64,000 bases of DNA. It comes from Fibrobacter sp. UWB5. GTDB taxonomy: Bacteria > Fibrobacterota > Fibrobacteria > Fibrobacterales > Fibrobacteraceae. The position numbers and the translations under genes were made by a program. The notes beneath the pieces were generated by a model. The model ran no database searches and was not told where the DNA came from. It worked only from the letters and a program-made list of their open reading frames with translations. The stretch lies in contig NZ_MWQH01000001.1 of NCBI RefSeq assembly GCF_002210295.1, positions 744,001 to 808,000 on the forward strand. The letters are read 5' to 3'. This document shows positions 1-64,000 of this stretch, piece after piece. Position 1 is the first letter of the stretch, and each line of letters opens with the position of its first letter.

Positions 1-1
1 C

Positions 2-3000
2 ATGAACCTCCGCTTGCAGGATACCGTGCCTGCTCTCACGGAACTGGTGAACTTGATTCCGGGCATTAACACCACAGCCCAGTCCAGCTGGCGCTACGAA
101 GCGGAATTTGCCGCTAGCCGCCACAATGCGAACACGAGTGACGACCAGTCCGCCTTGGTCGAAGATTTCGAAGCGACGGCATCGGGACTTACGTATCCGC
201 TGTCTAGACTTTCTTGGTACCACGCATCGCCTCCGGGCGGTATCGAATCGAATGCTTCTACCTATATCAAGAGCCAGGACTACCGTCACCAAGGTGAATT
301 CATTTGGCACAGCAACAATACGGAGCTGTACAAGAACATTTATCCGGCGGTGGGCAATTCCGATGTCGATAACCAGCACTTGACTGTGCTCAAGATGACT
401 CTCAGGGCAAACGACAATCTGTCGGGTAATTCCTGGGGCGGTATCATGCGCCCGAACAGCAGCTATTACCAAGACTTGAGCGACATGAAATACATTGAAG
501 TCGTGGCGCGCGGTAATGTGGGCTCCATTTACCTTGACCTTGGTTTGATCAGCGAAGACCTTTCGATTAGCGGTGATGCGCCGAACGGATTCTACGACGG
601 CGAAAACGACTTGGGTACAACGACCGCCTTGCATGACAGAGGCTTAGATAACAAGACCGGTTCTGAAGAAGAACGTATTGAATGGATTTGCCAAGGCGAT
701 GAATGTAAGATTAAGCAGAGGCACAATACGACGAATACGGATGCCTCTACAACTGATATTTCCCGCGATAACTATGACGATGATTTGGACGATGAAAGCG
801 ATCCGCCGGTCAATATTAACGGTACCGAAAAGAACTCGGGCGAACGCACCTACGATACCGAAGATATCAACAAGAACGGTTCTTTGGACAGGGACATTAG
901 CTTTGTCCGTTACCGCATCGACTTGTCCGACACGACGGCTCAACTTGAAAAGCTGAAAAACGGCTGGCGCAAGTGGCGCATTTACCTGGACCAGTACGAT
1001 ACCATTGTTTCGCAGACGGGTAGCGATTACCGGACGATTCTTTCGGAAGCCCAGTACAGCAGGCTTTGGCTCGGCAAGTTGAATAATGGCGTTGCCGAAG
1101 CCAAGGTGCAGATTGTGCAACTTGCCGTGGTCGGTAATGCCTGGGAAGAACGCACGGTTGCCGACTTCTACAAGACGACCTCGTCGGAACATTCTCAGAT
1201 TGCCGAAGTGAACGGCCTTGAAATGAAGGTGACTGAAAATGTCGCCTCTAGGGACAATACCTATATCAGCGTTTCGACTATCAACAACCGCGAAGATTCG
1301 AACAAATATCACAAGTCGCCCAACACGCGCACCGAACGCGATTCCGATTCCAACGCTCCGCTCAAGGAAACGGCTCTCGTGCTGGATTACCATGACATGA
1401 GCCCGGGCCAGGAAGTGGGCGTGACCCGTATTTTCGAAACGGATGTGAAGGACCTTTCGAGCTACCGTTCCCTCAAGATGGAAATTCACTATGCCGATAG
1501 CTCGGGATCTGAAAATGTGCCGGTTCGCTTTGCTATCCAGTTCGGTGAAGGCTCGTTGGAAGGTTCGAACGATTACTACGAATGGAGTTTCCGCCCGGTC
1601 AACTATAATTGCAACAAGGGCAAGGAACGCGAACAGGATTGCCATGAACGCAACTGGCTCGACAACGCCTTTGCCATGGACTTGGTCGACTTTACGAACT
1701 TGAAGCGCGGCCGCCGTCCGCCTTACATGAATGCGGTCGAAAAAGATCTGGGTGGTGAACGCGAAGAAAAGTTGCGCTTGGTGGGTAACCCCTCGATTAC
1801 CAGCGTCGACTGGATGCGCTTTGTGATTATTGCCGATTCTAACGCCTCGGCAGAGGACATTAAGGGGACGTTCTGGATTGATGACCTGCGCCTTTCGGAT
1901 ATGGATACCGAATGGGGCTATGCCGCCCGTACGAGCGGCCAGGTCAACTTTGCCGACTTTATTTCGCTTTCTGGTGCTATCCGTTACCAGGACGGTAACT
2001 TTGCAACGCTATCGACTTCGAACGGTTCTCCCAAGCCGAAGGCTTCTGTAGCAGCCTCCCAGCTCGATGTGGCGGGTGACTTCACCATGAACTTGAACAA
2101 GTTCCTGAATGACAGTTCCGGCTTCCACATTCCGCTTTCCTTGGGCTACCATAGCACGACCAAGCGCCCCTACATGAAGCCGACGGACGACATGATTCTT
2201 GAACGCAGTAGCTTCGTGGACATGACGGGCGACATGTTCCAGAACAAGCTGGAAGTCGGCTCGAACAAGGAAGAGCAGAAACTGCGTGACGAAGCGGAAT
2301 CGAAGGGCTACCAGTCTTACGTTCGCGAAAAGTCGTTTGGCATTAGCTACCGCAAGGATTACCACGCTCACGATACCAAGCTCGGCGAAGTGATGTCGCA
2401 GATCTTCTTGGATCGTCCGGCAATCAGCTATTCTTACAACGAATCCGAAGGCAAGGCGACGACCTCGGCGGATTCCAGCTATTCTTACCACACTGTGCTT
2501 GAATATAAGCTGGGTACGTTCAGCATGTTCAAGTTCAGACCGCTCGAAGGTTTGTCCAAGTACGAATGGCTCAAGCCCTTGTCCAAGTCGGAATTTGAAC
2601 CGTGGCCGCAGACGTTCGATCTTACGGTGTTTGACTTGAGCTACATTCGTTACGTGAACCAGAGCCGCGATCCGGATTTTGTGGAACCGCAAGTCGACAA
2701 GATTGTGACTTACACGACGGAACTGAACCACAAGTTGAACATGCGCTGGAACATTTTCTCGTTCCTTACCACAAGCTATTCCTTGAACATCAAGCGTGAC
2801 ATGTACGGTGGCGGTGACCGCGAAGCATTCGTGAAGAAGAACTTCTTTACATCGCGCGACGGTGGCCTGTTTGCTAACGAATACATCTTTGATTACGACC
2901 ATACCGACAAGCGCGTGTATATTTCGGGCGATAGCGTGGTCGCTATTCCTTACGACACGATTCCGAAAGTTTCTGAAAGCGGCGATACGCTCGCTATCGA

Positions 3001-4633
3001 TATGCAGAACCCGGATTCCTACGAAATCCGCTACGATTCGACCACCTTCTACAAGGTCGATAGCGTTGGCAGCAAGACTTACGGTAAGTCTTACGGTATT
3101 CTGCGTAACGAACGTTCTCGTTCTCAGCAGTTCAAGATCGGCTTTAACCCGAGGCTGATTCCGTTCTTGCCGTTCAGCACGAACTTCAGTTCTGACTTTA
3201 ACCAGCAAAAGACGATTCCCGACGATTTTGACTTTATGGACGAAACGTCGATCGAGAAAAACTACTGGACGATTTCTCAGACGAACCGCTTTGAATTTGC
3301 TCCGTCTTTGAAGGTGCTTGAATTGGCCCGCGCTTTCGGTAAAGAAAACCCGGTGGCAACCGCCTTCGACAAGATCAAGTGGCGTGAAGTGCGCTTTAAC
3401 TGGACGGCAAGCACCAACACGGTGGGTGAAAACTTTACCTTGGCACAGTTGTACGAAGACCAGGGTGTGACTCCACTGCAGTATTACCTGTATGGACTCG
3501 GTCTCGGTAACGGTTATCGCAACCGCGGATTCTATAACATTGTCACGGGTGATATGGGTCTTGACCACCGCGACGATTTCCAGCGTTTCGCCCAGTACAG
3601 AAACCGCCATGTCGATACGTTGGTGTATCAGGGTAACTTTAGACATTCCGTGTCCCGCCAGTTCCAGATTGGTACCGGCGTGACGCTCCCGATTTGGGAT
3701 ATCGGCGTGACGGGCGATTTGCAATGGAAGGAAGACTTCTCGCAGGCCCGCGAATACCCGATGTATATTGACACTACGACGGTGTGGCCGAAGATCGGTA
3801 TCGGTATTACGGTTCCGAACTTTGCTCAGCGAGTTTCGTTCTTGAACAGTTTCCGCAGCGTGTCTACGTTCCACCGCTTCGATTACTCTTATACGACTAC
3901 GGTACACCCGTTCCAGAGTGCCGAAGATTCCTGGTCGCATAGCATTAACTTCAACCCGCTTATTCGTATTACGTTCTTGCTGCAGAACAACATGCGAATT
4001 GAAAACAGCGTGCGCATGAAGATCGAAGATACCGACAGACGCCCGAAGGAAGAAGTCATTGGCGTTACGAGCTGGCCGGATTCTACGGCGCATGGCCGCG
4101 ATACCAGCGATTACTTCTGGGATATTCCGTGGATTCACACGTCGCTGTATAACGACTTCATGTTCAATATTGGCGATGACTTTACGATTACTTATCCGCT
4201 CAAGCTCGATAAGGCTGTGAAGTTCTTCAAGTGGTTCTTCAAGTTCAAGAATTCCATTGACCTCAAGTTCACTGCCGGTTACGACTACAAGAAGACGATT
4301 CGTAAGGAATACGATCCGGTCGACGGTTACGACAAGTGGAACAAGGAAAGTGGCACGGACGGAGTGTTCAAGCAGTGGCACTTCGAAAACCCCTTGTACG
4401 ACGAATTGCCCGATAAAGTTTATAACCCGAAGCTAGAACTGACTGACAGAACCGTGCCGTCGCGTACACATGAATGGTTTATTCGCCCGAGTGCTGGCTA
4501 CCAGTTCAACAAGATAGCCTCGATGAGCAGCTACATTGAATACCGCCAGATTCATGAAAAGCTGGATGACGAAACGCCGCACTTGCGCCAGATTCTGCAG
4601 TTCGAAATTGCACTCATGCTCCGATTTGATTAG
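2..4633 (+). CDS. sprA: SprA-family T9SS outer-membrane translocon, C-terminal part (5' end outside window)
   Basis: About 1,543 residues are visible and the frame is open at the window edge, so the N-terminus lies upstream and the first ATG is probably internal. The segment near residue 50 (LVEDFEATASG) followed by an LSWYHASPPGG stretch matches the conserved VDDFEG...LSW region of SprA. The rest is rich in alternating aromatic and polar strands, as expected of a very large outer-membrane beta-barrel, and the protein ends in Phe-Asp. SprA (Sov) is known as the T9SS translocon that passes folded cargo through the outer membrane. Candidate clients are encoded downstream (GH5, GH11, GLUG and fibro-slime proteins with C-terminal sorting tails). 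mnmA begins one base after the stop, so the two are probably co-transcribed. The family call is firm; the role in this organism is inferred from the family. Confidence 0.85.
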   Translation: MNLRLQDTVPALTELVNLIPGINTTAQSSWRYEAEFAASRHNANTSDDQSALVEDFEATASGLTYPLSRLSWYHASPPGGIESNASTYIKSQDYRHQGEFIWHSNNTELYKNIYPAVGNSDVDNQHLTVLKMTLRANDNLSGNSWGGIMRPNSSYYQDLSDMKYIEVVARGNVGSIYLDLGLISEDLSISGDAPNGFYDGENDLGTTTALHDRGLDNKTGSEEERIEWICQGDECKIKQRHNTTNTDASTTDISRDNYDDDLDDESDPPVNINGTEKNSGERTYDTEDINKNGSLDRDISFVRYRIDLSDTTAQLEKLKNGWRKWRIYLDQYDTIVSQTGSDYRTILSEAQYSRLWLGKLNNGVAEAKVQIVQLAVVGNAWEERTVADFYKTTSSEHSQIAEVNGLEMKVTENVASRDNTYISVSTINNREDSNKYHKSPNTRTERDSDSNAPLKETALVLDYHDMSPGQEVGVTRIFETDVKDLSSYRSLKMEIHYADSSGSENVPVRFAIQFGEGSLEGSNDYYEWSFRPVNYNCNKGKEREQDCHERNWLDNAFAMDLVDFTNLKRGRRPPYMNAVEKDLGGEREEKLRLVGNPSITSVDWMRFVIIADSNASAEDIKGTFWIDDLRLSDMDTEWGYAARTSGQVNFADFISLSGAIRYQDGNFATLSTSNGSPKPKASVAASQLDVAGDFTMNLNKFLNDSSGFHIPLSLGYHSTTKRPYMKPTDDMILERSSFVDMTGDMFQNKLEVGSNKEEQKLRDEAESKGYQSYVREKSFGISYRKDYHAHDTKLGEVMSQIFLDRPAISYSYNESEGKATTSADSSYSYHTVLEYKLGTFSMFKFRPLEGLSKYEWLKPLSKSEFEPWPQTFDLTVFDLSYIRYVNQSRDPDFVEPQVDKIVTYTTELNHKLNMRWNIFSFLTTSYSLNIKRDMYGGGDREAFVKKNFFTSRDGGLFANEYIFDYDHTDKRVYISGDSVVAIPYDTIPKVSESGDTLAIDMQNPDSYEIRYDSTTFYKVDSVGSKTYGKSYGILRNERSRSQQFKIGFNPRLIPFLPFSTNFSSDFNQQKTIPDDFDFMDETSIEKNYWTISQTNRFEFAPSLKVLELARAFGKENPVATAFDKIKWREVRFNWTASTNTVGENFTLAQLYEDQGVTPLQYYLYGLGLGNGYRNRGFYNIVTGDMGLDHRDDFQRFAQYRNRHVDTLVYQGNFRHSVSRQFQIGTGVTLPIWDIGVTGDLQWKEDFSQAREYPMYIDTTTVWPKIGIGITVPNFAQRVSFLNSFRSVSTFHRFDYSYTTTVHPFQSAEDSWSHSINFNPLIRITFLLQNNMRIENSVRMKIEDTDRRPKEEVIGVTSWPDSTAHGRDTSDYFWDIPWIHTSLYNDFMFNIGDDFTITYPLKLDKAVKFFKWFFKFKNSIDLKFTAGYDYKKTIRKEYDPVDGYDKWNKESGTDGVFKQWHFENPLYDELPDKVYNPKLELTDRTVPSRTHEWFIRPSAGYQFNKIASMSSYIEYRQIHEKLDDETPHLRQILQFEIALMLRFD

Positions 4634-4634
4634 T

Positions 4635-5735
4635 ATGACTAAGAAACGTGTAGCGGTAGGCATGAGCGGGGGAGTGGATTCGTCGGTGGCGGCGCTCCTG
4701 CTCTTGGAGCAGGGTTACGACGTTTTCGGCGTAACGCTTCGCGTATTACCGCCTCTGGCGAATAATGGTGCGAATCCCTATGATCCTGAAAAAGACGAAA
4801 GCGTTTTGCGCGCCCGCGCGGTCGCGGAACGCTTGGGTATAGAGCATTATGTGGCCGTGTGTGACGACGCATTCACGGAGCGCGTGCTTAAACGCTGTCA
4901 CGGGGATTTTGCGGGGGCGCGTACCCCGAATCCTTGCTGCTATTGCAATCGCTATATCAAGTTCGGCTGGATGCTTGACTTTGCATTGGAGCACGGCGCA
5001 GACTTCCTTTCGACGGGACACTACGTGAACGTGAAGGAGGTCGGTGGCGTGCGCAGGCTTTTCAAGGGCCGCGATGCTGCGAAGGATCAGAGTTACTTCT
5101 TGTTCGGTGTGCCCGATTCCGCCATGGCGCGGGTGATGACTCCGCTGGGCGGCATGGAAAAGCCCGAGGTTCGCGCGATGGCGGCAAAGCATGGCTTTGA
5201 AAATGCGAGCGCCAGCGACAGCCAGGATATTTGCTTTGACATTTACGGCGACGACTATACCGCCTTCTTGCAGGAACGTTTTGGCGCGATGACACGCCCG
5301 GGTCGCTTTGTCGATGAAAGTGGCAAGGTGTGGAATACGCATGACGGCTTTCACAAGTACACGGTGGGGCAACGCAAGGGACTTGGCGTTGCGCTGGGTG
5401 TCCCTGCATTCGTGCAGAGCGTGAATCCGGAAACGGGCGATATTCTGGTGACCGCCGACAAGTCGGCCGTCTCGGCAAGCGAAGTCCGTATCGAAAACAG
5501 CGTGTGGCATGGCGTGAATCCGGCTACAGGCTCCACCTACGCCGCGGGCGATACGTTTGAATGCGAGGGCATGGTACGTTACCGCCAGCGTCCGACCCGT
5601 TGCATGGTCAAGATTCTAGAAGACGGCTGCGCACTAGCCAGTTTTGAACAATCCCAATTTGCAGTGACCCCTGGCCAGTGCGCCGTATTCTACGACGGCG
5701 ATATGGTGATTGGCGGCGGCTGGATTGTGCGTTAG
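4635..5735 (+). CDS. mnmA: tRNA-specific 2-thiouridylase MnmA
   Basis: This enzyme makes the 2-thio group of s2U34 in tRNAs for Lys, Glu and Gln, using ATP activation and a relayed persulfide. The 366-residue length is normal. The N-terminal PP-loop is clear (GMSGGVDSSVAALL from residue 9). The first catalytic Cys region reads TPNPCCYCNRYIKFG and the second reads DSQDICF. The TGHY and KDQSYFLF motifs of the family are also present. The start is the ATG one base after the sprA stop, because the conserved VAVGMSGG begins at once. An in-frame ATG 33 codons upstream lies inside sprA and adds unrelated residues. No strong terminator follows. Function is confident; coupling to sprA is probably only transcriptional. 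Confidence 0.96.
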   Translation: MTKKRVAVGMSGGVDSSVAALLLLEQGYDVFGVTLRVLPPLANNGANPYDPEKDESVLRARAVAERLGIEHYVAVCDDAFTERVLKRCHGDFAGARTPNPCCYCNRYIKFGWMLDFALEHGADFLSTGHYVNVKEVGGVRRLFKGRDAAKDQSYFLFGVPDSAMARVMTPLGGMEKPEVRAMAAKHGFENASASDSQDICFDIYGDDYTAFLQERFGAMTRPGRFVDESGKVWNTHDGFHKYTVGQRKGLGVALGVPAFVQSVNPETGDILVTADKSAVSASEVRIENSVWHGVNPATGSTYAAGDTFECEGMVRYRQRPTRCMVKILEDGCALASFEQSQFAVTPGQCAVFYDGDMVIGGGWIVR

Positions 5736-5829
5736 TTTTTTTGCAGGTGTGGACATTTTTTGTGATGAATGTCAACGCCTTGAAATAAAAAATAATCGTT
5801 TAAAGCCTTATTAGTGTATTTTTCAGATA

Positions 5830-5850
5830 ACCACTCCAAAGGAGAGTGGT
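5830..5850 (+). promoter_or_regulatory. Small hairpin in the leader of the GH5 gene
   Basis: ACCACTC and GAGTGGT form a 7-bp stem with a short purine-rich loop. It sits just upstream of the ribosome-binding site GAGGAG of the GH5 gene. It could stabilise the transcript or affect translation. I see no match to a known riboswitch. Confidence 0.3.
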
Positions 5851-5864
5851 GTTTGAGGAGTATT

Positions 5865-7742
5865 ATGAAAAAAACTGGTTTTAAGGCTTTAAGCGGAGCT
5901 TTATTGCTCGGCGGAGCTGTTTCTGCTTTCGCTGCCCCGGGACTCACCGTGAGCGGCACCGATCTCATGTACAACGGCAAGAAGATTTTCTTCTCGGGTA
6001 CGAATCTCGCCTGGAGCGACTACAACTCCGACGTGGGCGATTCCCCCCTGAACGAAAACGCTTGGCGCAAGGCTGTCGAAGGCACGCGCGCTGCGGGTGG
6101 TAACGCCATTCGCTGGTGGCTCTTCAACAACATGAGCCAAAGTCCCGAAATCGATCAGAGCACACATCTGGTTTCGGGTCTCAAGGCAAATACCATCGCC
6201 AACATGAAAAAGGCCTTGGACATTGCCGAAGAATACGGCGTGATGGTTTCCATGTGCCTTTTCAGCCACAACCTGATGGAACCGAATCAGTGGGGCCTAT
6301 ACGACGAAAAGCTGGACATTACCGCAAACACGCAGCTTTTTGAAGACGCGGGCACCAAAGCCTTTATCGACAATGCGCTTGTTCCGGTAGTAAAAGCAAT
6401 CGGTAACCATAATGCGCTCATGACCTGGGAAGTGTTCAACGAACCCGAAGGCATGACAAGCGTGGGCTGGACCACCAAGAAACTCGACAAGGCTGTGCTC
6501 CAGAAGTTCACGAACAAGATTGCGGCTGCCATCCACACGGTAAGTCCGGAATTGCTCGTGTCTACGGGTAGCGTGAATATCCAGTATCAGAGCTGGTGGA
6601 ACGATTCCGAACTCATTGCTGCCGGTGGCGAATCGAACGGTACGCTCGACTTTTTCCAGACGCATTACTATCCGTACTACCAGAACGATGCCGTGTCTCC
6701 GTTCGTGAATACGGCTGCCCAGATGGCGACGACGTACAAGTACGACAACAAGCCCATGATTATCGGCGAATTCCCGGCAAGCGGCTGGAAGGGCAATACC
6801 TATACCGCAAGCATGGCTGCAAAGACTCAGATTTCTACCGAGGAATGCTACCGCAAGGCCTTTGACGGTGGTTACGCTGGCGCACTTGCCTGGCAGTACA
6901 TTGGCGACAAGACCGAATCGAACTTTGGCGGTTACACTTACACCATTGATCCGGCTCTCGATGCCATGAAATCTCTCGCCGCCACTGAAGAAGCTTCTAT
7001 CAAGATCAAGGATGTCGCCATCAGTCAAGAAAGTGGCGATGGCAAGATGTCGGTCACTTACGGTGGCGACAACGCCCAGATCGAATACCAGAAAACCTGG
7101 GATTTGAGCAAGGCCAATACGTTCACGTTCGAGGCCACCAACAAGGGCGAAAGCGATGCCCAGTTGCACTTGATTTTCAAGCTGACGGACGCTTGGACCT
7201 GGACCCCGGTGAATGATGACGACGGCGCATGCGTCGTGCCTGCGGGCGAATCCGTGACTTGCTCTTACGACATTTCCAGCTACGCCGACCGTAACAAGAC
7301 CTTGAGCGTCGTTATCGCAAACTATGCCGCAGGCTACACCGGTACAATCCTTTACGACAACTTCAAAGCGGGCGACCAGGTTCTCTGGGACTTTAACGAA
7401 GACAAGTACGACGCCTTCAGCCGCGGTTTCGAGAACACCGAAGAGATGATTCCCGAAATCAAAATCGTGTTCGAGGATCCTTCGGGAATCTGTATGCGTC
7501 CGCACGTTGCAGGTGCCAAGGCTCTGCGTGTAAGTGGCGACATGCTCACTCTTTCGGTGAATCGTACACAAGGCGTGACGGCGGAACTCTTCGATGTCAC
7601 GGGCCACAAGGTTGTAACGCTTCACAAGGGTACACTTTCTGCAGGCACGCACCAGTTCAAGGTGAATGCGGCTGCGGGTACATACTTTGTGAAGGTCGCA
7701 GGCCAGGGAATCAACCTGACTCAGAAAGTGATGCTGAAATAA
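5865..7742 (+). CDS. Secreted GH5 endoglycanase (mannanase-like) with accessory beta-sandwich and T9SS tail
   Basis: The 625-residue protein begins with a signal peptide (MKKTGFKALSGALLLGGAVSAFA). The start follows GAGGAG. The catalytic domain spans roughly residues 22-375. The acid/base is Glu193 in EVFNEPEG and the nucleophile is Glu302 in IIGEFP; THYYP and a WQY near the barrel end also fit GH5. The sequence most resembles bacterial beta-mannanases, but substrate cannot be fixed by eye; cellulase is possible. Residues about 385-530 look like a carbohydrate-binding-type beta-sandwich. The last ~75 residues (ELFDVTGHKVV ... GTYFVKVAGQG, ending VMLK) match a T9SS type A sorting domain, so export through the SprA channel encoded nearby is likely. 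A hairpin precedes the ribosome-binding site and a terminator follows the gene. Confidence 0.9.
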   Translation: MKKTGFKALSGALLLGGAVSAFAAPGLTVSGTDLMYNGKKIFFSGTNLAWSDYNSDVGDSPLNENAWRKAVEGTRAAGGNAIRWWLFNNMSQSPEIDQSTHLVSGLKANTIANMKKALDIAEEYGVMVSMCLFSHNLMEPNQWGLYDEKLDITANTQLFEDAGTKAFIDNALVPVVKAIGNHNALMTWEVFNEPEGMTSVGWTTKKLDKAVLQKFTNKIAAAIHTVSPELLVSTGSVNIQYQSWWNDSELIAAGGESNGTLDFFQTHYYPYYQNDAVSPFVNTAAQMATTYKYDNKPMIIGEFPASGWKGNTYTASMAAKTQISTEECYRKAFDGGYAGALAWQYIGDKTESNFGGYTYTIDPALDAMKSLAATEEASIKIKDVAISQESGDGKMSVTYGGDNAQIEYQKTWDLSKANTFTFEATNKGESDAQLHLIFKLTDAWTWTPVNDDDGACVVPAGESVTCSYDISSYADRNKTLSVVIANYAAGYTGTILYDNFKAGDQVLWDFNEDKYDAFSRGFENTEEMIPEIKIVFEDPSGICMRPHVAGAKALRVSGDMLTLSVNRTQGVTAELFDVTGHKVVTLHKGTLSAGTHQFKVNAAAGTYFVKVAGQGINLTQKVMLK

Positions 7743-7770
7743 GAATTATAAACACGAAGTCGTTTACTTT

Positions 7771-7803
7771 AAGGCTTTATCCTTTGAGATAAGGCCTTTT
7801 TTA
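7771..7803 (+). terminator. Rho-independent terminator after the GH5 gene
   Basis: An 11-bp stem (AAGGCTTTATC with GATAAGGCCTT, one G-T pair) encloses a 6-nt loop and is followed by a T-run. It lies 28 bp after the GH5 stop and separates it from the GLUG gene. Confidence 0.85.
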
Positions 7804-7839
7804 ATTACATTTACCTTGTATAATATAAGGAGGATGAAT

Positions 7840-10800
7840 ATGCTTAAAAGGGCGTGTTTGTTTTTTATTGCACTTTCTTGTGCCGTTTTCGCAGCAGATT
7901 TGGGAACTGCCGAAAATCCGTTGACCATTGATAACGAAAATGACTTGGTTTTGCTGCGCAATGCGGTGAATGCCGGTAGCGGTACATTCAAGGGTGTCGA
8001 CGTTTCTGATGGTGCGACGGACCTGTATTTTAAACTTGTCCGCGATTTGGACTTGAGTACAGTTTGCGGAAAGAATGTCGGAAACTGGACTCCGATTGGC
8101 TCCATGGAACATCCGTTCAAGGGCAACTTTGACGGCGACGGCAAGACGATTGACTATCTGTATATCGATGAAGATTTGCCGGAACGCGGTGATACGGAAG
8201 TAGGCTATTATGGCTTGTTTGGCGTGATGGAAACTGAATATGAGTCAACGACAGAAGTTAAAAATCTGACCATCGGCGAAAATTCCCGCATTTATTCAGA
8301 AAGGGAAGGCCAAGTAGGGGCTGTTGTTGGGCATGCTGGTTTTAATGTGATTATCGCTAATTGTAAAAACAAGGGCCGTGTGCATGGCAGGATTGCTGCG
8401 GGTGGCATTGTCGGTTTTGCAGGGAATGCTGCTCTCTCCGACGGAGTGCGTATCAAGAATTGCGTGAATGAAGGCTATGTCGATGCTATGCTCAAGGCAG
8501 GTGGCATTGTGGGGGCCGTCAATGGATTCGGAGTGCATATCGATAGCTGTACAAATTTGGGTGGCGTCTATGCGTCCGATACTGCTGCAGGAATCGTTGC
8601 GGCTGATTACAGTTCAATAATGACTTCCGCCAAGTTGAATTACTTGATTAACAAGGGAAACGTGAGCTCGGGTAAAATTTCGGGTGGTATCATTGCTGTT
8701 ACAGCAGACGGCGGGGCCTCCATTACGAATAGTTTTAATTCTGGTCACGTGCAGGCATCGACTTCGGCCGCAGGCATTGTAGGTCATTGGAAATCGATGA
8801 TGAACCCGCAGACCATTTTAACATGCGTAAATTCGGGCAGCGTTTTTGCGGGGACTAATGCGGGAGGCATCGTTGGGTTTGTCGCAGAATCTTCTCCTAG
8901 TTATATGAAGATTTCCCAATCGCTTAACTTGGGTGTAATCAATGCTGGCGCCTATGCCGGTGGAATTGTCGGAAACAACAATAATGGCGCGTTTTATGCA
9001 GACCATAATATGAATGCCGGCGCAATCGGCTTTGGTTATGCGGGTGGAATCGCGGGCCGGGTGAAAACAGATGCTGCTGAAAATATCGCTGCGAACTTAA
9101 GCATAGCCGCCCCTGATACCTTTGCAATCTATGATAGCGTCATGTCGCATTTTGAAGAGGATTGCCTGTATCCAGTTGATGCGGCGCATGCCTATGTTAC
9201 GGACAGCTTGATTTCGGGAAAGACTGTAGCTGCTCTGGGCGATTCCCTTTGGGTGTATAAGGAAGGCTACTATCCGCAAATCAAGACCCTTGCCGAAAAC
9301 CCAATGAAAGAAATCCGCGACGCTCAGCAGGTGGCCTCTACTCCGGTGCGCTTGGGCCTTGGCGATGACATCGCACACATCTCGAAAAACATAAGCTATA
9401 CGACTAAGGATGCCGCAGGGAATGCAGTCGATGTCTATAGTGCCCGCGGGAACATCTCTTTCGTGAACGATTCTGTTGCAACGCCTTATTCCCTGGGAAC
9501 GGATACCCTTTATGTGCTTAATGAAAATGCAACGAAAAAAATCATCGTGAATGTTTCTGCGATAAATGATTTGGGAACGCTTGAAAACCCGCTCACGATT
9601 TCTTCAGTGGAAGAACTGTTGCAGTTCAGAAAGGCTCTTGCCGATACGACTAAATACAAGGGCGTTCTAATGGATGATGCGGGTGCGCGTCTCGCGTTCA
9701 AGATTACCAAAGATCTGGACTTGAGTTCTGTCTGTGGCCCCAGCAAAGGCAACTGGACTCCTATCAAGAATTTCTTGGGTAAACTCAATGGCGCAAATCA
9801 CAAGATTTCGAATCTCTATATTGATATCGAAGATTCCCTTTCTCAAGTGAATGGAGGTCTTTTCGAAACGATTATCGCTGCCGATACGGCCATTGTTGAA
9901 AATCTGGTGCTTGAAAATGTCCATATTCGGCTTGCGGGAGGTCGTTCTGCAGGTGCGATTGCCGGTTACATGGGCGGTAATGTGGGTATTATTCGCAACA
10001 ATGTATCGGATGGAACCATTTACAGCAACGGAAGGGCTGGTGGCCTTGTTGCCTCGATTGGGTTAAACGAGTTCATCTTGCAGAACAATTTGGTAGAGGG
10101 CTCTGTCGAAGTCGCTCGTTCGGACAGTACCAAGTCTCAAGAGATTGTCGGTGGAATAATCGGGTTTACGGGTGGCACAAAAGCATCTGTTACAGGTAAT
10201 GTGAACCGGGCTAATGTGAAGGGTACATATGTTGATGCAGTGAGCGGTATTCTGGGTGTTATGTCTGCCCAGTCCACTATTGAAAATAATATAAACGAGG
10301 GAAATCTAACGGGTGTCGTAGGGTCGTATCTTGGTGGCATCGCCGGTGAAATTACTTCGTCTGTCAGATTTGTAGATAACCATAATAAGGGCGATGTCAA
10401 GGTCAATAGTTACGCAGAGTATGTTTATATGGGTGGTACAGTTGGCTTCTTGGCTGAAGTCTATTCAAATGATGGTGTGGTAGAAAATAATTCCAATACC
10501 GGTAATATTGATGTTAGCTTGTATGAGTACTTGTATGACAAATATGTAGGAGGTGTTTTCGGCAGATATATACATACGAAAGCATCTGACCTTGTGAATA
10601 AAGGTGATGTCTCTGCACTGGTATTAGCTGCAAGTACAGTCAAAGTGGGCGGCGTCATCGGAAGCGCAGACTATACGGATTCCGTTTCGCTTGCATTGAT
10701 TGTGAATGAAGGCGCCGTCGAAGTGAATGTCGATACATCTGAGGTTGGCACCTATGTGGGTGGCGTTCTAGGTTATTCCAATTCCAAGTATGTAGAAATT

Positions 10801-12840
10801 CGGGATGCCTTAAACAAGGGAAGTGTTACTGTCGAAAGGAAAAGCTCTTCTTTAACAATTGTCGGTGGTGTTGCGGGTCTTTTGAGTCACAAGAATGCTC
10901 GTGTCAAAACCAGCTTTAATTACGGAGATGTAGATGTCCGTGGCGGCAACAATTTGAAAGTGGGTGGCATTGCGGGCTATTATGCCTCTTCGGATACCAT
11001 TGCGGTGATGCAGAAATGCGGTAACGAGGGTAATCTTCATGCTGTCAAGACTGCCAAAAAAACAAGTGAAATGGATGTGGGAGGCCTTATTGGAGATGGC
11101 TGGTCCTTGCATATAAGCGATTCCTATAATTCGGGTAATGTCAGTGCTGGGTATAGGATGGATTCTTTGGTGACACCAAATAAGAATGCGACTTCAGATT
11201 TCATTGGCGGACTTGTTGGTGATGCGTATGATGGCGTCCCGAAAGGAATGAATTCTTTCTTTGAAATTGAAAGATCGATAAATATTGGTGATGTGTATTA
11301 CGAATCGAGTGCTGATGTTGTATTCGCTGCCGGAATTGGCGGCATTGTGGGAAGCTCTCAACCTCAGGAGATGACTATAAAAAACGTGGCAAACTATGGC
11401 TCTGTTTCTTCGAATAAGTCGGAGACATTGCTTTGGATGGGCGGCGTTGTCGGTTATTCGCTTTATACCTTGACGATGAAAAATATCGTGAATGGAGGCG
11501 CCCTTTCTTTTGATGCCGATGTAAAGAATTCTTCTAGCGGAAGCCTTGTTGGATGGAACGCCGGCTCGACTCCTTATTCGGTAAGTTCTGCTTTCCTCCA
11601 TGGTTACGAGCATCTTGAAAATCCGGAGCGCTACCATGCCGAAAATTGGGATAGTGCCGTTGTCGATTTGCAGTGGGCTCGCCTTGATACCAATGAAGCG
11701 TATACAAGGCGCTTGACTGCAGAACTTACTGCAGATTCTTTACCCTCGGTGTTGAATGCCGAAAACTGGATTCAGGTGGAAGGTTGTTATCCGCAGCTGA
11801 AGGCACTTGCAGAGTCTCCGGTAGAAGCGATTCGCAAGATTAGCGCACTTGGTGCAACGCCTGCTTATTTAAAAACCGGAAAAGAAGACTACGAACATGC
11901 CGATTTAGTCTGGAGTCCGTTTGCAGTTGCTACGAAGAATGCCCTTGGCGAAACGGCGGTTTGGACATCGAACGTGTCGCAGGTAGTGTTGAAAGCCGAT
12001 ACCGTTTCTTTCAAGGCCCTGGATCGTGACACGGTTACGGTGTTGACCGTTGCTGCAGATGGCTACAAAAAGTCAGTTTGGGTTTCTTTGATGTCCCTCT
12101 TCAAAAAGAACCTGGATTTCTCGAAGGTGAAATGGGACTATACGGCGCCCTTCACTTACGATGGAAAGGCTAAGGCTGTTTCTTTGAGTGGCCTTCCGGA
12201 ACAGGTAAAGGCAACTTACTGCAACGACAGTGCAACGGTTCCTGGAACGTATGTTGCCCGCGTGACGTTGCAATACGATACGGCCCAGTACAATGCGCCG
12301 GTCTTCACGGATAGCCTAAAGTGGACCATCAACAAGGATACGCTGGATCTTTCGAAGATCGTGTGGAGTAAGACTGTAGAATTTGAATTTGATTCTACGG
12401 AACATTCCGTAAAGCTTGAAAACGTTCCGGAACAAGTTGCGGTCGACTATGCCGATGCCTCGCAGACGAAGCCGGGGGAATACCATGCAATGGCCGTACT
12501 CCGTTACGATACCTCGCTGTATGTGGGTAAGGATTACAAGGATTCCACGCTCGTATGGAAGATTACTGAAAGTTCCACGAAGGTGGTTGCTGCAATCACC
12601 GCCCCGAACAGCGTGAACCTTGTGCGCTACGGTACAGGAACATGGGCTCTTGAGTTTACGCAGAATGTTCCTGCAAATGCCCGCGTCTCTGTAGTCGGCA
12701 TTGACGGCAAGAAAATTTCGGCAAAGATAGTGCGTGGCGCCCAAAGTATTGCGTTGCAGGGTATGCCCGCAAACGGCATCGCCCTTGTCCGAGTCGCTTA
12801 CCCGGGCATGTCAAAGACGTTCAAGATTAATCTTCGCTAA
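7840..12840 (+). CDS. Giant GLUG-repeat surface protein with tandem MBG-like domains and T9SS tail
   Basis: This 1,666-residue protein has a signal peptide (MLKRACLFFIALSCAVFA). The start was chosen because AAGGAGG lies 6 nt before this ATG; an ATG two codons earlier directly abuts it. Most of the protein is many repeats of the GGIVG/GGIAG type (GLUG motif), predicted to form a beta-helix or solenoid. There are two homologous modules. Each opens with DLGT.ENPLTI, then a DLDLS.VCG..GNWTPI segment, and closes with YPQ(I/L)K.LAE(N/S)P. Two ~75-residue repeats near residues 1420-1575 (FTYDGKAKAV..., PGTY/PGEY...) look like MBG/YDG domains. A T9SS-like tail ends KINLR. The likely role is an adhesin or cell-surface stalk, inferred only from architecture. 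It converges on the GH16 gene with a 5-bp gap. Confidence 0.85.
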   Translation: MLKRACLFFIALSCAVFAADLGTAENPLTIDNENDLVLLRNAVNAGSGTFKGVDVSDGATDLYFKLVRDLDLSTVCGKNVGNWTPIGSMEHPFKGNFDGDGKTIDYLYIDEDLPERGDTEVGYYGLFGVMETEYESTTEVKNLTIGENSRIYSEREGQVGAVVGHAGFNVIIANCKNKGRVHGRIAAGGIVGFAGNAALSDGVRIKNCVNEGYVDAMLKAGGIVGAVNGFGVHIDSCTNLGGVYASDTAAGIVAADYSSIMTSAKLNYLINKGNVSSGKISGGIIAVTADGGASITNSFNSGHVQASTSAAGIVGHWKSMMNPQTILTCVNSGSVFAGTNAGGIVGFVAESSPSYMKISQSLNLGVINAGAYAGGIVGNNNNGAFYADHNMNAGAIGFGYAGGIAGRVKTDAAENIAANLSIAAPDTFAIYDSVMSHFEEDCLYPVDAAHAYVTDSLISGKTVAALGDSLWVYKEGYYPQIKTLAENPMKEIRDAQQVASTPVRLGLGDDIAHISKNISYTTKDAAGNAVDVYSARGNISFVNDSVATPYSLGTDTLYVLNENATKKIIVNVSAINDLGTLENPLTISSVEELLQFRKALADTTKYKGVLMDDAGARLAFKITKDLDLSSVCGPSKGNWTPIKNFLGKLNGANHKISNLYIDIEDSLSQVNGGLFETIIAADTAIVENLVLENVHIRLAGGRSAGAIAGYMGGNVGIIRNNVSDGTIYSNGRAGGLVASIGLNEFILQNNLVEGSVEVARSDSTKSQEIVGGIIGFTGGTKASVTGNVNRANVKGTYVDAVSGILGVMSAQSTIENNINEGNLTGVVGSYLGGIAGEITSSVRFVDNHNKGDVKVNSYAEYVYMGGTVGFLAEVYSNDGVVENNSNTGNIDVSLYEYLYDKYVGGVFGRYIHTKASDLVNKGDVSALVLAASTVKVGGVIGSADYTDSVSLALIVNEGAVEVNVDTSEVGTYVGGVLGYSNSKYVEIRDALNKGSVTVERKSSSLTIVGGVAGLLSHKNARVKTSFNYGDVDVRGGNNLKVGGIAGYYASSDTIAVMQKCGNEGNLHAVKTAKKTSEMDVGGLIGDGWSLHISDSYNSGNVSAGYRMDSLVTPNKNATSDFIGGLVGDAYDGVPKGMNSFFEIERSINIGDVYYESSADVVFAAGIGGIVGSSQPQEMTIKNVANYGSVSSNKSETLLWMGGVVGYSLYTLTMKNIVNGGALSFDADVKNSSSGSLVGWNAGSTPYSVSSAFLHGYEHLENPERYHAENWDSAVVDLQWARLDTNEAYTRRLTAELTADSLPSVLNAENWIQVEGCYPQLKALAESPVEAIRKISALGATPAYLKTGKEDYEHADLVWSPFAVATKNALGETAVWTSNVSQVVLKADTVSFKALDRDTVTVLTVAADGYKKSVWVSLMSLFKKNLDFSKVKWDYTAPFTYDGKAKAVSLSGLPEQVKATYCNDSATVPGTYVARVTLQYDTAQYNAPVFTDSLKWTINKDTLDLSKIVWSKTVEFEFDSTEHSVKLENVPEQVAVDYADASQTKPGEYHAMAVLRYDTSLYVGKDYKDSTLVWKITESSTKVVAAITAPNSVNLVRYGTGTWALEFTQNVPANARVSVVGIDGKKISAKIVRGAQSIALQGMPANGIALVRVAYPGMSKTFKINLR

Positions 12841-12845
12841 GTAAT

Positions 12846-13985
12846 CTATTGCGTCACTCGAATGTAGTCGACGAGCATTTCGTTCGGGAATTGCGAGTCG
12901 TCTACTTCGAATCCGGGCCAGTTGCCTGCAACGGCGACATTCAAGATAAAGAAGAACGGCTTGTGGAATTCTTCGGTGTCGCCGGTGTTATTTTCGATTA
13001 AAATCTCGTGATACATGAAGTCATCCACAAACATGCGGATGTACTTTTCGTCCCATGTGAATTTGTAATTGTGGAATTGCGTGACATCGAGATCGAATTT
13101 TTGGTCGCGGTAATTGCCGGTGTTGTTGCCGTAGGTGGCATACTCGCTGCCGTTAGCCCAATGGTTGGTGCCGTAGACGATGTTTTCGCTGTTCACCGTT
13201 TCGATGATGTCAATTTCGCCGCAGGCGGGCCAGCTTACGGCATCGATGTTTTCTCCGAGCATCCAGAATGCCGGCCAGATTCCCTTGCCTACGGGGAGCG
13301 CGATTCTCGCTTCAACGGTGCCGTAGGTAAAGCTGAACTTACCCTTGGTAATCATGCGGGCCGAGGTGTACTTGGAACCTTCGTAGTCTTCCTTGGTTGC
13401 GCGAATGTGCAGAATGCCGTCTTGTACGTAGGCGTTTTCTTTGCGGTCGGTGTAGTATTCCCATTCGTTGTTGCCCCAGCCGCTGGCACCGGTGCCGATT
13501 TCAAAAGTCCATTTTTCGGAGTCTATGTTGTCGCCGTCAAATTCGTCGTGCCAGAGATACGGGGATTCGCCGGGGTTGCTTTCACTCGAAATGTTTCCGC
13601 TGGAAGTGATTCCGCTCGAGCTGCTGGCAATGTCATTTGCGCTGCTCGTGGCAACGCTTGAACTGTTTGCAGTGTCGCTCGAACTGCTTGCGATGTCATT
13701 TGCGCTGCTCTCGGCATCGCGAGAACCGCTCATGTCGGTAGCGGAAGAATTTGCTGTGGATGGATTTTCAGCCTCGCTGGAGATTGCCGGGACATCTGCG
13801 GAAGACGAGGTCGGTTCGTCAATCGGGGATTCCGTTGCGGAAGATAGGTTCGTCTCACTGGAAGGGGTGGTCTGCTCGCTTATTTCGGTATTTTCGGCAT
13901 TGGATGAGGAATCCGAGGAGCAGGCTGCCGCGAAAATGGCAACCCCTGCACAGAGGGAAAAAAGGCTAAAAAGGGGGGATTTCAT
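12846..13985 (-). CDS. GH16 laminarinase-type endo-beta-glucanase lipoprotein
   Basis: The 379-residue product starts with a lipoprotein signal (lipobox AAAC, then Ser-rich sequence). A low-complexity linker of Ser, Ala, Asn and Thr covers about residues 24-140. The GH16 domain follows. Its catalytic motif is EIDIIE with nucleophile Glu257, Asp259 and acid/base Glu262. WPAFWMLG just before it is typical of laminarinases (endo-1,3-beta-glucanases); lichenase activity is possible. It is not the circularly permuted lichenase known from F. succinogenes. No T9SS tail is present, so it should be lipid-anchored and tethered by the long linker. The upstream sequence has a TATAAT-like box ending only a few bases before the ATG, so the leader is very short if that is the promoter. 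Confidence 0.92.
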   Translation of the reverse strand: MKSPLFSLFSLCAGVAIFAAACSSDSSSNAENTEISEQTTPSSETNLSSATESPIDEPTSSSADVPAISSEAENPSTANSSATDMSGSRDAESSANDIASSSSDTANSSSVATSSANDIASSSSGITSSGNISSESNPGESPYLWHDEFDGDNIDSEKWTFEIGTGASGWGNNEWEYYTDRKENAYVQDGILHIRATKEDYEGSKYTSARMITKGKFSFTYGTVEARIALPVGKGIWPAFWMLGENIDAVSWPACGEIDIIETVNSENIVYGTNHWANGSEYATYGNNTGNYRDQKFDLDVTQFHNYKFTWDEKYIRMFVDDFMYHEILIENNTGDTEEFHKPFFFILNVAVAGNWPGFEVDDSQFPNEMLVDYIRVTQ

Positions 13986-14090
13986 GCCTTAATTATATAA
14001 AAAATCGCCATTTTCTGCATAATTGTGAGAATTTCGTCATATTTGTAGAATATTTTCTTAAGAAATCGTCAAAAAAGCCGTTTTATGATA

Positions 14091-14098
14091 TATATTTA
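14091..14098 (+). promoter_or_regulatory. Candidate -7/-10 element of the sensory island
   Basis: TATATTTA lies 22 bp before the ATG of the response-regulator gene and fits the TAnnTTT pattern seen before several genes here. No TTG is found at the 20-bp spacing in this case. Confidence 0.4.
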
Positions 14099-14120
14099 CA
14101 ATGTGTAAAGAGGATTTAAC

Positions 14121-15164
14121 ATGTTGGTTTCGCAAAACAAAACGGTCTTGATCGTAGACGATGACCGAATGAATTTAAAGTTCGCCGAGCACATGCTCAG
14201 TTCGACGTATGACGTCGTGATGGCGAACTCTTACGAGGATGCGTTGGACTACCTGTCAAAGGAGTTGCCTGCGCTTGCCCTTTTGGATGTTCACATGCCG
14301 GGCAAGAACGGCTTCGAATTGCTGGCCGAGATTCGTAAGATCAAGCATTGCAACGAGTTACCGGTGGTGTTCTTGACCGCGGACAGCGACCGGGAGACCG
14401 AGGTCCGGGTGTTTCAGGAAGGTGGCCTCGACTATATCCAAAAGCCCCTGGTGCCCGAAGTGGTGCTTGAGCGAATCAAGCGAATTCTCTCGCTTCGCGA
14501 ATTGCAGGTCAACCTTGAAAGCGAAGTGGAACGCCGTACTGAAGAACTCGAAGAAAGCCGTCGCAAACTTCAAGTTCTTTCTTTGCAGGTGGTCAAGACG
14601 CTTGCTTCGGCGATTGATGCCAAGGACCGCTACACGAACGGTCATTCGAGCCGCGTGGCTAAGTACAGCAAGGAAATTGCTCGTCGCGCAGGCAAGCCCG
14701 TGGAATTCCAGGACGAAATCTATTTCATTGCCCTGTTGCACGATATCGGAAAAATCGGTATTCCGGACTATATCTTGAACAAGAATTCCAAGCTCACGGA
14801 CGAAGAATACGAAACGATTAAACAGCACCCGAGTATCGGTGTGGAAATTCTGAAGAACATCACCGAGATGCCCAAAATCGAAATCGGTGCGCATTACCAC
14901 CATGAACGTTTTGACGGCAAGGGTTACCCGGAAGGGCTTGCCGGTTATGGCATTCCTGAAATTGGCCGCATTATCGCCGTGGCCGACGCCTACGATGCCA
15001 TGACGAGTCGCCGTAGTTACCGTTCGGCCTTGCCGCAAGAAACGGTTCGCAGTGAAATTGTTCGCGGTCGCGGTCTGCAGTTCGATCCGGACTTCGCCGA
15101 TATCATGCTTCAGATGATTGACGAAGACGTGAATTATACCATGCGCGACGATAGACTTGTCTGA
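14121..15164 (+). CDS. Response regulator with HD-GYP phosphodiesterase output
   Basis: The 347-residue protein has an N-terminal receiver domain ([10 protein letters not shown], phospho-acceptor Asp56 in LLDVHMPG, and a conserved Lys in YIQKPL). A short coiled coil (residues ~130-160) leads to an HD-GYP domain. HD residues are His207-Asp208 in LLHDIGKIG and the GYP motif reads [11 protein letters not shown]. All metal-binding motifs look intact, so it should hydrolyse c-di-GMP to pGpG/GMP when phosphorylated. The ribosome-binding site is AGAGGA. It is the first gene of a tightly packed island with two hybrid kinases and two BMP-family proteins, which makes it the obvious output for their phosphorelay. 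That link is inferred from position. It has no DNA-binding domain. Confidence 0.93.
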
Positions 15165-15180
15165 TGAGCGGGGTGGATCG

Positions 15181-17406
15181 ATGCGGACTATTGTGCCTAA
15201 CGACATCTTTGATGAAAACGATCGTCGCGTTTTGCAAACCCTGACACGCGTCATGCGCTGGCTATGGGCGATGTTTCCGTTAATCTATTTCGGAAACATT
15301 ATTCATTTGTTTAAAATCGACTATTGCGAACTGACGATTTTGACAGCAATCGCTTTCGTGATTCTGTGGCTCCCGACATTTATTGAGCGCATGGGAGCTC
15401 CGCTCGTAGTGCGTCGGTATTTTTGCGTGCTCGGTATGGGGTGCATTATTGCAACGCTTGCGACGAACGAAAACATTGGCGTTTACATGACCTATTCTCT
15501 TGCCATGGTCACGAGTCTGTTGTTTTTCAACGCTGCCTTTACCCTTAAAATTTCGATATTCAGTTACATCTTGATTGTGGTATCCCTTTACTTTAGGGCT
15601 CCCGGTGCCAACCATGGAGAATTTTCTTCGGATACGTTCTGGTGGATTTCTCGTTCGGCGGGCTTTTTGATTGAAGCGATTACCATGACCCTTTTGTGCA
15701 TTACCATTGCAAAACTCACGCACCGCTTGCTTGAAAATTTGGATAATGCCCGCAAAGAAGCCCAACATTCCGACGAACTCCGTAAGGCTTGGGCCGAAGC
15801 CGAAGAAGCCCGTAAGAATGCGGAATCGGCGAACATGGCCAAGAGCTTTTTCCTTGCCAACATGAGCCACGAAATCCGCACGCCGATCAACGGCATTTTA
15901 GGGATGAATGCCATGCTCCTGAAGGAATGCAAGGACAACTCGCTGCTGGAATATGCCCAAAATATCCAGAATGCAGGCCACACGCTTTTGTCGTTAGTGA
16001 ACGATGTCTTGGACATAACCAAGATTGAATCGGGCAAGATGGAACTTTTTGTCGAAGAGTACGACTTGTTCGCGGTGCTGAATGATTGCTACTGCGTCGC
16101 TAATCCGCGTGCACAAAGCAAGGGGCTGGAATTCAATATCAACGTGAATCCGAAGACGCCCGCGCTCTTGGAAGGCGACGATGTGCGACTCCGCCAGATT
16201 GTGAACAACCTGCTTTCGAACGCTATCAAGTATACGCCGAAGGGAACGGTAGACTTGCTGGTCGATTTCAAGGCCCTGCCTGAGGAAAATTCGACTAAGC
16301 GTATTGAACTCGTGATAATTGTGGCTGACACCGGTATCGGGATTCGCTCTGATGACCGTGAAAAATTGTTCCAGAGTTTTGAACGAATCGATTTGGAACG
16401 CAACCGGAATATCGAAGGCACGGGACTTGGGCTGAACCTGACGAAAAAATTGGTCGAGATGATGAAGGGCCGCGTGCTGGTGAAAAGCGTCTACGGTTCC
16501 GGCTCGGTATTCGAAGTCCATATTCCGCAACCCGTCAAGAGTGATGAAGTTATTGGCAACTTTATTGAACGTCATAAGGAATTTATTTCGTTTGATTCCG
16601 CAGATAAAAAGTTCAAGGCGAAAAAAGCCCGGTTGCTCGTGGTCGACGATGTCGTCATGAACCTGAAGGTGGTTTGCGGACTCCTCAAGGAAACGGAGGT
16701 AAAAATCGATACGGCGACCAATGGTGAAGATGCCCTTTCGCTTGTTGAAGAAAATCATTATGACTTGATTCTTTTGGACCACATGATGCCCGTGATGGAT
16801 GGCATTGAAACCTTGCAATGCATGAAGGACATAAAGGGCTTTGATATTCGGAAGACACCCGTGGTCATGCTTACGGCCAATGCCGTGGTGGGCGCCAAAG
16901 ATGCCTACATGCAGGCGGGATTTACCGACTACATTACCAAGCCGATTCGCGAAAAGGTTTTGCTTTCGGTGGTGAAAAAACTTTTGTCGCCTGAGCTTAT
17001 CGAAGATGTTCACGCTGTCGAAAAGAACCTGGCGAAACAGGCCTCGTCTTCGATGGGTGCGCTATCGGAATTCCTGAATACGGAAACGGGGCTTGGCTAC
17101 TGCATGAACGACGAATCCTTTTATCGTGAAATGCTTGCCGAATACGTGAAGAACGATCGTCGCGATGAATTGGAAAAATCCTTGGCAAGTAATGACCTTG
17201 AATGTTACCGGATTACAATCCATTCCCTGAAAAGTACATCGTTGACAATCGGGGCGGTCGCCTTGTCGGAATCGGCCAAGGCGCTAGAAACGGCTTGTAA
17301 AGAAGGCAACGTGGATTATGTCCGTGCGCAACATGAAAAGTGCATGGCTGACTATAAAACGATTCTAGAAAAATTGTCCGTTTATCTTGCAGCAGGGGAG
17401 TCGTAA
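15181..17406 (+). CDS. Membrane hybrid histidine kinase (HisKA-HATPase-REC-Hpt)
   Basis: The 741-residue protein begins with about five or six transmembrane helices (residues ~20-190) and no large periplasmic domain. A coiled coil then leads to the kinase core: His230 in NMSHEIRTP, the N-box [10 protein letters not shown], and G-boxes ADTGIGI and GTGLGL. A receiver domain has Asp533 in [13 protein letters not shown]-terminal Hpt domain carries His681 in IHSLKS. It can therefore run a full internal phosphorelay and pass phosphate to a separate receiver such as the HD-GYP protein just upstream. I chose the ATG at 15181; a TTG start at 15157 would overlap the upstream gene. The closely related kinase at the end of the island has a different sensory region. 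Confidence 0.92.
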
Positions 17407-17407
17407 C

Positions 17408-18508
17408 ATGAAGCTAGTTTATGTTGTTCCGTCGCTAATCCTTGCTGTCATTATAGCGGGATTGCTCACATTCAATGTGAAAAAGAAAAATACGGACATT
17501 ACCCGCGAAAAGACAAGAGTCGCCATGATTATGAACGGCTCTATCGAAGACCATAGCTGGGGACAGTCCCATTATGAGGGAATGCGAAAGACCGCTAAGG
17601 AGTTGAATCTGGACGTTATGTTCCGCGAAAGGATTCCGGCAGATAGAACTTCTGAAGAAGTGATGGAAGGCCTCATTGCCGCAGGCGCAAAGATTGTCGT
17701 GGCGAATTCTTTCCAGTTGGGGCCTTACGTTCAAAATGTGGCTGTCAAGCACCCGGATGTAAAGTTTTTCCATGCGTCCGGCTTGTCGTATTCCAGGAAT
17801 ATGGCGACGTATTTTGGCCGAATTTACCAGATGCGTTACCTTTCGGGCATTGTTGCCGGTATGCAGACAAAAACGGGTAACATTGGTTATGTGGCGGCGT
17901 TCGATATTCCCGAGGTGATTCGTGGAATAAACGCTTTTACCTTGGGCGTGAAAAAGGCGAACCCGGATGCGAACGTGATTGTTCGCTGGACAAAATCCTG
18001 GAACGAGGACAAGGCCTGTGCTAGGGCGACCCGTACCCTTTTGGCTCATCACGATTCCATTGATGTGCTTACCTTGCATACAGACAGCCAGGAACCCTTA
18101 CGCATTGCAGATTCTCTTGGAATCTGGCTGGTGGGTTATAACTTGGACAATGCAGAAATGTATCCGGAACATTTCTTGACGGCTCCCGTGTGGCGCTGGG
18201 AAAATTTCTATACGCCGCACATTCTCGAGGTTCTTAAACGAAAATTTGTAGGCCGAAATTATTGGAGCGGAGCCAATTCGGGCGTGGTTGACTTGGCACC
18301 ACTTACAAGTCATGTGGCGCCGGAGGCTGTTGAACTTGTGGAGAGTGAACGCGAAAAAATTCAGAACGGTTCTTTTGATGTTTTTTACGGACCCATCGAA
18401 GATGATGCCGGAACAATTCGCATTAATGAAGGCGAAAGTATGTCTGACAGCGACATGCTGAATAATTTCAACTGGTTCGTAAAGGGGGTAACGGTCGATG
18501 AAGAGTAA
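17408..18508 (+). CDS. BMP/PnrA-family periplasmic binding protein, membrane-anchored
   Basis: The 366-residue protein has an N-terminal hydrophobic segment (residues ~3-25) followed by KKK and no lipobox Cys, so it probably stays anchored by an uncleaved helix. The rest matches the basic membrane protein (Bmp/PnrA/Med) family: a VAMIMNGSIEDHSW start, an IGYVAAFDIPEVIRGINAF segment and a WTKSWNE segment like the SWND of PnrA. Known members bind purine nucleosides and normally feed an ABC importer, but no permease or ATPase gene is present here. It sits 1 bp after one hybrid kinase and overlaps the next BMP gene by 11 bp. A role as a ligand-sensing partner for the kinases is inferred. The start follows GGGGAG. 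Confidence 0.85.
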   Translation: MKLVYVVPSLILAVIIAGLLTFNVKKKNTDITREKTRVAMIMNGSIEDHSWGQSHYEGMRKTAKELNLDVMFRERIPADRTSEEVMEGLIAAGAKIVVANSFQLGPYVQNVAVKHPDVKFFHASGLSYSRNMATYFGRIYQMRYLSGIVAGMQTKTGNIGYVAAFDIPEVIRGINAFTLGVKKANPDANVIVRWTKSWNEDKACARATRTLLAHHDSIDVLTLHTDSQEPLRIADSLGIWLVGYNLDNAEMYPEHFLTAPVWRWENFYTPHILEVLKRKFVGRNYWSGANSGVVDLAPLTSHVAPEAVELVESEREKIQNGSFDVFYGPIEDDAGTIRINEGESMSDSDMLNNFNWFVKGVTVDEE

Positions 18509-19604
18509 AGTGACTATGGGGGCGTTAACGGCAGTCGTCATCTTTTTTGCGCTGTTGTACGTGGTGTTTGCAAAAGTCGACAACGTGGAATCGGTCAAGA
18601 AGACCGAATCGCAAAAGCTCCGTGTCGGGTTTGTCCTTTTAAGCGATACGGCCGATAATGGCTGGAATGAAACTCATTACAAAGGGATTAGGGCTGCTTG
18701 CGATTCCCTTGGCGTGCAAAGGAACTTGGTGATTGATATTCCCGAGGAACGTATTCCCCTTGCGAATGCGGTGACCGGAATGATTGCCGATAGCTTGAAA
18801 GTCATTGTGCTTACGAGCTACAATTATCCGATTTTAATCAAGGATATTATTGAATCGCATCCGGAAGTGACATTCTATGGAATCAACTGGGAATACGATG
18901 CTCCCAACTATAAAGCCTATTTTGCCCGTATTTACCAGGCTCGATATCTTGCAGGAATTGTTGCGGGGGCCATGACCAAGACGAACCACGTGGGCTTTGT
19001 CGCTGCGATGAAGAATATCCAGGTTTATAGGGGCTTGAATGCGTTCATCTTGGGCGTGCAAAGCGTTAACCCGAAAGCGAAGGTGTATGTGCGCTGGACG
19101 AATTCCTGGAACGAAGGCGGAATGGAAACTGAAAACGCAAACAAGTTGATTGATAGTTCGGGTATCGATGTTATCGCGTTCCATCAAGACAGGGCCTTTA
19201 TTATTGAAGTGGCCGAAAAGCGTGGGCTATATTGCATTGGAAACCATGTGGAAAATAACCGGTTCTCGCCTAGAATGCTTACCTCCATCGCTATCAACTG
19301 GGGCATTATTTACAAGGACTTTATTCAGGACTATATCCAGAAAAAGGATAACGAAAATATGGATTACTGGGTCGGACTAGAAAAAGATGCCGTAGGGCTT
19401 GCATTCTATTCTAGCGAAGTTCCTGATAGCGTGAAGATTCTGGTAAATGCGGCTGCCGAAAAAATCAAGGCAGGCTACAATGTTTTCTCGGGAAGGATTG
19501 AGGATGTCGAAGGAAAGATCCGTTCCGAAGAGGGCGAAACGATTAGTGACGAAGTTCTGCACAATGAAATGAATTGGCTTATAAAGGGTGCGATAGAACC
19601 ATGA
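18498..19604 (+). CDS. Second BMP/PnrA-family periplasmic binding protein, membrane-anchored
   Basis: This 368-residue paralogue of the preceding gene has the same layout: an N-terminal hydrophobic anchor (VTMGALTAVVIFFALLYVVF) without lipobox Cys, then the Bmp fold. Shared motifs are DNGWNETHY, YFARIYQARYLAGIVAG, RGLNAF and WTNSWNE. Divergence from its neighbour is substantial, so the two may bind different ligands or form a heteromeric sensor. The start overlaps the upstream gene by 11 bp and the stop overlaps the next kinase start in an ATGA, so translation is probably coupled. No transporter partner is encoded nearby. Family assignment is good; ligand and partner are unknown. Confidence 0.85.
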   Translation: MKSKVTMGALTAVVIFFALLYVVFAKVDNVESVKKTESQKLRVGFVLLSDTADNGWNETHYKGIRAACDSLGVQRNLVIDIPEERIPLANAVTGMIADSLKVIVLTSYNYPILIKDIIESHPEVTFYGINWEYDAPNYKAYFARIYQARYLAGIVAGAMTKTNHVGFVAAMKNIQVYRGLNAFILGVQSVNPKAKVYVRWTNSWNEGGMETENANKLIDSSGIDVIAFHQDRAFIIEVAEKRGLYCIGNHVENNRFSPRMLTSIAINWGIIYKDFIQDYIQKKDNENMDYWVGLEKDAVGLAFYSSEVPDSVKILVNAAAEKIKAGYNVFSGRIEDVEGKIRSEEGETISDEVLHNEMNWLIKGAIEP

Positions 19605-22138
19605 TAAAAAAGATTGGGGTGCGTCCCTTAGTTGGTATTCTGTTTTTTGTTTTGATACTCCTTTTAGTTGGAGTTTTGCTGCGTGTCAAGTTTTCGAACC
19701 TGTTTGATAACTATGTCGAAAAGCAAGTGGCTTACCAAGCCGAAAGCTATGCCGCCGCGGCAGGAGAAAGGCTTGATCTTGAATTGAAATCTCTGGCAGG
19801 AATTTCTTCGGGGATTTCTGCGAATATGAGTCATTTTGAGCCGATGCTTGCAACGCTTGAAGACCCGAATGGCAATTATTACTATGGCATGATAGCCTTG
19901 AACGGTAAAATTGTCTATAGTGGCGATACGACTCATATCGATGCTTCGCATTTTAAGGGTATTTCGGAATCGTTCCATGGAGTAAAATCCATAAGCTATT
20001 CCAAGGGAATTGGCCTTATGTTTTCGGCTCCCGTGTACAGCGGGAAAAACATCAAGTATGTGCTGTTCCGCATGTACAAGGATGAGGCGATTGTAAAGAC
20101 CTTCGGCGTGCAGAGCTATGGAGGCCGTGGCTATGCTACCCTTAGAGACTCGAGGGATTCTATTATCATCAAGTCTTCGAATGATTCGCTTGGAACAGAT
20201 TTGCTGTGGGGAGAAGAAGGGTTCTTGGCGGTTCGCGATAAGCTGAGAGCTGGCTTGAATGTCTCCATTTCTGCAGCGACGCATTTGGATGTTCGTGGTG
20301 TGGAATACTATTACTTTATCGCTGAACTCAAGTTGCCGGGAGTTGCCTTGACGGGCGTAGTGCCCGAAAGAGAGGTGGCAGCTGAAAAAGATGATATTTC
20401 ATTCTTGATTATCTGGGTCTTTGGCCTTTTGATATTCATGTTTACAATTGCCATGCTCTATGTGGTGCTTTCTGAAAAGAAAGCCCGCGAAAACAAGGAG
20501 CTGCTTCGCGAAAAAGAAAATGCCGAAAGCGCAAGCAAGGCGAAGAGTGTTTTTCTTGCCAACATGAGCCATGAAATCCGTACGCCGATTAATGGAATCT
20601 TGGGCATGGATTCGATGCTCTTGAAGGAATGCAAAGATGAAAGCTTGCGTGATTACGCCTTGAATATTCAAAGTGCAGGCCAAACGTTGCTTTCTCTCAT
20701 TAACGATATTCTGGATATATCTAAAATCGAATCGGGCAAGATGGAAATTCTGCCTGTTACGTATAGCGTGTTTACGGTGCTGAACGACTGTTACAATATG
20801 GTGGCTTTCCGCGCTCACGACAAGAATCTGGAAATGAAGATGGATATCTCGCCGGATATTCCAAGAGCGCTGTTCGGTGACGAAGTCCGCATTAGGCAGG
20901 TGGTAAACAACTTGCTTTCGAATGCGGTCAAGTACACGAACGAAGGGACGGTCACGCTTTCCGTTTGGACAGAGAAAGTCGATGTTGACCCGATGCAAGG
21001 GGACAATACCAGTCGAGTGGACCTCTTTATTCAAGTGAAGGATACTGGCATCGGTATTCGCGAAAGGGACCGTGAAAAATTGTTCAGGGACTTTGTCCGC
21101 CTTGACGAGAAACGAAACCGCAATATCGAAGGGACGGGACTTGGCTTGAATTTGACCAAGCAGTTGGTTGATATGATGGGTGGCTTTATCAGCGTGGACA
21201 GCGTGTATGGCGAAGGCTCGACTTTTAAGGTTCACCTGAAACAACAGGTCAGCGACGAAACGCCCCTAGGTGATTTCGAAAAGCTTTATAAGCAACACGT
21301 GAACGTGGTGGATGCGGCGCACGAACGGTTCGAGGCGCCCAAGGCTAAAATCCTGGTGGTTGACGACGTGCAAATGAACCTGAAGGTGTTTGCGGGCCTC
21401 TTGAAGGATACCAAGATTCAAATCGACACGGCGATCAATGGCGCCGACGCTCTGGAACTCATTCAGAGCAAACGCTACGATGTCATTTTCTTGGATCACA
21501 TGATGCCGGTCATGGACGGTATCGAAGCATTCCGCCGCATGAAGAAACTGGAAAAGAATCCGAACGTCATTACGCCGGTGGTGATGCTTACGGCAAATGC
21601 CGTTTCTGATGCCCGGAATGGTTATATGGATGAAGGCTTCTCGGATTACATGGCTAAGCCGATTCGCGAAGAGGCCTTGCTGGCAACACTCAAGAAGTTC
21701 TTGTCGAAGGACTTGGTCAAGGTTCTGCATGAAGAAAAGAGTGAAGAGAAAAATTGCGATTCTGCAGAAGTCGTTGATGCAATGCCTCAGGTCGATTTGT
21801 CCGAAATGCTGGATACGGCAACGGGTCTTGCTTATTGCATGAACGACAAGAAATTTTATAAAGAAATGCTTGACGAATATGTAAAGAGCGAAAAGACTTC
21901 GGAACTGAAAGAATACTTTGAAAAAGGGGACTTTGAATATTACCGCATTACGGTACACTCCATAAAAAGCACTTCTCTTACAATCGGTGCGGTTAAAGTT
22001 TATGAAGACGCCAAGGCTCTGGAAATGGCCTGTAAAGAAGGCAACTTGGATTTCGTGAAACAGAACCATGAATTGTTCATGGAAGAATACAGGTCGCTTA
22101 TCCGGGGAATTCAGGTGGGTTGTTCCAATTTGGGATAG
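19601..22138 (+). CDS. Hybrid histidine kinase with Cache-like extracytoplasmic sensor
   Basis: The 845-residue protein has a transmembrane helix near residues 8-27, a ~240-residue extracytoplasmic region that resembles a double-Cache domain (GKIVYSGD, SAPVYSGKN), and a second helix near 267-290. The kinase core has His324 in [19 protein letters not shown] and GTGLGL. A receiver domain has Asp632 in [11 protein letters not shown] and a C-terminal Hpt domain has His786 in VHSIKS. From the coiled coil on, it is clearly homologous to the other hybrid kinase in the island; the sensory parts are unrelated. It starts in an ATGA overlap with the second BMP gene. A BMP protein docking on the Cache domain is an attractive but untested model. 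Confidence 0.92.
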   Translation: MIKKIGVRPLVGILFFVLILLLVGVLLRVKFSNLFDNYVEKQVAYQAESYAAAAGERLDLELKSLAGISSGISANMSHFEPMLATLEDPNGNYYYGMIALNGKIVYSGDTTHIDASHFKGISESFHGVKSISYSKGIGLMFSAPVYSGKNIKYVLFRMYKDEAIVKTFGVQSYGGRGYATLRDSRDSIIIKSSNDSLGTDLLWGEEGFLAVRDKLRAGLNVSISAATHLDVRGVEYYYFIAELKLPGVALTGVVPEREVAAEKDDISFLIIWVFGLLIFMFTIAMLYVVLSEKKARENKELLREKENAESASKAKSVFLANMSHEIRTPINGILGMDSMLLKECKDESLRDYALNIQSAGQTLLSLINDILDISKIESGKMEILPVTYSVFTVLNDCYNMVAFRAHDKNLEMKMDISPDIPRALFGDEVRIRQVVNNLLSNAVKYTNEGTVTLSVWTEKVDVDPMQGDNTSRVDLFIQVKDTGIGIRERDREKLFRDFVRLDEKRNRNIEGTGLGLNLTKQLVDMMGGFISVDSVYGEGSTFKVHLKQQVSDETPLGDFEKLYKQHVNVVDAAHERFEAPKAKILVVDDVQMNLKVFAGLLKDTKIQIDTAINGADALELIQSKRYDVIFLDHMMPVMDGIEAFRRMKKLEKNPNVITPVVMLTANAVSDARNGYMDEGFSDYMAKPIREEALLATLKKFLSKDLVKVLHEEKSEEKNCDSAEVVDAMPQVDLSEMLDTATGLAYCMNDKKFYKEMLDEYVKSEKTSELKEYFEKGDFEYYRITVHSIKSTSLTIGAVKVYEDAKALEMACKEGNLDFVKQNHELFMEEYRSLIRGIQVGCSNLG

Positions 22139-22156
22139 GGGACGCAACTTCTGTAC

Positions 22157-22187
22157 TTGCAAAAACGAATTTGTAGAGTTAAATTTC
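22157..22187 (+). promoter_or_regulatory. Candidate promoter of the GH11 xylanase (TTG-N20-TAnnTTT)
   Basis: TTG at 22157-22159 is separated by exactly 20 bp from TAAATTTC at 22180-22187, 19 bp before the ATG. The arrangement matches the Bacteroidetes -33/-7 promoter. Confidence 0.5.
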
Positions 22188-22206
22188 GTACAAAAGGAAG
22201 GTGTAT

Positions 22207-23214
22207 ATGAGAAAAATCCTCTATTTCGGCTTAATCGCCGCTTGTTCCCTGACCGCAAATGCTTTTGCTCAGGATTTCTGTAATACTGCCGCGCACAGCG
22301 GTTCCAAGGAGGAAGTCACCTCGAATAAGGTGGGTTCGTTCGACAACGGTATCGGTTACGAACTCTGGAACGAAGGCGGTAACGGTGGTTCCGCAACGTT
22401 CTATGATGATGGTTCCTTCAATTGTAAGATGACTGGCGCCAAGGACTATCTGTGCCGTGCCGGTCTTTCTTTCAATAGCGATAAGACTCACGAGGAACTT
22501 GGCCACATGAAGGCTGATTTCAAGTTGGTCAAGGGTAATCTTTCCGGAATCGATTATTCCTACATCGGCATTTACGGTTGGACCCGTGAACCCTTGGTGG
22601 AATGGTACATTGTGGATAACACCGGTAGCCAGTATATGCCGGGCGACTGGGTTGCCCAGGGCTCTTCTGCAAAGAATCATGGCGTGTTTGAAATCGATGG
22701 CGCCCAGTATACGGTTTACGAAGGTGACCGTACCTCTTATTCCATCGATGGTGACAATAAATACTTCAAACAGTATTTTAGCGTGCGTAAGAGTAAGCGC
22801 GATTGCGGTACCATTGACATTACCGCCCATTTCAAAAAGTGGGAAGAATTGGGCATGAAGATGGGCAAGATGCACGAAGCCAAGATCCTTGGCGAAGCCG
22901 GAAGCACTTCGGGTCCGAATGCCAAGGGCGAATACGATTTTCCCTATGCCAAGGTCTATATCGAAGGGGCGGAACAGTCCAGCTCTTCCGAAGAAGTTAT
23001 CGAATCTAGTAGCTCGACCGAGGCTATCAAGAGCATTCGTTCTATGACTGTCGGTAGCAATACATCGCTCGTGTTTGACGCCCAGGGCAAGTTCCTCGGT
23101 TCTGTCGATGCTGCTGACGCAGAATCCCTGAATGCAGCGATCAAGGCCAAGTACAATTCTGGCGTTTATATGGTAAAGCAGGGCCGCGCTGTCCGTAGCA
23201 TCTCGGTGAAGTAA
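22207..23214 (+). CDS. Secreted GH11 endo-1,4-beta-xylanase with T9SS tail
   Basis: The 335-residue protein begins with a signal peptide ending at AFAQ. The start is the ATG 6 nt after AAGGAAGG; a GTG two codons upstream is less likely. The GH11 jelly-roll spans about residues 30-240. Typical features are GGNGGSATFYDDGSF, the nucleophile Glu132 in PLVEWYIVDN, and the acid/base Glu230 in KILGEAGS. YIGIYGWTREPLVEWY is diagnostic of the family. A short Ser-rich linker leads to a ~60-residue T9SS-like tail (GVYMVKQGRAVRSISVK). It should cleave xylan outside the cell. It follows the sensory island by 68 bp and seems to have its own promoter, so co-regulation with the island is uncertain. A strong terminator follows. 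Confidence 0.95.
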   Translation: MRKILYFGLIAACSLTANAFAQDFCNTAAHSGSKEEVTSNKVGSFDNGIGYELWNEGGNGGSATFYDDGSFNCKMTGAKDYLCRAGLSFNSDKTHEELGHMKADFKLVKGNLSGIDYSYIGIYGWTREPLVEWYIVDNTGSQYMPGDWVAQGSSAKNHGVFEIDGAQYTVYEGDRTSYSIDGDNKYFKQYFSVRKSKRDCGTIDITAHFKKWEELGMKMGKMHEAKILGEAGSTSGPNAKGEYDFPYAKVYIEGAEQSSSSEEVIESSSSTEAIKSIRSMTVGSNTSLVFDAQGKFLGSVDAADAESLNAAIKAKYNSGVYMVKQGRAVRSISVK

Positions 23215-23240
23215 TCCGGTTTGCTGCAAAGCGAAAATTT

Positions 23241-23267
23241 AAGCCTCTCCTTCGGGAGAGGCTTTTT
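23241..23267 (+). terminator. Rho-independent terminator after the xylanase gene
   Basis: A 9-bp GC-rich stem (AGCCTCTCC with GGAGAGGCT) with a TTCG tetraloop is followed by TTTTT. It also lies just beyond the 3' end of the convergent ybaK gene. Confidence 0.92.
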
Positions 23268-23275
23268 AGTTTAAT

Positions 23276-23776
23276 TTAATCTTGCGGGGCTTCGGGCGGG
23301 ACTCGCGCGATCACGCCCACGGTGGCGCGTGTCGCCTTCACAAGGTCGGCGGGTGCAACTTTCAGTTGCAAGCCGCGCTCGCCAGCACTCACGTAAATGT
23401 ACGGGAAATTCATTGCCGTTTCGTGAATGAAAATCGGGAAGTTCTTCTTGAGCCCGAGCGGACTGCAACCGCCGCGAATGTAGCCGGTCAGCGGCGTCAG
23501 ATCTTTAAGCGGGACGGTGTCGATCTTCTTGTTGCCACTCACCTTGGCGGCGCCCTTCAAGTCCACTTCAAGATTGCCCGGCACCACGCACACGAGGTAG
23601 CCGATCTTGTCGCCGTGAACGAGGATCGTCTTGAAAACTTGATTGATGTCTTCGCCGAGACTGTCGGCCACATGCTGCGCGCCCAGGTCGTTTTCGTCGA
23701 CCTTGTAGGGGATGAGCTCGTAAGAAATTTTCTGGCGGTCTAGAATTCGCGCCGCATTCGTCTTCTTGATTTCCAT
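23276..23776 (-). CDS. ybaK: YbaK/EbsC-family Cys-tRNA(Pro) deacylase
   Basis: The 166-residue protein matches the YbaK family from end to end: TNAARILDRQKISYEL at the N-terminus, then VFKTILVHGD, VVPGNLEVDLK and GYIRGGCSPLGLKK. These enzymes hydrolyse mischarged Cys-tRNA(Pro) in the cytoplasm. The start was set at MEIKKTNAAR because AAGGA lies upstream at normal spacing and homologues start here; a longer reading would add 16 unrelated residues. A TATATTTG box lies ~18 bp upstream of the ATG on the same strand. It lies downstream of glgP on the same strand but is separated by ~300 bp full of hairpins, so it is probably a separate unit. Confidence 0.93.
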   Translation of the reverse strand: MEIKKTNAARILDRQKISYELIPYKVDENDLGAQHVADSLGEDINQVFKTILVHGDKIGYLVCVVPGNLEVDLKGAAKVSGNKKIDTVPLKDLTPLTGYIRGGCSPLGLKKNFPIFIHETAMNFPYIYVSAGERGLQLKVAPADLVKATRATVGVIARVPPEAPQD

Positions 23777-24005
23777 AAAAATATCCTTTGGCCCAAATAT
23801 AATATCGTGAGCCATAAGCGGCACGGCGTAAGCGTGCCGTGATGGCGACCTTTGACCACTTAGTGCTTTTATACGATACTTGGTGCTTTAGCACCTTAGT
23901 AGAGTTATCCTCTTTGGGGAAGCACTTACGTGGGTATGGCCACCTTTAGGTGGTAGCGAGGCGATATCACATTTTATAATTGCAATAGAGCCGAGCGGTC
24001 ATATA

Positions 24006-24033
24006 AGAAAGGTCGCGATGGAAATCGCGACCT
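24006..24033 (-). terminator. Candidate terminator of glgP
   Basis: A perfect 10-bp stem (AGGTCGCGAT with ATCGCGACCT) with a 4-nt loop is followed on the minus strand by TTCTTATAT. It lies about 50 bp after the glgP stop. The T-run is weak, so termination strength is uncertain. Confidence 0.5.
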
Positions 24034-24045
24034 AATCTCTCGTCT
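24032..24045. repeat. 14-bp direct repeat, copy 1
   Basis: CTAATCTCTCGTCT differs from the second copy at 24069-24082 by one base. The pair flanks the GAACGC/GCGTTC hairpin. Confidence 0.6.
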
Positions 24046-24068
24046 GTAGCGAACGCAGTTAGCGTTCT

Positions 24069-24082
24069 CTAGTCTCTCGTCT
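24069..24082. repeat. 14-bp direct repeat, copy 2
   Basis: CTAGTCTCTCGTCT lies 3 bp from the glgP stop codon and matches copy 1 at 13 of 14 positions. Confidence 0.6.
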
Positions 24083-24085
24083 AAA

Positions 24086-26560
24086 CTACAGCTTGATGCT
24101 GCAGCCCTTGGCGTTCCAGATTTCTTCGGCGTACTGCTTGATGGTACGGTCGGAGCTGAACTTGCCCATGCGAGCGACGTTCAGGATAGCCTTTTCTGCC
24201 CAAGTCTTCTTGTCCAAGTATTCCTCGGCGACCTTCTTCTGCATGTCAATGTAGCTGCGGAAGTCTGCGCAGAGCAGGTAGGTGTCGTTGGTGAGGAGCT
24301 TTTCGGCAATGTGCTTGAACAGGTCCGGACGATCCGGGCTGAAGAAGCCAGAAGCGATCAGGTCGATCACGCGGCGGAGATCGTCGTCGTGTTCGTAGAA
24401 GTCGCGCGGACGGTAGCCCTTGGCGAGCAGGTCGGTGACTTCTTCCACGGTGAGGCCGAAGATGAAGATGTTGTCGTCGCCGACTTCTTCCTTCATTTCG
24501 ACGTTAGCGCCGTCGAGCGTGCCGATGGTGAGTGCACCGTTCAAGGCGAACTTCATGTTACCGGTACCAGAGGCTTCGGTGCCTGCGGTCGAAATCTGTT
24601 CGGAGAGGTCTGCGGCCGGAATAATCTTTTCGGCGAAAGACACGCGGTAGTTTTCGAGGAATACCATCTTGAGCTTGCCCTTGCAGACCGGGTCGGCGTC
24701 GATGATTGCGGCCACGGCGTTGGCGAGTCGGATGATCTGCTTTGCCATCCAGTAACCCGGAGCGGCCTTACCACCGATCATGATGGTACGCGGCATGATT
24801 TCCTTGCCGTCCTTCAGCTGGATGTACAGGTGAATGGCATGCAGAATGTTCAGGAGCTGGCGCTTGTATTCGTGGATACGCTTGACCTGCACGTCGAAGA
24901 ACGTGTTCACGTCGACATCGACGCCCTGCGTTGCCTTGAGGTACTTGGCGAGGCGTTCCTTGTTCTGCTTCTTGACAGCCATGAATTCCTTCTGGAACTT
25001 GGCGTCCTTTGCAAACTTTTCGAGTTTCTTGAGTTCGTCGAGATCCTTGACCCAACCTTCGCCGATCTTGGAGGTGATGAGTTCGGACATAGCCGGGTTA
25101 GCCTTGCGGACCCAGCGGCGCGGCGTCACGCCGTTCGTCTTGTTGTTGAACTTTTCAGGCCACAGTTCGTAGAAGTCCTTGAAGAGCGTGGTCTTCAGGA
25201 GGTCGGAGTGGAGTGCTGCCACACCGTTCACGGCGAACGAACCCACGATGGAGAGGTAAGCCATGCGGACCATCTTGCAGCCGCCTTCTTCGATGAGGCT
25301 CATGCGGGCGAGGCGAGCATTGTCGCCGGGCCACTTGAGGGACACCTGACGGAGGAAGCGTGCGTTGATTTCGTAAATGATCTGGAGGTGACGCGGCAGG
25401 AGCTTTTCGAAGAGGCTGACCGGCCACTTTTCAAGAGCTTCGGGCATCAAGGTGTGGTTCGTGTAGGCAAACGTGTGCGTCACGATTTCCCATGCATCGT
25501 CCCATTCCAGGTTTTCTTCGTCCAAGAGGATACGCATCATTTCGGCGATAGAGATGGCCGGGTGCGTGTCGTTCAACTGAATGGCGACCTTTTCAGGGAA
25601 CACCTTCCATTCACCTTCGTGGAGCTTCTTGAAGCGGCGGATGATGTCCTGCAGAGAGGCGGAGCAGAGGAAGTACTGCTGCTTGAGGCGCAGTTCCTTA
25701 CCGTTCATGGAAGCGTCGTTCGGGTAGAGCACCTTGGAAATGGTTTCGGAAAGTTCCATGTCCTGCACAGCGGCGATGTAGTCACCGTTGTTGAAGTAGC
25801 TGAGGCCGAAGTCGTCGGTGGACTTGGCGCTCCAGAGGCGCAGGTTGTTCACGGTGTTGTTCTTGTAACCCGGAATCGGAGTGTCATAGGGGAGAGCGAG
25901 CACGTAGTCCTTGGTTTCCCAACGGTTGCGGAGCTTGCCCTTTTCGTCCATCCAGCTGACCACGTAGCCGTACATGGGCACCTTGACTTCGTTCGACGGA
26001 CGGGCGATTTCCCACGGGTTGGTGAGACGCAGCCAGTTATCCGGCTGTTCTTCCTGTTCGCCGTTCACGATCTTCTGGCTGAACATACCGTATTCATAAC
26101 GGATGCCCATACCGGTAGCCGGGAGTTCGAGCGTTGCCATGGAATCGAGGAAGCATGCGGCCAAGCGGCCGAGGCCACCGTTACCGAGGCCGGCGTCGAC
26201 TTCCTGTTCGCGGAGTTCTTCGAGGGTCATGCCGAGTTCGTCAAGAGCTTCGGTCACGGCGCTTTCGACGTCGAGGTTCAGCACGGAGTTGCCGAGGGTA
26301 CGGCCAATCAAAAATTCGAGGGACAGGTAATAGACGCGCTTCACGTCTTTCTGGTAGTAGGTTTCCTGGGTCTTGATCCAGCGGTCAACCAAGCGGTCGC
26401 GTACGGCGTAAGCGACGGCTAGGAACTTTTCGTGGTCCGTCACGGTCGCGCTGTTACGGGCGAGCGTGTGGTGAATGTGGTCGGTGAATGCTTTGCGGAA
26501 AGATTCGGCATCGTTTCCGAGCACGGTCACTTCTTCAGCTTTTTTGAATGATTTTGCCAT
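24086..26560 (-). CDS. glgP: Glycogen/starch/alpha-glucan phosphorylase
   Basis: The 824-residue protein is full length for the family. It releases glucose-1-phosphate from alpha-1,4-glucan with pyridoxal phosphate. The PLP-binding Lys is Lys670 in GTGNMKFALNG, inside the family signature EASGTGNMKF...GTLDGAN. Other hallmarks are YYLSLEFLIGRTLGN, DAGLGNGGLGRLAACFLDS, VFPEKVAIQLNDTHP and NGVTPRRW. Fibrobacter species store glycogen and ferment it, so this is a central enzyme here. It is monocistronic by context: histidine-phosphatase gene divergent upstream, hairpin cluster downstream. The start is the only good ATG; no strong ribosome-binding site is visible. Confidence 0.98.
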   Translation of the reverse strand: MAKSFKKAEEVTVLGNDAESFRKAFTDHIHHTLARNSATVTDHEKFLAVAYAVRDRLVDRWIKTQETYYQKDVKRVYYLSLEFLIGRTLGNSVLNLDVESAVTEALDELGMTLEELREQEVDAGLGNGGLGRLAACFLDSMATLELPATGMGIRYEYGMFSQKIVNGEQEEQPDNWLRLTNPWEIARPSNEVKVPMYGYVVSWMDEKGKLRNRWETKDYVLALPYDTPIPGYKNNTVNNLRLWSAKSTDDFGLSYFNNGDYIAAVQDMELSETISKVLYPNDASMNGKELRLKQQYFLCSASLQDIIRRFKKLHEGEWKVFPEKVAIQLNDTHPAISIAEMMRILLDEENLEWDDAWEIVTHTFAYTNHTLMPEALEKWPVSLFEKLLPRHLQIIYEINARFLRQVSLKWPGDNARLARMSLIEEGGCKMVRMAYLSIVGSFAVNGVAALHSDLLKTTLFKDFYELWPEKFNNKTNGVTPRRWVRKANPAMSELITSKIGEGWVKDLDELKKLEKFAKDAKFQKEFMAVKKQNKERLAKYLKATQGVDVDVNTFFDVQVKRIHEYKRQLLNILHAIHLYIQLKDGKEIMPRTIMIGGKAAPGYWMAKQIIRLANAVAAIIDADPVCKGKLKMVFLENYRVSFAEKIIPAADLSEQISTAGTEASGTGNMKFALNGALTIGTLDGANVEMKEEVGDDNIFIFGLTVEEVTDLLAKGYRPRDFYEHDDDLRRVIDLIASGFFSPDRPDLFKHIAEKLLTNDTYLLCADFRSYIDMQKKVAEEYLDKKTWAEKAILNVARMGKFSSDRTIKQYAEEIWNAKGCSIKL

Positions 26561-26680
26561 AAGACAATCCCATGGGTTAGGTTTAAAATTATACGTCGTT
26601 AAGTTTAGAAATATTTACGGGTTTTGTGCGGAGCAAATAGTTAAATTAGGGGGATAGATAATAAACCAGAGGAAAAAACG

Positions 26681-27805
26681 ATGAATATGAAAAAGTTTGT
26701 AGCCCGCAAGGCTTTCCCCGTGATTTGCGCCGCTTTTATTTCTGTTGTTATTGCTGGCTGTGGTGACGATTCTTCCAATTCGACTCCGGCTTCTCCCGAA
26801 ACGACGAATCCGGTGGTGACTCCGACTGATTCGTCCACGATAACTCCTGTTACAGATCCTGTAACGGATCCGGCTACAACTCCGACGGACCCGACCGTAA
26901 CGGACCCCTCGACTGATCCGGCTACCAATCCGGAAAACCCGGGGCAGGATCCGGTGGTAACCGACCCGACAGACCCTGTTACCAACCCTCCGGCAGATAC
27001 GACTGTCAATCCGTCTACTCCGACGGATCCTACCATGACGGCCGCCGGTTTCTACCGTGACCCCGCCGCAGCCGGTTTGGTTCTCGCTCCCGATACCAAC
27101 GGATTCTACGATGTGGGCGATATCTACAAGGCTGTCCCTGCCGATGCCAAGATTGTCTACGTGCTGCGCCATGCCGAACGTGAATCGGGCCTGGGCAAAG
27201 AATCTCCTCTGACCGAAGTCGGCCTTCAGCAGGCACTTGATGTGGGCGCAAAGCTCAAGAGCGATGAATCGTTCTATTACGGCGCTACCGATTTCTTGCG
27301 CACCCAAACGACCGCTGCAAAGATTGCAGAGGGCCGTGGCGAAACCACTGAAGTGGTGACGATGGAAGAAATTAACGGTGGGTATTTCTTGACGGTTCCT
27401 TCGGATTCCTTGGATGCCATGGTGTCCAAGCGTGGAGGCTCCTTCAAGTATGTGGCCATGTGGTGCTATGAACAGCCGTTCCCGACTCTTCTGGTGAACT
27501 TGGGCCTTCCGGGTTATTTCTATGACCTCATGGAACGTGGCGACCAGTTCGTGAACGAAGTGGTTCTTGCCAACCTGCCTTACTGGAAGCGCGTGAACGT
27601 GTTGATTACCCACGACTTGCTCACGGAACCGTTGGCTGTCTATGCTTCTAACCGTACGGTTGACCTCAAGACGTATGAATCCTATCGCTGGATTAACTAC
27701 ATCGCCGGCGTCACGGTGATTGTCACTGCAGACAACAAGGTTGTGGTGTTGCCTACGCGCGGTGTGGAACGCGGCTTCCTGAATACCAGAGATATGGTCA
27801 AGTAA
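26681..27805 (+). CDS. Histidine-phosphatase superfamily lipoprotein with Thr/Pro/Asp-rich linker
   Basis: The 374-residue protein has a lipoprotein signal with lipobox Cys27 (VIAGC). Residues ~30-115 are a low-complexity stretch of TDP/TNP/TTP units that probably acts as a surface spacer. The C-terminal domain has the RHG-type motif YVLRHAERE, the LTEVGLQQA helix, FLRTQTTA and a second His in LITHDL, as in the phosphoglycerate-mutase-like histidine phosphatases. The substrate is unknown; phosphosugar or phytate-type activity is possible. AGAGGA precedes the ATG. The SDR gene starts 7 bp after the stop, suggesting an operon. Confidence 0.85.
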   Translation: MNMKKFVARKAFPVICAAFISVVIAGCGDDSSNSTPASPETTNPVVTPTDSSTITPVTDPVTDPATTPTDPTVTDPSTDPATNPENPGQDPVVTDPTDPVTNPPADTTVNPSTPTDPTMTAAGFYRDPAAAGLVLAPDTNGFYDVGDIYKAVPADAKIVYVLRHAERESGLGKESPLTEVGLQQALDVGAKLKSDESFYYGATDFLRTQTTAAKIAEGRGETTEVVTMEEINGGYFLTVPSDSLDAMVSKRGGSFKYVAMWCYEQPFPTLLVNLGLPGYFYDLMERGDQFVNEVVLANLPYWKRVNVLITHDLLTEPLAVYASNRTVDLKTYESYRWINYIAGVTVIVTADNKVVVLPTRGVERGFLNTRDMVK

Positions 27806-27812
27806 CTGTTCT

Positions 27813-28538
27813 ATGAAGGTTGCTGTTCTCGGTTCTACCGGACTTATCGGCAAAAACGTTTTGAAATTGCTCGCACGCCTCCCGCAGGTTGTGCGAGTTT
27901 TTTGCCCTGTACGGAATATCCCGGATTTAAAGGACCTGGGGATTCTGGAAGGTTCGTTCAAGCTCGACTTTAAGCAAGTGGATTTTGAACAAGATAACGA
28001 TGCCTTGCGTCTGTTTTTCTATGCGGGCTTTACCGGTTGCGATGCGGTGGTGTGTTGCCTGGGGACGACCCGAAAGCAGGCGGGGAGCAAGGCCGCTCAA
28101 GAAAAGGTTGACCTGAGGCTTCCGCTCAAGCTTGCGGCGATTGCCAAGAAGGCGGGAGTCAAGAATTTCTTGTGTGTAAGTGCCATGGGAGCCGACAGCC
28201 AGTCGCCGTATTTTTACAACCGCTTAAAGGGCCAGCTCGAAGAAGGCCTGGACATGATGGGCTTTGAAACGCTGACATTGGTGCGACCCTCGCTTTTGCT
28301 CGGAAAGCACAAGGACAGGCGCTTTGGCGAAGAACTTTTGCAAAGGACAATCGGCGCGCACCCGGAATGGATTCCGGCGTTCATACGCCCGGTGCATGCA
28401 GAAACGGTGGCCGCCCATTTGGTGACATCTATTTTGAAACCGCCTACGGACCACGTGTGCGCCACGGACGGAAAAATAGGCAAGCGGATTATCTATAACC
28501 GCGTGCTTGCCAAGACGAAAGTGGATGAGTTGTTCTAG
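27813..28538 (+). CDS. Atypical SDR / NAD(P)-binding protein (TIP30-like)
   Basis: The 241-residue protein has an N-terminal Rossmann motif (VAVLGSTGLIG), a CCLGTTRKQAGS segment typical of the HTATIP2/TIP30-like SDR group, a FLCVSAMGA strand and a Tyr-x3-Lys-like YNRLK. It also resembles small epimerases that bind NAD(P) as regulators. The substrate is unknown. It starts 7 bp after the histidine-phosphatase lipoprotein gene. It converges with the reductase gene downstream with a 3-bp gap and no terminator. Confidence 0.8.
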   Translation: MKVAVLGSTGLIGKNVLKLLARLPQVVRVFCPVRNIPDLKDLGILEGSFKLDFKQVDFEQDNDALRLFFYAGFTGCDAVVCCLGTTRKQAGSKAAQEKVDLRLPLKLAAIAKKAGVKNFLCVSAMGADSQSPYFYNRLKGQLEEGLDMMGFETLTLVRPSLLLGKHKDRRFGEELLQRTIGAHPEWIPAFIRPVHAETVAAHLVTSILKPPTDHVCATDGKIGKRIIYNRVLAKTKVDELF

Positions 28539-28541
28539 CGG

Positions 28542-29744
28542 CTACTTGAACTTCCAGAACTTGTACAGGAACTTCGTTGTCTGAAGGGGCGTCTTGAGGA
28601 AGGCGCTCTTCTTGTATCCGCTCAGTGCGAATCCTTGCAGTACCTTGTAGAGCCCGATTTGGTCTTCGCGGTTGATGGCGAGCAGGAACCTGCGGAACTT
28701 GTATTCGAAGTCGTGCATCTTGCCGAAGTAATCGTAGCAACGCTTTTCGTATTGCTTCAGGAATTCCTTCGAGAGGTTGCCGGCTTTAAGACCTTGGTCT
28801 ACGTATTCGGCGCAGAATCTTCCCGCCCTCATCGCGGCAGCGATACCACCACCCGTGAGCGGGTTGGTGTGGTGGGCGGCATCGCCCACGAGGGCGAAAC
28901 GGTCGAGCGTGTAATCCTTGAGCGTGCTCGAAACCGGAATCACGCCTCCGACGGTATGATTGATCTTGGCGCCCGGGAAAAGTTTTTCGAGCCATTCCAT
29001 CGTGACTTCCAGAATGTTCGGCCTGTTCTTGTTGCTAATCAAAAAGCCTGCGCCGAAATTCGTGACGTTCGATTTCTGCTTCGGGAAACTCCAGATGTAA
29101 CCGTCGTTAATAAAATCGTGGCCTTGCCAGAAGGTCAGGTAGTCGGGCTTGGTCAAAAGGCCTTGCACCTGGATGTCGACACCGGTGCAGGTCTGCATCA
29201 TTTTCTGTCCGCAGTCCAGACCCACCATGCGGCCAATGCGGCTTTCGACGCCATCGGCGGCAATGACCATCTTTGCAAAAATTTCCTGGGTGCCCGTTTC
29301 GGTGACGGCCCCGTTTCCGTCTCCTTTTCCGAGTACGACCCGTACCATGCGTTCGTCGCCTTCGACATTGCCCACGAATTCCGCGCGGGCGCAAGTCTCT
29401 ACTTGGGCGCCATCGTCGGCGGCAAGCTTTGCTAGCCAGGGGTCAAAGATTTCGCGGTTGAGCATGATGCCGGTGGCGGGCTTGGGAACCTCGATATTCA
29501 CGCCGGCGGGGCCATAAATGTAGAGCCCGTTGATAATGCTTTCGATACAGCTCTCGTCAATCGGACCGTAAGTCTGCAAGTCGGCCAGGTTGGTGCTTGC
29601 TTCGCCACAACGTACGGGGTAACCGATTTTTTCACGCTTCTCGAGTAACAGGACCTTGCGACCTGCGCGAGCCAGGTTGCGGGCCGCGACGGAACCGCCT
29701 GGACCTGCGCCAATGACAACGACATCGTAACGGGAATCAAGCAT
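28542..29744 (-). CDS. Geranylgeranyl-reductase-family FAD oxidoreductase
   Basis: The 400-residue flavoprotein has the N-terminal dinucleotide motif VVVIGAGPGGSVAARNLA, the family CGEAS segment near residue 47, the GYIWSFPK substrate-pocket motif (PxxYxWxFP type) and the second FAD motif VGDAAHHTNPLTGGG. Relatives reduce isoprenoid double bonds in archaeal lipids, chlorophyll or menaquinone side chains, using reduced ferredoxin or NADPH. Its start overlaps the end of a ferredoxin gene by 8 bp, so that ferredoxin is the likely electron donor. Menaquinone side-chain saturation is one plausible role; this is inference. Confidence 0.88.
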   Translation of the reverse strand: MLDSRYDVVVIGAGPGGSVAARNLARAGRKVLLLEKREKIGYPVRCGEASTNLADLQTYGPIDESCIESIINGLYIYGPAGVNIEVPKPATGIMLNREIFDPWLAKLAADDGAQVETCARAEFVGNVEGDERMVRVVLGKGDGNGAVTETGTQEIFAKMVIAADGVESRIGRMVGLDCGQKMMQTCTGVDIQVQGLLTKPDYLTFWQGHDFINDGYIWSFPKQKSNVTNFGAGFLISNKNRPNILEVTMEWLEKLFPGAKINHTVGGVIPVSSTLKDYTLDRFALVGDAAHHTNPLTGGGIAAAMRAGRFCAEYVDQGLKAGNLSKEFLKQYEKRCYDYFGKMHDFEYKFRRFLLAINREDQIGLYKVLQGFALSGYKKSAFLKTPLQTTKFLYKFWKFK

Positions 29745-29928
29745 CGTCCACCTCCACGATTTTCAATGCGCCTACAGGGCATGTCCTGGAGCAAACGCCA
29801 CACTTGATGCATTTTTCGTGATCAATCTGCAAATCGAGCCCGTACATATCGAGCGCCATCTTGGGGCATGTCCCCACGCAGCCTGCACAGGCGAGGCAAA
29901 CTTTTCTGTCGTGAACGAGAGTCTTCAT
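29737..29928 (-). CDS. Two-cluster (2[4Fe-4S]) ferredoxin
   Basis: This is a 63-residue protein with two four-Cys motifs, CLACAGCVGTCP and CIKCGVCSRTCP, each typical of a [4Fe-4S] cluster. Its last codons overlap the reductase start by 8 bp, which points to translational coupling and to a function as the electron donor of that flavoprotein. The start is the ATG of MKTLVHDRKVC; no strong ribosome-binding site is visible. A TATATTCT box lies just upstream. The EAL gene ends 57 bp upstream on the same strand, so read-through from it is possible. Confidence 0.92.
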   Translation of the reverse strand: MKTLVHDRKVCLACAGCVGTCPKMALDMYGLDLQIDHEKCIKCGVCSRTCPVGALKIVEVDDA

Positions 29929-29985
29929 TACGTGAGAATATAGCAAAAGAAGATTAATCCGGATTCCTGATTCCAGAATTCGGAA

Positions 29986-31674
29986 TTAATACGTATGATC
30001 GCCAGTCAGTCGCTTCAAGAAATCGTCGCGGACCAGGGGCTTGTCGAACAGGAAGCCTTGGGCGTTCTTGCAGTTGATTCCCTTGAGGTAATCGGCCTGT
30101 TCCTGGGTTTCAACACCTTCGGCGATCACGTCCTTGTCGAGTTCCTGGGCCATCTTGACCACGTTTCTCAGAATGACTTCGTCGTTGGAGTTCGCCTTGC
30201 CGATATTGTTCAACAGCGACTTGTCGATCTTGACGACGCTGACGTTGTAGTCCTTGAGCACGTTCAGGGTCGAATAACCGGTGCCAAAGTCATCGATGGC
30301 CACTCCGATACCATTCTTGCGCATGATGTTGATGAATTTCTGCATGGCTATCGTATCGTCAAAATCGGAGACTTCGGTCAGTTCGATTTCGATGTACTTG
30401 CCGTCGATTTCGTACTTGCTCAAGGTGTTGAGAATGCGGTCGGCAAAGTCTTCGTTGCGCAGGTGCAGCTTCGAGAAGTTCGAAGAAATGCGTACGGGGG
30501 TAATGCCAGCCTTGAGCCAGTCGCTGATATCGCTACAGGCGGTCTCGAAAACGTAGAAGTCCAGTTCGCAGATGGTGCCTTCGCGTTCCAGAATGGGAAT
30601 GAAGTCCATGGGCGGGACGATGGTCTTGTGGCGGACCCAGCGTGCCAGGGCTTCGGCACCGTTGATTTGCTTGTTGTCGAGGCTGACCTTGGGCTGGTAG
30701 AACACGACCAGTTCGCGGTTGCGCATGGCGTTGTGGAATTCAGTCGAGATTTCCCTCTGGTGGATAGACTGAATCTGCATTTCCTTGGTAAAGTACACCA
30801 CGTCGCGGGTTCTGATGATTCTGGCGGCTTGCATGGCGGTTGCACAGTTGTTCAGGGCGTCGCCGACAATGACGTTTTCTTCGATGGGGTAGACACCCAT
30901 GCGCGCCTGGAGGCGGATATTCATGGGCTTGGGGCCCTGGCTTGCGGTCAGTTCGCAAACGGTAAACTTGTCGATGAATTCCTTGTGATGGCTTTTTCTG
31001 GTCAAAACAAAGAAGTTGTCGCCGCCGAGGCGGGCGATCAGTTCCGTGTTGTCGAGGAACTGGAGAATCTGTTTGACGTACATCTTGAGGGCGAGGTCGC
31101 CCACATTGTTGCCCATGGCCTTGTTGATGTACTTGAAATTCTTGAGGTTAATAAAGTGGGCGGTGTAGTCCTTGAGGTTGTCGCCAATGAACTGCTGGGT
31201 GAACGCGAAGATGCCGGCCAGGTTGTATGCCCCGGTCATGGGGTCCGAAATGGCGGCCTTGCGGGTGTTGCCCATGAGCCGTGCACGGCCCGAAAGGATA
31301 AAGAAGTCCCAGCTGAGGAGTTGGATGATTTGCCTTTCGCCGTCGGTAAAGGTGTGCCCCTGGATGGGGTGGGCTTGGAAGGTGAACGATCCCTGCTCGC
31401 CGGTAGTCATGGTCTCGGAAAAGTCCGGGTTGGTGGGCTTTTCGGGGAGGGCCTGCTTGTCGTGGTAGGCGGTAAATTCTCCAGAAAGCCCGTTGGGGGC
31501 AAACTGGCTAACCGGTGCGTAGAAAAGGCAGTTTACATAGCCGATATTTGCATTTTTTGCGAGAGGGGGCAAATTTCGGGCTAAATTGGCGAGAATTTCC
31601 TCTGTACTAAAGACAGGTCCTAAGAGCTTGGACCTAAAATCAAGATACATACTATTGTACAGTGGAATATCCAT
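29986..31674 (-). CDS. c-di-GMP phosphodiesterase with degenerate GGDEF and intact EAL domain
   Basis: The 562-residue protein has an N-terminal region of ~165 residues with no clear family, a GGDEF-like domain whose active-site loop reads GGDNF, and a C-terminal EAL domain. The EAL domain keeps the needed residues: AEALARW, the Asn of SSNFS, IEIELTE, IDDFGTGYS, VVKIDKS and AEGVET. It should therefore hydrolyse c-di-GMP to pGpG, while the GGDNF domain is probably catalytically dead and may bind GTP as a regulator. It has no membrane helix or receiver domain. The start at MDIPLYNS follows GAGGATTTA. A well-spaced TTG-N20-TAAATTTG promoter candidate lies upstream. It is divergent from the nuo operon. 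Confidence 0.9.
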   Translation of the reverse strand: MDIPLYNSMYLDFRSKLLGPVFSTEEILANLARNLPPLAKNANIGYVNCLFYAPVSQFAPNGLSGEFTAYHDKQALPEKPTNPDFSETMTTGEQGSFTFQAHPIQGHTFTDGERQIIQLLSWDFFILSGRARLMGNTRKAAISDPMTGAYNLAGIFAFTQQFIGDNLKDYTAHFINLKNFKYINKAMGNNVGDLALKMYVKQILQFLDNTELIARLGGDNFFVLTRKSHHKEFIDKFTVCELTASQGPKPMNIRLQARMGVYPIEENVIVGDALNNCATAMQAARIIRTRDVVYFTKEMQIQSIHQREISTEFHNAMRNRELVVFYQPKVSLDNKQINGAEALARWVRHKTIVPPMDFIPILEREGTICELDFYVFETACSDISDWLKAGITPVRISSNFSKLHLRNEDFADRILNTLSKYEIDGKYIEIELTEVSDFDDTIAMQKFINIMRKNGIGVAIDDFGTGYSTLNVLKDYNVSVVKIDKSLLNNIGKANSNDEVILRNVVKMAQELDKDVIAEGVETQEQADYLKGINCKNAQGFLFDKPLVRDDFLKRLTGDHTY

Positions 31675-31701
31675 TAAATCCTCAACATACCAAAACCGCG
31701 C

Positions 31702-31732
31702 CAAATTTACAAAAAAAGTACAATGGCTGCAA
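31702..31732 (-). promoter_or_regulatory. Candidate promoter of the EAL gene (TTG-N20-TAAATTTG)
   Basis: On the minus strand TTG (31732-31730) and TAAATTTG (31709-31702) are separated by exactly 20 bp. The box ends 27 bp before the ATG. Confidence 0.55.
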
Positions 31733-31838
31733 GTTTATTTTGGCGGAGTACCACCAAATTCTGTTGTTTCATATTCAATATATCTTTTTTTCCCGGGAAA
31801 AGTGCTCCTTGTCACCATCAAAAAACACTGAAAAATGT

Positions 31839-31854
31839 TAGTTAAATCTAACTA
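31839..31854. promoter_or_regulatory. Short palindrome in the EAL/nuo divergent region
   Basis: TAGTTA and TAACTA are separated by 4 bp in the 290-bp gap between the divergent EAL and nuoB genes. It could be an operator or a weak hairpin; nothing else supports it. Confidence 0.25.
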
Positions 31855-31929
31855 TGGACCGACGGGGGCGGTAATGAATAAAAAACATTTCAAAATGGGC
31901 CTTTTGGATATTCATCCCTCTCACTTTTC

Positions 31930-31937
31930 TATCTTTA
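31930..31937 (+). promoter_or_regulatory. Candidate -7/-10 element of the nuo operon
   Basis: TATCTTTA lies 27 bp before the nuoB ATG and fits TAnnTTT. The nearest upstream TTG is 23 bp away, longer than in the best examples. The following AGAGGT is the probable ribosome-binding site. Confidence 0.4.
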
Positions 31938-31964
31938 CGCACGCATTTAAAGAGGTAACCTCCT

Positions 31965-32600
31965 ATGAGTAATGAGGCAGAAAAGCCGAATTTCATTACG
32001 ACTTCTCTTGACTTTCTCGTCAATTGGGGCCGTACGAACTCCCTATGGCCGTTTCCGTATGGTACGGCATGCTGTGCAATCGAATTCATGAGTACCGAAG
32101 TGGGCCGCTACGACTTGTCTCGTATCGGTTCGGAATACGTTCGCTTTACGCCGCGTCAGTCCGACGTGCTGCTCGTGGCAGGAACGATTTCTTACAAGCA
32201 GGCTCCGATTCTCAAGCGCATGTACGAACAGATGGCAGAACCCCGCTGGGTGATCGCCATGGGCGCCTGCGCCAGCTCCGGCGGTTTCTATGACTGCTAC
32301 TGCACGGTGCCGGGTATCGACCACATTATTCCGGTAGACGTTTATATCGGTGGCTGCCCCTCTCGCCCGGAAGCCTTCTTCGAAGCCATGTTCGACCTTC
32401 AGAAGAAGATCAAGGATGAATCTTATATGAAGCAGCGCGCCGAACGCGTGAAAGACCAGCTCGAAATGATCAAGGCGAAGACCGAACAGGCAAAGGCGGA
32501 AGCCCGTGAATTTGCTCGCGAAAAGACTGCCGAACTCAAGGAATTCGTGACCGAAAAAGAGCAGGAACTTGTCAAGAAAGCCCAGTTCTGGAAGGAGTAA
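31965..32600 (+). CDS. nuoB: NADH-quinone oxidoreductase subunit B, with C-terminal coiled-coil extension
   Basis: This is the peripheral-arm subunit that carries the terminal N2 [4Fe-4S] cluster next to the quinone site. The ligands are visible: the Cys pair in YGTACCAIEF, the Cys of MGACASSGG and the Cys of GGCPSRPEA. The core ends near residue 150. A ~60-residue charged helical tail follows, rich in Lys, Glu and Ala (for example AEAREFAREKTAELKEF), which is not part of the usual fold and probably forms a coiled coil. It is the first gene of the operon; nuoA, normally upstream, is absent. The start codon follows AGAGGT. Confidence 0.96.
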   Translation: MSNEAEKPNFITTSLDFLVNWGRTNSLWPFPYGTACCAIEFMSTEVGRYDLSRIGSEYVRFTPRQSDVLLVAGTISYKQAPILKRMYEQMAEPRWVIAMGACASSGGFYDCYCTVPGIDHIIPVDVYIGGCPSRPEAFFEAMFDLQKKIKDESYMKQRAERVKDQLEMIKAKTEQAKAEAREFAREKTAELKEFVTEKEQELVKKAQFWKE

Positions 32601-32602
32601 TG

Positions 32603-33199
32603 ATGGAATCCGTGATTGACATTCTAGAATCCAAGTTTGGCGCTAAGCGTGATGAAAAGGCCAAGTGGGATGCCTGCGTGGTGGTCCCCAAGGAATTCCT
32701 GCACAATGCAGTCGAATTCTTGAAGAACGACCCGTCGATGCAGTTTGACATGCTCCTGGACTTGGCCGGTATCGACTATCTGACTTACCCGAACCACGAA
32801 GGCCCCCGCTTTGCGGTGAGCTATGCCTTCAAGAGCATGAAGAAGCCGGGCTCTCGCGTCCGTCTTAAGGTGCTGGTCAGCGAAGCCGACCTGAAGGTTC
32901 CGACCATTACCGACCTCTATGCAAGCGCCAACTGGCTCGAACGCGAAGTTTATGACCAATACGGTATCGTGTTCGAAGGCCACCCCGACCTGCGCCGCAT
33001 TTTGAACCATGTTGAATTTGTGGGCCACCCGCTCCGCAAGGATTACCCTGCCCAGAAGCGCCAGTGGCTGTCGACGACCGATTTCTTGATTCCGGAACTG
33101 GAAAAGCGCCTGGAATCCAAGGGCTACAGGATTGTCCAGCGTTCTAAGGAAATCATGCCTGTCGAAGAAGAATATCTTGAAGGGAGTATCAGAGAATGA
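32603..33199 (+). CDS. nuoC: NADH-quinone oxidoreductase subunit C
   Basis: The 198-residue subunit is part of the hydrophilic connecting module of complex I. Family features are FDMLLDLAGIDYL, a beta-rich middle, and the signature SANWLEREVYDQYGIVFEGHPDLRRIL near residue 105. GAAGGAG lies 5 nt before the ATG at 32603; an ATG one codon earlier, overlapping the nuoB stop, is too close to it. The gene overlaps nuoD by 4 bp. Subunits C and D are separate here, not fused as in E. coli. Confidence 0.96.
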   Translation: MESVIDILESKFGAKRDEKAKWDACVVVPKEFLHNAVEFLKNDPSMQFDMLLDLAGIDYLTYPNHEGPRFAVSYAFKSMKKPGSRVRLKVLVSEADLKVPTITDLYASANWLEREVYDQYGIVFEGHPDLRRILNHVEFVGHPLRKDYPAQKRQWLSTTDFLIPELEKRLESKGYRIVQRSKEIMPVEEEYLEGSIRE

Positions 33200-34389
33200 T
33201 CGTACTTGACCCGAATGGCGAAAAGCTGAACCTGATGGCCCTGAACGTGGGCCCGACGCATCCGGCTACTCACCACTGCGTGCGCTTGCTGGCTGCCCTC
33301 GATGGCGAAACCATCGTGGCCGGTGTCCATGAAATCGGCTTTATGCACCGTGGCTTCGAAAAGATGGTCGAACGCGGCACCTGGCAGCAGGTGATCCCTT
33401 ACACCGACCGCTTGAACTACTGCTCTGCAATGATGAACAACATTGCATTCTGCCGCGCTGTCGAAAACATGTACGGTATCGAAATCCCGGAACGCACCAA
33501 GGTGCTCCGCGTGATTGTGAACGAACTCTCCCGTATCAACGACCATTTTATTTGCGTGGCTGCCGCATTCCAGGACTTGGGCGGTACGACTCCGTTCATG
33601 TACGCCTTTAACCCGCGTGAAGAAATCATGCTGATTTGGGAAAAGCTCACGGGCGCACGCCTGACGAACAGCTTTGCCCGCATCGGCGGCCTCTACCGCG
33701 ACAGCTACGACGGCTTCGAAGAAGACGTGCTCGCCGCTTGCAAGTCGGTGGAAAAGGCTCTCAAGGACCTGCATGCCTGCTTGGACCGCAACCGTATCTT
33801 CCTCGACCGTACCGTGGGCGTCGGCAAGATTTCTGCTGAACGCGCTATCAGCTACGGCTGGACCGGTCCGTGTCTCCGTGCTACAGGTGTCGAAAGCGAC
33901 CTCCGCAAGGATGAACCTTACTACGACTACGAAACCTACGACTGGGAAGTCGTGGTCGGCACGCAGGGCGACGCCAACGACCGTCTGCAGGTGCGTCTTG
34001 CCGAAATCGAAGAATCTGTGAAGATTGTGCGCCAGGCCCTGAAGCGCCTCGCTCCGGGCCCGGTCGACATCGTCGACCCACGCATCCGCGTGCCCGCGCA
34101 CAAGCTTGCCTACCAGGACATGGAAGCCCTTATCGGCCGCTTCAAGAGCGTGTACGAAGGCATCCGCGTGCCCGAAGGCGAATACTACTGCGCAAGCGAA
34201 TGCGCTAACGGCGAACTCGGCTTCACCATCGTCTCCGATGGTAGCGGCCACCCGTACCGCATCAAGGTGCGTTCCCCGTCGTTTGCCCATGTGTCTGCAT
34301 TTAACGAACTGGTCGAAGGCCTTACCCTTGCCGACTCTATGGCAACACTGCCTGGCCTCAACATGATTGCTGGAGAACTTGACCGATGA
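33196..34389 (+). CDS. nuoD: NADH-quinone oxidoreductase subunit D (49-kDa type)
   Basis: The 397-residue subunit forms the quinone-binding cavity with NuoB. It has the N-terminal motif LNVGPTHPATHH, EIGFMHRGFEK, PYTDRLNYCS and the ELSRINDH segment, all typical of the family that is related to NiFe-hydrogenase large subunits. The C-terminus ends in GELDR as is usual. Start overlaps nuoC and stop overlaps nuoE (ATGA), indicating translational coupling. Confidence 0.97.
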   Translation: MIVLDPNGEKLNLMALNVGPTHPATHHCVRLLAALDGETIVAGVHEIGFMHRGFEKMVERGTWQQVIPYTDRLNYCSAMMNNIAFCRAVENMYGIEIPERTKVLRVIVNELSRINDHFICVAAAFQDLGGTTPFMYAFNPREEIMLIWEKLTGARLTNSFARIGGLYRDSYDGFEEDVLAACKSVEKALKDLHACLDRNRIFLDRTVGVGKISAERAISYGWTGPCLRATGVESDLRKDEPYYDYETYDWEVVVGTQGDANDRLQVRLAEIEESVKIVRQALKRLAPGPVDIVDPRIRVPAHKLAYQDMEALIGRFKSVYEGIRVPEGEYYCASECANGELGFTIVSDGSGHPYRIKVRSPSFAHVSAFNELVEGLTLADSMATLPGLNMIAGELDR

Positions 34390-35447
34390 CACAACATATT
34401 CAAGGTGCAGTTCAGTTTGTATCGAATAACCATTTGAAGTTCGACGGTCCGAGCGAAGCCATTCCGGCCCTTCCGGATCCGGCGCAGACCTTTGGCCACG
34501 TGCACAAGGCTGTCCCGCAGCCGCCGACCAAGGAAGTGCTCGCCAAGCTCGACACTCCTGAAATCAAGGAACGTTGCGCCGACTTGCTCAGCCGCTACCC
34601 GGTAGGCCAGGGTGCTCTGCTTGAAGTCCTTTGGCTGGTGCAGGGCGTGTTCGGCTGGGTTCCGACCGAAGGTATCCGTTGGGCAGCAAACGTCTGCGGT
34701 TGCGCTCCGGCACATGCTCTCGGCGTCGCTACTTTCTATACCATGTACAACCACGCTCCCAAGGGCAAGTTCCTGTTGCAGTTCTGCCGCAACATCAGCT
34801 GCGCTATCAAGGGAGCCCAGCCGCTGATCAAGTATGTCGAAAACAAGCTCGGCATCAAGAGCGGCGAAACCACTCCCGACGGTATGTTCACGATTCTTCA
34901 GGTGGAATGCCTGGGTAGCTGCGGCAATGGCCCCATGATGCTGGTGAACGACGACTTCGCCACCGACGTGGTTGACGGTCAGCTCAAGATGAAGCGCGGT
35001 ACGACTCTTACCGAAGCAAGCATCGATCGCATTATCGATTGGTGCAAGGCTCACGCCAACAACATGCCGAAGCACGACGTGCTCGGCGGTGTGGTGAAGG
35101 GCCACGGCGGTCACCCCGGTGCTCCGGGCGCAACTGCCAAGCCGCAGGTTGCCGACTATGCTCCGCCTTCTCCGGTCTTGAACGTGAAGGCCGAAGCCGA
35201 CGAAAATGGTGCCACCCTCACTTGGAAGGGCGCTCCGGAATTCACGAAGCTTGTTGTCGAAAAGAAGAACGGCTCCAAGTGGGATGTCGTTGGCGAACCC
35301 GGCGTAAAGGACAAGGCGTTTGTGGACGCTGCCGGTAAGGCTGGCGACGTGTACCGCATGATTGCCACTTCGGGCGAACGCACTGCAAAACCTTCCAAGG
35401 AAGCGGTTACCACCCAGAAGCCCGCGACCGTAGAGGAGGCTAAGTAA
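34386..35447 (+). CDS. nuoE: NADH-quinone oxidoreductase subunit E fused to a fibronectin-III-like tail
   Basis: The usual NuoE part (N1a [2Fe-2S] subunit of the NADH-oxidising module) covers about residues 45-230. The four cluster ligands are in CRNISC and CLGSC. YPVGQGALLEVLWLVQ and ATFYTMY are family motifs. Typical NuoE is 160-180 residues; this protein has 353. After a Pro/Gly/Ala linker, residues ~258-345 read like a fibronectin type III domain (SPVLNVKAEADENGATLTW ... VYRMIATSGER), followed by a Lys/Glu tail. Such a tail on a cytoplasmic respiratory subunit is unusual. The frame is continuous, so it is a true fusion in this sequence. Confidence 0.94.
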   Translation: MTQHIQGAVQFVSNNHLKFDGPSEAIPALPDPAQTFGHVHKAVPQPPTKEVLAKLDTPEIKERCADLLSRYPVGQGALLEVLWLVQGVFGWVPTEGIRWAANVCGCAPAHALGVATFYTMYNHAPKGKFLLQFCRNISCAIKGAQPLIKYVENKLGIKSGETTPDGMFTILQVECLGSCGNGPMMLVNDDFATDVVDGQLKMKRGTTLTEASIDRIIDWCKAHANNMPKHDVLGGVVKGHGGHPGAPGATAKPQVADYAPPSPVLNVKAEADENGATLTWKGAPEFTKLVVEKKNGSKWDVVGEPGVKDKAFVDAAGKAGDVYRMIATSGERTAKPSKEAVTTQKPATVEEAK

Positions 35448-35449
35448 TT

Positions 35450-36757
35450 ATGGCTGAAGTAGTAAAAGTTTGTACAGGAAATTTTGGCAAGGGTGCCCAG
35501 GACATTGAAGTCTACAAGAAACTGGGCGGCTACGCAAACATTTCGGATCGCTTGTTCAACATGAGCCAGTTCGAAGTGATTGACTACGTGCAGCGTTCCG
35601 GTCTTCGCGGCCGTGGCGGTGCAGGCTTCCCGACTGGCATGAAGTGGAGCTTTGTTCCGCGCAATTCCGGCAAGCCCGTGTATATCGTAGTGAACGCTGA
35701 CGAAGGCGAAGGCGGTACGTTCAAGGACCATTTCCTGATGATGGAAGATCCGCACCGCTTGATCGAAGGCTTGATTATTGCAGCCTGGGCTCTCGGTAGC
35801 CGCGCCGCATACATCTACTGCCGTGGCGAATTCCTGCCTTGCATCGAAAGCTTGAACAAGGCTTTGAACCAGGCATACGCCGCCGGTTACCTCGGCGAAA
35901 ACATTTGCGGTACCAAGTTCAGTTTCGATATCTTTGTTCACCGTGGCGCAGGCGCCTACATTTGCGGTGAAGAAACTGCTTTGATCAACTCCCTCGAAGG
36001 TCAGAAGGGTCAGCCCCGCCTGAAGCCGCCTTTCCCGGCGGTGAGCGGTGCATGGAAGTCTCCGACTTGCGTGAACAACGTCGAAACCATTATGGCCCTC
36101 CCGTGGATTTTCCAGCATGAACCCGAAGAATACGCCAAGATGGGTACTCCCCGTGCAGGCGGTACCAAGGTGTTCTGCATCTCGGGTGACGTGAAGAATC
36201 CGGGCGTGTACGAAGCTCCGCTCGGCACCCCGATGATGACGATGATTAACGAATACGCCGGTGGCGTCGTGGGCGGAAACCTGAAGGCAGTGTTGCCGGG
36301 TGGTTCTTCTTGCGCTCCGCTGAACGCTGGCGAATGTGCCGTGGCCACCATGGACTATGAATGCCTCGCCTCCATGAAGACGATGTTCGGTTCGGGCGCC
36401 ATGATCGTGATCAACGATACGCACAACATGGCTGAACTCCTGAACGTGCTCGGCAACTTCTACAGCCACGAATCTTGCGGCCAGTGCACTCCGTGCCGCG
36501 AAGGTACGGGCTTGTTGCACCGCATTCTGAACCAGATTGTGGAAGGCAAGGGCCACGACGGCGATGTGGAACTGATGCAGAGCCTGAGTGGTGGATTTGG
36601 CGGCGTGACGATTTGCCCGCTTTCCATTTCTCTCGGCGGCCCGGTGTCTAGCTACACCGCAAAGTTCAGAGCCGACTTCGACGAACTTATCGCAAAGAAC
36701 CCCGAACATGCCAAACCGCGTGTTCAGGAAAACTATCGTCCTGGAATTTTCTGGTAA
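35450..36757 (+). CDS. nuoF: NADH-quinone oxidoreductase subunit F
   Basis: The 435-residue subunit binds NADH, FMN and the N3 [4Fe-4S] cluster. GLRGRGGAGFPTGMKW is the FMN/NADH glycine-rich motif. The NADH site continues in NADEGEGGTFKDH. Cluster ligands are in SCGQCTPCREG plus the Cys of TICPLS. Length is normal. It starts 2 bp after nuoE and sits 4 bp before nuoG. Its presence with nuoE and nuoG shows that this is an NADH-oxidising complex I, unlike the ferredoxin-dependent 11-subunit type. Confidence 0.98.
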   Translation: MAEVVKVCTGNFGKGAQDIEVYKKLGGYANISDRLFNMSQFEVIDYVQRSGLRGRGGAGFPTGMKWSFVPRNSGKPVYIVVNADEGEGGTFKDHFLMMEDPHRLIEGLIIAAWALGSRAAYIYCRGEFLPCIESLNKALNQAYAAGYLGENICGTKFSFDIFVHRGAGAYICGEETALINSLEGQKGQPRLKPPFPAVSGAWKSPTCVNNVETIMALPWIFQHEPEEYAKMGTPRAGGTKVFCISGDVKNPGVYEAPLGTPMMTMINEYAGGVVGGNLKAVLPGGSSCAPLNAGECAVATMDYECLASMKTMFGSGAMIVINDTHNMAELLNVLGNFYSHESCGQCTPCREGTGLLHRILNQIVEGKGHDGDVELMQSLSGGFGGVTICPLSISLGGPVSSYTAKFRADFDELIAKNPEHAKPRVQENYRPGIFW

Positions 36758-36761
36758 TCAT

Positions 36762-38381
36762 ATGAGTAACTTCTACAACATGCCGAAACTCCCGACCGAG
36801 AATAGCCCGAAGGTGGAAATCTTCGTGGACGACAAGGCGGTGATGGTTCCTGGCGATACGAACCTCCTCGAAGCCCTCAAGGCTGTCGGGATTGAAACTC
36901 CCCACGTATGTTACCACCCGTATTTGCCGGTGTCTGGTAACTGCCGCCAGTGCCTGGTGGAACAAGAAGGCCCCCGCGGTCGCATGCTGGTGATTGCCTG
37001 CTATACGCCGGTGGCTCCGGGTATGAAGATCTACACGCCGGCATCCAGCGCCCGTGTGAAGAACGCCCGCAAGGCAACCCAGGAATTCATGCTGGTGAAC
37101 CACCCGCTCGATTGCCCGATTTGCGACAAGGCCGGTGAATGTACCCTGCAAGAAAACTACATGGAAGCGGGCCAGAACGAATCCCGCATGCGTCCTGAAT
37201 ACGGCAAGAACTATCACGGCAATCCGGAACATCAGTTTATTGATGCCAAGGGTCAGGTGCGTGGCGGTAAGCATGTGGACCTCGGTCCCCGTGTTTTGCT
37301 CGACGAAGAACGCTGCGTGCAGTGCGACCGTTGCGTGCGCTTTATGCGTAGCATCGCCGGTTCCGAACAGCTGCAGCTTGCTGGCCGTGCCGACCATACT
37401 TACATTACGACCTTCCCGGGCGAAAAGCTGGACCACGAATACGACTTGTGCGTCACGGACGTTTGCCCGGTGGGTGCCATGACCGCGAAGTACTTCCGTT
37501 TCCAGAAGCGCGTCTGGCTTTTGAGCCACACGCCGACGGTTTCGATGGACGACTCTCTCGGTGCAAACATCTGGCTTGATCACGCCGACGGTCACATTTA
37601 CCGCGTGATGCCGCGTTGCAACCCCGAAGTGAACCGCAGCTGGCTTTCGAACACCAGCCGCCTCGCTTTCCAGAACTTTGACAAGAACCGCTTGCCGGCT
37701 ATGGGCTTCCACGTGATTCAGGAAGCTCTCGCCGAAGTCAAGAAGGTCGGGGGCAAGGTCGCCCTCGTCGCCGGTGGCTCTTGCACGAACGAAGATCTCG
37801 CCGCGCTCCGCATGCTCAAGGATTGCCTGGGCGACTCCGCCGAACTTTTCGGCGGCACCTTCAAGAAGGTGGGTGCCCCCGACGGTATCGCCATGAGTGG
37901 CGACCCGCTCGCTAACCGCGCCGGATTCAAGCTGCTCGGCATTCCTGACAGCAACCTCGACGATCTCGTGAAGCGCGCTTCTGAATTCAAGGTGCTCTTG
38001 ACGGTGAATGCAGATCTCTTTGGCGAAGGTGGCTCTGCCGTTTCTTCTCTCGAAAAGATTCCGACCCGCATCGCTTTCACTCCGTTCAACGACGCTACCG
38101 CCAACAAGGCTACGCTCGCTTATGGTATTCGCCATTGGAGCGAAGTCCAGGGCACTATGGTGAACAGCCTGAACATTCTTCAGAAGCTTTCTGCCTGCCC
38201 GGTTTGCCCCGATGAAAAACTTCGTCCGGCTTACGATGTTCTCTCCGAACTCGCCGGCAACAAGTTCGAAAGCGCATTCGACGCCTTCAAGAAGGCGGGC
38301 GAGTACGCAAGCGTGCTTGCAGGACTTTCTTACGATACCATCAAGAATACAGGTAAGTTGCTCGAAGGAGGTAACGCCTAA
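36762..38381 (+). CDS. nuoG: NADH-quinone oxidoreductase subunit G, short form
   Basis: The 539-residue protein has the expected N-terminal iron-sulfur part: a [2Fe-2S] ferredoxin domain (CYHPYLPVSGNCRQCLVE), the His-Cys [4Fe-4S] segment (HPLDCPICDKAGECTLQ) and a [4Fe-4S] motif pair (CVQCDRCVRF ... DLCVTDVCPVGAM). The molybdopterin-oxidoreductase-like half is strongly reduced: E. coli NuoG has ~900 residues. No clear ligands for the extra N7 cluster are seen. The start is the ATG 4 bp after nuoF; an ATG six codons later is an alternative. It overlaps nuoH by 1 bp. Confidence 0.95.
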   Translation: MSNFYNMPKLPTENSPKVEIFVDDKAVMVPGDTNLLEALKAVGIETPHVCYHPYLPVSGNCRQCLVEQEGPRGRMLVIACYTPVAPGMKIYTPASSARVKNARKATQEFMLVNHPLDCPICDKAGECTLQENYMEAGQNESRMRPEYGKNYHGNPEHQFIDAKGQVRGGKHVDLGPRVLLDEERCVQCDRCVRFMRSIAGSEQLQLAGRADHTYITTFPGEKLDHEYDLCVTDVCPVGAMTAKYFRFQKRVWLLSHTPTVSMDDSLGANIWLDHADGHIYRVMPRCNPEVNRSWLSNTSRLAFQNFDKNRLPAMGFHVIQEALAEVKKVGGKVALVAGGSCTNEDLAALRMLKDCLGDSAELFGGTFKKVGAPDGIAMSGDPLANRAGFKLLGIPDSNLDDLVKRASEFKVLLTVNADLFGEGGSAVSSLEKIPTRIAFTPFNDATANKATLAYGIRHWSEVQGTMVNSLNILQKLSACPVCPDEKLRPAYDVLSELAGNKFESAFDAFKKAGEYASVLAGLSYDTIKNTGKLLEGGNA

Positions 38382-39736
38382 TGGATATCATCGAATCCAA
38401 AACCTGGGTGGAATGGGTCATTACCATTGCGAAGTTCGCCTTCTGCTTTGTTCCTGTCCTTTACATCCTGTTGTTGATTCCTATGGAACGCCGTGGCGCC
38501 GGCTTTATGCAGGATCGTCAGGGACCGAACCGTTCCTATATCAAGATCCCCTTCTTCGGTAAAATCCGCGCGTTCGGCTATGTGCAGAACATGTGCGACG
38601 GTACCAAGCTTTTCTTCAAGGAAATGTTTGCTCCGACCGGTTCCAAGAAGTTCCTCTACTACGTGGCTCCGGCAATCCCGTTTGCCATCGTGTTCTTAAG
38701 CCCGTGTGTGATTCCGTGGTTTGGCCCGATGGTCTTTGAATGGGGTGGCAAGGTGGTCCGCATTGCAGGTCCGATTCTCGATTCCGAAGTGGGCATCCTG
38801 TTGCTCTTCGGTTTCAGCTCGCTTTCTGCTTACGGTGCCGTTCTCGCAGGCCTTAGCTCCCGTTCCAAGTACAGCTACCTCGGCTCTCTGCGTACGACTG
38901 CAATGACGATCAGCTACGAAGTCTGCCAGGGCCTTTCCATGATGGGTCTCCTGGTGCTCGCAGGTTCCTTCAGCCTTACCGATATCGTGACTTGGCAAGA
39001 AAACCATGTGTGGGGCATTGTCGCTCAGCCGGTGGCTTTCTTCTGCTTCTTGATTGCGACGATTGCCGAAACGGGCCGCGCTCCGTTCGACGTTGCCGAA
39101 GGTGAACCGGAACTCGTTGCCGGTTACCACACCGAATATGGCGCCATGCAGTTCGGCCTGTTCTACATGGGCGAATACTCCCACATCTGCATTAGCAGCC
39201 TTTTGGTGGCAACCCTCTTCTTGGGTGGCTACTCGGTTCCGTTTGTATCGACTGCAACCATTCAAACCCACATGGGTGGCTCCTTGGCCATTCTCTGCTG
39301 GGTGCTTGCATTCCTCGGTCTTGCATTCCTCCACATGATTTACCGTTACTCCCGTAAGCTTGCCGTTTCCAAGCAGAGCAACAAGATGGAAATCCTGCAG
39401 GAATACAAGCTCTACAAGATGATTGCATGGGTTGTTACCGCAGCCTTCATTGCCGCCGGCGTTTGCTCCTGGCTCTACTACAACCCGGAATACTCCATGG
39501 TTAACGGCGTTGTCGTGAATAGCCTGGGTGCCGCTCTCGGTACTGCCGCCATTCACCTGCTGGTGCTCCTCGCCAAGAGCGTGTTCTTCTGCTGGGTGTG
39601 GATTTGGGTCCGCTGGACGCTGCCGCGCTTCCGCTATGACCACGTGATGCATCTCGGCTGGAAGATCATTTTGAATATCGCTATTTTGAACCTCGTCGTG
39701 ACCGCCGTGGTCGCGAAACTGATGGGAGGTAACTAA
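38381..39736 (+). CDS. nuoH: NADH-quinone oxidoreductase subunit H with two-helix insertion
   Basis: The subunit links the hydrophilic arm to the membrane arm and forms the quinone tunnel entrance. Family motifs are ERRGAGFMQDRQGPNR, AETGRAPFDVAEGEPELVAGYHTEY and the C-terminal WVRWTLPRFRYDHVM. It has 451 residues against the usual 320-350. The excess is mostly between the sixth helix (LLVATLFLGGY) and the penultimate helix: two extra hydrophobic segments (LAILCWVLAFLGLAFLHMIY and MIAWVVTAAFIAAGVCSWLYY) joined by a Lys-rich loop. With no nuoA gene in the operon, this enlargement is of interest. Confidence 0.96.
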   Translation: MDIIESKTWVEWVITIAKFAFCFVPVLYILLLIPMERRGAGFMQDRQGPNRSYIKIPFFGKIRAFGYVQNMCDGTKLFFKEMFAPTGSKKFLYYVAPAIPFAIVFLSPCVIPWFGPMVFEWGGKVVRIAGPILDSEVGILLLFGFSSLSAYGAVLAGLSSRSKYSYLGSLRTTAMTISYEVCQGLSMMGLLVLAGSFSLTDIVTWQENHVWGIVAQPVAFFCFLIATIAETGRAPFDVAEGEPELVAGYHTEYGAMQFGLFYMGEYSHICISSLLVATLFLGGYSVPFVSTATIQTHMGGSLAILCWVLAFLGLAFLHMIYRYSRKLAVSKQSNKMEILQEYKLYKMIAWVVTAAFIAAGVCSWLYYNPEYSMVNGVVVNSLGAALGTAAIHLLVLLAKSVFFCWVWIWVRWTLPRFRYDHVMHLGWKIILNIAILNLVVTAVVAKLMGGN

Positions 39737-40308
39737 TGGCCCGCGTTATTAAGCAAAGACCCATGAACTGGGTAGAACGCCTCTACATTTTCGAGGCCAT
39801 TCGCGGCTTGTGGACAACGCTCAAGCATGCGGCCCGCGGCCTGTTCCGCTACGAAGAACTTCCGACGATTTCCTATCCGGAAGGCCAGCCTGAGGTTCGC
39901 AGAAGCTACCGCGCCAAGCATCGTCTGATGCTCCGTGCTGATGGCACGCCCCGTTGCGTTGCCTGTGGCATGTGCGCTGCGGCCTGCCCTGCCCATTGTA
40001 TTTATATCGAAGCGACCGCCAGTGACGATCCGCGCATCGAAAAGAAGGTCAAGCGCTTCGATATTGACCATTTGACTTGCGTGTTCTGCGGCCTTTGCGT
40101 TGAAGCCTGTCCGGTCGATGCGCTCCGTATGGATACCAAGGAAATCATCTTTGAACACCGCACCCGTGACGAATTCGTGGCAACCCTCGAAACTCTCACG
40201 AGTTGGAATCCGAAGGATTACCCCGATGACGCTCAGAGCCAAGTGGCTCCGGGTGGTACCAAGAATGCCGAGGCCCGCAAGGTCTGGGGAATGGAGGTTA
40301 AAAACTGA
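39736..40308 (+). CDS. nuoI: NADH-quinone oxidoreductase subunit I
   Basis: The 190-residue subunit carries the N6a and N6b [4Fe-4S] clusters that pass electrons to NuoB. Both eight-Cys motifs are intact: CVACGMCAAACPAHC and CVFCGLCVEACPVDAL. The short C-terminal tail after the second motif is normal. Start and stop each overlap neighbours by one base (TAATG arrangement), which is typical of this operon. Confidence 0.97.
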   Translation: MARVIKQRPMNWVERLYIFEAIRGLWTTLKHAARGLFRYEELPTISYPEGQPEVRRSYRAKHRLMLRADGTPRCVACGMCAAACPAHCIYIEATASDDPRIEKKVKRFDIDHLTCVFCGLCVEACPVDALRMDTKEIIFEHRTRDEFVATLETLTSWNPKDYPDDAQSQVAPGGTKNAEARKVWGMEVKN

Positions 40309-40853
40309 TGCTAGCCTTGATTTATTTTATCATTCTTGCCGTGGTTGCCGTGGGAGCCGCCCTCTGCGTGTTCCTTTCGAAGCATCCGCTTTACGGTGGT
40401 CTTTCTCTCGTTTTGACCATGCTTTCGCTCGCGGGCATTTACGGCCTGCTGGGTAGCCCTTTCATTGGGGTGGTGCAGATCATGGTCTATGCGGGTGCCA
40501 TTATGATGCTCCTCGTGTTCGTGATTTCGGTCTTGAATGCGGCGAAGGACAACAAGACTCCCATGTTTGACGGTGTTTCGATATTTGTGATTCTCGGCGT
40601 GCTCGCGCTTGCCGGTCTCGTCGGCTTTGCCCTGGTGCTTTCGCCCATGGGTTTCGATGTCACCACACTCCGCGGCTCTGTCGAAATGACTTCTTCGAAC
40701 CTGTTCAATACGGCCCAGGATGGTCCCGGTTACTTCGTGCTTTTCGAAGTGCTCGGCCTGTTGCTGCTTTCTTCGATGGGCGCTGCCGTGCTTATGGCTA
40801 AGAAGCGCCTGGGTACTGACGAAGCTGTCGCCGAAGAAAAGGAGGAAAAGTAA
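40308..40853 (+). CDS. nuoJ: NADH-quinone oxidoreductase subunit J
   Basis: The 181-residue membrane subunit has five predicted helices. The third contains the family segment VQIMVYAGAIMMLLVFVISVL, known for its pi-bulge region that takes part in coupling. The short charged C-terminus (EAVAEEKEEK) is acidic. It overlaps both neighbours by one base. Confidence 0.95.
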   Translation: MLALIYFIILAVVAVGAALCVFLSKHPLYGGLSLVLTMLSLAGIYGLLGSPFIGVVQIMVYAGAIMMLLVFVISVLNAAKDNKTPMFDGVSIFVILGVLALAGLVGFALVLSPMGFDVTTLRGSVEMTSSNLFNTAQDGPGYFVLFEVLGLLLLSSMGAAVLMAKKRLGTDEAVAEEKEEK

Positions 40854-41167
40854 TGGAACTCCAACCGATTTATATTCAGATTCTCGCCTTGGTGCTCTTT
40901 ACCATTGGCCTCATTACGGCTCTTGCTCGCCGTAACGTGTTCTTCGTGCTCATGGGTGTCGAACTCGCCCTGAACGCCGTGAACCTTTCTTTCGTGGGCT
41001 TTGCAAAGACGCTGCCTGCCGATTTGAGCGTGGCCGGCCAGATTGTGCCGCTGTTCTCGATCGCCGTTGCCGCTGCCGAAGCTTGCGTGGGCCTTGCACT
41101 CGTGATCCTCATTTTCCGCAACCGCGAAAGTGTCGATTCCGACAACTATTCTAACATGAAGGGGTAA
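40853..41167 (+). CDS. nuoK: NADH-quinone oxidoreductase subunit K
   Basis: The 104-residue, three-helix membrane subunit has the usual size. NVFFVLMGVELALNAVNLSFVGF carries the conserved membrane Glu (GVEL), and a second conserved Glu lies in AAAEACVGLAL. These residues are part of the central proton path. It is followed 3 bp later by nuoL. Confidence 0.96.
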   Translation: MELQPIYIQILALVLFTIGLITALARRNVFFVLMGVELALNAVNLSFVGFAKTLPADLSVAGQIVPLFSIAVAAAEACVGLALVILIFRNRESVDSDNYSNMKG

Positions 41168-41170
41168 GCA

Positions 41171-43126
41171 ATGACAAATTTACCGCTTTGGTTTATACCT
41201 CTTTTCCCGCTCCTGGGAACAATCCTGCTTGCAACGATTGCCCTTGTTTCTTCGGGTAGCAAGAAGGGTCCTTCCGAAGGTTTCGTGGGCGCCCTCGCGG
41301 TGCTTTTCCCGGTGCTTTCGTTCTTGAGTGTTGTGCTGCTCGCTTTCGGTATGCCTGAAGAAGGTGTCCGTCAGACGCTCTGCAACTGGATTGATATCCC
41401 GATGCTCAAGGTCGATATCGGATTCCTATTCGACGGTCTTTCCCGCGTGATGCTCCTGTTTGTCACGGGCATCGGTTCGCTCATCGCTCTCTACTCGATC
41501 GGTTACATGCATGGCGACCGCGGCTTTACCCGCTTCTTTGCCTACATCAACCTGTTCCTGTTCAGCATGGTCGTGCTCGTGCTTTCCGACAGCTTGCTCC
41601 TGACCTTCCTCGGTTGGGAAGGCGTGGGTCTCTGCTCTTACTTGCTTATCGGTTTCTGGAACCACGACTTGAACAATTGCAAGGCTGCAAACAAGGCCTT
41701 CATTGTGAACCGCGTGGGCGATATCGGGTTCCTGCTCGGCATGCTTTGCTTGGCAACCTTGGGCGGCTCCGCTATCCTCAATTACGATGCGTTGAACAAG
41801 TTCATCGAAATGCTGATTGCCGGTGGCCATGTGGATCTTGCCGCTCCGATCTTGATGATTGCGGGCCTCTTGTTCTTCGTGGGTTGCACGGGTAAGTCTG
41901 CTCAGATTCCGCTTCTCACCTGGTTACCCGATGCCATGGCCGGTCCGACTCCCGTGTCGGCCCTTATCCATGCTGCTACCATGGTGACCTCGGGCGTTTA
42001 CCTGCTTGCACGCCTCAGTCGCATGTTCTCGGTGATTCCCGAAGCTCTCGTGATTATCTTGATTGTGGGTATGCTGACAGCCTTCTGGGCTGCTGTTGCA
42101 GGTCTCTTCCAGAACGACATCAAGAAGGTGCTTGCCTACTCGACGATTTCTCAGCTCGGTTACATGTTCATGGCCGCAGGCGCTTTCGCTTTCGACGCTT
42201 CTATCTTCCACGTGTTCACCCACGCCTTCTTCAAGGCCGCCCTCTTCCTGGGGGCCGGTGCCGTGATTCACTCCCTTGCGGGTGAACAGGATATGCGTCG
42301 CATGGGTGGCCTTATCAAGAAGACTCCGATTACCGCTTGCGTGATGATCTTCTCGTTCCTCGCCATTATCGGTTTCCCGGGCTTTGCAGGTTTCTGGTCC
42401 AAGGACCTGATTCTTGAACGCATTTACACGAACGCCCCGTATGGTGAATTCTTCTACGGTGCGGGTCTTCTCACGGCTGTGATTACGGCGGTCTATATGG
42501 GTCGCTTGATTATCATGACGTTCTTTGGCGAATACCGCGGTTCCAAGGAAAGCGAAGAACACATTCACGAGGCTCCGGCCAGCATGTTGATCCCGATGGT
42601 GGTGCTTGCTTTCGGTGCCGTGTTCGCTGGTTACCTGTGGGCCGACTCCATGGGAATCAAGTTCTTCGAACATACGCTTGCGCCGGTGGTGGGCGATGCC
42701 CAGAATTACCTGCTCGGCAAGCTTGATGTTGTCCACGTGAACCCGATGACCTTTGCCTGCTTCGGTACGGCTGCCGCAGTGCTCGGTATGATTATCGCTT
42801 ACGTCGTTTACGGTCTTAAGCGCCAGCCGCGCTTGCATGCCAAGTGGGGTAGCGCTCCCGAAGGCTTCAAGGCCGATTGGACGTTCTTCTTTGACTATAT
42901 CCACGAAATTTTCATTGTCATGACGAAGGTTGCCGCTTTTGTCGTTGACATGATTGTCGATAAGATCCTGCAGGGAATCCAATGGACCGTCGGTTCCATT
43001 GTCGAAATCGTGGGCGATGGAGTGAGCTCCTTCCAGGTGCGCAAGGTGCGTGTGCAGCTTACGCTTAGCTTGGTGGGTGTCGTTGCACTGGTCGCTGTTG
43101 TTCTTTTGACCGGAGGTTTGTTCTAA
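41171..43126 (+). CDS. nuoL: NADH-quinone oxidoreductase subunit L (antiporter-like)
   Basis: The 651-residue protein is the distal proton-pumping subunit, with ~14 core helices and a long lateral C-terminal helix. Key motifs are FLGWEGVGLCSYLLIGFW, the KSAQIPLLTWLPDAMAGPTP segment, VSALIHAATMVTSGVYL and the HAFFKAALFLGAG motif. The C-terminal part (from ~residue 560) is the expected amphipathic arm and final anchor helix. Length is normal. Confidence 0.97.
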   Translation: MTNLPLWFIPLFPLLGTILLATIALVSSGSKKGPSEGFVGALAVLFPVLSFLSVVLLAFGMPEEGVRQTLCNWIDIPMLKVDIGFLFDGLSRVMLLFVTGIGSLIALYSIGYMHGDRGFTRFFAYINLFLFSMVVLVLSDSLLLTFLGWEGVGLCSYLLIGFWNHDLNNCKAANKAFIVNRVGDIGFLLGMLCLATLGGSAILNYDALNKFIEMLIAGGHVDLAAPILMIAGLLFFVGCTGKSAQIPLLTWLPDAMAGPTPVSALIHAATMVTSGVYLLARLSRMFSVIPEALVIILIVGMLTAFWAAVAGLFQNDIKKVLAYSTISQLGYMFMAAGAFAFDASIFHVFTHAFFKAALFLGAGAVIHSLAGEQDMRRMGGLIKKTPITACVMIFSFLAIIGFPGFAGFWSKDLILERIYTNAPYGEFFYGAGLLTAVITAVYMGRLIIMTFFGEYRGSKESEEHIHEAPASMLIPMVVLAFGAVFAGYLWADSMGIKFFEHTLAPVVGDAQNYLLGKLDVVHVNPMTFACFGTAAAVLGMIIAYVVYGLKRQPRLHAKWGSAPEGFKADWTFFFDYIHEIFIVMTKVAAFVVDMIVDKILQGIQWTVGSIVEIVGDGVSSFQVRKVRVQLTLSLVGVVALVAVVLLTGGLF

Positions 43127-44859
43127 TGCTTTTACATCTCCTCGTCTTAGCTCCTTTTGCCGCTGCCATTCTGATGATGGCAACCTCTAAGGAAGATCCC
43201 AAGTCTTCTTCTAGACTGGCCTTCTTGTTCGGCTTTACCTTCGTCGCTTTGTCGATTTCCTTGATTGCCGCGGGCAACCAGGCGACCGAAGCCATCGAAT
43301 GGTTCCGTATTCCGGGTGCGAAGGGCCCCGTTTACTACTACCTGTATAGCCATGGTCTTGGCGCCTGGATGGTGTTCCTTTCTACGGGGCTTTCCCTAGT
43401 CGCCTTGATTACGGGCCGCAACACCTTCGAAAACAACTACCGCAACTTTGCAATAGCCATCTTTGCGTTGATGGGTGCCATGAACGGAACCTTCCTCGCT
43501 GCCGATGCGGTGCTGTTCTTCTTCTTCTTTGAAGCGATGGTGTTCCCCGCAGCAGTGCTTATCGCCGGTTTCGGTGGCGCTGAACGCAAGAAGGCCGCCA
43601 TGACGTTTGCGATTTACACCTTGGTGGGTTCTGCCCCGATGATGGTTGCCCTTTGGTACCTGCTCACGGTTGCTGACAATTCCCTGGTGCTTTCGTTGGC
43701 GGTGGCAATCCAGAATCTGGAACCCTCGATGCAGGTGACGCTCCTGGTTTGCTTCTTGCTCGCCTTCTTGGTGAAGACTCCGTTGTTCCCGTTCCACGGC
43801 TGGCAGGCGATTACTTACGCCGAAGCTCCGGCTCCGCTTTCGGCTATCCTTACGGGTGCCATGAGTAAGGCTGGCGTGTTCGGATTCATCGCCTGGATTC
43901 TTCCGATTTTCCCGCTTTCGATGGAAATTGTCGATAGCATGTTGTGGCTCGGCCTGTTCACGGCGATTTACGGATCGCTCATGGCTCTCCGCGCTACCGA
44001 CGGCAAGAAACTTTTGGCTTACAGCTCCATGGGTCACTTGGGCCTTGCGGTGGCGGGCGTGTTCAGCTTGTCTGAATCGATGCTCCCGGCCGTGCTCGTG
44101 CTCCTGGTCGCTCACGGTCTTAGCGCTGGTGCCCAGTTCTACCTGATGGGTATTGCAGAACGCTTTGCCGGCACTCGCAATATTGAGCAACTCGGCGGTC
44201 TTTCTGCCCGCAATCCGGTGTTCAGCTCCCTGTTCGGTTTTGTGGCTGTGCTTTCGCTTGCAGTGCCTGGTACTGCCGGATTTGTGGGTGAATTCACGGT
44301 GCTCATGTCCTTGTGGGATATGGGCCCGCTTCCGGCCCTTGCCGCAGGTCTTTGCCTGATTCTCTCGGCTGCCTACGTGCTTCGCTTTGTGCAGAAGGTT
44401 ATCTTCGGTAAGCCGGCTCGCGACTACGAAGACGGCAAGCGCATGACCGCTCTCGAAGGCTCTTCGATCGGTATCATGGGCGCTCTCCTGTTGGTGTTCG
44501 GTATGCATCCGGCATTCATCACCAACGCTCTGCAGCTTTTCGATGAAACTGCCGTGCAAGAAATGAACAAGGTGACGCACCAGTCCGATGTTGCCACCGA
44601 TGCAACCGTCGAAGCTTCTGCCGATTCTCTTGGGGATGCCGTGGTTGACGAAAATATCGCTGCCGTGGCTCAGCCCATGACCGAAGACGATTTGCGTCAG
44701 CTGGATTCCAACTTGAAGGCAAACGGCTTTACCGACGAAGAACGCGCTTCGCTGATCGCTCAGCTCAAGTCCATGAGCGAATCCGATGTCGCCGATGCGG
44801 AAAACGCAACTGAATCTAACGAGGCCACAGTAAACGAGGAGGCTTCTAAACATGAGTAA
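43126..44859 (+). CDS. nuoM: NADH-quinone oxidoreductase subunit M with acidic C-terminal extension
   Basis: The antiporter-like core (about residues 1-470) has FFFFEAMVFPAAVLI with the conserved Glu, the KTPLFPFHGWQAITYAEAP motif and YSSMGHLGLA. NuoM normally ends soon after the last helix. Here ~105 more residues follow, rich in Asp, Glu, Ala and Ser (for example TEDDLRQLDSNLKANGF), with no hydrophobic stretch. The extension overlaps the nuoN start by 8 bp. It may be a soluble tail on one face of the membrane arm; its function is unknown. Confidence 0.96.
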   Translation: MLLHLLVLAPFAAAILMMATSKEDPKSSSRLAFLFGFTFVALSISLIAAGNQATEAIEWFRIPGAKGPVYYYLYSHGLGAWMVFLSTGLSLVALITGRNTFENNYRNFAIAIFALMGAMNGTFLAADAVLFFFFFEAMVFPAAVLIAGFGGAERKKAAMTFAIYTLVGSAPMMVALWYLLTVADNSLVLSLAVAIQNLEPSMQVTLLVCFLLAFLVKTPLFPFHGWQAITYAEAPAPLSAILTGAMSKAGVFGFIAWILPIFPLSMEIVDSMLWLGLFTAIYGSLMALRATDGKKLLAYSSMGHLGLAVAGVFSLSESMLPAVLVLLVAHGLSAGAQFYLMGIAERFAGTRNIEQLGGLSARNPVFSSLFGFVAVLSLAVPGTAGFVGEFTVLMSLWDMGPLPALAAGLCLILSAAYVLRFVQKVIFGKPARDYEDGKRMTALEGSSIGIMGALLLVFGMHPAFITNALQLFDETAVQEMNKVTHQSDVATDATVEASADSLGDAVVDENIAAVAQPMTEDDLRQLDSNLKANGFTDEERASLIAQLKSMSESDVADAENATESNEATVNEEASKHE

Positions 44860-46324
44860 TATCGTTAATCTTTTGCCCGTGATTTTGGTTGCCGCAGGCG
44901 CCCTGGTGTCGCTTGCCGCTGAACCGTTCATCAAAGACGAAAACAAGCACAAGGTGCTGCCTTGGGTGGCAAGCTTCTTTATCGCTCTCGCAGCCGGGGC
45001 ATACTACCTGACGACGAACGACACGTTCATGGACTTGTATGCCATGGACCCGATTCGCCGCGTGCTCGGTGTATCTGTTATCCTGTGCGCTTTCCTTGGC
45101 ATTTCGAGCCTCCAGTGGACTCTCGGCCATGAAAAGTTCAAGGGTGGTGAAGCTTACGGTCTGTTGATGCTTGCCACTGCCGGTGCGCTTCTAATGACCC
45201 AGTCCATCGACTTCTTGGCTCTCTACCTGGGCATGGAACTTTCCAGCTTCCCGATTTATGCCTTGGTGGGCCTGCGCCGCAAGGACGTGAACGCAAACGA
45301 AGGTGCTTTCAAGTACTTCGTTTCCGGTGCCATTTTCAGCGTCATCTTCCTTTACGGTGTCGCCCTCATTTACGGTGCTACCGGTTCTACGCATATCTTT
45401 GCCTCCGTTATCGCTGGCCGCGGCCTGCTTTACGGTTTGGGCGTTCTCCTTGCTTTGTTTGCCCTCCTGTTCAAGGCGGGTGCCGCTCCGGTTCACTTCT
45501 GGGTGGCTGACGTCTATACGGGTGCCTCTGTGGCTGTGACCGGCTTTATGGCCGCCGTCGTCAAGGTCGGTGCGCTTGCCGCTCTCGGTACGCTTTGGCT
45601 GGGCTCGCTGGTGACCCGCATCGGTTCTGCTCCGGCTTGGAACCTTGCCGAACAGGTGACCATCCACAGCGAAAACAAGAGCTTGTTCTACGTGATCGTG
45701 GTGGTGTCGCTGCTTTCCATGGCCATCGGTGCTTTTGGCGGTCTCGCCCAGAAGTCTATCCGCCGCATTATGGCATACTCCGCCGTGATGAACGCCGGCT
45801 TTATCGTAATCGGCCTGTTGCTTCCGGACTATGCTACCCAAGGTACGGTGCAGATGGGTGCCATGTTCTACTTCTTGATTACCTATGCCATCGGTAGTGC
45901 CGGTGCTTTGGCCGGTATTGCTTACCTTGCCGGCAAGGAAGACAAACTGGAAACTCTGGAAGACATCCAGGGCCGTGGTCGCAAGCGCCCCTATGTGGCT
46001 GTCGCAACGACCGTTTGCTTGGCAAGCCTTGCAGGTATGCCGCCTGTTGCCGGTTTCCTCGCCAAGTTCACGCTCTTTACCGATGCCCTTTCGGGTGGAC
46101 TCGGCCTTATTGCTGCGATTGCCTTTGGCCTTTCGCTCGTGGCTGCTGTGTTCTACCTGCGCATTGCCTTCGTGCTCTTCATGCCGCTCAAGGCTGAGTG
46201 CGAATGCAAGTGCTGCTGCGGCAAGAACAAGGCTTTCGCCTACTTGTTGCGCTTTGCGGTGACGCTTGCGGCAATCGCGCTCATCTTCATCGGAATTTTC
46301 CCGAAGTATGCGCTGATTGTGTAA
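44852..46324 (+). CDS. nuoN: NADH-quinone oxidoreductase subunit N with Cys-rich loop
   Basis: The 490-residue antiporter-like subunit closes the operon. It has the YLGMELSSFPIYALVGLRR motif with the conserved Glu, KAGAAPVHFWVADVY with the conserved Lys, and AYSAVMNAGF. A loop before the last helix reads ECECKCCCGK, five Cys within nine residues, where other NuoN proteins have a short ordinary loop; metal binding is possible. A strong terminator lies 39 bp after the stop. Confidence 0.96.
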   Translation: MSNIVNLLPVILVAAGALVSLAAEPFIKDENKHKVLPWVASFFIALAAGAYYLTTNDTFMDLYAMDPIRRVLGVSVILCAFLGISSLQWTLGHEKFKGGEAYGLLMLATAGALLMTQSIDFLALYLGMELSSFPIYALVGLRRKDVNANEGAFKYFVSGAIFSVIFLYGVALIYGATGSTHIFASVIAGRGLLYGLGVLLALFALLFKAGAAPVHFWVADVYTGASVAVTGFMAAVVKVGALAALGTLWLGSLVTRIGSAPAWNLAEQVTIHSENKSLFYVIVVVSLLSMAIGAFGGLAQKSIRRIMAYSAVMNAGFIVIGLLLPDYATQGTVQMGAMFYFLITYAIGSAGALAGIAYLAGKEDKLETLEDIQGRGRKRPYVAVATTVCLASLAGMPPVAGFLAKFTLFTDALSGGLGLIAAIAFGLSLVAAVFYLRIAFVLFMPLKAECECKCCCGKNKAFAYLLRFAVTLAAIALIFIGIFPKYALIV

Positions 46325-46362
46325 TTCGCGAATAGCTTTAGCAATCCTTAAAGAATTGATTA

Positions 46363-46387
46363 AGCCCGCTTTCGAGCGGGCTTTTTC
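46363..46387 (+). terminator. Rho-independent terminator of the nuo operon
   Basis: An 8-bp stem (AGCCCGCT with AGCGGGCT) with a TTCG loop is followed by a T-run. It lies 39 bp after nuoN. Confidence 0.93.
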
Positions 46388-46407
46388 TATGGTTTGTAAA
46401 AAAATGC

Positions 46408-46438
46408 TTGAGAAAGGACCTTTTTTCTTATATATTTG
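46408..46438 (+). promoter_or_regulatory. Candidate promoter of the fibro-slime gene (TTG-N20-TATATTTG)
   Basis: TTG at 46408-46410 and TATATTTG at 46431-46438 have exactly 20 bp between them. This is the best match here to the Bacteroidetes consensus. Confidence 0.6.
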
Positions 46439-46478
46439 TTACATGCGCTCAAAAATTCTTTAATCTAGGAGTCTCATG

Positions 46479-49115
46479 ATGAACAATAGACTATTAATGG
46501 CTGTGAGCCTTGCTTTTGCTCAAATGCTGTGGGCAGGGAACACAAAGCATTTCTTTGTGATGATTTCGCCTGACTTTGAAGAATGGATGTCTGCCGTGCC
46601 GATGATCAGTATGGATGGTGGAATGACGGGTAAAGCCATGACCGCTGTAGATGATATGTGCGGTTGGTTTTCTTATGCATTTACCGGTGAAGAACTTACG
46701 GACAACGTGGTGCTTTACCGTGATGACGACACTGAACGAGAAGACGTAATAGGTGTGAATGGTAACTGGGAAACCGCTGCCACGGCTCAACCGATAGCGT
46801 TGAAAATGCTCTTTAATATGGGAGTTGATTCCCTGTTCTTTGTACCAGACGAAGATCAGAAAACCAATGGCGATGGTTACTACTACAGCAAGGCAGAAGT
46901 AGACGGTATAGAAGGTACCTGCTCTTATGTTTTGGCCTCCATTATTTACGATACTGATGCTAGTCTGCATCCGGCATTCTCTTGCTATTCCGCTAGTGGC
47001 AAAGATTGCCAGCAAGGAGCCTTGGATGTAAAAGCTGCGGCCGCACTGCAAGCCGTAAATGCTTGCTTTGGTGTGACTCAGGGCCTTGTGTATTCAACTC
47101 TTGATGCGACTGTTCCTCAGTCCCAGAGAAAGCCGAAATTGAGTGCTAGCGGCAAGAAGTGCTTTATTGATGAAAAATACTTTAATATGTTGTTTAATTA
47201 TACTCCGGGCGTGAACGAAAAGAGCTGCTTTGACATGCCGTTCAAGCGTGCCAAGGATGGCAAGTGGGAATTTGACTCGGATTACTACACTAGCCCGGGA
47301 GTTAACGTACAGGGCGGTTTCTATCCGGTAGAGACTACGACAGATGCTGTGATTCTTGCGGCGGATCCGAACCAAGTCCCTGTGGCTGCAGCCCGTACCA
47401 AGCGTACGGCCGAAGGCCCGGTGTTCTATGCATCGCCCCTTCGTAAAATTAACCAAGCGGAACAGATGCCGGAGATTGATATTCTTTGCAATGGTCCGGG
47501 TTGGAACAAGGGCATGGATTGCGAAGGTCTCTTTGCCGATGGTGCCGGAACGGACGCCGCCCTTTCGCCTAAATTCGGTAAGTGTATTTTTGGTTGGAGC
47601 TGCAAGGCAGATGCTCCTGAAGATTGGGCATTCTTTGTGAGTGGAACTGAAACTCCGGCTGTAAGAAGTGACTCTAATGAACCGCGCTGGACGTCTAAGG
47701 TAAATGATGATGGCACTGGTGGCCGTAATCAGCATTACTGTTTAGAATCTCATGCTAAATTTGTTTATAAGCCCGGTCTGAAATTTAGCTTCCGTAGTGA
47801 GGGGGGTGATGCTTGGGTCTTTGTTGACAATACCTTGGCCGCGGATCTTGGTGGCATTCATTTATCGACGCCGGGGTATGTGGACCTAGATAAATTCAAG
47901 GGTTACGATGGTAGCTTGCTGACGGTTGGCAATCAGTATGACCTTGATATCTTCTACTGCGACCGCCGTACTCCTATGGCAGGCTTGCGTGTCAAGACGA
48001 ATGCGTACGTTTCGCGGAAGACTGCTATTAGCGTGAAGGGTAAAAAGAATCCGACAAATCCCGCTGAAACGTCTTACGAAATCTGCTTCACGGCGACAGG
48101 CGATGGTTCTTGCGCTTCTGCTCTGACGGGTTCTGACGAAGGAAAAACCTATTGCGGCTCCGAGCTTCTTCTGGAGGCGGGCATCATTCCCTCTTACACG
48201 CTCGTGAAAGGAAACAAAGTTTCTTCTGAACCGGTTGCTGGTTTTGAAGATGTTTCTACTTCGGGCGTGTACAAGTGCGGCATCAATTTGACGAATCCTG
48301 CCATTCCGAAGGTGGACAAATCCAGCATTTGCTTGCCGGGTGGCTATTACACCTTGTTCGTGACTATTGGTGGCAAGTCCAAGAAGATCATGAGCTTCAA
48401 GACCGCCATGGAAATGGATGTACTCTACAGGAACGGTAACGCCATTTCTGTGGATGATGAAACCGGCGATGTTGTTCAGAAGGGAAAGTACTCTGTGGAG
48501 ACCATCGCTATGGGTGGCGAAATGATTCCGGTCTATGTATCTGCCGTCTCCTCTAGTAACGATTCCAGTGACCTTGAAATCCTTCCGCAAGAAGCTGTCG
48601 GCATGGAATATACGCTCTCTTATGACAAGTTAATGAAAGTGTACAAAAAGATTGTTGACTCAAATGGTGACGAAACATTCCAGAAGATTCGTTCTGGTGA
48701 AAAACTGACAATCGGTGAGTCCGGTGTTGATACCCTCTACGCAACCGTTGATAAGGATGATTTGTCCGATTCTATTCAATCCTTTGAAGTCAGCGTGACG
48801 GGTAGGCCCAATAGCCTGAAACTGAACTTCTCGAAGAATCCCGTTTCCGATAAAATTCCAGGAAAGGGTGGCGCTGCAGTTGGAAAAATTGCAAAGTCTT
48901 CCTTCTACGTGAGACAGACGGGCTCGTATCAATTTACCATTGTGATGGATGAATCGGTTACGTCGATCCAGAGAAACTTTGCCGTGATGGATCTGCAGGG
49001 CCGAATTGTGCAACAAGGTGTAATCAATTCTACGGAGACCACTGTACCGGTGTTGTCGTCCGGCACCTATGTGGTCAAAGTTGGCCAGGAAATGCAGCGA
49101 ATCAACGTTCGGTAG
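46479..49115 (+). CDS. Fibro-slime domain surface protein with T9SS tail
   Basis: The 878-residue secreted protein begins with a signal peptide (MNNRLLMAVSLAFAQMLWA). The start at the second ATG has TAGGAG at better spacing; the first ATG adds one Met. The fibro-slime core lies at about residues 390-510 and resembles a PA14-like lectin fold (FSFRSEGGDAWVFVDNTLAADLGG, YDLDIFYCDR). The N-terminal ~330 residues contain several Cys pairs and no recognised family. The last ~75 residues (FAVMDLQGRIVQQG ... GTYVVKVGQ, ending RINVR) form a T9SS sorting domain. Fibro-slime proteins are linked in the literature to cellulose adhesion by Fibrobacter; here the role is inferred. Confidence 0.88.
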   Translation: MNNRLLMAVSLAFAQMLWAGNTKHFFVMISPDFEEWMSAVPMISMDGGMTGKAMTAVDDMCGWFSYAFTGEELTDNVVLYRDDDTEREDVIGVNGNWETAATAQPIALKMLFNMGVDSLFFVPDEDQKTNGDGYYYSKAEVDGIEGTCSYVLASIIYDTDASLHPAFSCYSASGKDCQQGALDVKAAAALQAVNACFGVTQGLVYSTLDATVPQSQRKPKLSASGKKCFIDEKYFNMLFNYTPGVNEKSCFDMPFKRAKDGKWEFDSDYYTSPGVNVQGGFYPVETTTDAVILAADPNQVPVAAARTKRTAEGPVFYASPLRKINQAEQMPEIDILCNGPGWNKGMDCEGLFADGAGTDAALSPKFGKCIFGWSCKADAPEDWAFFVSGTETPAVRSDSNEPRWTSKVNDDGTGGRNQHYCLESHAKFVYKPGLKFSFRSEGGDAWVFVDNTLAADLGGIHLSTPGYVDLDKFKGYDGSLLTVGNQYDLDIFYCDRRTPMAGLRVKTNAYVSRKTAISVKGKKNPTNPAETSYEICFTATGDGSCASALTGSDEGKTYCGSELLLEAGIIPSYTLVKGNKVSSEPVAGFEDVSTSGVYKCGINLTNPAIPKVDKSSICLPGGYYTLFVTIGGKSKKIMSFKTAMEMDVLYRNGNAISVDDETGDVVQKGKYSVETIAMGGEMIPVYVSAVSSSNDSSDLEILPQEAVGMEYTLSYDKLMKVYKKIVDSNGDETFQKIRSGEKLTIGESGVDTLYATVDKDDLSDSIQSFEVSVTGRPNSLKLNFSKNPVSDKIPGKGGAAVGKIAKSSFYVRQTGSYQFTIVMDESVTSIQRNFAVMDLQGRIVQQGVINSTETTVPVLSSGTYVVKVGQEMQRINVR

Positions 49116-49144
49116 CGAAAACGAATCCGTATAACTAGAAGAAG

Positions 49145-49184
49145 AATCCTTTTTTGTTAAATTTATACAAAAAAGGATTTTTTT
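49145..49184 (+). terminator. Terminator-like hairpin overlapping the ispF ribosome-binding site
   Basis: A 13-bp stem (AATCCTTTTTTGT with ACAAAAAAGGATT) with a 9-nt loop is followed by a run of T that ends at the ispF ATG. The right arm contains AAGGA, the only good ribosome-binding site of ispF, at 7-nt spacing. The loop carries TAAATTTA, a possible promoter box of ispF. Confidence 0.7.
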
Positions 49185-49670
49185 ATGGATAAGATTTATC
49201 GTTCGGGCATCGGGTTTGATGTCCACAAGTTGGTAGAAGGCCGCAAGTGCATTATTGGCGGCGTGGATATTCCTTACGAAAAGGGCTTGCTCGGTCACAG
49301 CGATGCAGACGTCTTGCTGCATGCCATTAGCGATGCCTTGCTCGGTGCCGCTGGCCTTGGCGATATCGGTACGTACTTCCCGGATACAGACCCGGCATTC
49401 AAAGGCGCTGACAGCTTGGAACTTTTGCGCAAGGTGGGCGAAGAAGTCCGTAAGGCCGGTTACGAAATCATCAATATCGACAGTATCGTGATGTGCGAAC
49501 GCCCGAAGGTGAACCCGCACAAGGACCAGATGAAGGCAAACATTGCCCGCGTACTCGGTCTCGATATCAAACAGATCGGTATCAAGGGTACCACCACCGA
49601 AAAGCTCGGTTTTACGGGCCGTGGCGAAGGTATTGCCAGCCAGGCTGTTGCCATGGTTCGCAGCCTTTAA
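49185..49670 (+). CDS. ispF: 2-C-methyl-D-erythritol 2,4-cyclodiphosphate synthase
   Basis: The 161-residue enzyme makes MEcPP from CDP-ME-2-phosphate in the MEP isoprenoid pathway. The zinc ligands Asp12, His14 (GFDVHKL) and His46 ([12 protein letters not shown]) are present. [22 protein letters not shown] and the C-terminal signature [20 protein letters not shown] are all clear. Size is normal for a single-domain IspF, not the IspDF fusion. It is flanked by surface-protein genes and its ribosome-binding site lies in the right arm of a terminator-like hairpin. Confidence 0.98.
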
Positions 49671-49678
49671 TATCTTTT
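49648..49678 (+). promoter_or_regulatory. Candidate promoter of the GLUG gene pair (TTG-N20-TATCTTTT)
   Basis: TTG at 49648-49650, inside the end of ispF, is exactly 20 bp from TATCTTTT at 49671-49678. The box ends 29 bp before the GLUG start codon. Confidence 0.5.
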
Positions 49679-49707
49679 AGATAAAATACATAGTTAGGAG
49701 AACAAAG

Positions 49708-52700
49708 ATGCTTAAACGAATCTACGCAGCTGTATTGCTGCTTGTATTCGCCCAGGTCTCGTATGCGGCCTGGGATGGTTCCGTCAAAATTCCGAAAACG
49801 GTCAAGACCGGCGGCGTGGAATACTACGAGATCACCTCACCCGAGGAACTGATCGGTTTCTTGGATTCCGTGACGACGGCGAATATGGGCAAACCAAGCC
49901 TCAGGGCTTATTTGAAGAACGATATCGTTTTCGGTGCCGATACGTCAAAGCTTTGTTCCAAGCGATGGGTACGTAGTAATCGTAACGAGTACTTCGAAGG
50001 CGATTTTGATGGCAAGGGCCACACTATTTACGGCTTGAATGCGGAACGTTCGTTGTTCCAAATCGTGGGTCAGGGGGGCGGCTTCGTTCACGACTTTAAT
50101 GTGGCGAACAGTTCTTTTGGCAGCGATACGGCCTATATGGCCGCTGCGGTAGTGACAGAAATGCAATCGGGGCTTTCGAACGTAAACGTAATCAATACGG
50201 ATGTTCGTAGTGGATTTATCGCAGGCGGCGTTGTGGCTCGAATGCTGAGCCCTTCGGATGCTCAATTGGCTTATATCTTGAGCTGCAATATGATTGGTGG
50301 TTCCGTTAAAGGTGGCACCTATGTGGGCGGTGTCGTAGGTACGGCTTATGGGCGCATTGCCGGTTGTAGCAATTCGGCGAAGGTCACTTTTGTAAAGAAT
50401 GAACGTGTCCAGCCGGAGTACAATATCTTTGTTGGCGGCATTGCTGGCGATGCAGAAGCTCGAGACGGTATCGCTATTGAAAATAGCGTTAACCGCGGTG
50501 ATGTCGAAATGGTGTCGGGTGCTTCGCTGTCTTATGCGGGTGGCGTTGTCGGTTTTGTGTTGGGCTCTGTGACGAACCTTCAGAACTATGGAAAGGTTTC
50601 TGCGAAGACTGCCTTTACTTGCGATACGGTAAGTTCTGATTGGCAAATTACTCTTTATGTCGGAGGTATTGCTGGTAGCAAGCATTACCGTAATTACGAA
50701 GAAAGCGAAACCCGTGATTTCGTGAACGAGGGCGATGTAACTGCGATTGTTGAATCTGCTCTTGACGAAGGTATTTTGGCAGTGGGCGGAATCTTTGGTG
50801 AAAACAAGAATAACGCCTTCCGCAATGCCTTGAATAAGGGTACCGTCAAAGCCTATGGCTCCGGTAAATACAGAAAGGTTTATGCCGGTGGCGTTATCGG
50901 TTACACCGCGATTTATTCGAATGTACGCGGTTATGAAAAGCTAGGCAACCGCGGCAATGTCTCTGCCGAAGGCCCGTACCGAGTTTGGACGGGTGGCATT
51001 GCCGGTTATTTGGAACGCGCTACTTCTCCGTTCCTCGCATTGTCCTTGTCTTACAATTATGGCGATGTTACCGGTTCTGTTGCAGAAGATCCGACAGAAT
51101 ACGGTGTCTTGAATGTGGGCGGTGTTCTTGGCTATGCTGACGGGCTTTCCATTTCCGATGTCTATAATCGTGGTAAAGTGATTGCCAAGGGGAAGTTGAA
51201 TAAGGGAAGTAGCGAAGTGGGTGGACTTGTCGGCTTCTTCAATTATTCCGATCGCCCGATTTCGAATTCTTACAGCGCCGCTCCCGTTGTCAAAGGCGAT
51301 ACCCTTGGCGGCATTTATGGATATTCGGGCCTGAGCTATTCGCCGATCAATACTTACTATGACGGCTCTCTTGCGAATATTGCTACGGCAGGCAGATTCT
51401 ACTATGATGCGACCAATAGCGCAGAATGCAAAAAGACAACTGAAGATCTCCAGAGCGAAAACATGGTTGTCTTGCTGAATACGACTGGCGGAACGGTGGC
51501 TAATCGCAATTTGTGGACGCGTCGCCCTGACGGTTATCCGGTTCTCAAGTTCGATAGCCTGTATAAGAATGATTCTGCTTATTTCGATATGCAGCAGTAT
51601 GCGATGCCGCCTTCTCAAGCAGATGGCGATACCTTGGTTTATACCATTTCTAAGGCGGAAGAATTGGCAGCCTTTTTGGAAATGCCTCGTTATTTCGAAA
51701 AGTATGGGTACAAGAAAATTAAGGTGGAGCTTGCAAGCGATATCGTGATGGGCCGCGACACTACGCTTTTGGCTGCTCGTCAGATGTCTGCGGATACGGG
51801 CTATACCAGTTGCCTGAAGGCCGACTTTGACGGTAAAGACCATGCCATTTATGGCCTCAACATGTCGAGAGCGATGTTCTTCTGCATGGATTCTGGCGTG
51901 GTCGTGCAGAACTTGACCATTGCAAACAGCCGCTTCGAAAATGACTGGGGTTGGTCTGCGGCAGCCGTGGTTATTAGTAATGGCGGCACTGTTAGAAACG
52001 TGACTGTGCGCAACAGCTTGGTTCGCGGTGGGTATTCTGCGGGCGGCATTGTCGCTAACAACCATTATGCGAAATATGGCATTGTGCTGAATTCTAAAAA
52101 TGAAAATACGACGGTGATTTCGTCGAATATTTCTGGTGGTATTGCCGGTGAATCCGAAGGCGTGCTGCAGAGCGTTCGAAACTCTGGCCGGGTGTATGGA
52201 CGCTTGGCTGGTGGCATTGTAGGTAAAAACGCTCCTTATTACATTTTCAACAATAGTGCTAGATTGGTTTCTGACGCTTACAATTCGGGAACGGTTGTTG
52301 CCACTGGCGAAGCACCTGTTGCTGGCGGTGGCATTGCTGGTTATAGTCAGTTGTCTGTCATAAGCGGCGCGTTTAATACGGGCTTGGTCGAAGGATCCGT
52401 CAATAGGGGAGCGCTTATGGTCGGTGGCGTTGCGGGCCGAATCGATTCAACAACGACCCTTACGGGATCGGGTAACTGGGGCCGTGTGCATGCTCTGAAT
52501 GGCGAAATGGTTTATGCCGGTGGCTTGGCTGGACGTGTTGATGGAAACATAATGTATGATGCGGATGGAAACGGTTTCGGGCTTCTTGCTAATGTGGTGT
52601 TCAGCTTTAATTACGGCCCTGTGACTGTAAAGAAGGCTTCTGATGAATCTTATGCGGGTGGGCTCATTGGTATTGGCAAGGGCATTACCATGCAGACAGA

Positions 52701-53418
52701 TTATAACAGAGGTGCCGTAAGAAACGAAGCGAATGTCGCTAATGCCATAACGGGTGGAATCGGTGGGTTGTTGGATTCCGTGATTATCGCTCAGTCTTAC
52801 TCCTATGGCGACACCTTGATTGGTAAAAAGGTGGGAGCCGTGCTTTATGAACCGACAGGCTTTTTCAAGTTTAACCATGTGATGTACGCCTCGAATATAG
52901 AAGATGCCTATAGAGTTTCTTCGGCAGCAGGGACTGATTCCATTGTGGAACCCCTGAGCTTTGAAGAAATGATGTATCCGTCTGTGATGCAGTTGCATCC
53001 GGGTTTCAAGAACGAAAAATATGTTGATAATGGGTGCTTGCCGGTATTCAGTTATGACACGACGAGCGCTTGCGCGGTAACGGTGGTCAAGGACTTCTTT
53101 GGCGACGCCGATGAACCGTATAAGGTGGGCTATATTGTAGACGTCTTCTATGCAGATTCTACGTTGAATCCGAATGATAGCGGCTTGACTCCTGTGTTGC
53201 CGAAACCGGTGGTTTCGCTGTTGCAGGTGGAAGTTTCTGGTCGTAACGTAGCCGTGACGGGCTTGCTTGAGAATAGGCCTGTGATGGTGTTCGATATGCG
53301 TGGCCGCATGGTGGCCTCGGTTCGATTCCATGGGACTTCGGTGAACCTGATGATTCCGAAGTCGGGCCGTTACCTGGTCCGTAGCGGCAAACAGTCTCGC
53401 TTGATTGTTGTCAGATAA
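49708..53418 (+). CDS. GLUG-repeat surface protein, two modules, T9SS tail
   Basis: The 1,236-residue protein has a signal peptide (MLKRIYAAVLLLVFAQVSYA) after the ribosome-binding site TTAGGAG. It is built of two homologous modules. Each begins with a YEITSPEEL/YTISKAEEL segment, then a D(G)KGH/DGKDH-IYGLN strand, and continues with many GGVVG/GGIAG-type GLUG repeats predicted to stack as a beta-helix. The C-terminal ~70 residues (FDMRGRMVASV ... YLVRSGKQSRLIVVR) are a T9SS-type tail. The second module is closely related to the single-module protein encoded 30 bp downstream. Adhesion or surface-layer function is inferred. No catalytic motif is visible. Confidence 0.86.
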   Translation: MLKRIYAAVLLLVFAQVSYAAWDGSVKIPKTVKTGGVEYYEITSPEELIGFLDSVTTANMGKPSLRAYLKNDIVFGADTSKLCSKRWVRSNRNEYFEGDFDGKGHTIYGLNAERSLFQIVGQGGGFVHDFNVANSSFGSDTAYMAAAVVTEMQSGLSNVNVINTDVRSGFIAGGVVARMLSPSDAQLAYILSCNMIGGSVKGGTYVGGVVGTAYGRIAGCSNSAKVTFVKNERVQPEYNIFVGGIAGDAEARDGIAIENSVNRGDVEMVSGASLSYAGGVVGFVLGSVTNLQNYGKVSAKTAFTCDTVSSDWQITLYVGGIAGSKHYRNYEESETRDFVNEGDVTAIVESALDEGILAVGGIFGENKNNAFRNALNKGTVKAYGSGKYRKVYAGGVIGYTAIYSNVRGYEKLGNRGNVSAEGPYRVWTGGIAGYLERATSPFLALSLSYNYGDVTGSVAEDPTEYGVLNVGGVLGYADGLSISDVYNRGKVIAKGKLNKGSSEVGGLVGFFNYSDRPISNSYSAAPVVKGDTLGGIYGYSGLSYSPINTYYDGSLANIATAGRFYYDATNSAECKKTTEDLQSENMVVLLNTTGGTVANRNLWTRRPDGYPVLKFDSLYKNDSAYFDMQQYAMPPSQADGDTLVYTISKAEELAAFLEMPRYFEKYGYKKIKVELASDIVMGRDTTLLAARQMSADTGYTSCLKADFDGKDHAIYGLNMSRAMFFCMDSGVVVQNLTIANSRFENDWGWSAAAVVISNGGTVRNVTVRNSLVRGGYSAGGIVANNHYAKYGIVLNSKNENTTVISSNISGGIAGESEGVLQSVRNSGRVYGRLAGGIVGKNAPYYIFNNSARLVSDAYNSGTVVATGEAPVAGGGIAGYSQLSVISGAFNTGLVEGSVNRGALMVGGVAGRIDSTTTLTGSGNWGRVHALNGEMVYAGGLAGRVDGNIMYDADGNGFGLLANVVFSFNYGPVTVKKASDESYAGGLIGIGKGITMQTDYNRGAVRNEANVANAITGGIGGLLDSVIIAQSYSYGDTLIGKKVGAVLYEPTGFFKFNHVMYASNIEDAYRVSSAAGTDSIVEPLSFEEMMYPSVMQLHPGFKNEKYVDNGCLPVFSYDTTSACAVTVVKDFFGDADEPYKVGYIVDVFYADSTLNPNDSGLTPVLPKPVVSLLQVEVSGRNVAVTGLLENRPVMVFDMRGRMVASVRFHGTSVNLMIPKSGRYLVRSGKQSRLIVVR

Positions 53419-53448
53419 CCTAGAGAATTTTTTGTTAGGAGATTCGCT

Positions 53449-55272
53449 ATGTTGAAAAAGTGCTTGGCAGTAGCAATGACTTTGGTTGCCCAGGTAGCGT
53501 TTGCTGCCATAGGCGATTCAACGAAATTCGATCAAGATAAATTTGAACGAATCGGAGATACGCTGTATTACAAGATCTCTACTGCTGAGCAATTTGAAAA
53601 ACTGCTCGAAGGAGTGCGAATCGAAACGGACGGCTATGTCGTTGGCCTGATTGAGAAAGACCTTGTCATGGGCAAGGATACTCTTCATCTGGCAAAGAAC
53701 AAAATGACTGTCGATACGAGCGGACGATGCACGAACTTGTATCTCAATGGTCAAGGCCATACGATTTACGGCTTGAACATGTCTAGAGCCATGTTCTACT
53801 GCGTCGAAAATCTTGTGGAAAATTTGACGATTGCAAATAGCCGTTTTGAAAACGATGAAGGCTTGTCTGCTGCTGGCGTTGCTGTTCACTTAAAGGAAAA
53901 TGCCTGCGTCCGTAACGTGAAAATCCGTAACAGCGTTGTGAAAAGTGTAGACATCGCCGCAGGTCTTGTGGCGTATAACGATGGCGCGATGCTTAACGAT
54001 ACGAACGAAAACTCGCTAGTTTCTTCGACCAATATCGCCGGTGGCCTTGCGGGCTCGCTTCGCTATGTGTTAATAAACTCCCGTAACAGCGGACGTGTGT
54101 CGGGGCGTGTTGCAGGCGGCCTTGTGGGCACGGGCGATAAGCTGGGTACAGACGGAGGAACCATCACGGGCTGCTCTAACAGTGGAATGATTCTTGGTAA
54201 TGGAAGCGGCTCTGTCTCGGTAGGCGGTATCGCAGGGTATGCTCACCGGACATCATTTAACAGCCTGAAAAATACGGGCCTAATTGAAGGCAAATCTACA
54301 TCAGGGACGCTTACGGTGGGTGGCATTGTCGGCAGACTTGATTCTACGCAGAATGTTGTAGACTGTGGCAACTGGGGTAGAGTACATGCTCTTTCTGGCA
54401 AGAAAGTCTATGCCGGCGGTGTAGTGGGCTTGTATTATGGCGAACTCCAAATGGTGGGAGAACAGCTTAGTCGTGTTTCCTGGTTGGTGACCTCCTATAA
54501 TTATGGGCCGGTAACAGTCAAGGCGTCCGAAGATTTTGCCTATGCGGGCGGCCTTGCGGGGTATATAACGGGATCGCTCATTTCGGCGGATTACAATAGG
54601 GGCACCGTGAAAAACGAAGGCTCTTCGAAAAATCGGTATACGGGAAGCCTTGCCGCATTAGTGGATTGGTGCTCGGTTGCGGGCAACTATAGTTATGTGG
54701 ATACTTTGACCGGAAGTCATACCGCTTCGCTGGTGTATGAATTTGCGGGGACCAATAATTCTATGTATAGATCGTATTATGGCGGCGTAGAGGTTCCCCC
54801 TGTCGGTAAATACTCGGATGACCTGACGAATATGTACCAAAAGGATTCGTTGGTGTCTTTAGGCTTTGAAGAAATGAAGGAGGCCCTTCAGATCTATGAC
54901 GGCGGTAACTGGGTGCGGACGGACTGCATGGCTCAGGCGAAGACGGATACGAACACGGTTTGCACAGTAAAGGTGATTGCCGATTTCTTCGGTGATTCCG
55001 ATAAGCCTTATGAGGTTTCCTTCCTTGAAGAAGAAGGCAAGACTCCGGTGATGCCGAAGGTGAAAACTCCGCTTCTGAAGGTCGTTGTCTCTGCCCGAAA
55101 CATTTCTGTCTGGGGGTTAGCTCCGAGCCGCCCGGTGCAGGTGTTCGACATGCAGGGGAACTTGGTGACGACGGCAAATCCCCAAGGTGCGGTGGTGAAC
55201 CTTATGGTACCGAAGGCTGGGGTTTACATTGTGCGTAATGGAAGTGCCTTACGCAGGGTGACTGTCCGCTAG
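53449..55272 (+). CDS. GLUG-repeat surface protein, single module, T9SS tail
   Basis: The 607-residue secreted protein has a signal peptide (MLKKCLAVAMTLVAQVAFA) and the ribosome-binding site TTAGGAG. Its single module matches the second module of the upstream protein closely: HTIYGLNMSRAMFYC against HAIYGLNMSRAMFFC, NLTIANSRFEND in both, and GNWGRVHAL in both. GLUG repeats (GGLAG, GGIAGY, GGIVG) follow. The tail ends in VYIVRNGSALRRVTVR, as in other T9SS cargo here. The pair probably arose by tandem duplication and is likely co-transcribed (30-bp gap). A strong terminator follows. Confidence 0.86.
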   Translation: MLKKCLAVAMTLVAQVAFAAIGDSTKFDQDKFERIGDTLYYKISTAEQFEKLLEGVRIETDGYVVGLIEKDLVMGKDTLHLAKNKMTVDTSGRCTNLYLNGQGHTIYGLNMSRAMFYCVENLVENLTIANSRFENDEGLSAAGVAVHLKENACVRNVKIRNSVVKSVDIAAGLVAYNDGAMLNDTNENSLVSSTNIAGGLAGSLRYVLINSRNSGRVSGRVAGGLVGTGDKLGTDGGTITGCSNSGMILGNGSGSVSVGGIAGYAHRTSFNSLKNTGLIEGKSTSGTLTVGGIVGRLDSTQNVVDCGNWGRVHALSGKKVYAGGVVGLYYGELQMVGEQLSRVSWLVTSYNYGPVTVKASEDFAYAGGLAGYITGSLISADYNRGTVKNEGSSKNRYTGSLAALVDWCSVAGNYSYVDTLTGSHTASLVYEFAGTNNSMYRSYYGGVEVPPVGKYSDDLTNMYQKDSLVSLGFEEMKEALQIYDGGNWVRTDCMAQAKTDTNTVCTVKVIADFFGDSDKPYEVSFLEEEGKTPVMPKVKTPLLKVVVSARNISVWGLAPSRPVQVFDMQGNLVTTANPQGAVVNLMVPKAGVYIVRNGSALRRVTVR

Positions 55273-55283
55273 TTTTTGAGACT

Positions 55284-55311
55284 AAAGCCCCCGTCAAATG
55301 ACGGGGGCTTT
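55284..55311 (+). terminator. Rho-independent terminator after the GLUG pair
   Basis: A perfect 13-bp stem (AAAGCCCCCGTCA with TGACGGGGGCTTT) has a 2-nt loop as written. The following T-run is short, but the stem is very stable. Confidence 0.9.
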
Positions 55312-55410
55312 GCTTGTAATAAATATTTTCCTTTTTTATAACCCCACATGAAATGGGGGAGTGCTGGCACTTTACTATATTTTTACGCAGTCTTTACAAT
55401 CACAATTCAC

Positions 55411-55462
55411 CGCCATGAGCCCGAACTAGCTGAAAGGCAGCGACGATGATCCGGTAGTGGCG
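55411..55462 (+). promoter_or_regulatory. Possible structured leader RNA upstream of the Na/Pi cotransporter
   Basis: Nested pairings can be drawn: CGCCA/TGGCG, CCG/CGG and GCTG/CAGC around an AAAGG loop. A TATATTTT box (55376-55383) lies upstream and the ATG is 17 bp downstream. It does not match a riboswitch that I recognise; chance pairing is possible. Confidence 0.3.
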
Positions 55463-55479
55463 TTCCGTAGGAATGTCCT

Positions 55480-57186
55480 ATGACACTTATGATTCTTAAA
55501 ATGATTGGTTGCCTTGCGCTGCTCATGTTCGGCATGAAGACCATGAGCGAAGGCTTGCAGAAGCTCACGGGCGGTCACCTGCGTGCTGTCCTTGGAACCA
55601 TGACCAAGCACCGCATCGGAGGCCTTCTCACTGGTACCTTTGTGACGGCCTCGGTGCAGTCTTCTACCGCTACGACCGTCCTTACCGTAAGCTTCGTTAA
55701 CGCTGGCCTGCTCACATTGAGTCAGGCCATTCCTGTTATCATGGGCGCAAACATCGGTACAACGGCCACGGCCTGGATCATGTCCATATTCGGGTTCCAG
55801 TTCAACATGAGCTCGGTGGTGTGGCCCTTCTTCGCCCTCGGCATCATCCTTTCTTACACCAAGAAGAATTCGACCAAGAGTATAGGCGAATTCGTGTTCG
55901 GTTTCGCGTTCATGTTCCTCGGCCTTACCACGCTGCGTGAAAATGCGGTGGCCATGGACTTGGCACATAACCAGACTGTCATCAACTTCTTTGCGACGAC
56001 CGGCGGTTGGGGTATCTTCAGCACGCTCCTCTTCTTGCTGCTGGGTAGCATCCTGACCATGTGCGTGCAGTCGTCTGCGGCCATCATGGCAATCACGCTC
56101 TTGCTCTGCAGCAGCGGAGTTCTTCCGATTTACCAGGGCATTGCGCTCGTGATGGGTGAAAACATCGGAACGACTGTTACTTCGAACCTGGCGGCCCTTT
56201 CGGCAAGTACGCAAGCGAGACGTGCGGCCTTGGCCCACATGTTGTTCAACGTGTTCGGCGTGGTGTGGATTCTGATTATATTCCGTCCGTTCGTGAACAT
56301 GGTGTGTAGCATTGTAGGGTTCGACCCGACGTTCGTGCCGCACACCGATGAAGAAGTTGCCCAGGCGGGCGTCCGAGTGACCTACGCGCTTTCTGCCTTC
56401 CACACGGCATTCAACCTCTGCAATGTGCTAATCCTCATCTGGTTCATTAAGCCGATGGAAAAAATCATCTGCAAGATTATCCGCGAAAAGGAAGACGGCG
56501 AGGATTTCAAAGTCAAGTTTATCAGCGCAGGTCTCATGAGTACCGCAGAACTTTCGCTCTTCGAAGCCCGCAAAGAAATTAACTTGTTTGCGGCTCGCAC
56601 GCAGAAAATGTTCCGCATGGTCCCCGAACTGCTCGAGATGAAGGACGAAAACGATTTCGTGAAACTCTTTGCCCGCATCGAGAAGTACGAAGGCATCAGC
56701 GACAACATGGAAATTGAAATCGCCAAGTACCTGAACCAAGTGTCCGAAGGTCGCTTGAGCCCCGAAAGTAAGACGAATATCCAGTCGATGCTCCGCGAAA
56801 TTTCTGAAATCGAAAGTATCGGTGACGCCTGCTACAATATGGCCCGCGCCATCAACCGCAAGTTTAGGAGCTCCGACGACTTTACCGAAGAACAGTACAA
56901 CCGCATCAAGCACATTATGCAGTTGTGCGACAAGGCGCTCACGAACATGATCGATGTCATTAGCGATGCTGTGACTGCCGACGCAAACCGTACGCTGAAT
57001 ATGGAGAATGAGATCAACGATTACCGCAAGCTCCTCAAGGAGAAAAATATTGCCGACATCGAATCGCAGAAGTACAGCTACCAAATGGGTGTTCACTACA
57101 TGGACGTGGTGAACGACTGCGAAAAGCTGGGCGACTACGTGGTGAACGTGGTCGAGGCTCATACAAACAAGAAATTCTCGACCTAA
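55480..57186 (+). CDS. Na+/phosphate cotransporter with C-terminal PhoU-like domain
   Basis: The 568-residue membrane protein belongs to the NptA/YjbB (PF02690) type. Two inverted half-repeats carry the hallmark motifs QSSTATTVLTVSF with GANIGTTATAW, and QSSAAIMAITLL with GENIGTTVTSN. About nine helices occupy residues 1-320. The C-terminal ~220 residues are helical, with ISEIESIGDACYNMARAINRK and NDCEKLGDYVVNVVEA, typical of PhoU domains, which regulate or gate transport. It should import phosphate with sodium. A possible structured leader precedes it. It has no operon partner. Confidence 0.93.
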   Translation: MTLMILKMIGCLALLMFGMKTMSEGLQKLTGGHLRAVLGTMTKHRIGGLLTGTFVTASVQSSTATTVLTVSFVNAGLLTLSQAIPVIMGANIGTTATAWIMSIFGFQFNMSSVVWPFFALGIILSYTKKNSTKSIGEFVFGFAFMFLGLTTLRENAVAMDLAHNQTVINFFATTGGWGIFSTLLFLLLGSILTMCVQSSAAIMAITLLLCSSGVLPIYQGIALVMGENIGTTVTSNLAALSASTQARRAALAHMLFNVFGVVWILIIFRPFVNMVCSIVGFDPTFVPHTDEEVAQAGVRVTYALSAFHTAFNLCNVLILIWFIKPMEKIICKIIREKEDGEDFKVKFISAGLMSTAELSLFEARKEINLFAARTQKMFRMVPELLEMKDENDFVKLFARIEKYEGISDNMEIEIAKYLNQVSEGRLSPESKTNIQSMLREISEIESIGDACYNMARAINRKFRSSDDFTEEQYNRIKHIMQLCDKALTNMIDVISDAVTADANRTLNMENEINDYRKLLKEKNIADIESQKYSYQMGVHYMDVVNDCEKLGDYVVNVVEAHTNKKFST

Positions 57187-57274
57187 GAGAATTCGCCTAT
57201 AAACTTCGTCATACTGCATCACGCGAGCTCTCGCTGTATGTTTTATACAGCTTCGGCTCGCGTTCTTTGTCTGA

Positions 57275-57299
57275 CTCGTTTCTAGATGAATTTTGATAA
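57275..57299. repeat. Degenerate direct repeat, copy 1
   Basis: CTCGTTTCTAGATGAATTTT and the next few bases match copy 2 (57451-57475) at all but four positions. Confidence 0.5.
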
Positions 57300-57450
57300 T
57301 GCGTTTTGCTTTGTATATTCGGTTCGCATTCTACTTTGGCTCTGCACTTTTAGCGCGGGAAATGGGCTTTGCCCATTGTTCGTCGAAGGATGTCGTAATC
57401 ATATCTTGTCGGAAACTTGTTTCCGCTTCAAGATATAGATTAGGACCTTG

Positions 57451-57475
57451 CTCGCTTCTAGGCGAATTTTGAAAA
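57451..57475. repeat. Degenerate direct repeat, copy 2
   Basis: CTCGCTTCTAGGCGAATTTT and following bases repeat the sequence at 57275 with few changes. Both copies are followed by a TTCTGCTT- or TTTTGCTT-like segment. Confidence 0.5.
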
Positions 57476-57612
57476 AACATCGCAATTCTGCTTCGTGCGA
57501 ACTTTTGCCGTGCGCTTTGCATGGCTTCGGTTCGCTTTTTTTTGCGTTTTTAAGGCAGTTTAGGCCTTTTTGTGACCGATTTCACATAGGTTCTCAAGGG
57601 TTATCTTTCTAT

Positions 57613-57643
57613 TTGAAATATTATCGTGACAAAATTATATTTA
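57613..57643 (+). promoter_or_regulatory. Candidate promoter of the FISUMP lipoprotein pair (TTG-N20-TATATTTA)
   Basis: TTG at 57613-57615 is exactly 20 bp from TATATTTA at 57636-57643. The ATG is 38 bp downstream. Confidence 0.55.
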
Positions 57644-57681
57644 CATTGAATAGCCCCATCAATCTCTCAAACGAGGTCCGA

Positions 57682-59895
57682 ATGAAAATGAAGTTCTCTC
57701 TACAGGCAATGGTTGCCTCAAGCGCACTCTTGATCGCTTGCGGCGGAGATTCCACTTCTACCAAGCCCGAAGCAAAAGATACTCTAGCGGACGGATCTAG
57801 CGTAGAGACGATTTACGACTTGGGCAAATGTACATCTGATCGTATTGGCGACGTCATTTTTGTCGAAGAGGAAGGCGTCAATTACGAATGCACCAAGAAA
57901 GATTGGAAGGATATCGGAGAACCGGAATCCTCTGCATCGAAAGAGGATAAATCTTCCTCTTCAAAGGTAAAGTCTTCAGAATCTAAAGATGATGATTCCT
58001 CTTCTTCAAAAGATAAATCATCCGATTCCAAGGATGATGAATCTTCGTCTTCTAAGGACAAGTCGTCCGATTCCAAGGACAGTTCTTCTGAATCTAAAAA
58101 GGATGACTCTAGTTCTTCAACGGCGCCAAGCTCGAGCAGTGTTCCCGAATCGAGTTCCAGCGTACAGGGTGCAAATGAGACTGTAGAAAATGTTGCTATA
58201 TCAAAGAAAACCTTTACGGGTGTTGCCGAAAAAGGTCCCTTTGCAAGCGGAACAGCGATTAAACTTTCTGAATTAGACGATGTTCTGGACCCGACTGGAA
58301 CCACTTTTGAATGGGAAGTTACAAGTGAATTGGGCGAATACACGTCGGCTAAGGTGACGCTCAAGAGCCAATATGCATTGATGCAAGCAAATGGCTATTA
58401 TTACAATGAAAACACCTATAAAAAGAGCGCAGGCCAGTTGACCCTTAAGTCTCTTGTTGATTTGAGTGATCGTAATTCTGCAAATATCAACGTTTTGGGA
58501 CACCTGGCTCACAAGCGAATCATTAACCTGTTTGCAGAAAGTGGCAAATACAAAAATGTGCCTGCGGCAAAGGCTGCTGCCGAAAAAGAAGTTCTCGCTG
58601 CTTTCGGTTGGTCTGGCAACAACCATGCTTTTGAAGACTTGAGCATCTTTGGAAGCTACGAAGATGATGCGAAGCTTCTTGCTGCATCCATTCTTTTGCA
58701 GGGGGGCTTGAGCGACGCTGACCTTACCAGCCGATTGACGACTCTTGCAACCGATTTCGAAGATGACGGCCGTTGGAGTGATTCTGCGGCAAAGGTTGCC
58801 ATGGCTGACTGGGCTATGAAAAATGATTCCAACCTTACTGTTATTCGTACAAAACTGACTGCGATGAATAGCTCTGTTCCGAATTTCGAAAAATATATCA
58901 GCATGTTTGTTGGCGAAATTTATGGAATTGGAGTGTGCGATACAAAGCAAGACGGCATGATGATTAAGATGACAAACGCTTACAGCGATAACTTGGGCAA
59001 AACTTATGTTTGCGATGGTGACCGTTGGCGTTTGCCCACGTCTATTGAAAATAGTTTCAAAACCGCTTGCACCAAGGGTAATAACAAGAAGACTTTCACC
59101 GATATGAATTCTAGCAGTTCTCCTATTACCTATGTATGCGATGGTGGTAATGGAAATTGGCGCAAGATGGGTGTTTACGATTTTAGTAAGAGCGCTTACT
59201 TGAACAGTGAAATGGAATATGGAGAAATCAAGGACAGTCGTGATGGAAAGACCTATAAGACGATAACCATTGGACTTCAGACTTGGATGGCAGAAAACTT
59301 GAACTATTACGATGAAGATAATGCAAACCTTGTTGAAAACGCCTGGTGCTACAAAAATGTCAAGGACAATTGTGAGGTTGGTGGAAGACTTTATAGCTGG
59401 ACAGCCGCTATGAATCTTGATTCGAAATACTTGAAGACTTCGGCTGCAGCACTTATTGAAAGTCCGCATAGAGGCCTTTGCCCTGAAAAGTGGCATGTGC
59501 CTGACACTGCGGAATGGAGACAGCTTAAGACTTACGTTGCGAAAATGGAAACGGCTTCAACTATGACAAATGATCATACTGGAAAGTTGAAATCTTCTAG
59601 AGGTTGGGTGGGCTACAGTACAATCAGCCAGTCTACCAATGAATATGGTTTCTCTGCCATTCCGACAGGAGCTTATTATGGTATTCATGCTGACCCGACG
59701 GACAACTATAGCCGTTACCTTTTTGATGATGCGGGCTACTTTGCCAATTTCTGGAGCGCAAATGAGGCCTCCAAAAGCACTGGTGCTATTTACTGGTTCC
59801 TTGACTATCGATACAACTATATCAGCTATTATTATAGCAGCTATAACGAGAAGGATCGCGGATTCTCTCTGCGCTGTGTGAAGGATAAGGAATAA
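57682..59895 (+). CDS. Large FISUMP-domain lipoprotein
   Basis: The 737-residue lipoprotein has lipobox LLIAC (residues ~17-21). The start after GAGGTCCGA was chosen because the signal peptide begins here; the longer upstream frame reads as non-coding. Domains in order: an N-terminal Cys-pair module (IYDLGKCTSDR ... YECTKKDW), a Ser/Asp/Lys-rich linker (~residues 80-165), a central domain opening with TGVAEKGPFASG that I know only as a recurrent part of Fibrobacter and Bacteroidetes lipoproteins, two more YVCDG..W modules, and a C-terminal FISUMP domain (DSRDGKTYKTITIGLQTWMA ... GFSLRCVKD). FISUMP proteins form a large surface family in Fibrobacter with unknown function. It is co-transcribed with the next gene (8-bp gap). 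Confidence 0.87.
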   Translation: MKMKFSLQAMVASSALLIACGGDSTSTKPEAKDTLADGSSVETIYDLGKCTSDRIGDVIFVEEEGVNYECTKKDWKDIGEPESSASKEDKSSSSKVKSSESKDDDSSSSKDKSSDSKDDESSSSKDKSSDSKDSSSESKKDDSSSSTAPSSSSVPESSSSVQGANETVENVAISKKTFTGVAEKGPFASGTAIKLSELDDVLDPTGTTFEWEVTSELGEYTSAKVTLKSQYALMQANGYYYNENTYKKSAGQLTLKSLVDLSDRNSANINVLGHLAHKRIINLFAESGKYKNVPAAKAAAEKEVLAAFGWSGNNHAFEDLSIFGSYEDDAKLLAASILLQGGLSDADLTSRLTTLATDFEDDGRWSDSAAKVAMADWAMKNDSNLTVIRTKLTAMNSSVPNFEKYISMFVGEIYGIGVCDTKQDGMMIKMTNAYSDNLGKTYVCDGDRWRLPTSIENSFKTACTKGNNKKTFTDMNSSSSPITYVCDGGNGNWRKMGVYDFSKSAYLNSEMEYGEIKDSRDGKTYKTITIGLQTWMAENLNYYDEDNANLVENAWCYKNVKDNCEVGGRLYSWTAAMNLDSKYLKTSAAALIESPHRGLCPEKWHVPDTAEWRQLKTYVAKMETASTMTNDHTGKLKSSRGWVGYSTISQSTNEYGFSAIPTGAYYGIHADPTDNYSRYLFDDAGYFANFWSANEASKSTGAIYWFLDYRYNYISYYYSSYNEKDRGFSLRCVKDKE

Positions 59896-59903
59896 ATTAC
59901 CCG

Positions 59904-60953
59904 ATGCGTTTCCCTCTTGTCGCGTTTTGCCCGTTGGTACTATTACTCGCTTGTGGCGATGAATCAAATACTATTGATTCAAGTGGCCTCTCAACTTCAG
60001 ATACAAAAGAGGTTGAATCTATTTATGACTTGGGGGCTTGTACCAACAAGCGCAAAGGCGAAGTCGTATTCGTAACCGATGACGATAAGGAATACATTTG
60101 TTACTCGAACAAGTGGATTCCTTCTGATGAGATTGACAAATCGGATGAAATTTCATCGTCAAGCGAAGATGCAATCGTTGACGACGAAAAATCTTCTAGT
60201 AGCAAAAAAGAGGAATCCTCGTCTAGTGAGAACAGTATCTCTGAAAACGAAAAGTCCTCTTCGAGCGAAACCTTGTTAGAGGAATCATCTTCAAGTGGAA
60301 TAGAGTCTTCCTCTAGCAAAGAGGAACCTGATGAATCTTTGAGCAGCTCGTCTATACAAGAGGAAGAATCGTCTTCTAGTGCAGAGAGTTTGTCGGAATT
60401 GACGGATTCTACATTCACGGATTCGCGCGATGGTCAGACATACCGAATTCTCAAGTTGGGAAAGCAAGTCTGGTTTGGCGAAAATTTGAATTATTCCGGT
60501 GAAGATGCGGTTGGCTATTGCCATGAGAACGATCCTGAAAAATGTGAAATATACGGCAAGCTATATCGTTGGAACGATGCGATGAAAGCGTGCCCCGAAG
60601 GTTGGCATTTGCCGGGTCTTTTGGAATGGATTGACTTGATTAATTATGTCGGCGGACAAGAAATGGCTGGTGTCAAGTTAAAGTCAAAGGCTTACTGGTA
60701 TATTCAAGAAGAGTTTGCTCAGTATGCAGGTACCGATGATTACGGATTCTCAATTCTTCCGGGAAGCTTTATGTCTGAACAAGGTTCTTTCGGTTCCACG
60801 GCCAGGCTTGCAGCCCATTTATGGACTTCGACGGAAGAAACCGATACGAGATCGAATGATGTGTTCCTGATGCATAGTATGGGAAAAGTGGTGCTGGAAG
60901 GATCTCCGAGGGATGTCGGAATGTCTGTTCGTTGCCTGAAGGACTCTGACTAG
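59904..60953 (+). CDS. Small FISUMP-domain lipoprotein
   Basis: The 349-residue lipoprotein (lipobox LLLAC) shares its layout with the gene before it but lacks the central domain: an N-terminal Cys-pair module (IYDLGACTNKR ... YICYSNKW), a Ser/Glu-rich linker of ~90 residues with many SSSS-E units, and a C-terminal FISUMP domain (DSRDGQTYRILKLGKQVWFG, CPEGWHLPGLLEW, MSVRCLKD). The two FISUMP domains are clearly homologous, so the pair looks like a duplication with domain gain or loss. The linkers are highly acidic and flexible, fit for holding a domain away from the outer membrane. Function is unknown. Confidence 0.87.
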   Translation: MRFPLVAFCPLVLLLACGDESNTIDSSGLSTSDTKEVESIYDLGACTNKRKGEVVFVTDDDKEYICYSNKWIPSDEIDKSDEISSSSEDAIVDDEKSSSSKKEESSSSENSISENEKSSSSETLLEESSSSGIESSSSKEEPDESLSSSSIQEEESSSSAESLSELTDSTFTDSRDGQTYRILKLGKQVWFGENLNYSGEDAVGYCHENDPEKCEIYGKLYRWNDAMKACPEGWHLPGLLEWIDLINYVGGQEMAGVKLKSKAYWYIQEEFAQYAGTDDYGFSILPGSFMSEQGSFGSTARLAAHLWTSTEETDTRSNDVFLMHSMGKVVLEGSPRDVGMSVRCLKDSD

Positions 60954-61042
60954 AATCCATTACGTGGATTTTTGATTGACGACTTCAAAATTTAATTCCG
61001 GTCAGTATTCCTAAATAGGGTTTTATTTGATATATTTAGGAT

Positions 61043-61582
61043 ATGCTGAAAAATGTTTTTTTTAAAATTTCCTTTGCCTGCGCAGTGACCGCTTTCTTTG
61101 CGGCCTGCTCGACTCCGACCGTTTCTAGTGACGACGATGATGGCGTTTATAGAAGAGTCAAGTCGTCTTCTAGTGGAGAAGCGACGTCTTCGTCTAGCGA
61201 ACAGAAACAGTCTGTCTATGATGCCGTGGTAAAGTCCGGCGTGTACACGACCAAGGATTCCGTGGCCGCATACTTGTGCAAGTTCGACAAGTTGCCCAGC
61301 AATTATATCGGCAAGGACGAAGCGATTGCCCTTGTTGAAGAAGAAACGGGTAGAGAATTTACGAAGTGGAATTTTAATCCGTGGACCGCCTTTGACTTTA
61401 TGGTGGGTGGCGATGTCTATGAAAATAGCGATGGCCTTTTGCCTAAAGGATCTTACCACGAAGCCGATGTGGATTATTATGACAGTAGCCGCGGAACCAA
61501 GCGCCTTGTCTATGCGTCGGATTGCGTGATTTACTATACCGCAGACCATTACAAGTCTTTCAAAAAGCTGGACGTTCGGTAA
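61043..61582 (+). CDS. Barnase-family ribonuclease lipoprotein
   Basis: The 179-residue protein has a lipoprotein signal (FFAAC, Cys22) and a Ser-rich spacer to about residue 57. The rest aligns with barnase by eye: VAAYLCKFDKLPSNYIGKDEA against VADYLQTYHKLPDNYITKSEA, GGDVYENSDGLLP against GGDIFSNREGKLP, YHEADVDY against WREADINY, and DHYKSF against DHYQTF. The catalytic residues correspond: Lys83 (Lys27), Glu140 (Glu73), Arg150 (Arg83), Arg154 (Arg87) and His169 (His102), with identical spacing from Glu to His. Cys79 and Cys161, absent in barnase, may form a disulfide. It should be an active, surface- or periplasm-anchored endoribonuclease. No barstar-like gene is visible in the window. Confidence 0.88.
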   Translation: MLKNVFFKISFACAVTAFFAACSTPTVSSDDDDGVYRRVKSSSSGEATSSSSEQKQSVYDAVVKSGVYTTKDSVAAYLCKFDKLPSNYIGKDEAIALVEEETGREFTKWNFNPWTAFDFMVGGDVYENSDGLLPKGSYHEADVDYYDSSRGTKRLVYASDCVIYYTADHYKSFKKLDVR

Positions 61583-61586
61583 TTGT

Positions 61587-62699
61587 ATGCGCTCTTTTGT
61601 TCCGACAGATATTTATGTCGAAAAAGACTGCGTGAAAAATCACGCGAATCAAATGCTTGCCGTCGGGACTCGCGCGCTCATTATGACGGGCCGCCATTCT
61701 GCTGCAGCGAATGGCTCCTTGAGCGACATCGAAAGTGTCTTGAATTCCGGCAATATCCCGTTCCAGGTGTTCAACGAAGTCGAAGAGAATCCGTCGACGG
61801 ATACGGTGCGCAAGGCCGCTCAGATTGCGCAAGGCTTCAAGGCTGATTTTGTCATTGGTATTGGGGGAGGCTCCGCTATCGATGCCGCCAAGGCGGTGGC
61901 GTTGCTCTTGTTGAATCCTTCAGTCGATGCAGACGACCTTCATCAAGTTCCAAGTCACCCTCTGGACCATGCGCCTGTTGTAGCGGTTCCGACAACGTGC
62001 GGGATGGGTTCCGAGGCTACGCCTGTTTCTATCATCACGAATCACAAGATTCAGCTCAAGAAGAGTATCCCGCATGTAATTTTCCCGGTACTCGCGCTTG
62101 TTGACGGAAAGTACCTTGCTTCTGCAAAGAAACAGTTGATTGTGAATACCGCTGTCGATGCGCTCGCTCACATGGTCGAAAGTATTCTTAACGTCAAGTC
62201 GAATGCGTTCAACCGCATGTTTCCGGAATACGGCCTCAAGCTTTGGGGCGAATGCAAAAGCGCTTTGCTATCCGATGCCGCCGTCGATGCGAGCCTCTAC
62301 GAAAAACTCATGCTCACCTCGACTATTGCGGGCATGTCCATTGCTCATACAAGTACTTCGGTACCGCACGGCATGAGCTACGATCTTACGCTCCATGCGG
62401 GCGTTCCTCACGGGCCTGCGGTCGGTTACTTTCTTGCGGCCTACACCGAAGTCTGCGCGAAATTCGTGCCCGAAGATGTTCAGAAGGTTTTTTCTCTTCT
62501 AGGTCTTAAGAGTGTTGATGAATTTACGGCGATGCTTCGCAAGCTTATCGGAACTTGTACCGTCTCGCGTGCCATGCGCGACCAGTTTGCCGCGGCCATG
62601 AAAACAAACCGCTCTAAGCTGGATCTCGTTCCGGGTGTAATTACGGCAGCCGATGTCAATTTCATATACGAAAAGTCCCTGGTCGTTGAATCATGCTAA
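61587..62699 (+). CDS. Iron-containing (group III) alcohol dehydrogenase
   Basis: The 370-residue protein has the NAD-binding motif GIGGGSAIDAAKAVAL and the metal-site region of the Fe-ADH family: AVDALAHMVES supplies Asp and His ligands and HGMSYDLTLHAGVPHGPAVG two more His. Such enzymes interconvert an aldehyde or ketone with an alcohol using NAD(P)H; substrate cannot be told from sequence. It follows the barnase gene by 4 bp and overlaps the PAP2 gene by 7 bp, which suggests one transcription unit although functions are unrelated. Confidence 0.93.
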   Translation: MRSFVPTDIYVEKDCVKNHANQMLAVGTRALIMTGRHSAAANGSLSDIESVLNSGNIPFQVFNEVEENPSTDTVRKAAQIAQGFKADFVIGIGGGSAIDAAKAVALLLLNPSVDADDLHQVPSHPLDHAPVVAVPTTCGMGSEATPVSIITNHKIQLKKSIPHVIFPVLALVDGKYLASAKKQLIVNTAVDALAHMVESILNVKSNAFNRMFPEYGLKLWGECKSALLSDAAVDASLYEKLMLTSTIAGMSIAHTSTSVPHGMSYDLTLHAGVPHGPAVGYFLAAYTEVCAKFVPEDVQKVFSLLGLKSVDEFTAMLRKLIGTCTVSRAMRDQFAAAMKTNRSKLDLVPGVITAADVNFIYEKSLVVESC

Positions 62700-63436
62700 A
62701 TCATTTGCGTAAATGCTTTTTTGTATGTGCGCTTTGGGGTGCGGCTCTTTGCTTTGCTGCCGATGACGTTAAACCGTACATGGGTGCAGAAGACCTTCCG
62801 AATGCGTTGAATTTTTACCCCGCTCCGCCGGATACGGGCTCGGCCGCCTTTGCCTACGACGTGGCGCAATATAAATGGGGTAAGTCCATGCGGGCTGATT
62901 CTGCCCGGGCAGCCCTTGCCATTGCCCAGGGAACTGTGGATATTGCCGAAATGATGGCCTTGTTCAGCGAAGCCTTTGGCATGGAAATTTCGGAGAAGAA
63001 AACGCCGGCGATCTTTTATGTGGTCAAGCGTGGCGTGCTGACCATGCGCCTTGCGGGTCGCGGTCCGAAAAATCATTATATGAGGCCGCGTCCCTATATG
63101 TATTTTAACGAGCCGACCCTGATGCCCAAATATGAGGAGGAGCATCGGTCCAATGGTTCTTACCCCTCGGGCCATACGATTCGCGCGTGGGCGATGGCCT
63201 TGTTGCTCGCTGAAATCAACCCCGCCGCACAGGATGCTCTCTTGAAATACGGCTATGAATGGGGCCAAAGCCGCGTGATTGCGGGCTACCACTGGCAAAG
63301 CGACATCGAAGCCTCCAAAGCGATTATTGCTGGCTGCTTTGCCCGCCTGCATGCCGACGAATCGTTCCTTGCGGACATGAAAAAAGCGAGAGCCGAATTC
63401 AAACGGCTCTCAACAGCAAAGAAAAAATCAAAGTAG
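62693..63436 (+). CDS. PAP2-family (class A-type) acid phosphatase
   Basis: The 247-residue exported protein has a signal peptide (ending near CFAA) and the three PAP2 motifs: KNHYMRPRPY (KxxxxxxRP), GSYPSGHT (PSGH) and SRVIAGYHWQSD (SRxxxxxHxxxD). The layout, with N-terminal FYPAPPDTGSAAF, fits bacterial class A nonspecific acid phosphatases of the periplasm. It probably releases phosphate from organic phosphates; a nucleotide substrate would fit the neighbouring barnase, but that is speculation. The gene overlaps the ADH gene by 7 bp and converges with the next gene. Confidence 0.93.
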   Translation: MLNHLRKCFFVCALWGAALCFAADDVKPYMGAEDLPNALNFYPAPPDTGSAAFAYDVAQYKWGKSMRADSARAALAIAQGTVDIAEMMALFSEAFGMEISEKKTPAIFYVVKRGVLTMRLAGRGPKNHYMRPRPYMYFNEPTLMPKYEEEHRSNGSYPSGHTIRAWAMALLLAEINPAAQDALLKYGYEWGQSRVIAGYHWQSDIEASKAIIAGCFARLHADESFLADMKKARAEFKRLSTAKKKSK

Positions 63437-63439
63437 TTT

Positions 63440-63787
63440 CTATTTCTCTAAAAAGTCAAGCGCTTCGCCGGCGAGTTCCACGCAGCGATTGCATGGAATG
63501 ACCTTGTTCGGGCGAATTTCACTGCACTTGGTGAAATTCTGGGCGCCTCGCTTGAAAAAGTCCTCAATGGCGTCGGCATGGTCCGGCTGCATCATCTTTG
63601 CCGCATAGAGCGCGCCACATGCGCCATTCGGGGCCTTGCCGCCACCGAAATTACGGAACATCTCGGCAGATGCTACTGCCTCCGCCTCGGACTTGCCCGT
63701 TGCACGAGCATAACCGTATGCCACCGACATTGCGCAATTGCCGCGATGCTCTGCGTGAAAGTTCTTCGAAATTTCTGCAATCGACAT
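63440..63787 (-). CDS. C_GCAxxG_C_C family protein
   Basis: The 115-residue protein has the spaced-Cys signature of this small family: Cys in HRGNCAMSV, the loop GGKAPNGACGALYAA, and C-terminal Cys in FTKCSEIR and IPCNRCVELA. Members are thought to bind metal or take part in redox reactions, but function is not established. No signal peptide is seen, so it is cytoplasmic. A TATATTGC box lies upstream on the same strand. It converges with the PAP2 gene. Confidence 0.85.
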   Translation of the reverse strand: MSIAEISKNFHAEHRGNCAMSVAYGYARATGKSEAEAVASAEMFRNFGGGKAPNGACGALYAAKMMQPDHADAIEDFFKRGAQNFTKCSEIRPNKVIPCNRCVELAGEALDFLEK

Positions 63788-63912
63788 AAGATGTTCCTTT
63801 GTTAAAGACTTCTAAAACGCAATATACAAATCTTAAAACAAAAGTGTGCAATCAGAAGGTTGCAAAAAAAGAAAAAAGACAAGGGAGGGCGTAGCCCTTT
63901 GCAAAAAAAAAG

Positions 63913-63934
63913 ACCCTGCAAAAATTTGCAGGGT
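63913..63934 (-). terminator. Terminator of the pgk-like gene
   Basis: A perfect 10-bp stem (ACCCTGCAAA with TTTGCAGGGT) with a 2-nt loop is followed on the minus strand by a long T-run (63902-63910). It lies 26 bp after the stop codon of the gene at the window edge. Confidence 0.9.
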
Positions 63935-63959
63935 TATAAAATCCAAAATTTGATTTGAA

Positions 63960-64000
63960 TTACTTGTCGGTGAGCACTGCAACACCGGGGAGGACTTTAC
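63960..64000 (-). CDS. pgk: C-terminal end of phosphoglycerate kinase (partial)
   Basis: Only 13 codons are visible. They translate to KVLPGVAVLTDK and a stop. This closely resembles the end of phosphoglycerate kinase, as in KVLPGVVALNDK-type termini. The strong terminator just downstream supports a real gene end. With so few residues the call is tentative; the main part lies beyond the window. Confidence 0.7.
   Translation of the reverse strand, partial: KVLPGVAVLTDK

Follow-up and report, generated by a model that had tools for sequence, protein, structure and literature searches.

A hairpin at the ispF start codon of Fibrobacter sp. UWB5 that may combine a promoter box, a weak terminator and a ribosome-site mask

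We analyzed a 64,000-nucleotide stretch of the Fibrobacter sp. UWB5 genome (hereafter, the window), in which nuoN and ispF lie 2.9 kb apart (46325-49184) with a fibro-slime gene and its promoter-like site between them (Table 1). The identities originally given to ispF and the slime gene were borne out by family models (TIGR00151 and PF02542 for the former, TIGR02148 for the latter), and the slime protein additionally gives a match to a T9SS-type C-terminal tail (TIGR04183, 21 bits) that falls under the cut-off of 23. Relatives of the slime protein occur in all of the 80 genus genomes; outside the locus, the closest one is on C4 of the same genome (73%). The nearest named records come from Fibrobacter, chiefly F. 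succinogenes or Fibrobacter sp. MAGs. Downstream of ispF, a 1,236-aa protein (49708-53418) has no NCBIfam or Pfam match, and its relatives adjoin ispF in several genomes at 27-91% identity.

Table 1. Features of the nuoN-ispF interval and of ispF, in window positions
Feature	Position	Strand	Evidence or remark
GC-rich terminator-like stem, 3' of nuoN and 5' of the slime gene	46362-46383	+	d 28.8
Promoter-like site of the slime gene, TTGAGA-17-TATATT, box TATATTTG	46408-46436	+	10/12 matches
Fibro-slime domain protein, 879 aa	46476-49115	+	TIGR02148, 97 bits
Left arm AATCCTTTTTTGT	49145-49157	+	sequence and fold
Loop TAAATTTAT, 9 nt	49158-49166	+	sequence
Box TAAATTTA, TAnnTTT class, proposed ispF promoter element	49158-49165	+	footprint in relatives
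Right arm ACAAAAAAGGATT	49167-49179	+	sequence and fold
Putative ispF transcript start zone, from box position	49168-49173	+	leader about 12-17 nt
AAGGA, ispF ribosome-binding site, within right arm	49173-49177	+	sequence
T7 run up to the ispF ATG	49178-49184	+	sequence; candidate terminator tail
ispF, 2-C-methyl-D-erythritol 2,4-cyclodiphosphate synthase, 161 aa	49185-49670	+	TIGR00151, 219 bits; PF02542, 234 bits

The original prediction described a hairpin that abuts the ispF ATG and includes the AAGGA site in its right arm, and both the sequence and the fold confirm it. After a gap of 29 nt from the slime stop codon, the two arms form a perfect 13-bp stem that takes in the first two T's of the T7 run, leaving five (49180-49184) beyond it. 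The palindrome is near-symmetric on both strands and centers on the loop box. As RNA, the surrounding 76 nt (49125-49200) have a minimum free energy of -22.5 kcal/mol (z -5.9), a value that none of 200 dinucleotide shuffles equaled. Against Rfam, window positions 48900-49400 gave five matches up to an E value of 1, all under the gathering score.

That the loop holds a promoter box is the claim that gained most from comparison with relatives. We compiled 69 distinct ispF upstream regions from 86 loci, merging identical ones and counting related sequences apart; one search gave no DNA match for nine of the 80 genus genomes, some of which entered by another route. The window box starts 27 nt 5' of the ATG, and a TAnnTTT motif starting 25-35 nt 5' of the ATG was present in 37 of the 69 regions vs 4.6 ± 1.9 in dinucleotide shuffles (39 vs 8.2 ± 3.0 in a wider zone of 24-46 nt). 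Box-to-ATG spacing is 27 nt in L009 and L072 and 25 nt in L055, and the sequence further upstream differs. Because upstream sequences vary widely across the regions, the recurring box reads as the footprint of an ispF promoter, and on this comparison the loop box is very probably an ispF promoter element; it is the best-supported part of our reading of the hairpin. In class it resembles the TAnnTTTG promoters of Bacteroidota as described in passages of PMC7366714, fitting TAnnTTT at a position conserved among ispF regions but ending in A rather than G. It also differs from them in its surroundings, since a -35-like TTG 22-24 nt 5' of the box was found in none of the 39 ispF regions that have a box, the window included, and the upstream (-33/-35) element of that promoter type is therefore absent at ispF. 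In this genome such a TTG precedes 25 of 112 seeds, and, of 413 genes whose upstream space is free, 36 are preceded by a TAnnTTTG box. Near ispF there is another -10-like sequence, TATAAC, at 49130; a transcript from there would start near the left arm and retain the hairpin. A literature search on Fibrobacter promoters or transcript starts found nothing relevant.

Transcripts that differ in their 5' ends are predicted to differ sharply in access to the ribosome site. In read-through RNA, opening 49174-49178 (AGGAT, one base downstream of AAGGA itself) would cost 12.9-13.0 kcal/mol, with a mean unpaired probability of 0.00, and RNAs starting at 49169, 49171, or 49173 would pay 0.3-0.4 kcal/mol for the same bases. 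These values agree with two parts of the original prediction, namely that read-through transcripts hide the AAGGA site and that a box-started transcript, lacking the left arm, leaves it free. Across the 69 regions, the predicted cost of opening the last 14 nt 5' of the gene together with its first 6 nt is highest in the window (17.4, with the next at 10.6 and a median of 5.6). Hence, by the folding model, masking of the ispF ribosome site in read-through RNA is physically likely.

How unusual is such a stem? In a census of 640 ORFs from 864 kb of the genome (simple ORF calling), perfect stems over the ribosome-site zone reached 13 bp twice, 12 bp once, and 10 bp once, ispF tying for the longest with a gene in L042; another of these four stems of at least 10 bp, in L047, probably reflects a miscalled start behind an ordinary terminator. 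The pattern TCCTTTTTT-N3-25-AAAAAAGGA has a single site in the whole genome, the ispF hairpin. These counts bear on a reading in which the complementarity is a by-product of a T-rich flank and an A-rich site, lengthened by chance and playing no role in termination or translation. Such a flank and site are indeed common in the genus: at ispF, T runs 5' of the box are found repeatedly, as are AAAAAAGGA-type sites, many relatives have an A-rich AAAAAGGA-type site in the same place as the window's AAGGA, and part of the T6/A6 complementarity is this T-rich promoter flank opposite an A-rich ribosome site. Further, over 100 boxed genes, flank-to-ribosome-site pairing did not clearly exceed that of swapped pairs (-5.03 vs -4.69 ± 0.21, p 0.057). 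Set against the by-product reading are the recombined upstream regions, 6,400 of which gave at most 11 bp (once, with 10 bp once), and the 316 upstream halves joined to the fixed proximal 20 nt of ispF, the best of which other than its own gave 10 bp. We consider the by-product reading improbable. Within the ispF family, where related sequences were included, real pairing exceeded swapped pairing (p 0.008, or 0.046 without the window).

Conservation of the two arms gave a mixed picture. Over 78 ispF regions (the 69 distinct ones plus nine from named genomes), perfect stems across the ribosome-site zone extended to 13 bp in the window species alone, 11 bp in L058 (genome G099), 10 bp in L005 (G004) and L064 (G101), 9 bp in L102, and at most 8 bp in the other 73. 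A search of the genome collection, which possibly left out records very near the window, found both full arms in no other species. The conservation expected of the element held for the box and the A-rich ribosome site, and did not hold for the 13-bp stem, of which shorter forms of 10-11 bp exist in three relatives. Since the full stem occurs in one of 78 regions, conservation lends little support to a function of the hairpin, and the original prediction of an insulating device is unsupported insofar as it implies one long maintained. Among the sequences seen, only one species has the full stem, and the layout on which it is built is found in part in close relatives. The loop contains the box in L005, L058, and L064 as well. 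There the left arm shares sequence with the tail of the terminator-like stem of nuoN, whose T run can form 10-11 bp with the ispF ribosome site, so that in these relatives a masking stem and the terminator would be in competition. The same comparison speaks to the idea that the palindrome is a repressor operator over the ispF promoter, as its near-symmetry on both strands about the box might suggest: the full arms occur in that one region, the search of the genome collection found no match to both, and the palindrome has a single genomic copy, which together make an operator very unlikely.

The relatives also hint at where the arrangement came from. In G004, G099, G101, and G102, whose nuoN is 91-93% identical, nuoN ends 93-101 nt 5' of ispF and the T run of a terminator-like stem runs into the box (stems identified by eye). 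Such a T run enters the ispF box, again by eye, in L004, L005, L008, L010, L058, L062, and L064, while nuoN ends 10-48 nt 5' of ispF in L022, L029, L070, and L081. Where nuoN falls inside the fetched DNA, its distance to ispF ranges from 10 to 1,365 nt, and at other loci it lies outside the fetched stretch; the interval is possibly an insertion hot spot. One genome, G029 (L010), has different sequence 5' of ispF with a GC-rich terminator-like stem of its own. Aligned as a possible source of the left arm, ACATTCC-T8-AAATTTG in G004 stands against AGAATCC-T6-GTTAAATTTA in the window; because the stretch is T-rich and short, the idea that the left arm descends from the tail of the old nuoN terminator is suggestive only. 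The arrangement probably arose when the slime gene came between nuoN and ispF, and once the two were separated the full form would have been assembled from parts already there (T run, box, and A-rich site). With the 13-bp stem in the window alone and shorter stems of the same layout in three relatives, it has the look of a recent fusion, peculiar to this species, of a terminator, a promoter, and a ribosome site, and is probably not an old, selected device.

Whether the hairpin terminates the slime-gene transcript is less clear-cut. Using a terminator score known from the literature, we obtained d 7.0 for the hairpin, a value that 0 of 640 mononucleotide-shuffled gene ends reached and that 91 of the 640 real ends exceeded, which places it at rank 92 among the 99 ends scoring above zero. 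Its 11-bp core starts 31 nt past the slime stop codon (median of the 99 ends, 28), and no other candidate between the slime stop codon and ispF was found by a terminator scan and scoring; the scan, with a loop limit of 8, did not list the hairpin itself, whose loop is 9 nt. Of the usual features of an intrinsic terminator, a stem and a U run past the stop codon are present and a G+C-rich stem is absent, with G-C pairs at 3 of 13 positions and a G-C share of 0.27, the third lowest of the 99 (median 0.71). The predicted terminator is accordingly a plausible one, weak and AT-rich: its score above every shuffle and its being the sole candidate speak for it, its composition and rank against it.

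These same values allow the hairpin to be just the terminator of the slime gene, lying unusually near ispF, with masking a side effect that has no consequence because little RNA reads through and ispF is supplied by its own promoter. Its ordinary stop-to-stem distance for this genome, its score above all shuffled regions, the terminator-like T runs that enter the ispF box in relatives, and the lack of conservation of the full hairpin are all compatible with this account, whereas it leaves unexplained a stem so AT-rich for this genome's terminators and an opening cost in read-through RNA that is the most extreme of the 69 regions. We regard a terminator without consequence for translation as possible but rather unlikely.

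We lean, by a little over an even chance, towards one 40-nt element with three jobs, those of promoter, terminator, and ribosome-site mask. Polymerase would start just past TAAATTTA, within the right arm, and the transcript would carry a leader of about 12-17 nt in which AAGGA is free. RNA from the slime gene would fold the stem shortly past its stop codon and mostly end in the T run before the ispF ATG; RNA that reads on would retain the stem and hide the ispF ribosome site, so that the dedicated transcript alone would be well translated. For this proposal the conservation of the box is taken from sequence and the masking from computed energies, and we infer the transcript start, termination, and reduced translation.

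Transposase leaders of IS10, IS50, and IS200 offer a broad parallel, in that transcripts from outside fold the ribosome site away and IS200 has a terminator-like stem as well. These are, however, mobile elements with longer leader structures and antisense RNA, and, unlike the proposed ispF promoter, theirs is not known to lie in the loop of the masking stem. The passages of PMC8450116 on IS200 had no bearing on read-through, and literature searches on insulation by ribosome-site masking turned up general papers.

Closer precedents come from phage T4, where the masking trick itself is already known. According to passages of PMC3014915, long upstream transcripts of gene e sequester the ribosome site, and promoters directly upstream yield efficiently translated transcripts from which the 5' part of the structure is missing; the ispF site is likewise predicted to be hidden in the longer RNA and freed in the putative box-started one. 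The same source reports that deleting the 5' portion of the I-TevI structure raised the I-TevI level, and PMC2988022 describes for the intron-encoded I-TevI, I-TevII, and I-TevIII and for segB and mobE a promoter whose position keeps its transcript from forming the inhibitory stem. On paper, then, the ispF mechanism would match gene e and I-TevI, and a promoter at the proposed ispF box would likewise avoid the stem. The differences are that gene e is under temporal control by late promoters and that it and the other genes belong to a phage, whereas ispF is a housekeeping gene; that similar gene e leaders are described in closely related phages, whereas the full ispF form is found in one species; and that the gene e hairpin is not called a terminator in those passages of PMC3014915, whereas the ispF hairpin has a T run and may be one. 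A terminator role would thus be a possible addition over gene e and I-TevI.

If the three-job reading is true, a single 40-nt stretch would close one gene, open the next, and determine which of the messages is translated. It would place a phage-style switch before an isoprenoid-pathway enzyme gene, provide a ready-made compact insulator, and illustrate how a newcomer gene can take up a place between two neighbors and leave the second one undisturbed. Its wider importance is modest, because the full hairpin occurs in one species only, unless the lipoprotein gene described next and others form a class.

The best second example of the ispF layout is a lipoprotein-like gene (by eye) on the minus strand (L045:2347-3225, equal to G000:C1:502347-503225), where TGTTCTC-T8 opposite AAAAAAGGAGAACA gives a ribosome-site-masking stem, about 16 bp long, whose loop contains TATATTTA; this is the second strongest pairing of the 100 genes, at -15.6 kcal/mol. 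The hairpin also occurs in G029, whose copy of the gene is 96% identical, and in G079, where one base of the A run is changed and no compensating change was seen; the folds are -15.3 (G000), -17.7 (G029), and -13.9 (G079), and G033 has a terminator-like T run where the hairpin sits elsewhere. Across the 80 genus genomes, the pattern TCCTTTTT...AAAAAGGA...ATG had 19 hits in 17 genomes, the window included, vs 4 hits in 4 genomes for one non-complementary control pattern, and 12 of the 19 hits are followed by an ORF of 150 aa or more, vs 3 of 4 for the control. Because a single orthologous gene accounts for six of the 19 hits and the two strands of one palindrome for two more, and given those ORF fractions, the excess in independent genes is small. 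We therefore rejected a genome-wide class of left arms complementary to ribosome sites, and claim no general rule, since the excess is small, the energy test over 100 genes is non-significant, and the pairing test within ispF ignores kinship. That Fibrobacter repeatedly builds box units in which a T-rich flank complements an A-rich ribosome site, so that read-through RNA would be ignored, most clearly at ispF and the lipoprotein gene and with the ispF unit doubling as its neighbor's terminator, is a doubtful extension to which we give a low chance.

The orthologous gene behind the six hits is flavoprotein-like (by eye, from its first residues). In six Fibrobacter genomes (L149, L150, L153, L156, L157, and L160) its ATG is preceded by the TCCTTTTT...AAAAAGGA stem with a TATCTTT or TATATTT box. 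The L042 gene that ties with ispF in the census is ATPase-like (by eye; minus strand, 7675-8794, GTG start) and has TCACTATACTTTT opposite AAAAGTATAGTGA with two TATATT boxes between them, a stem that could serve as an operator or mask the start.
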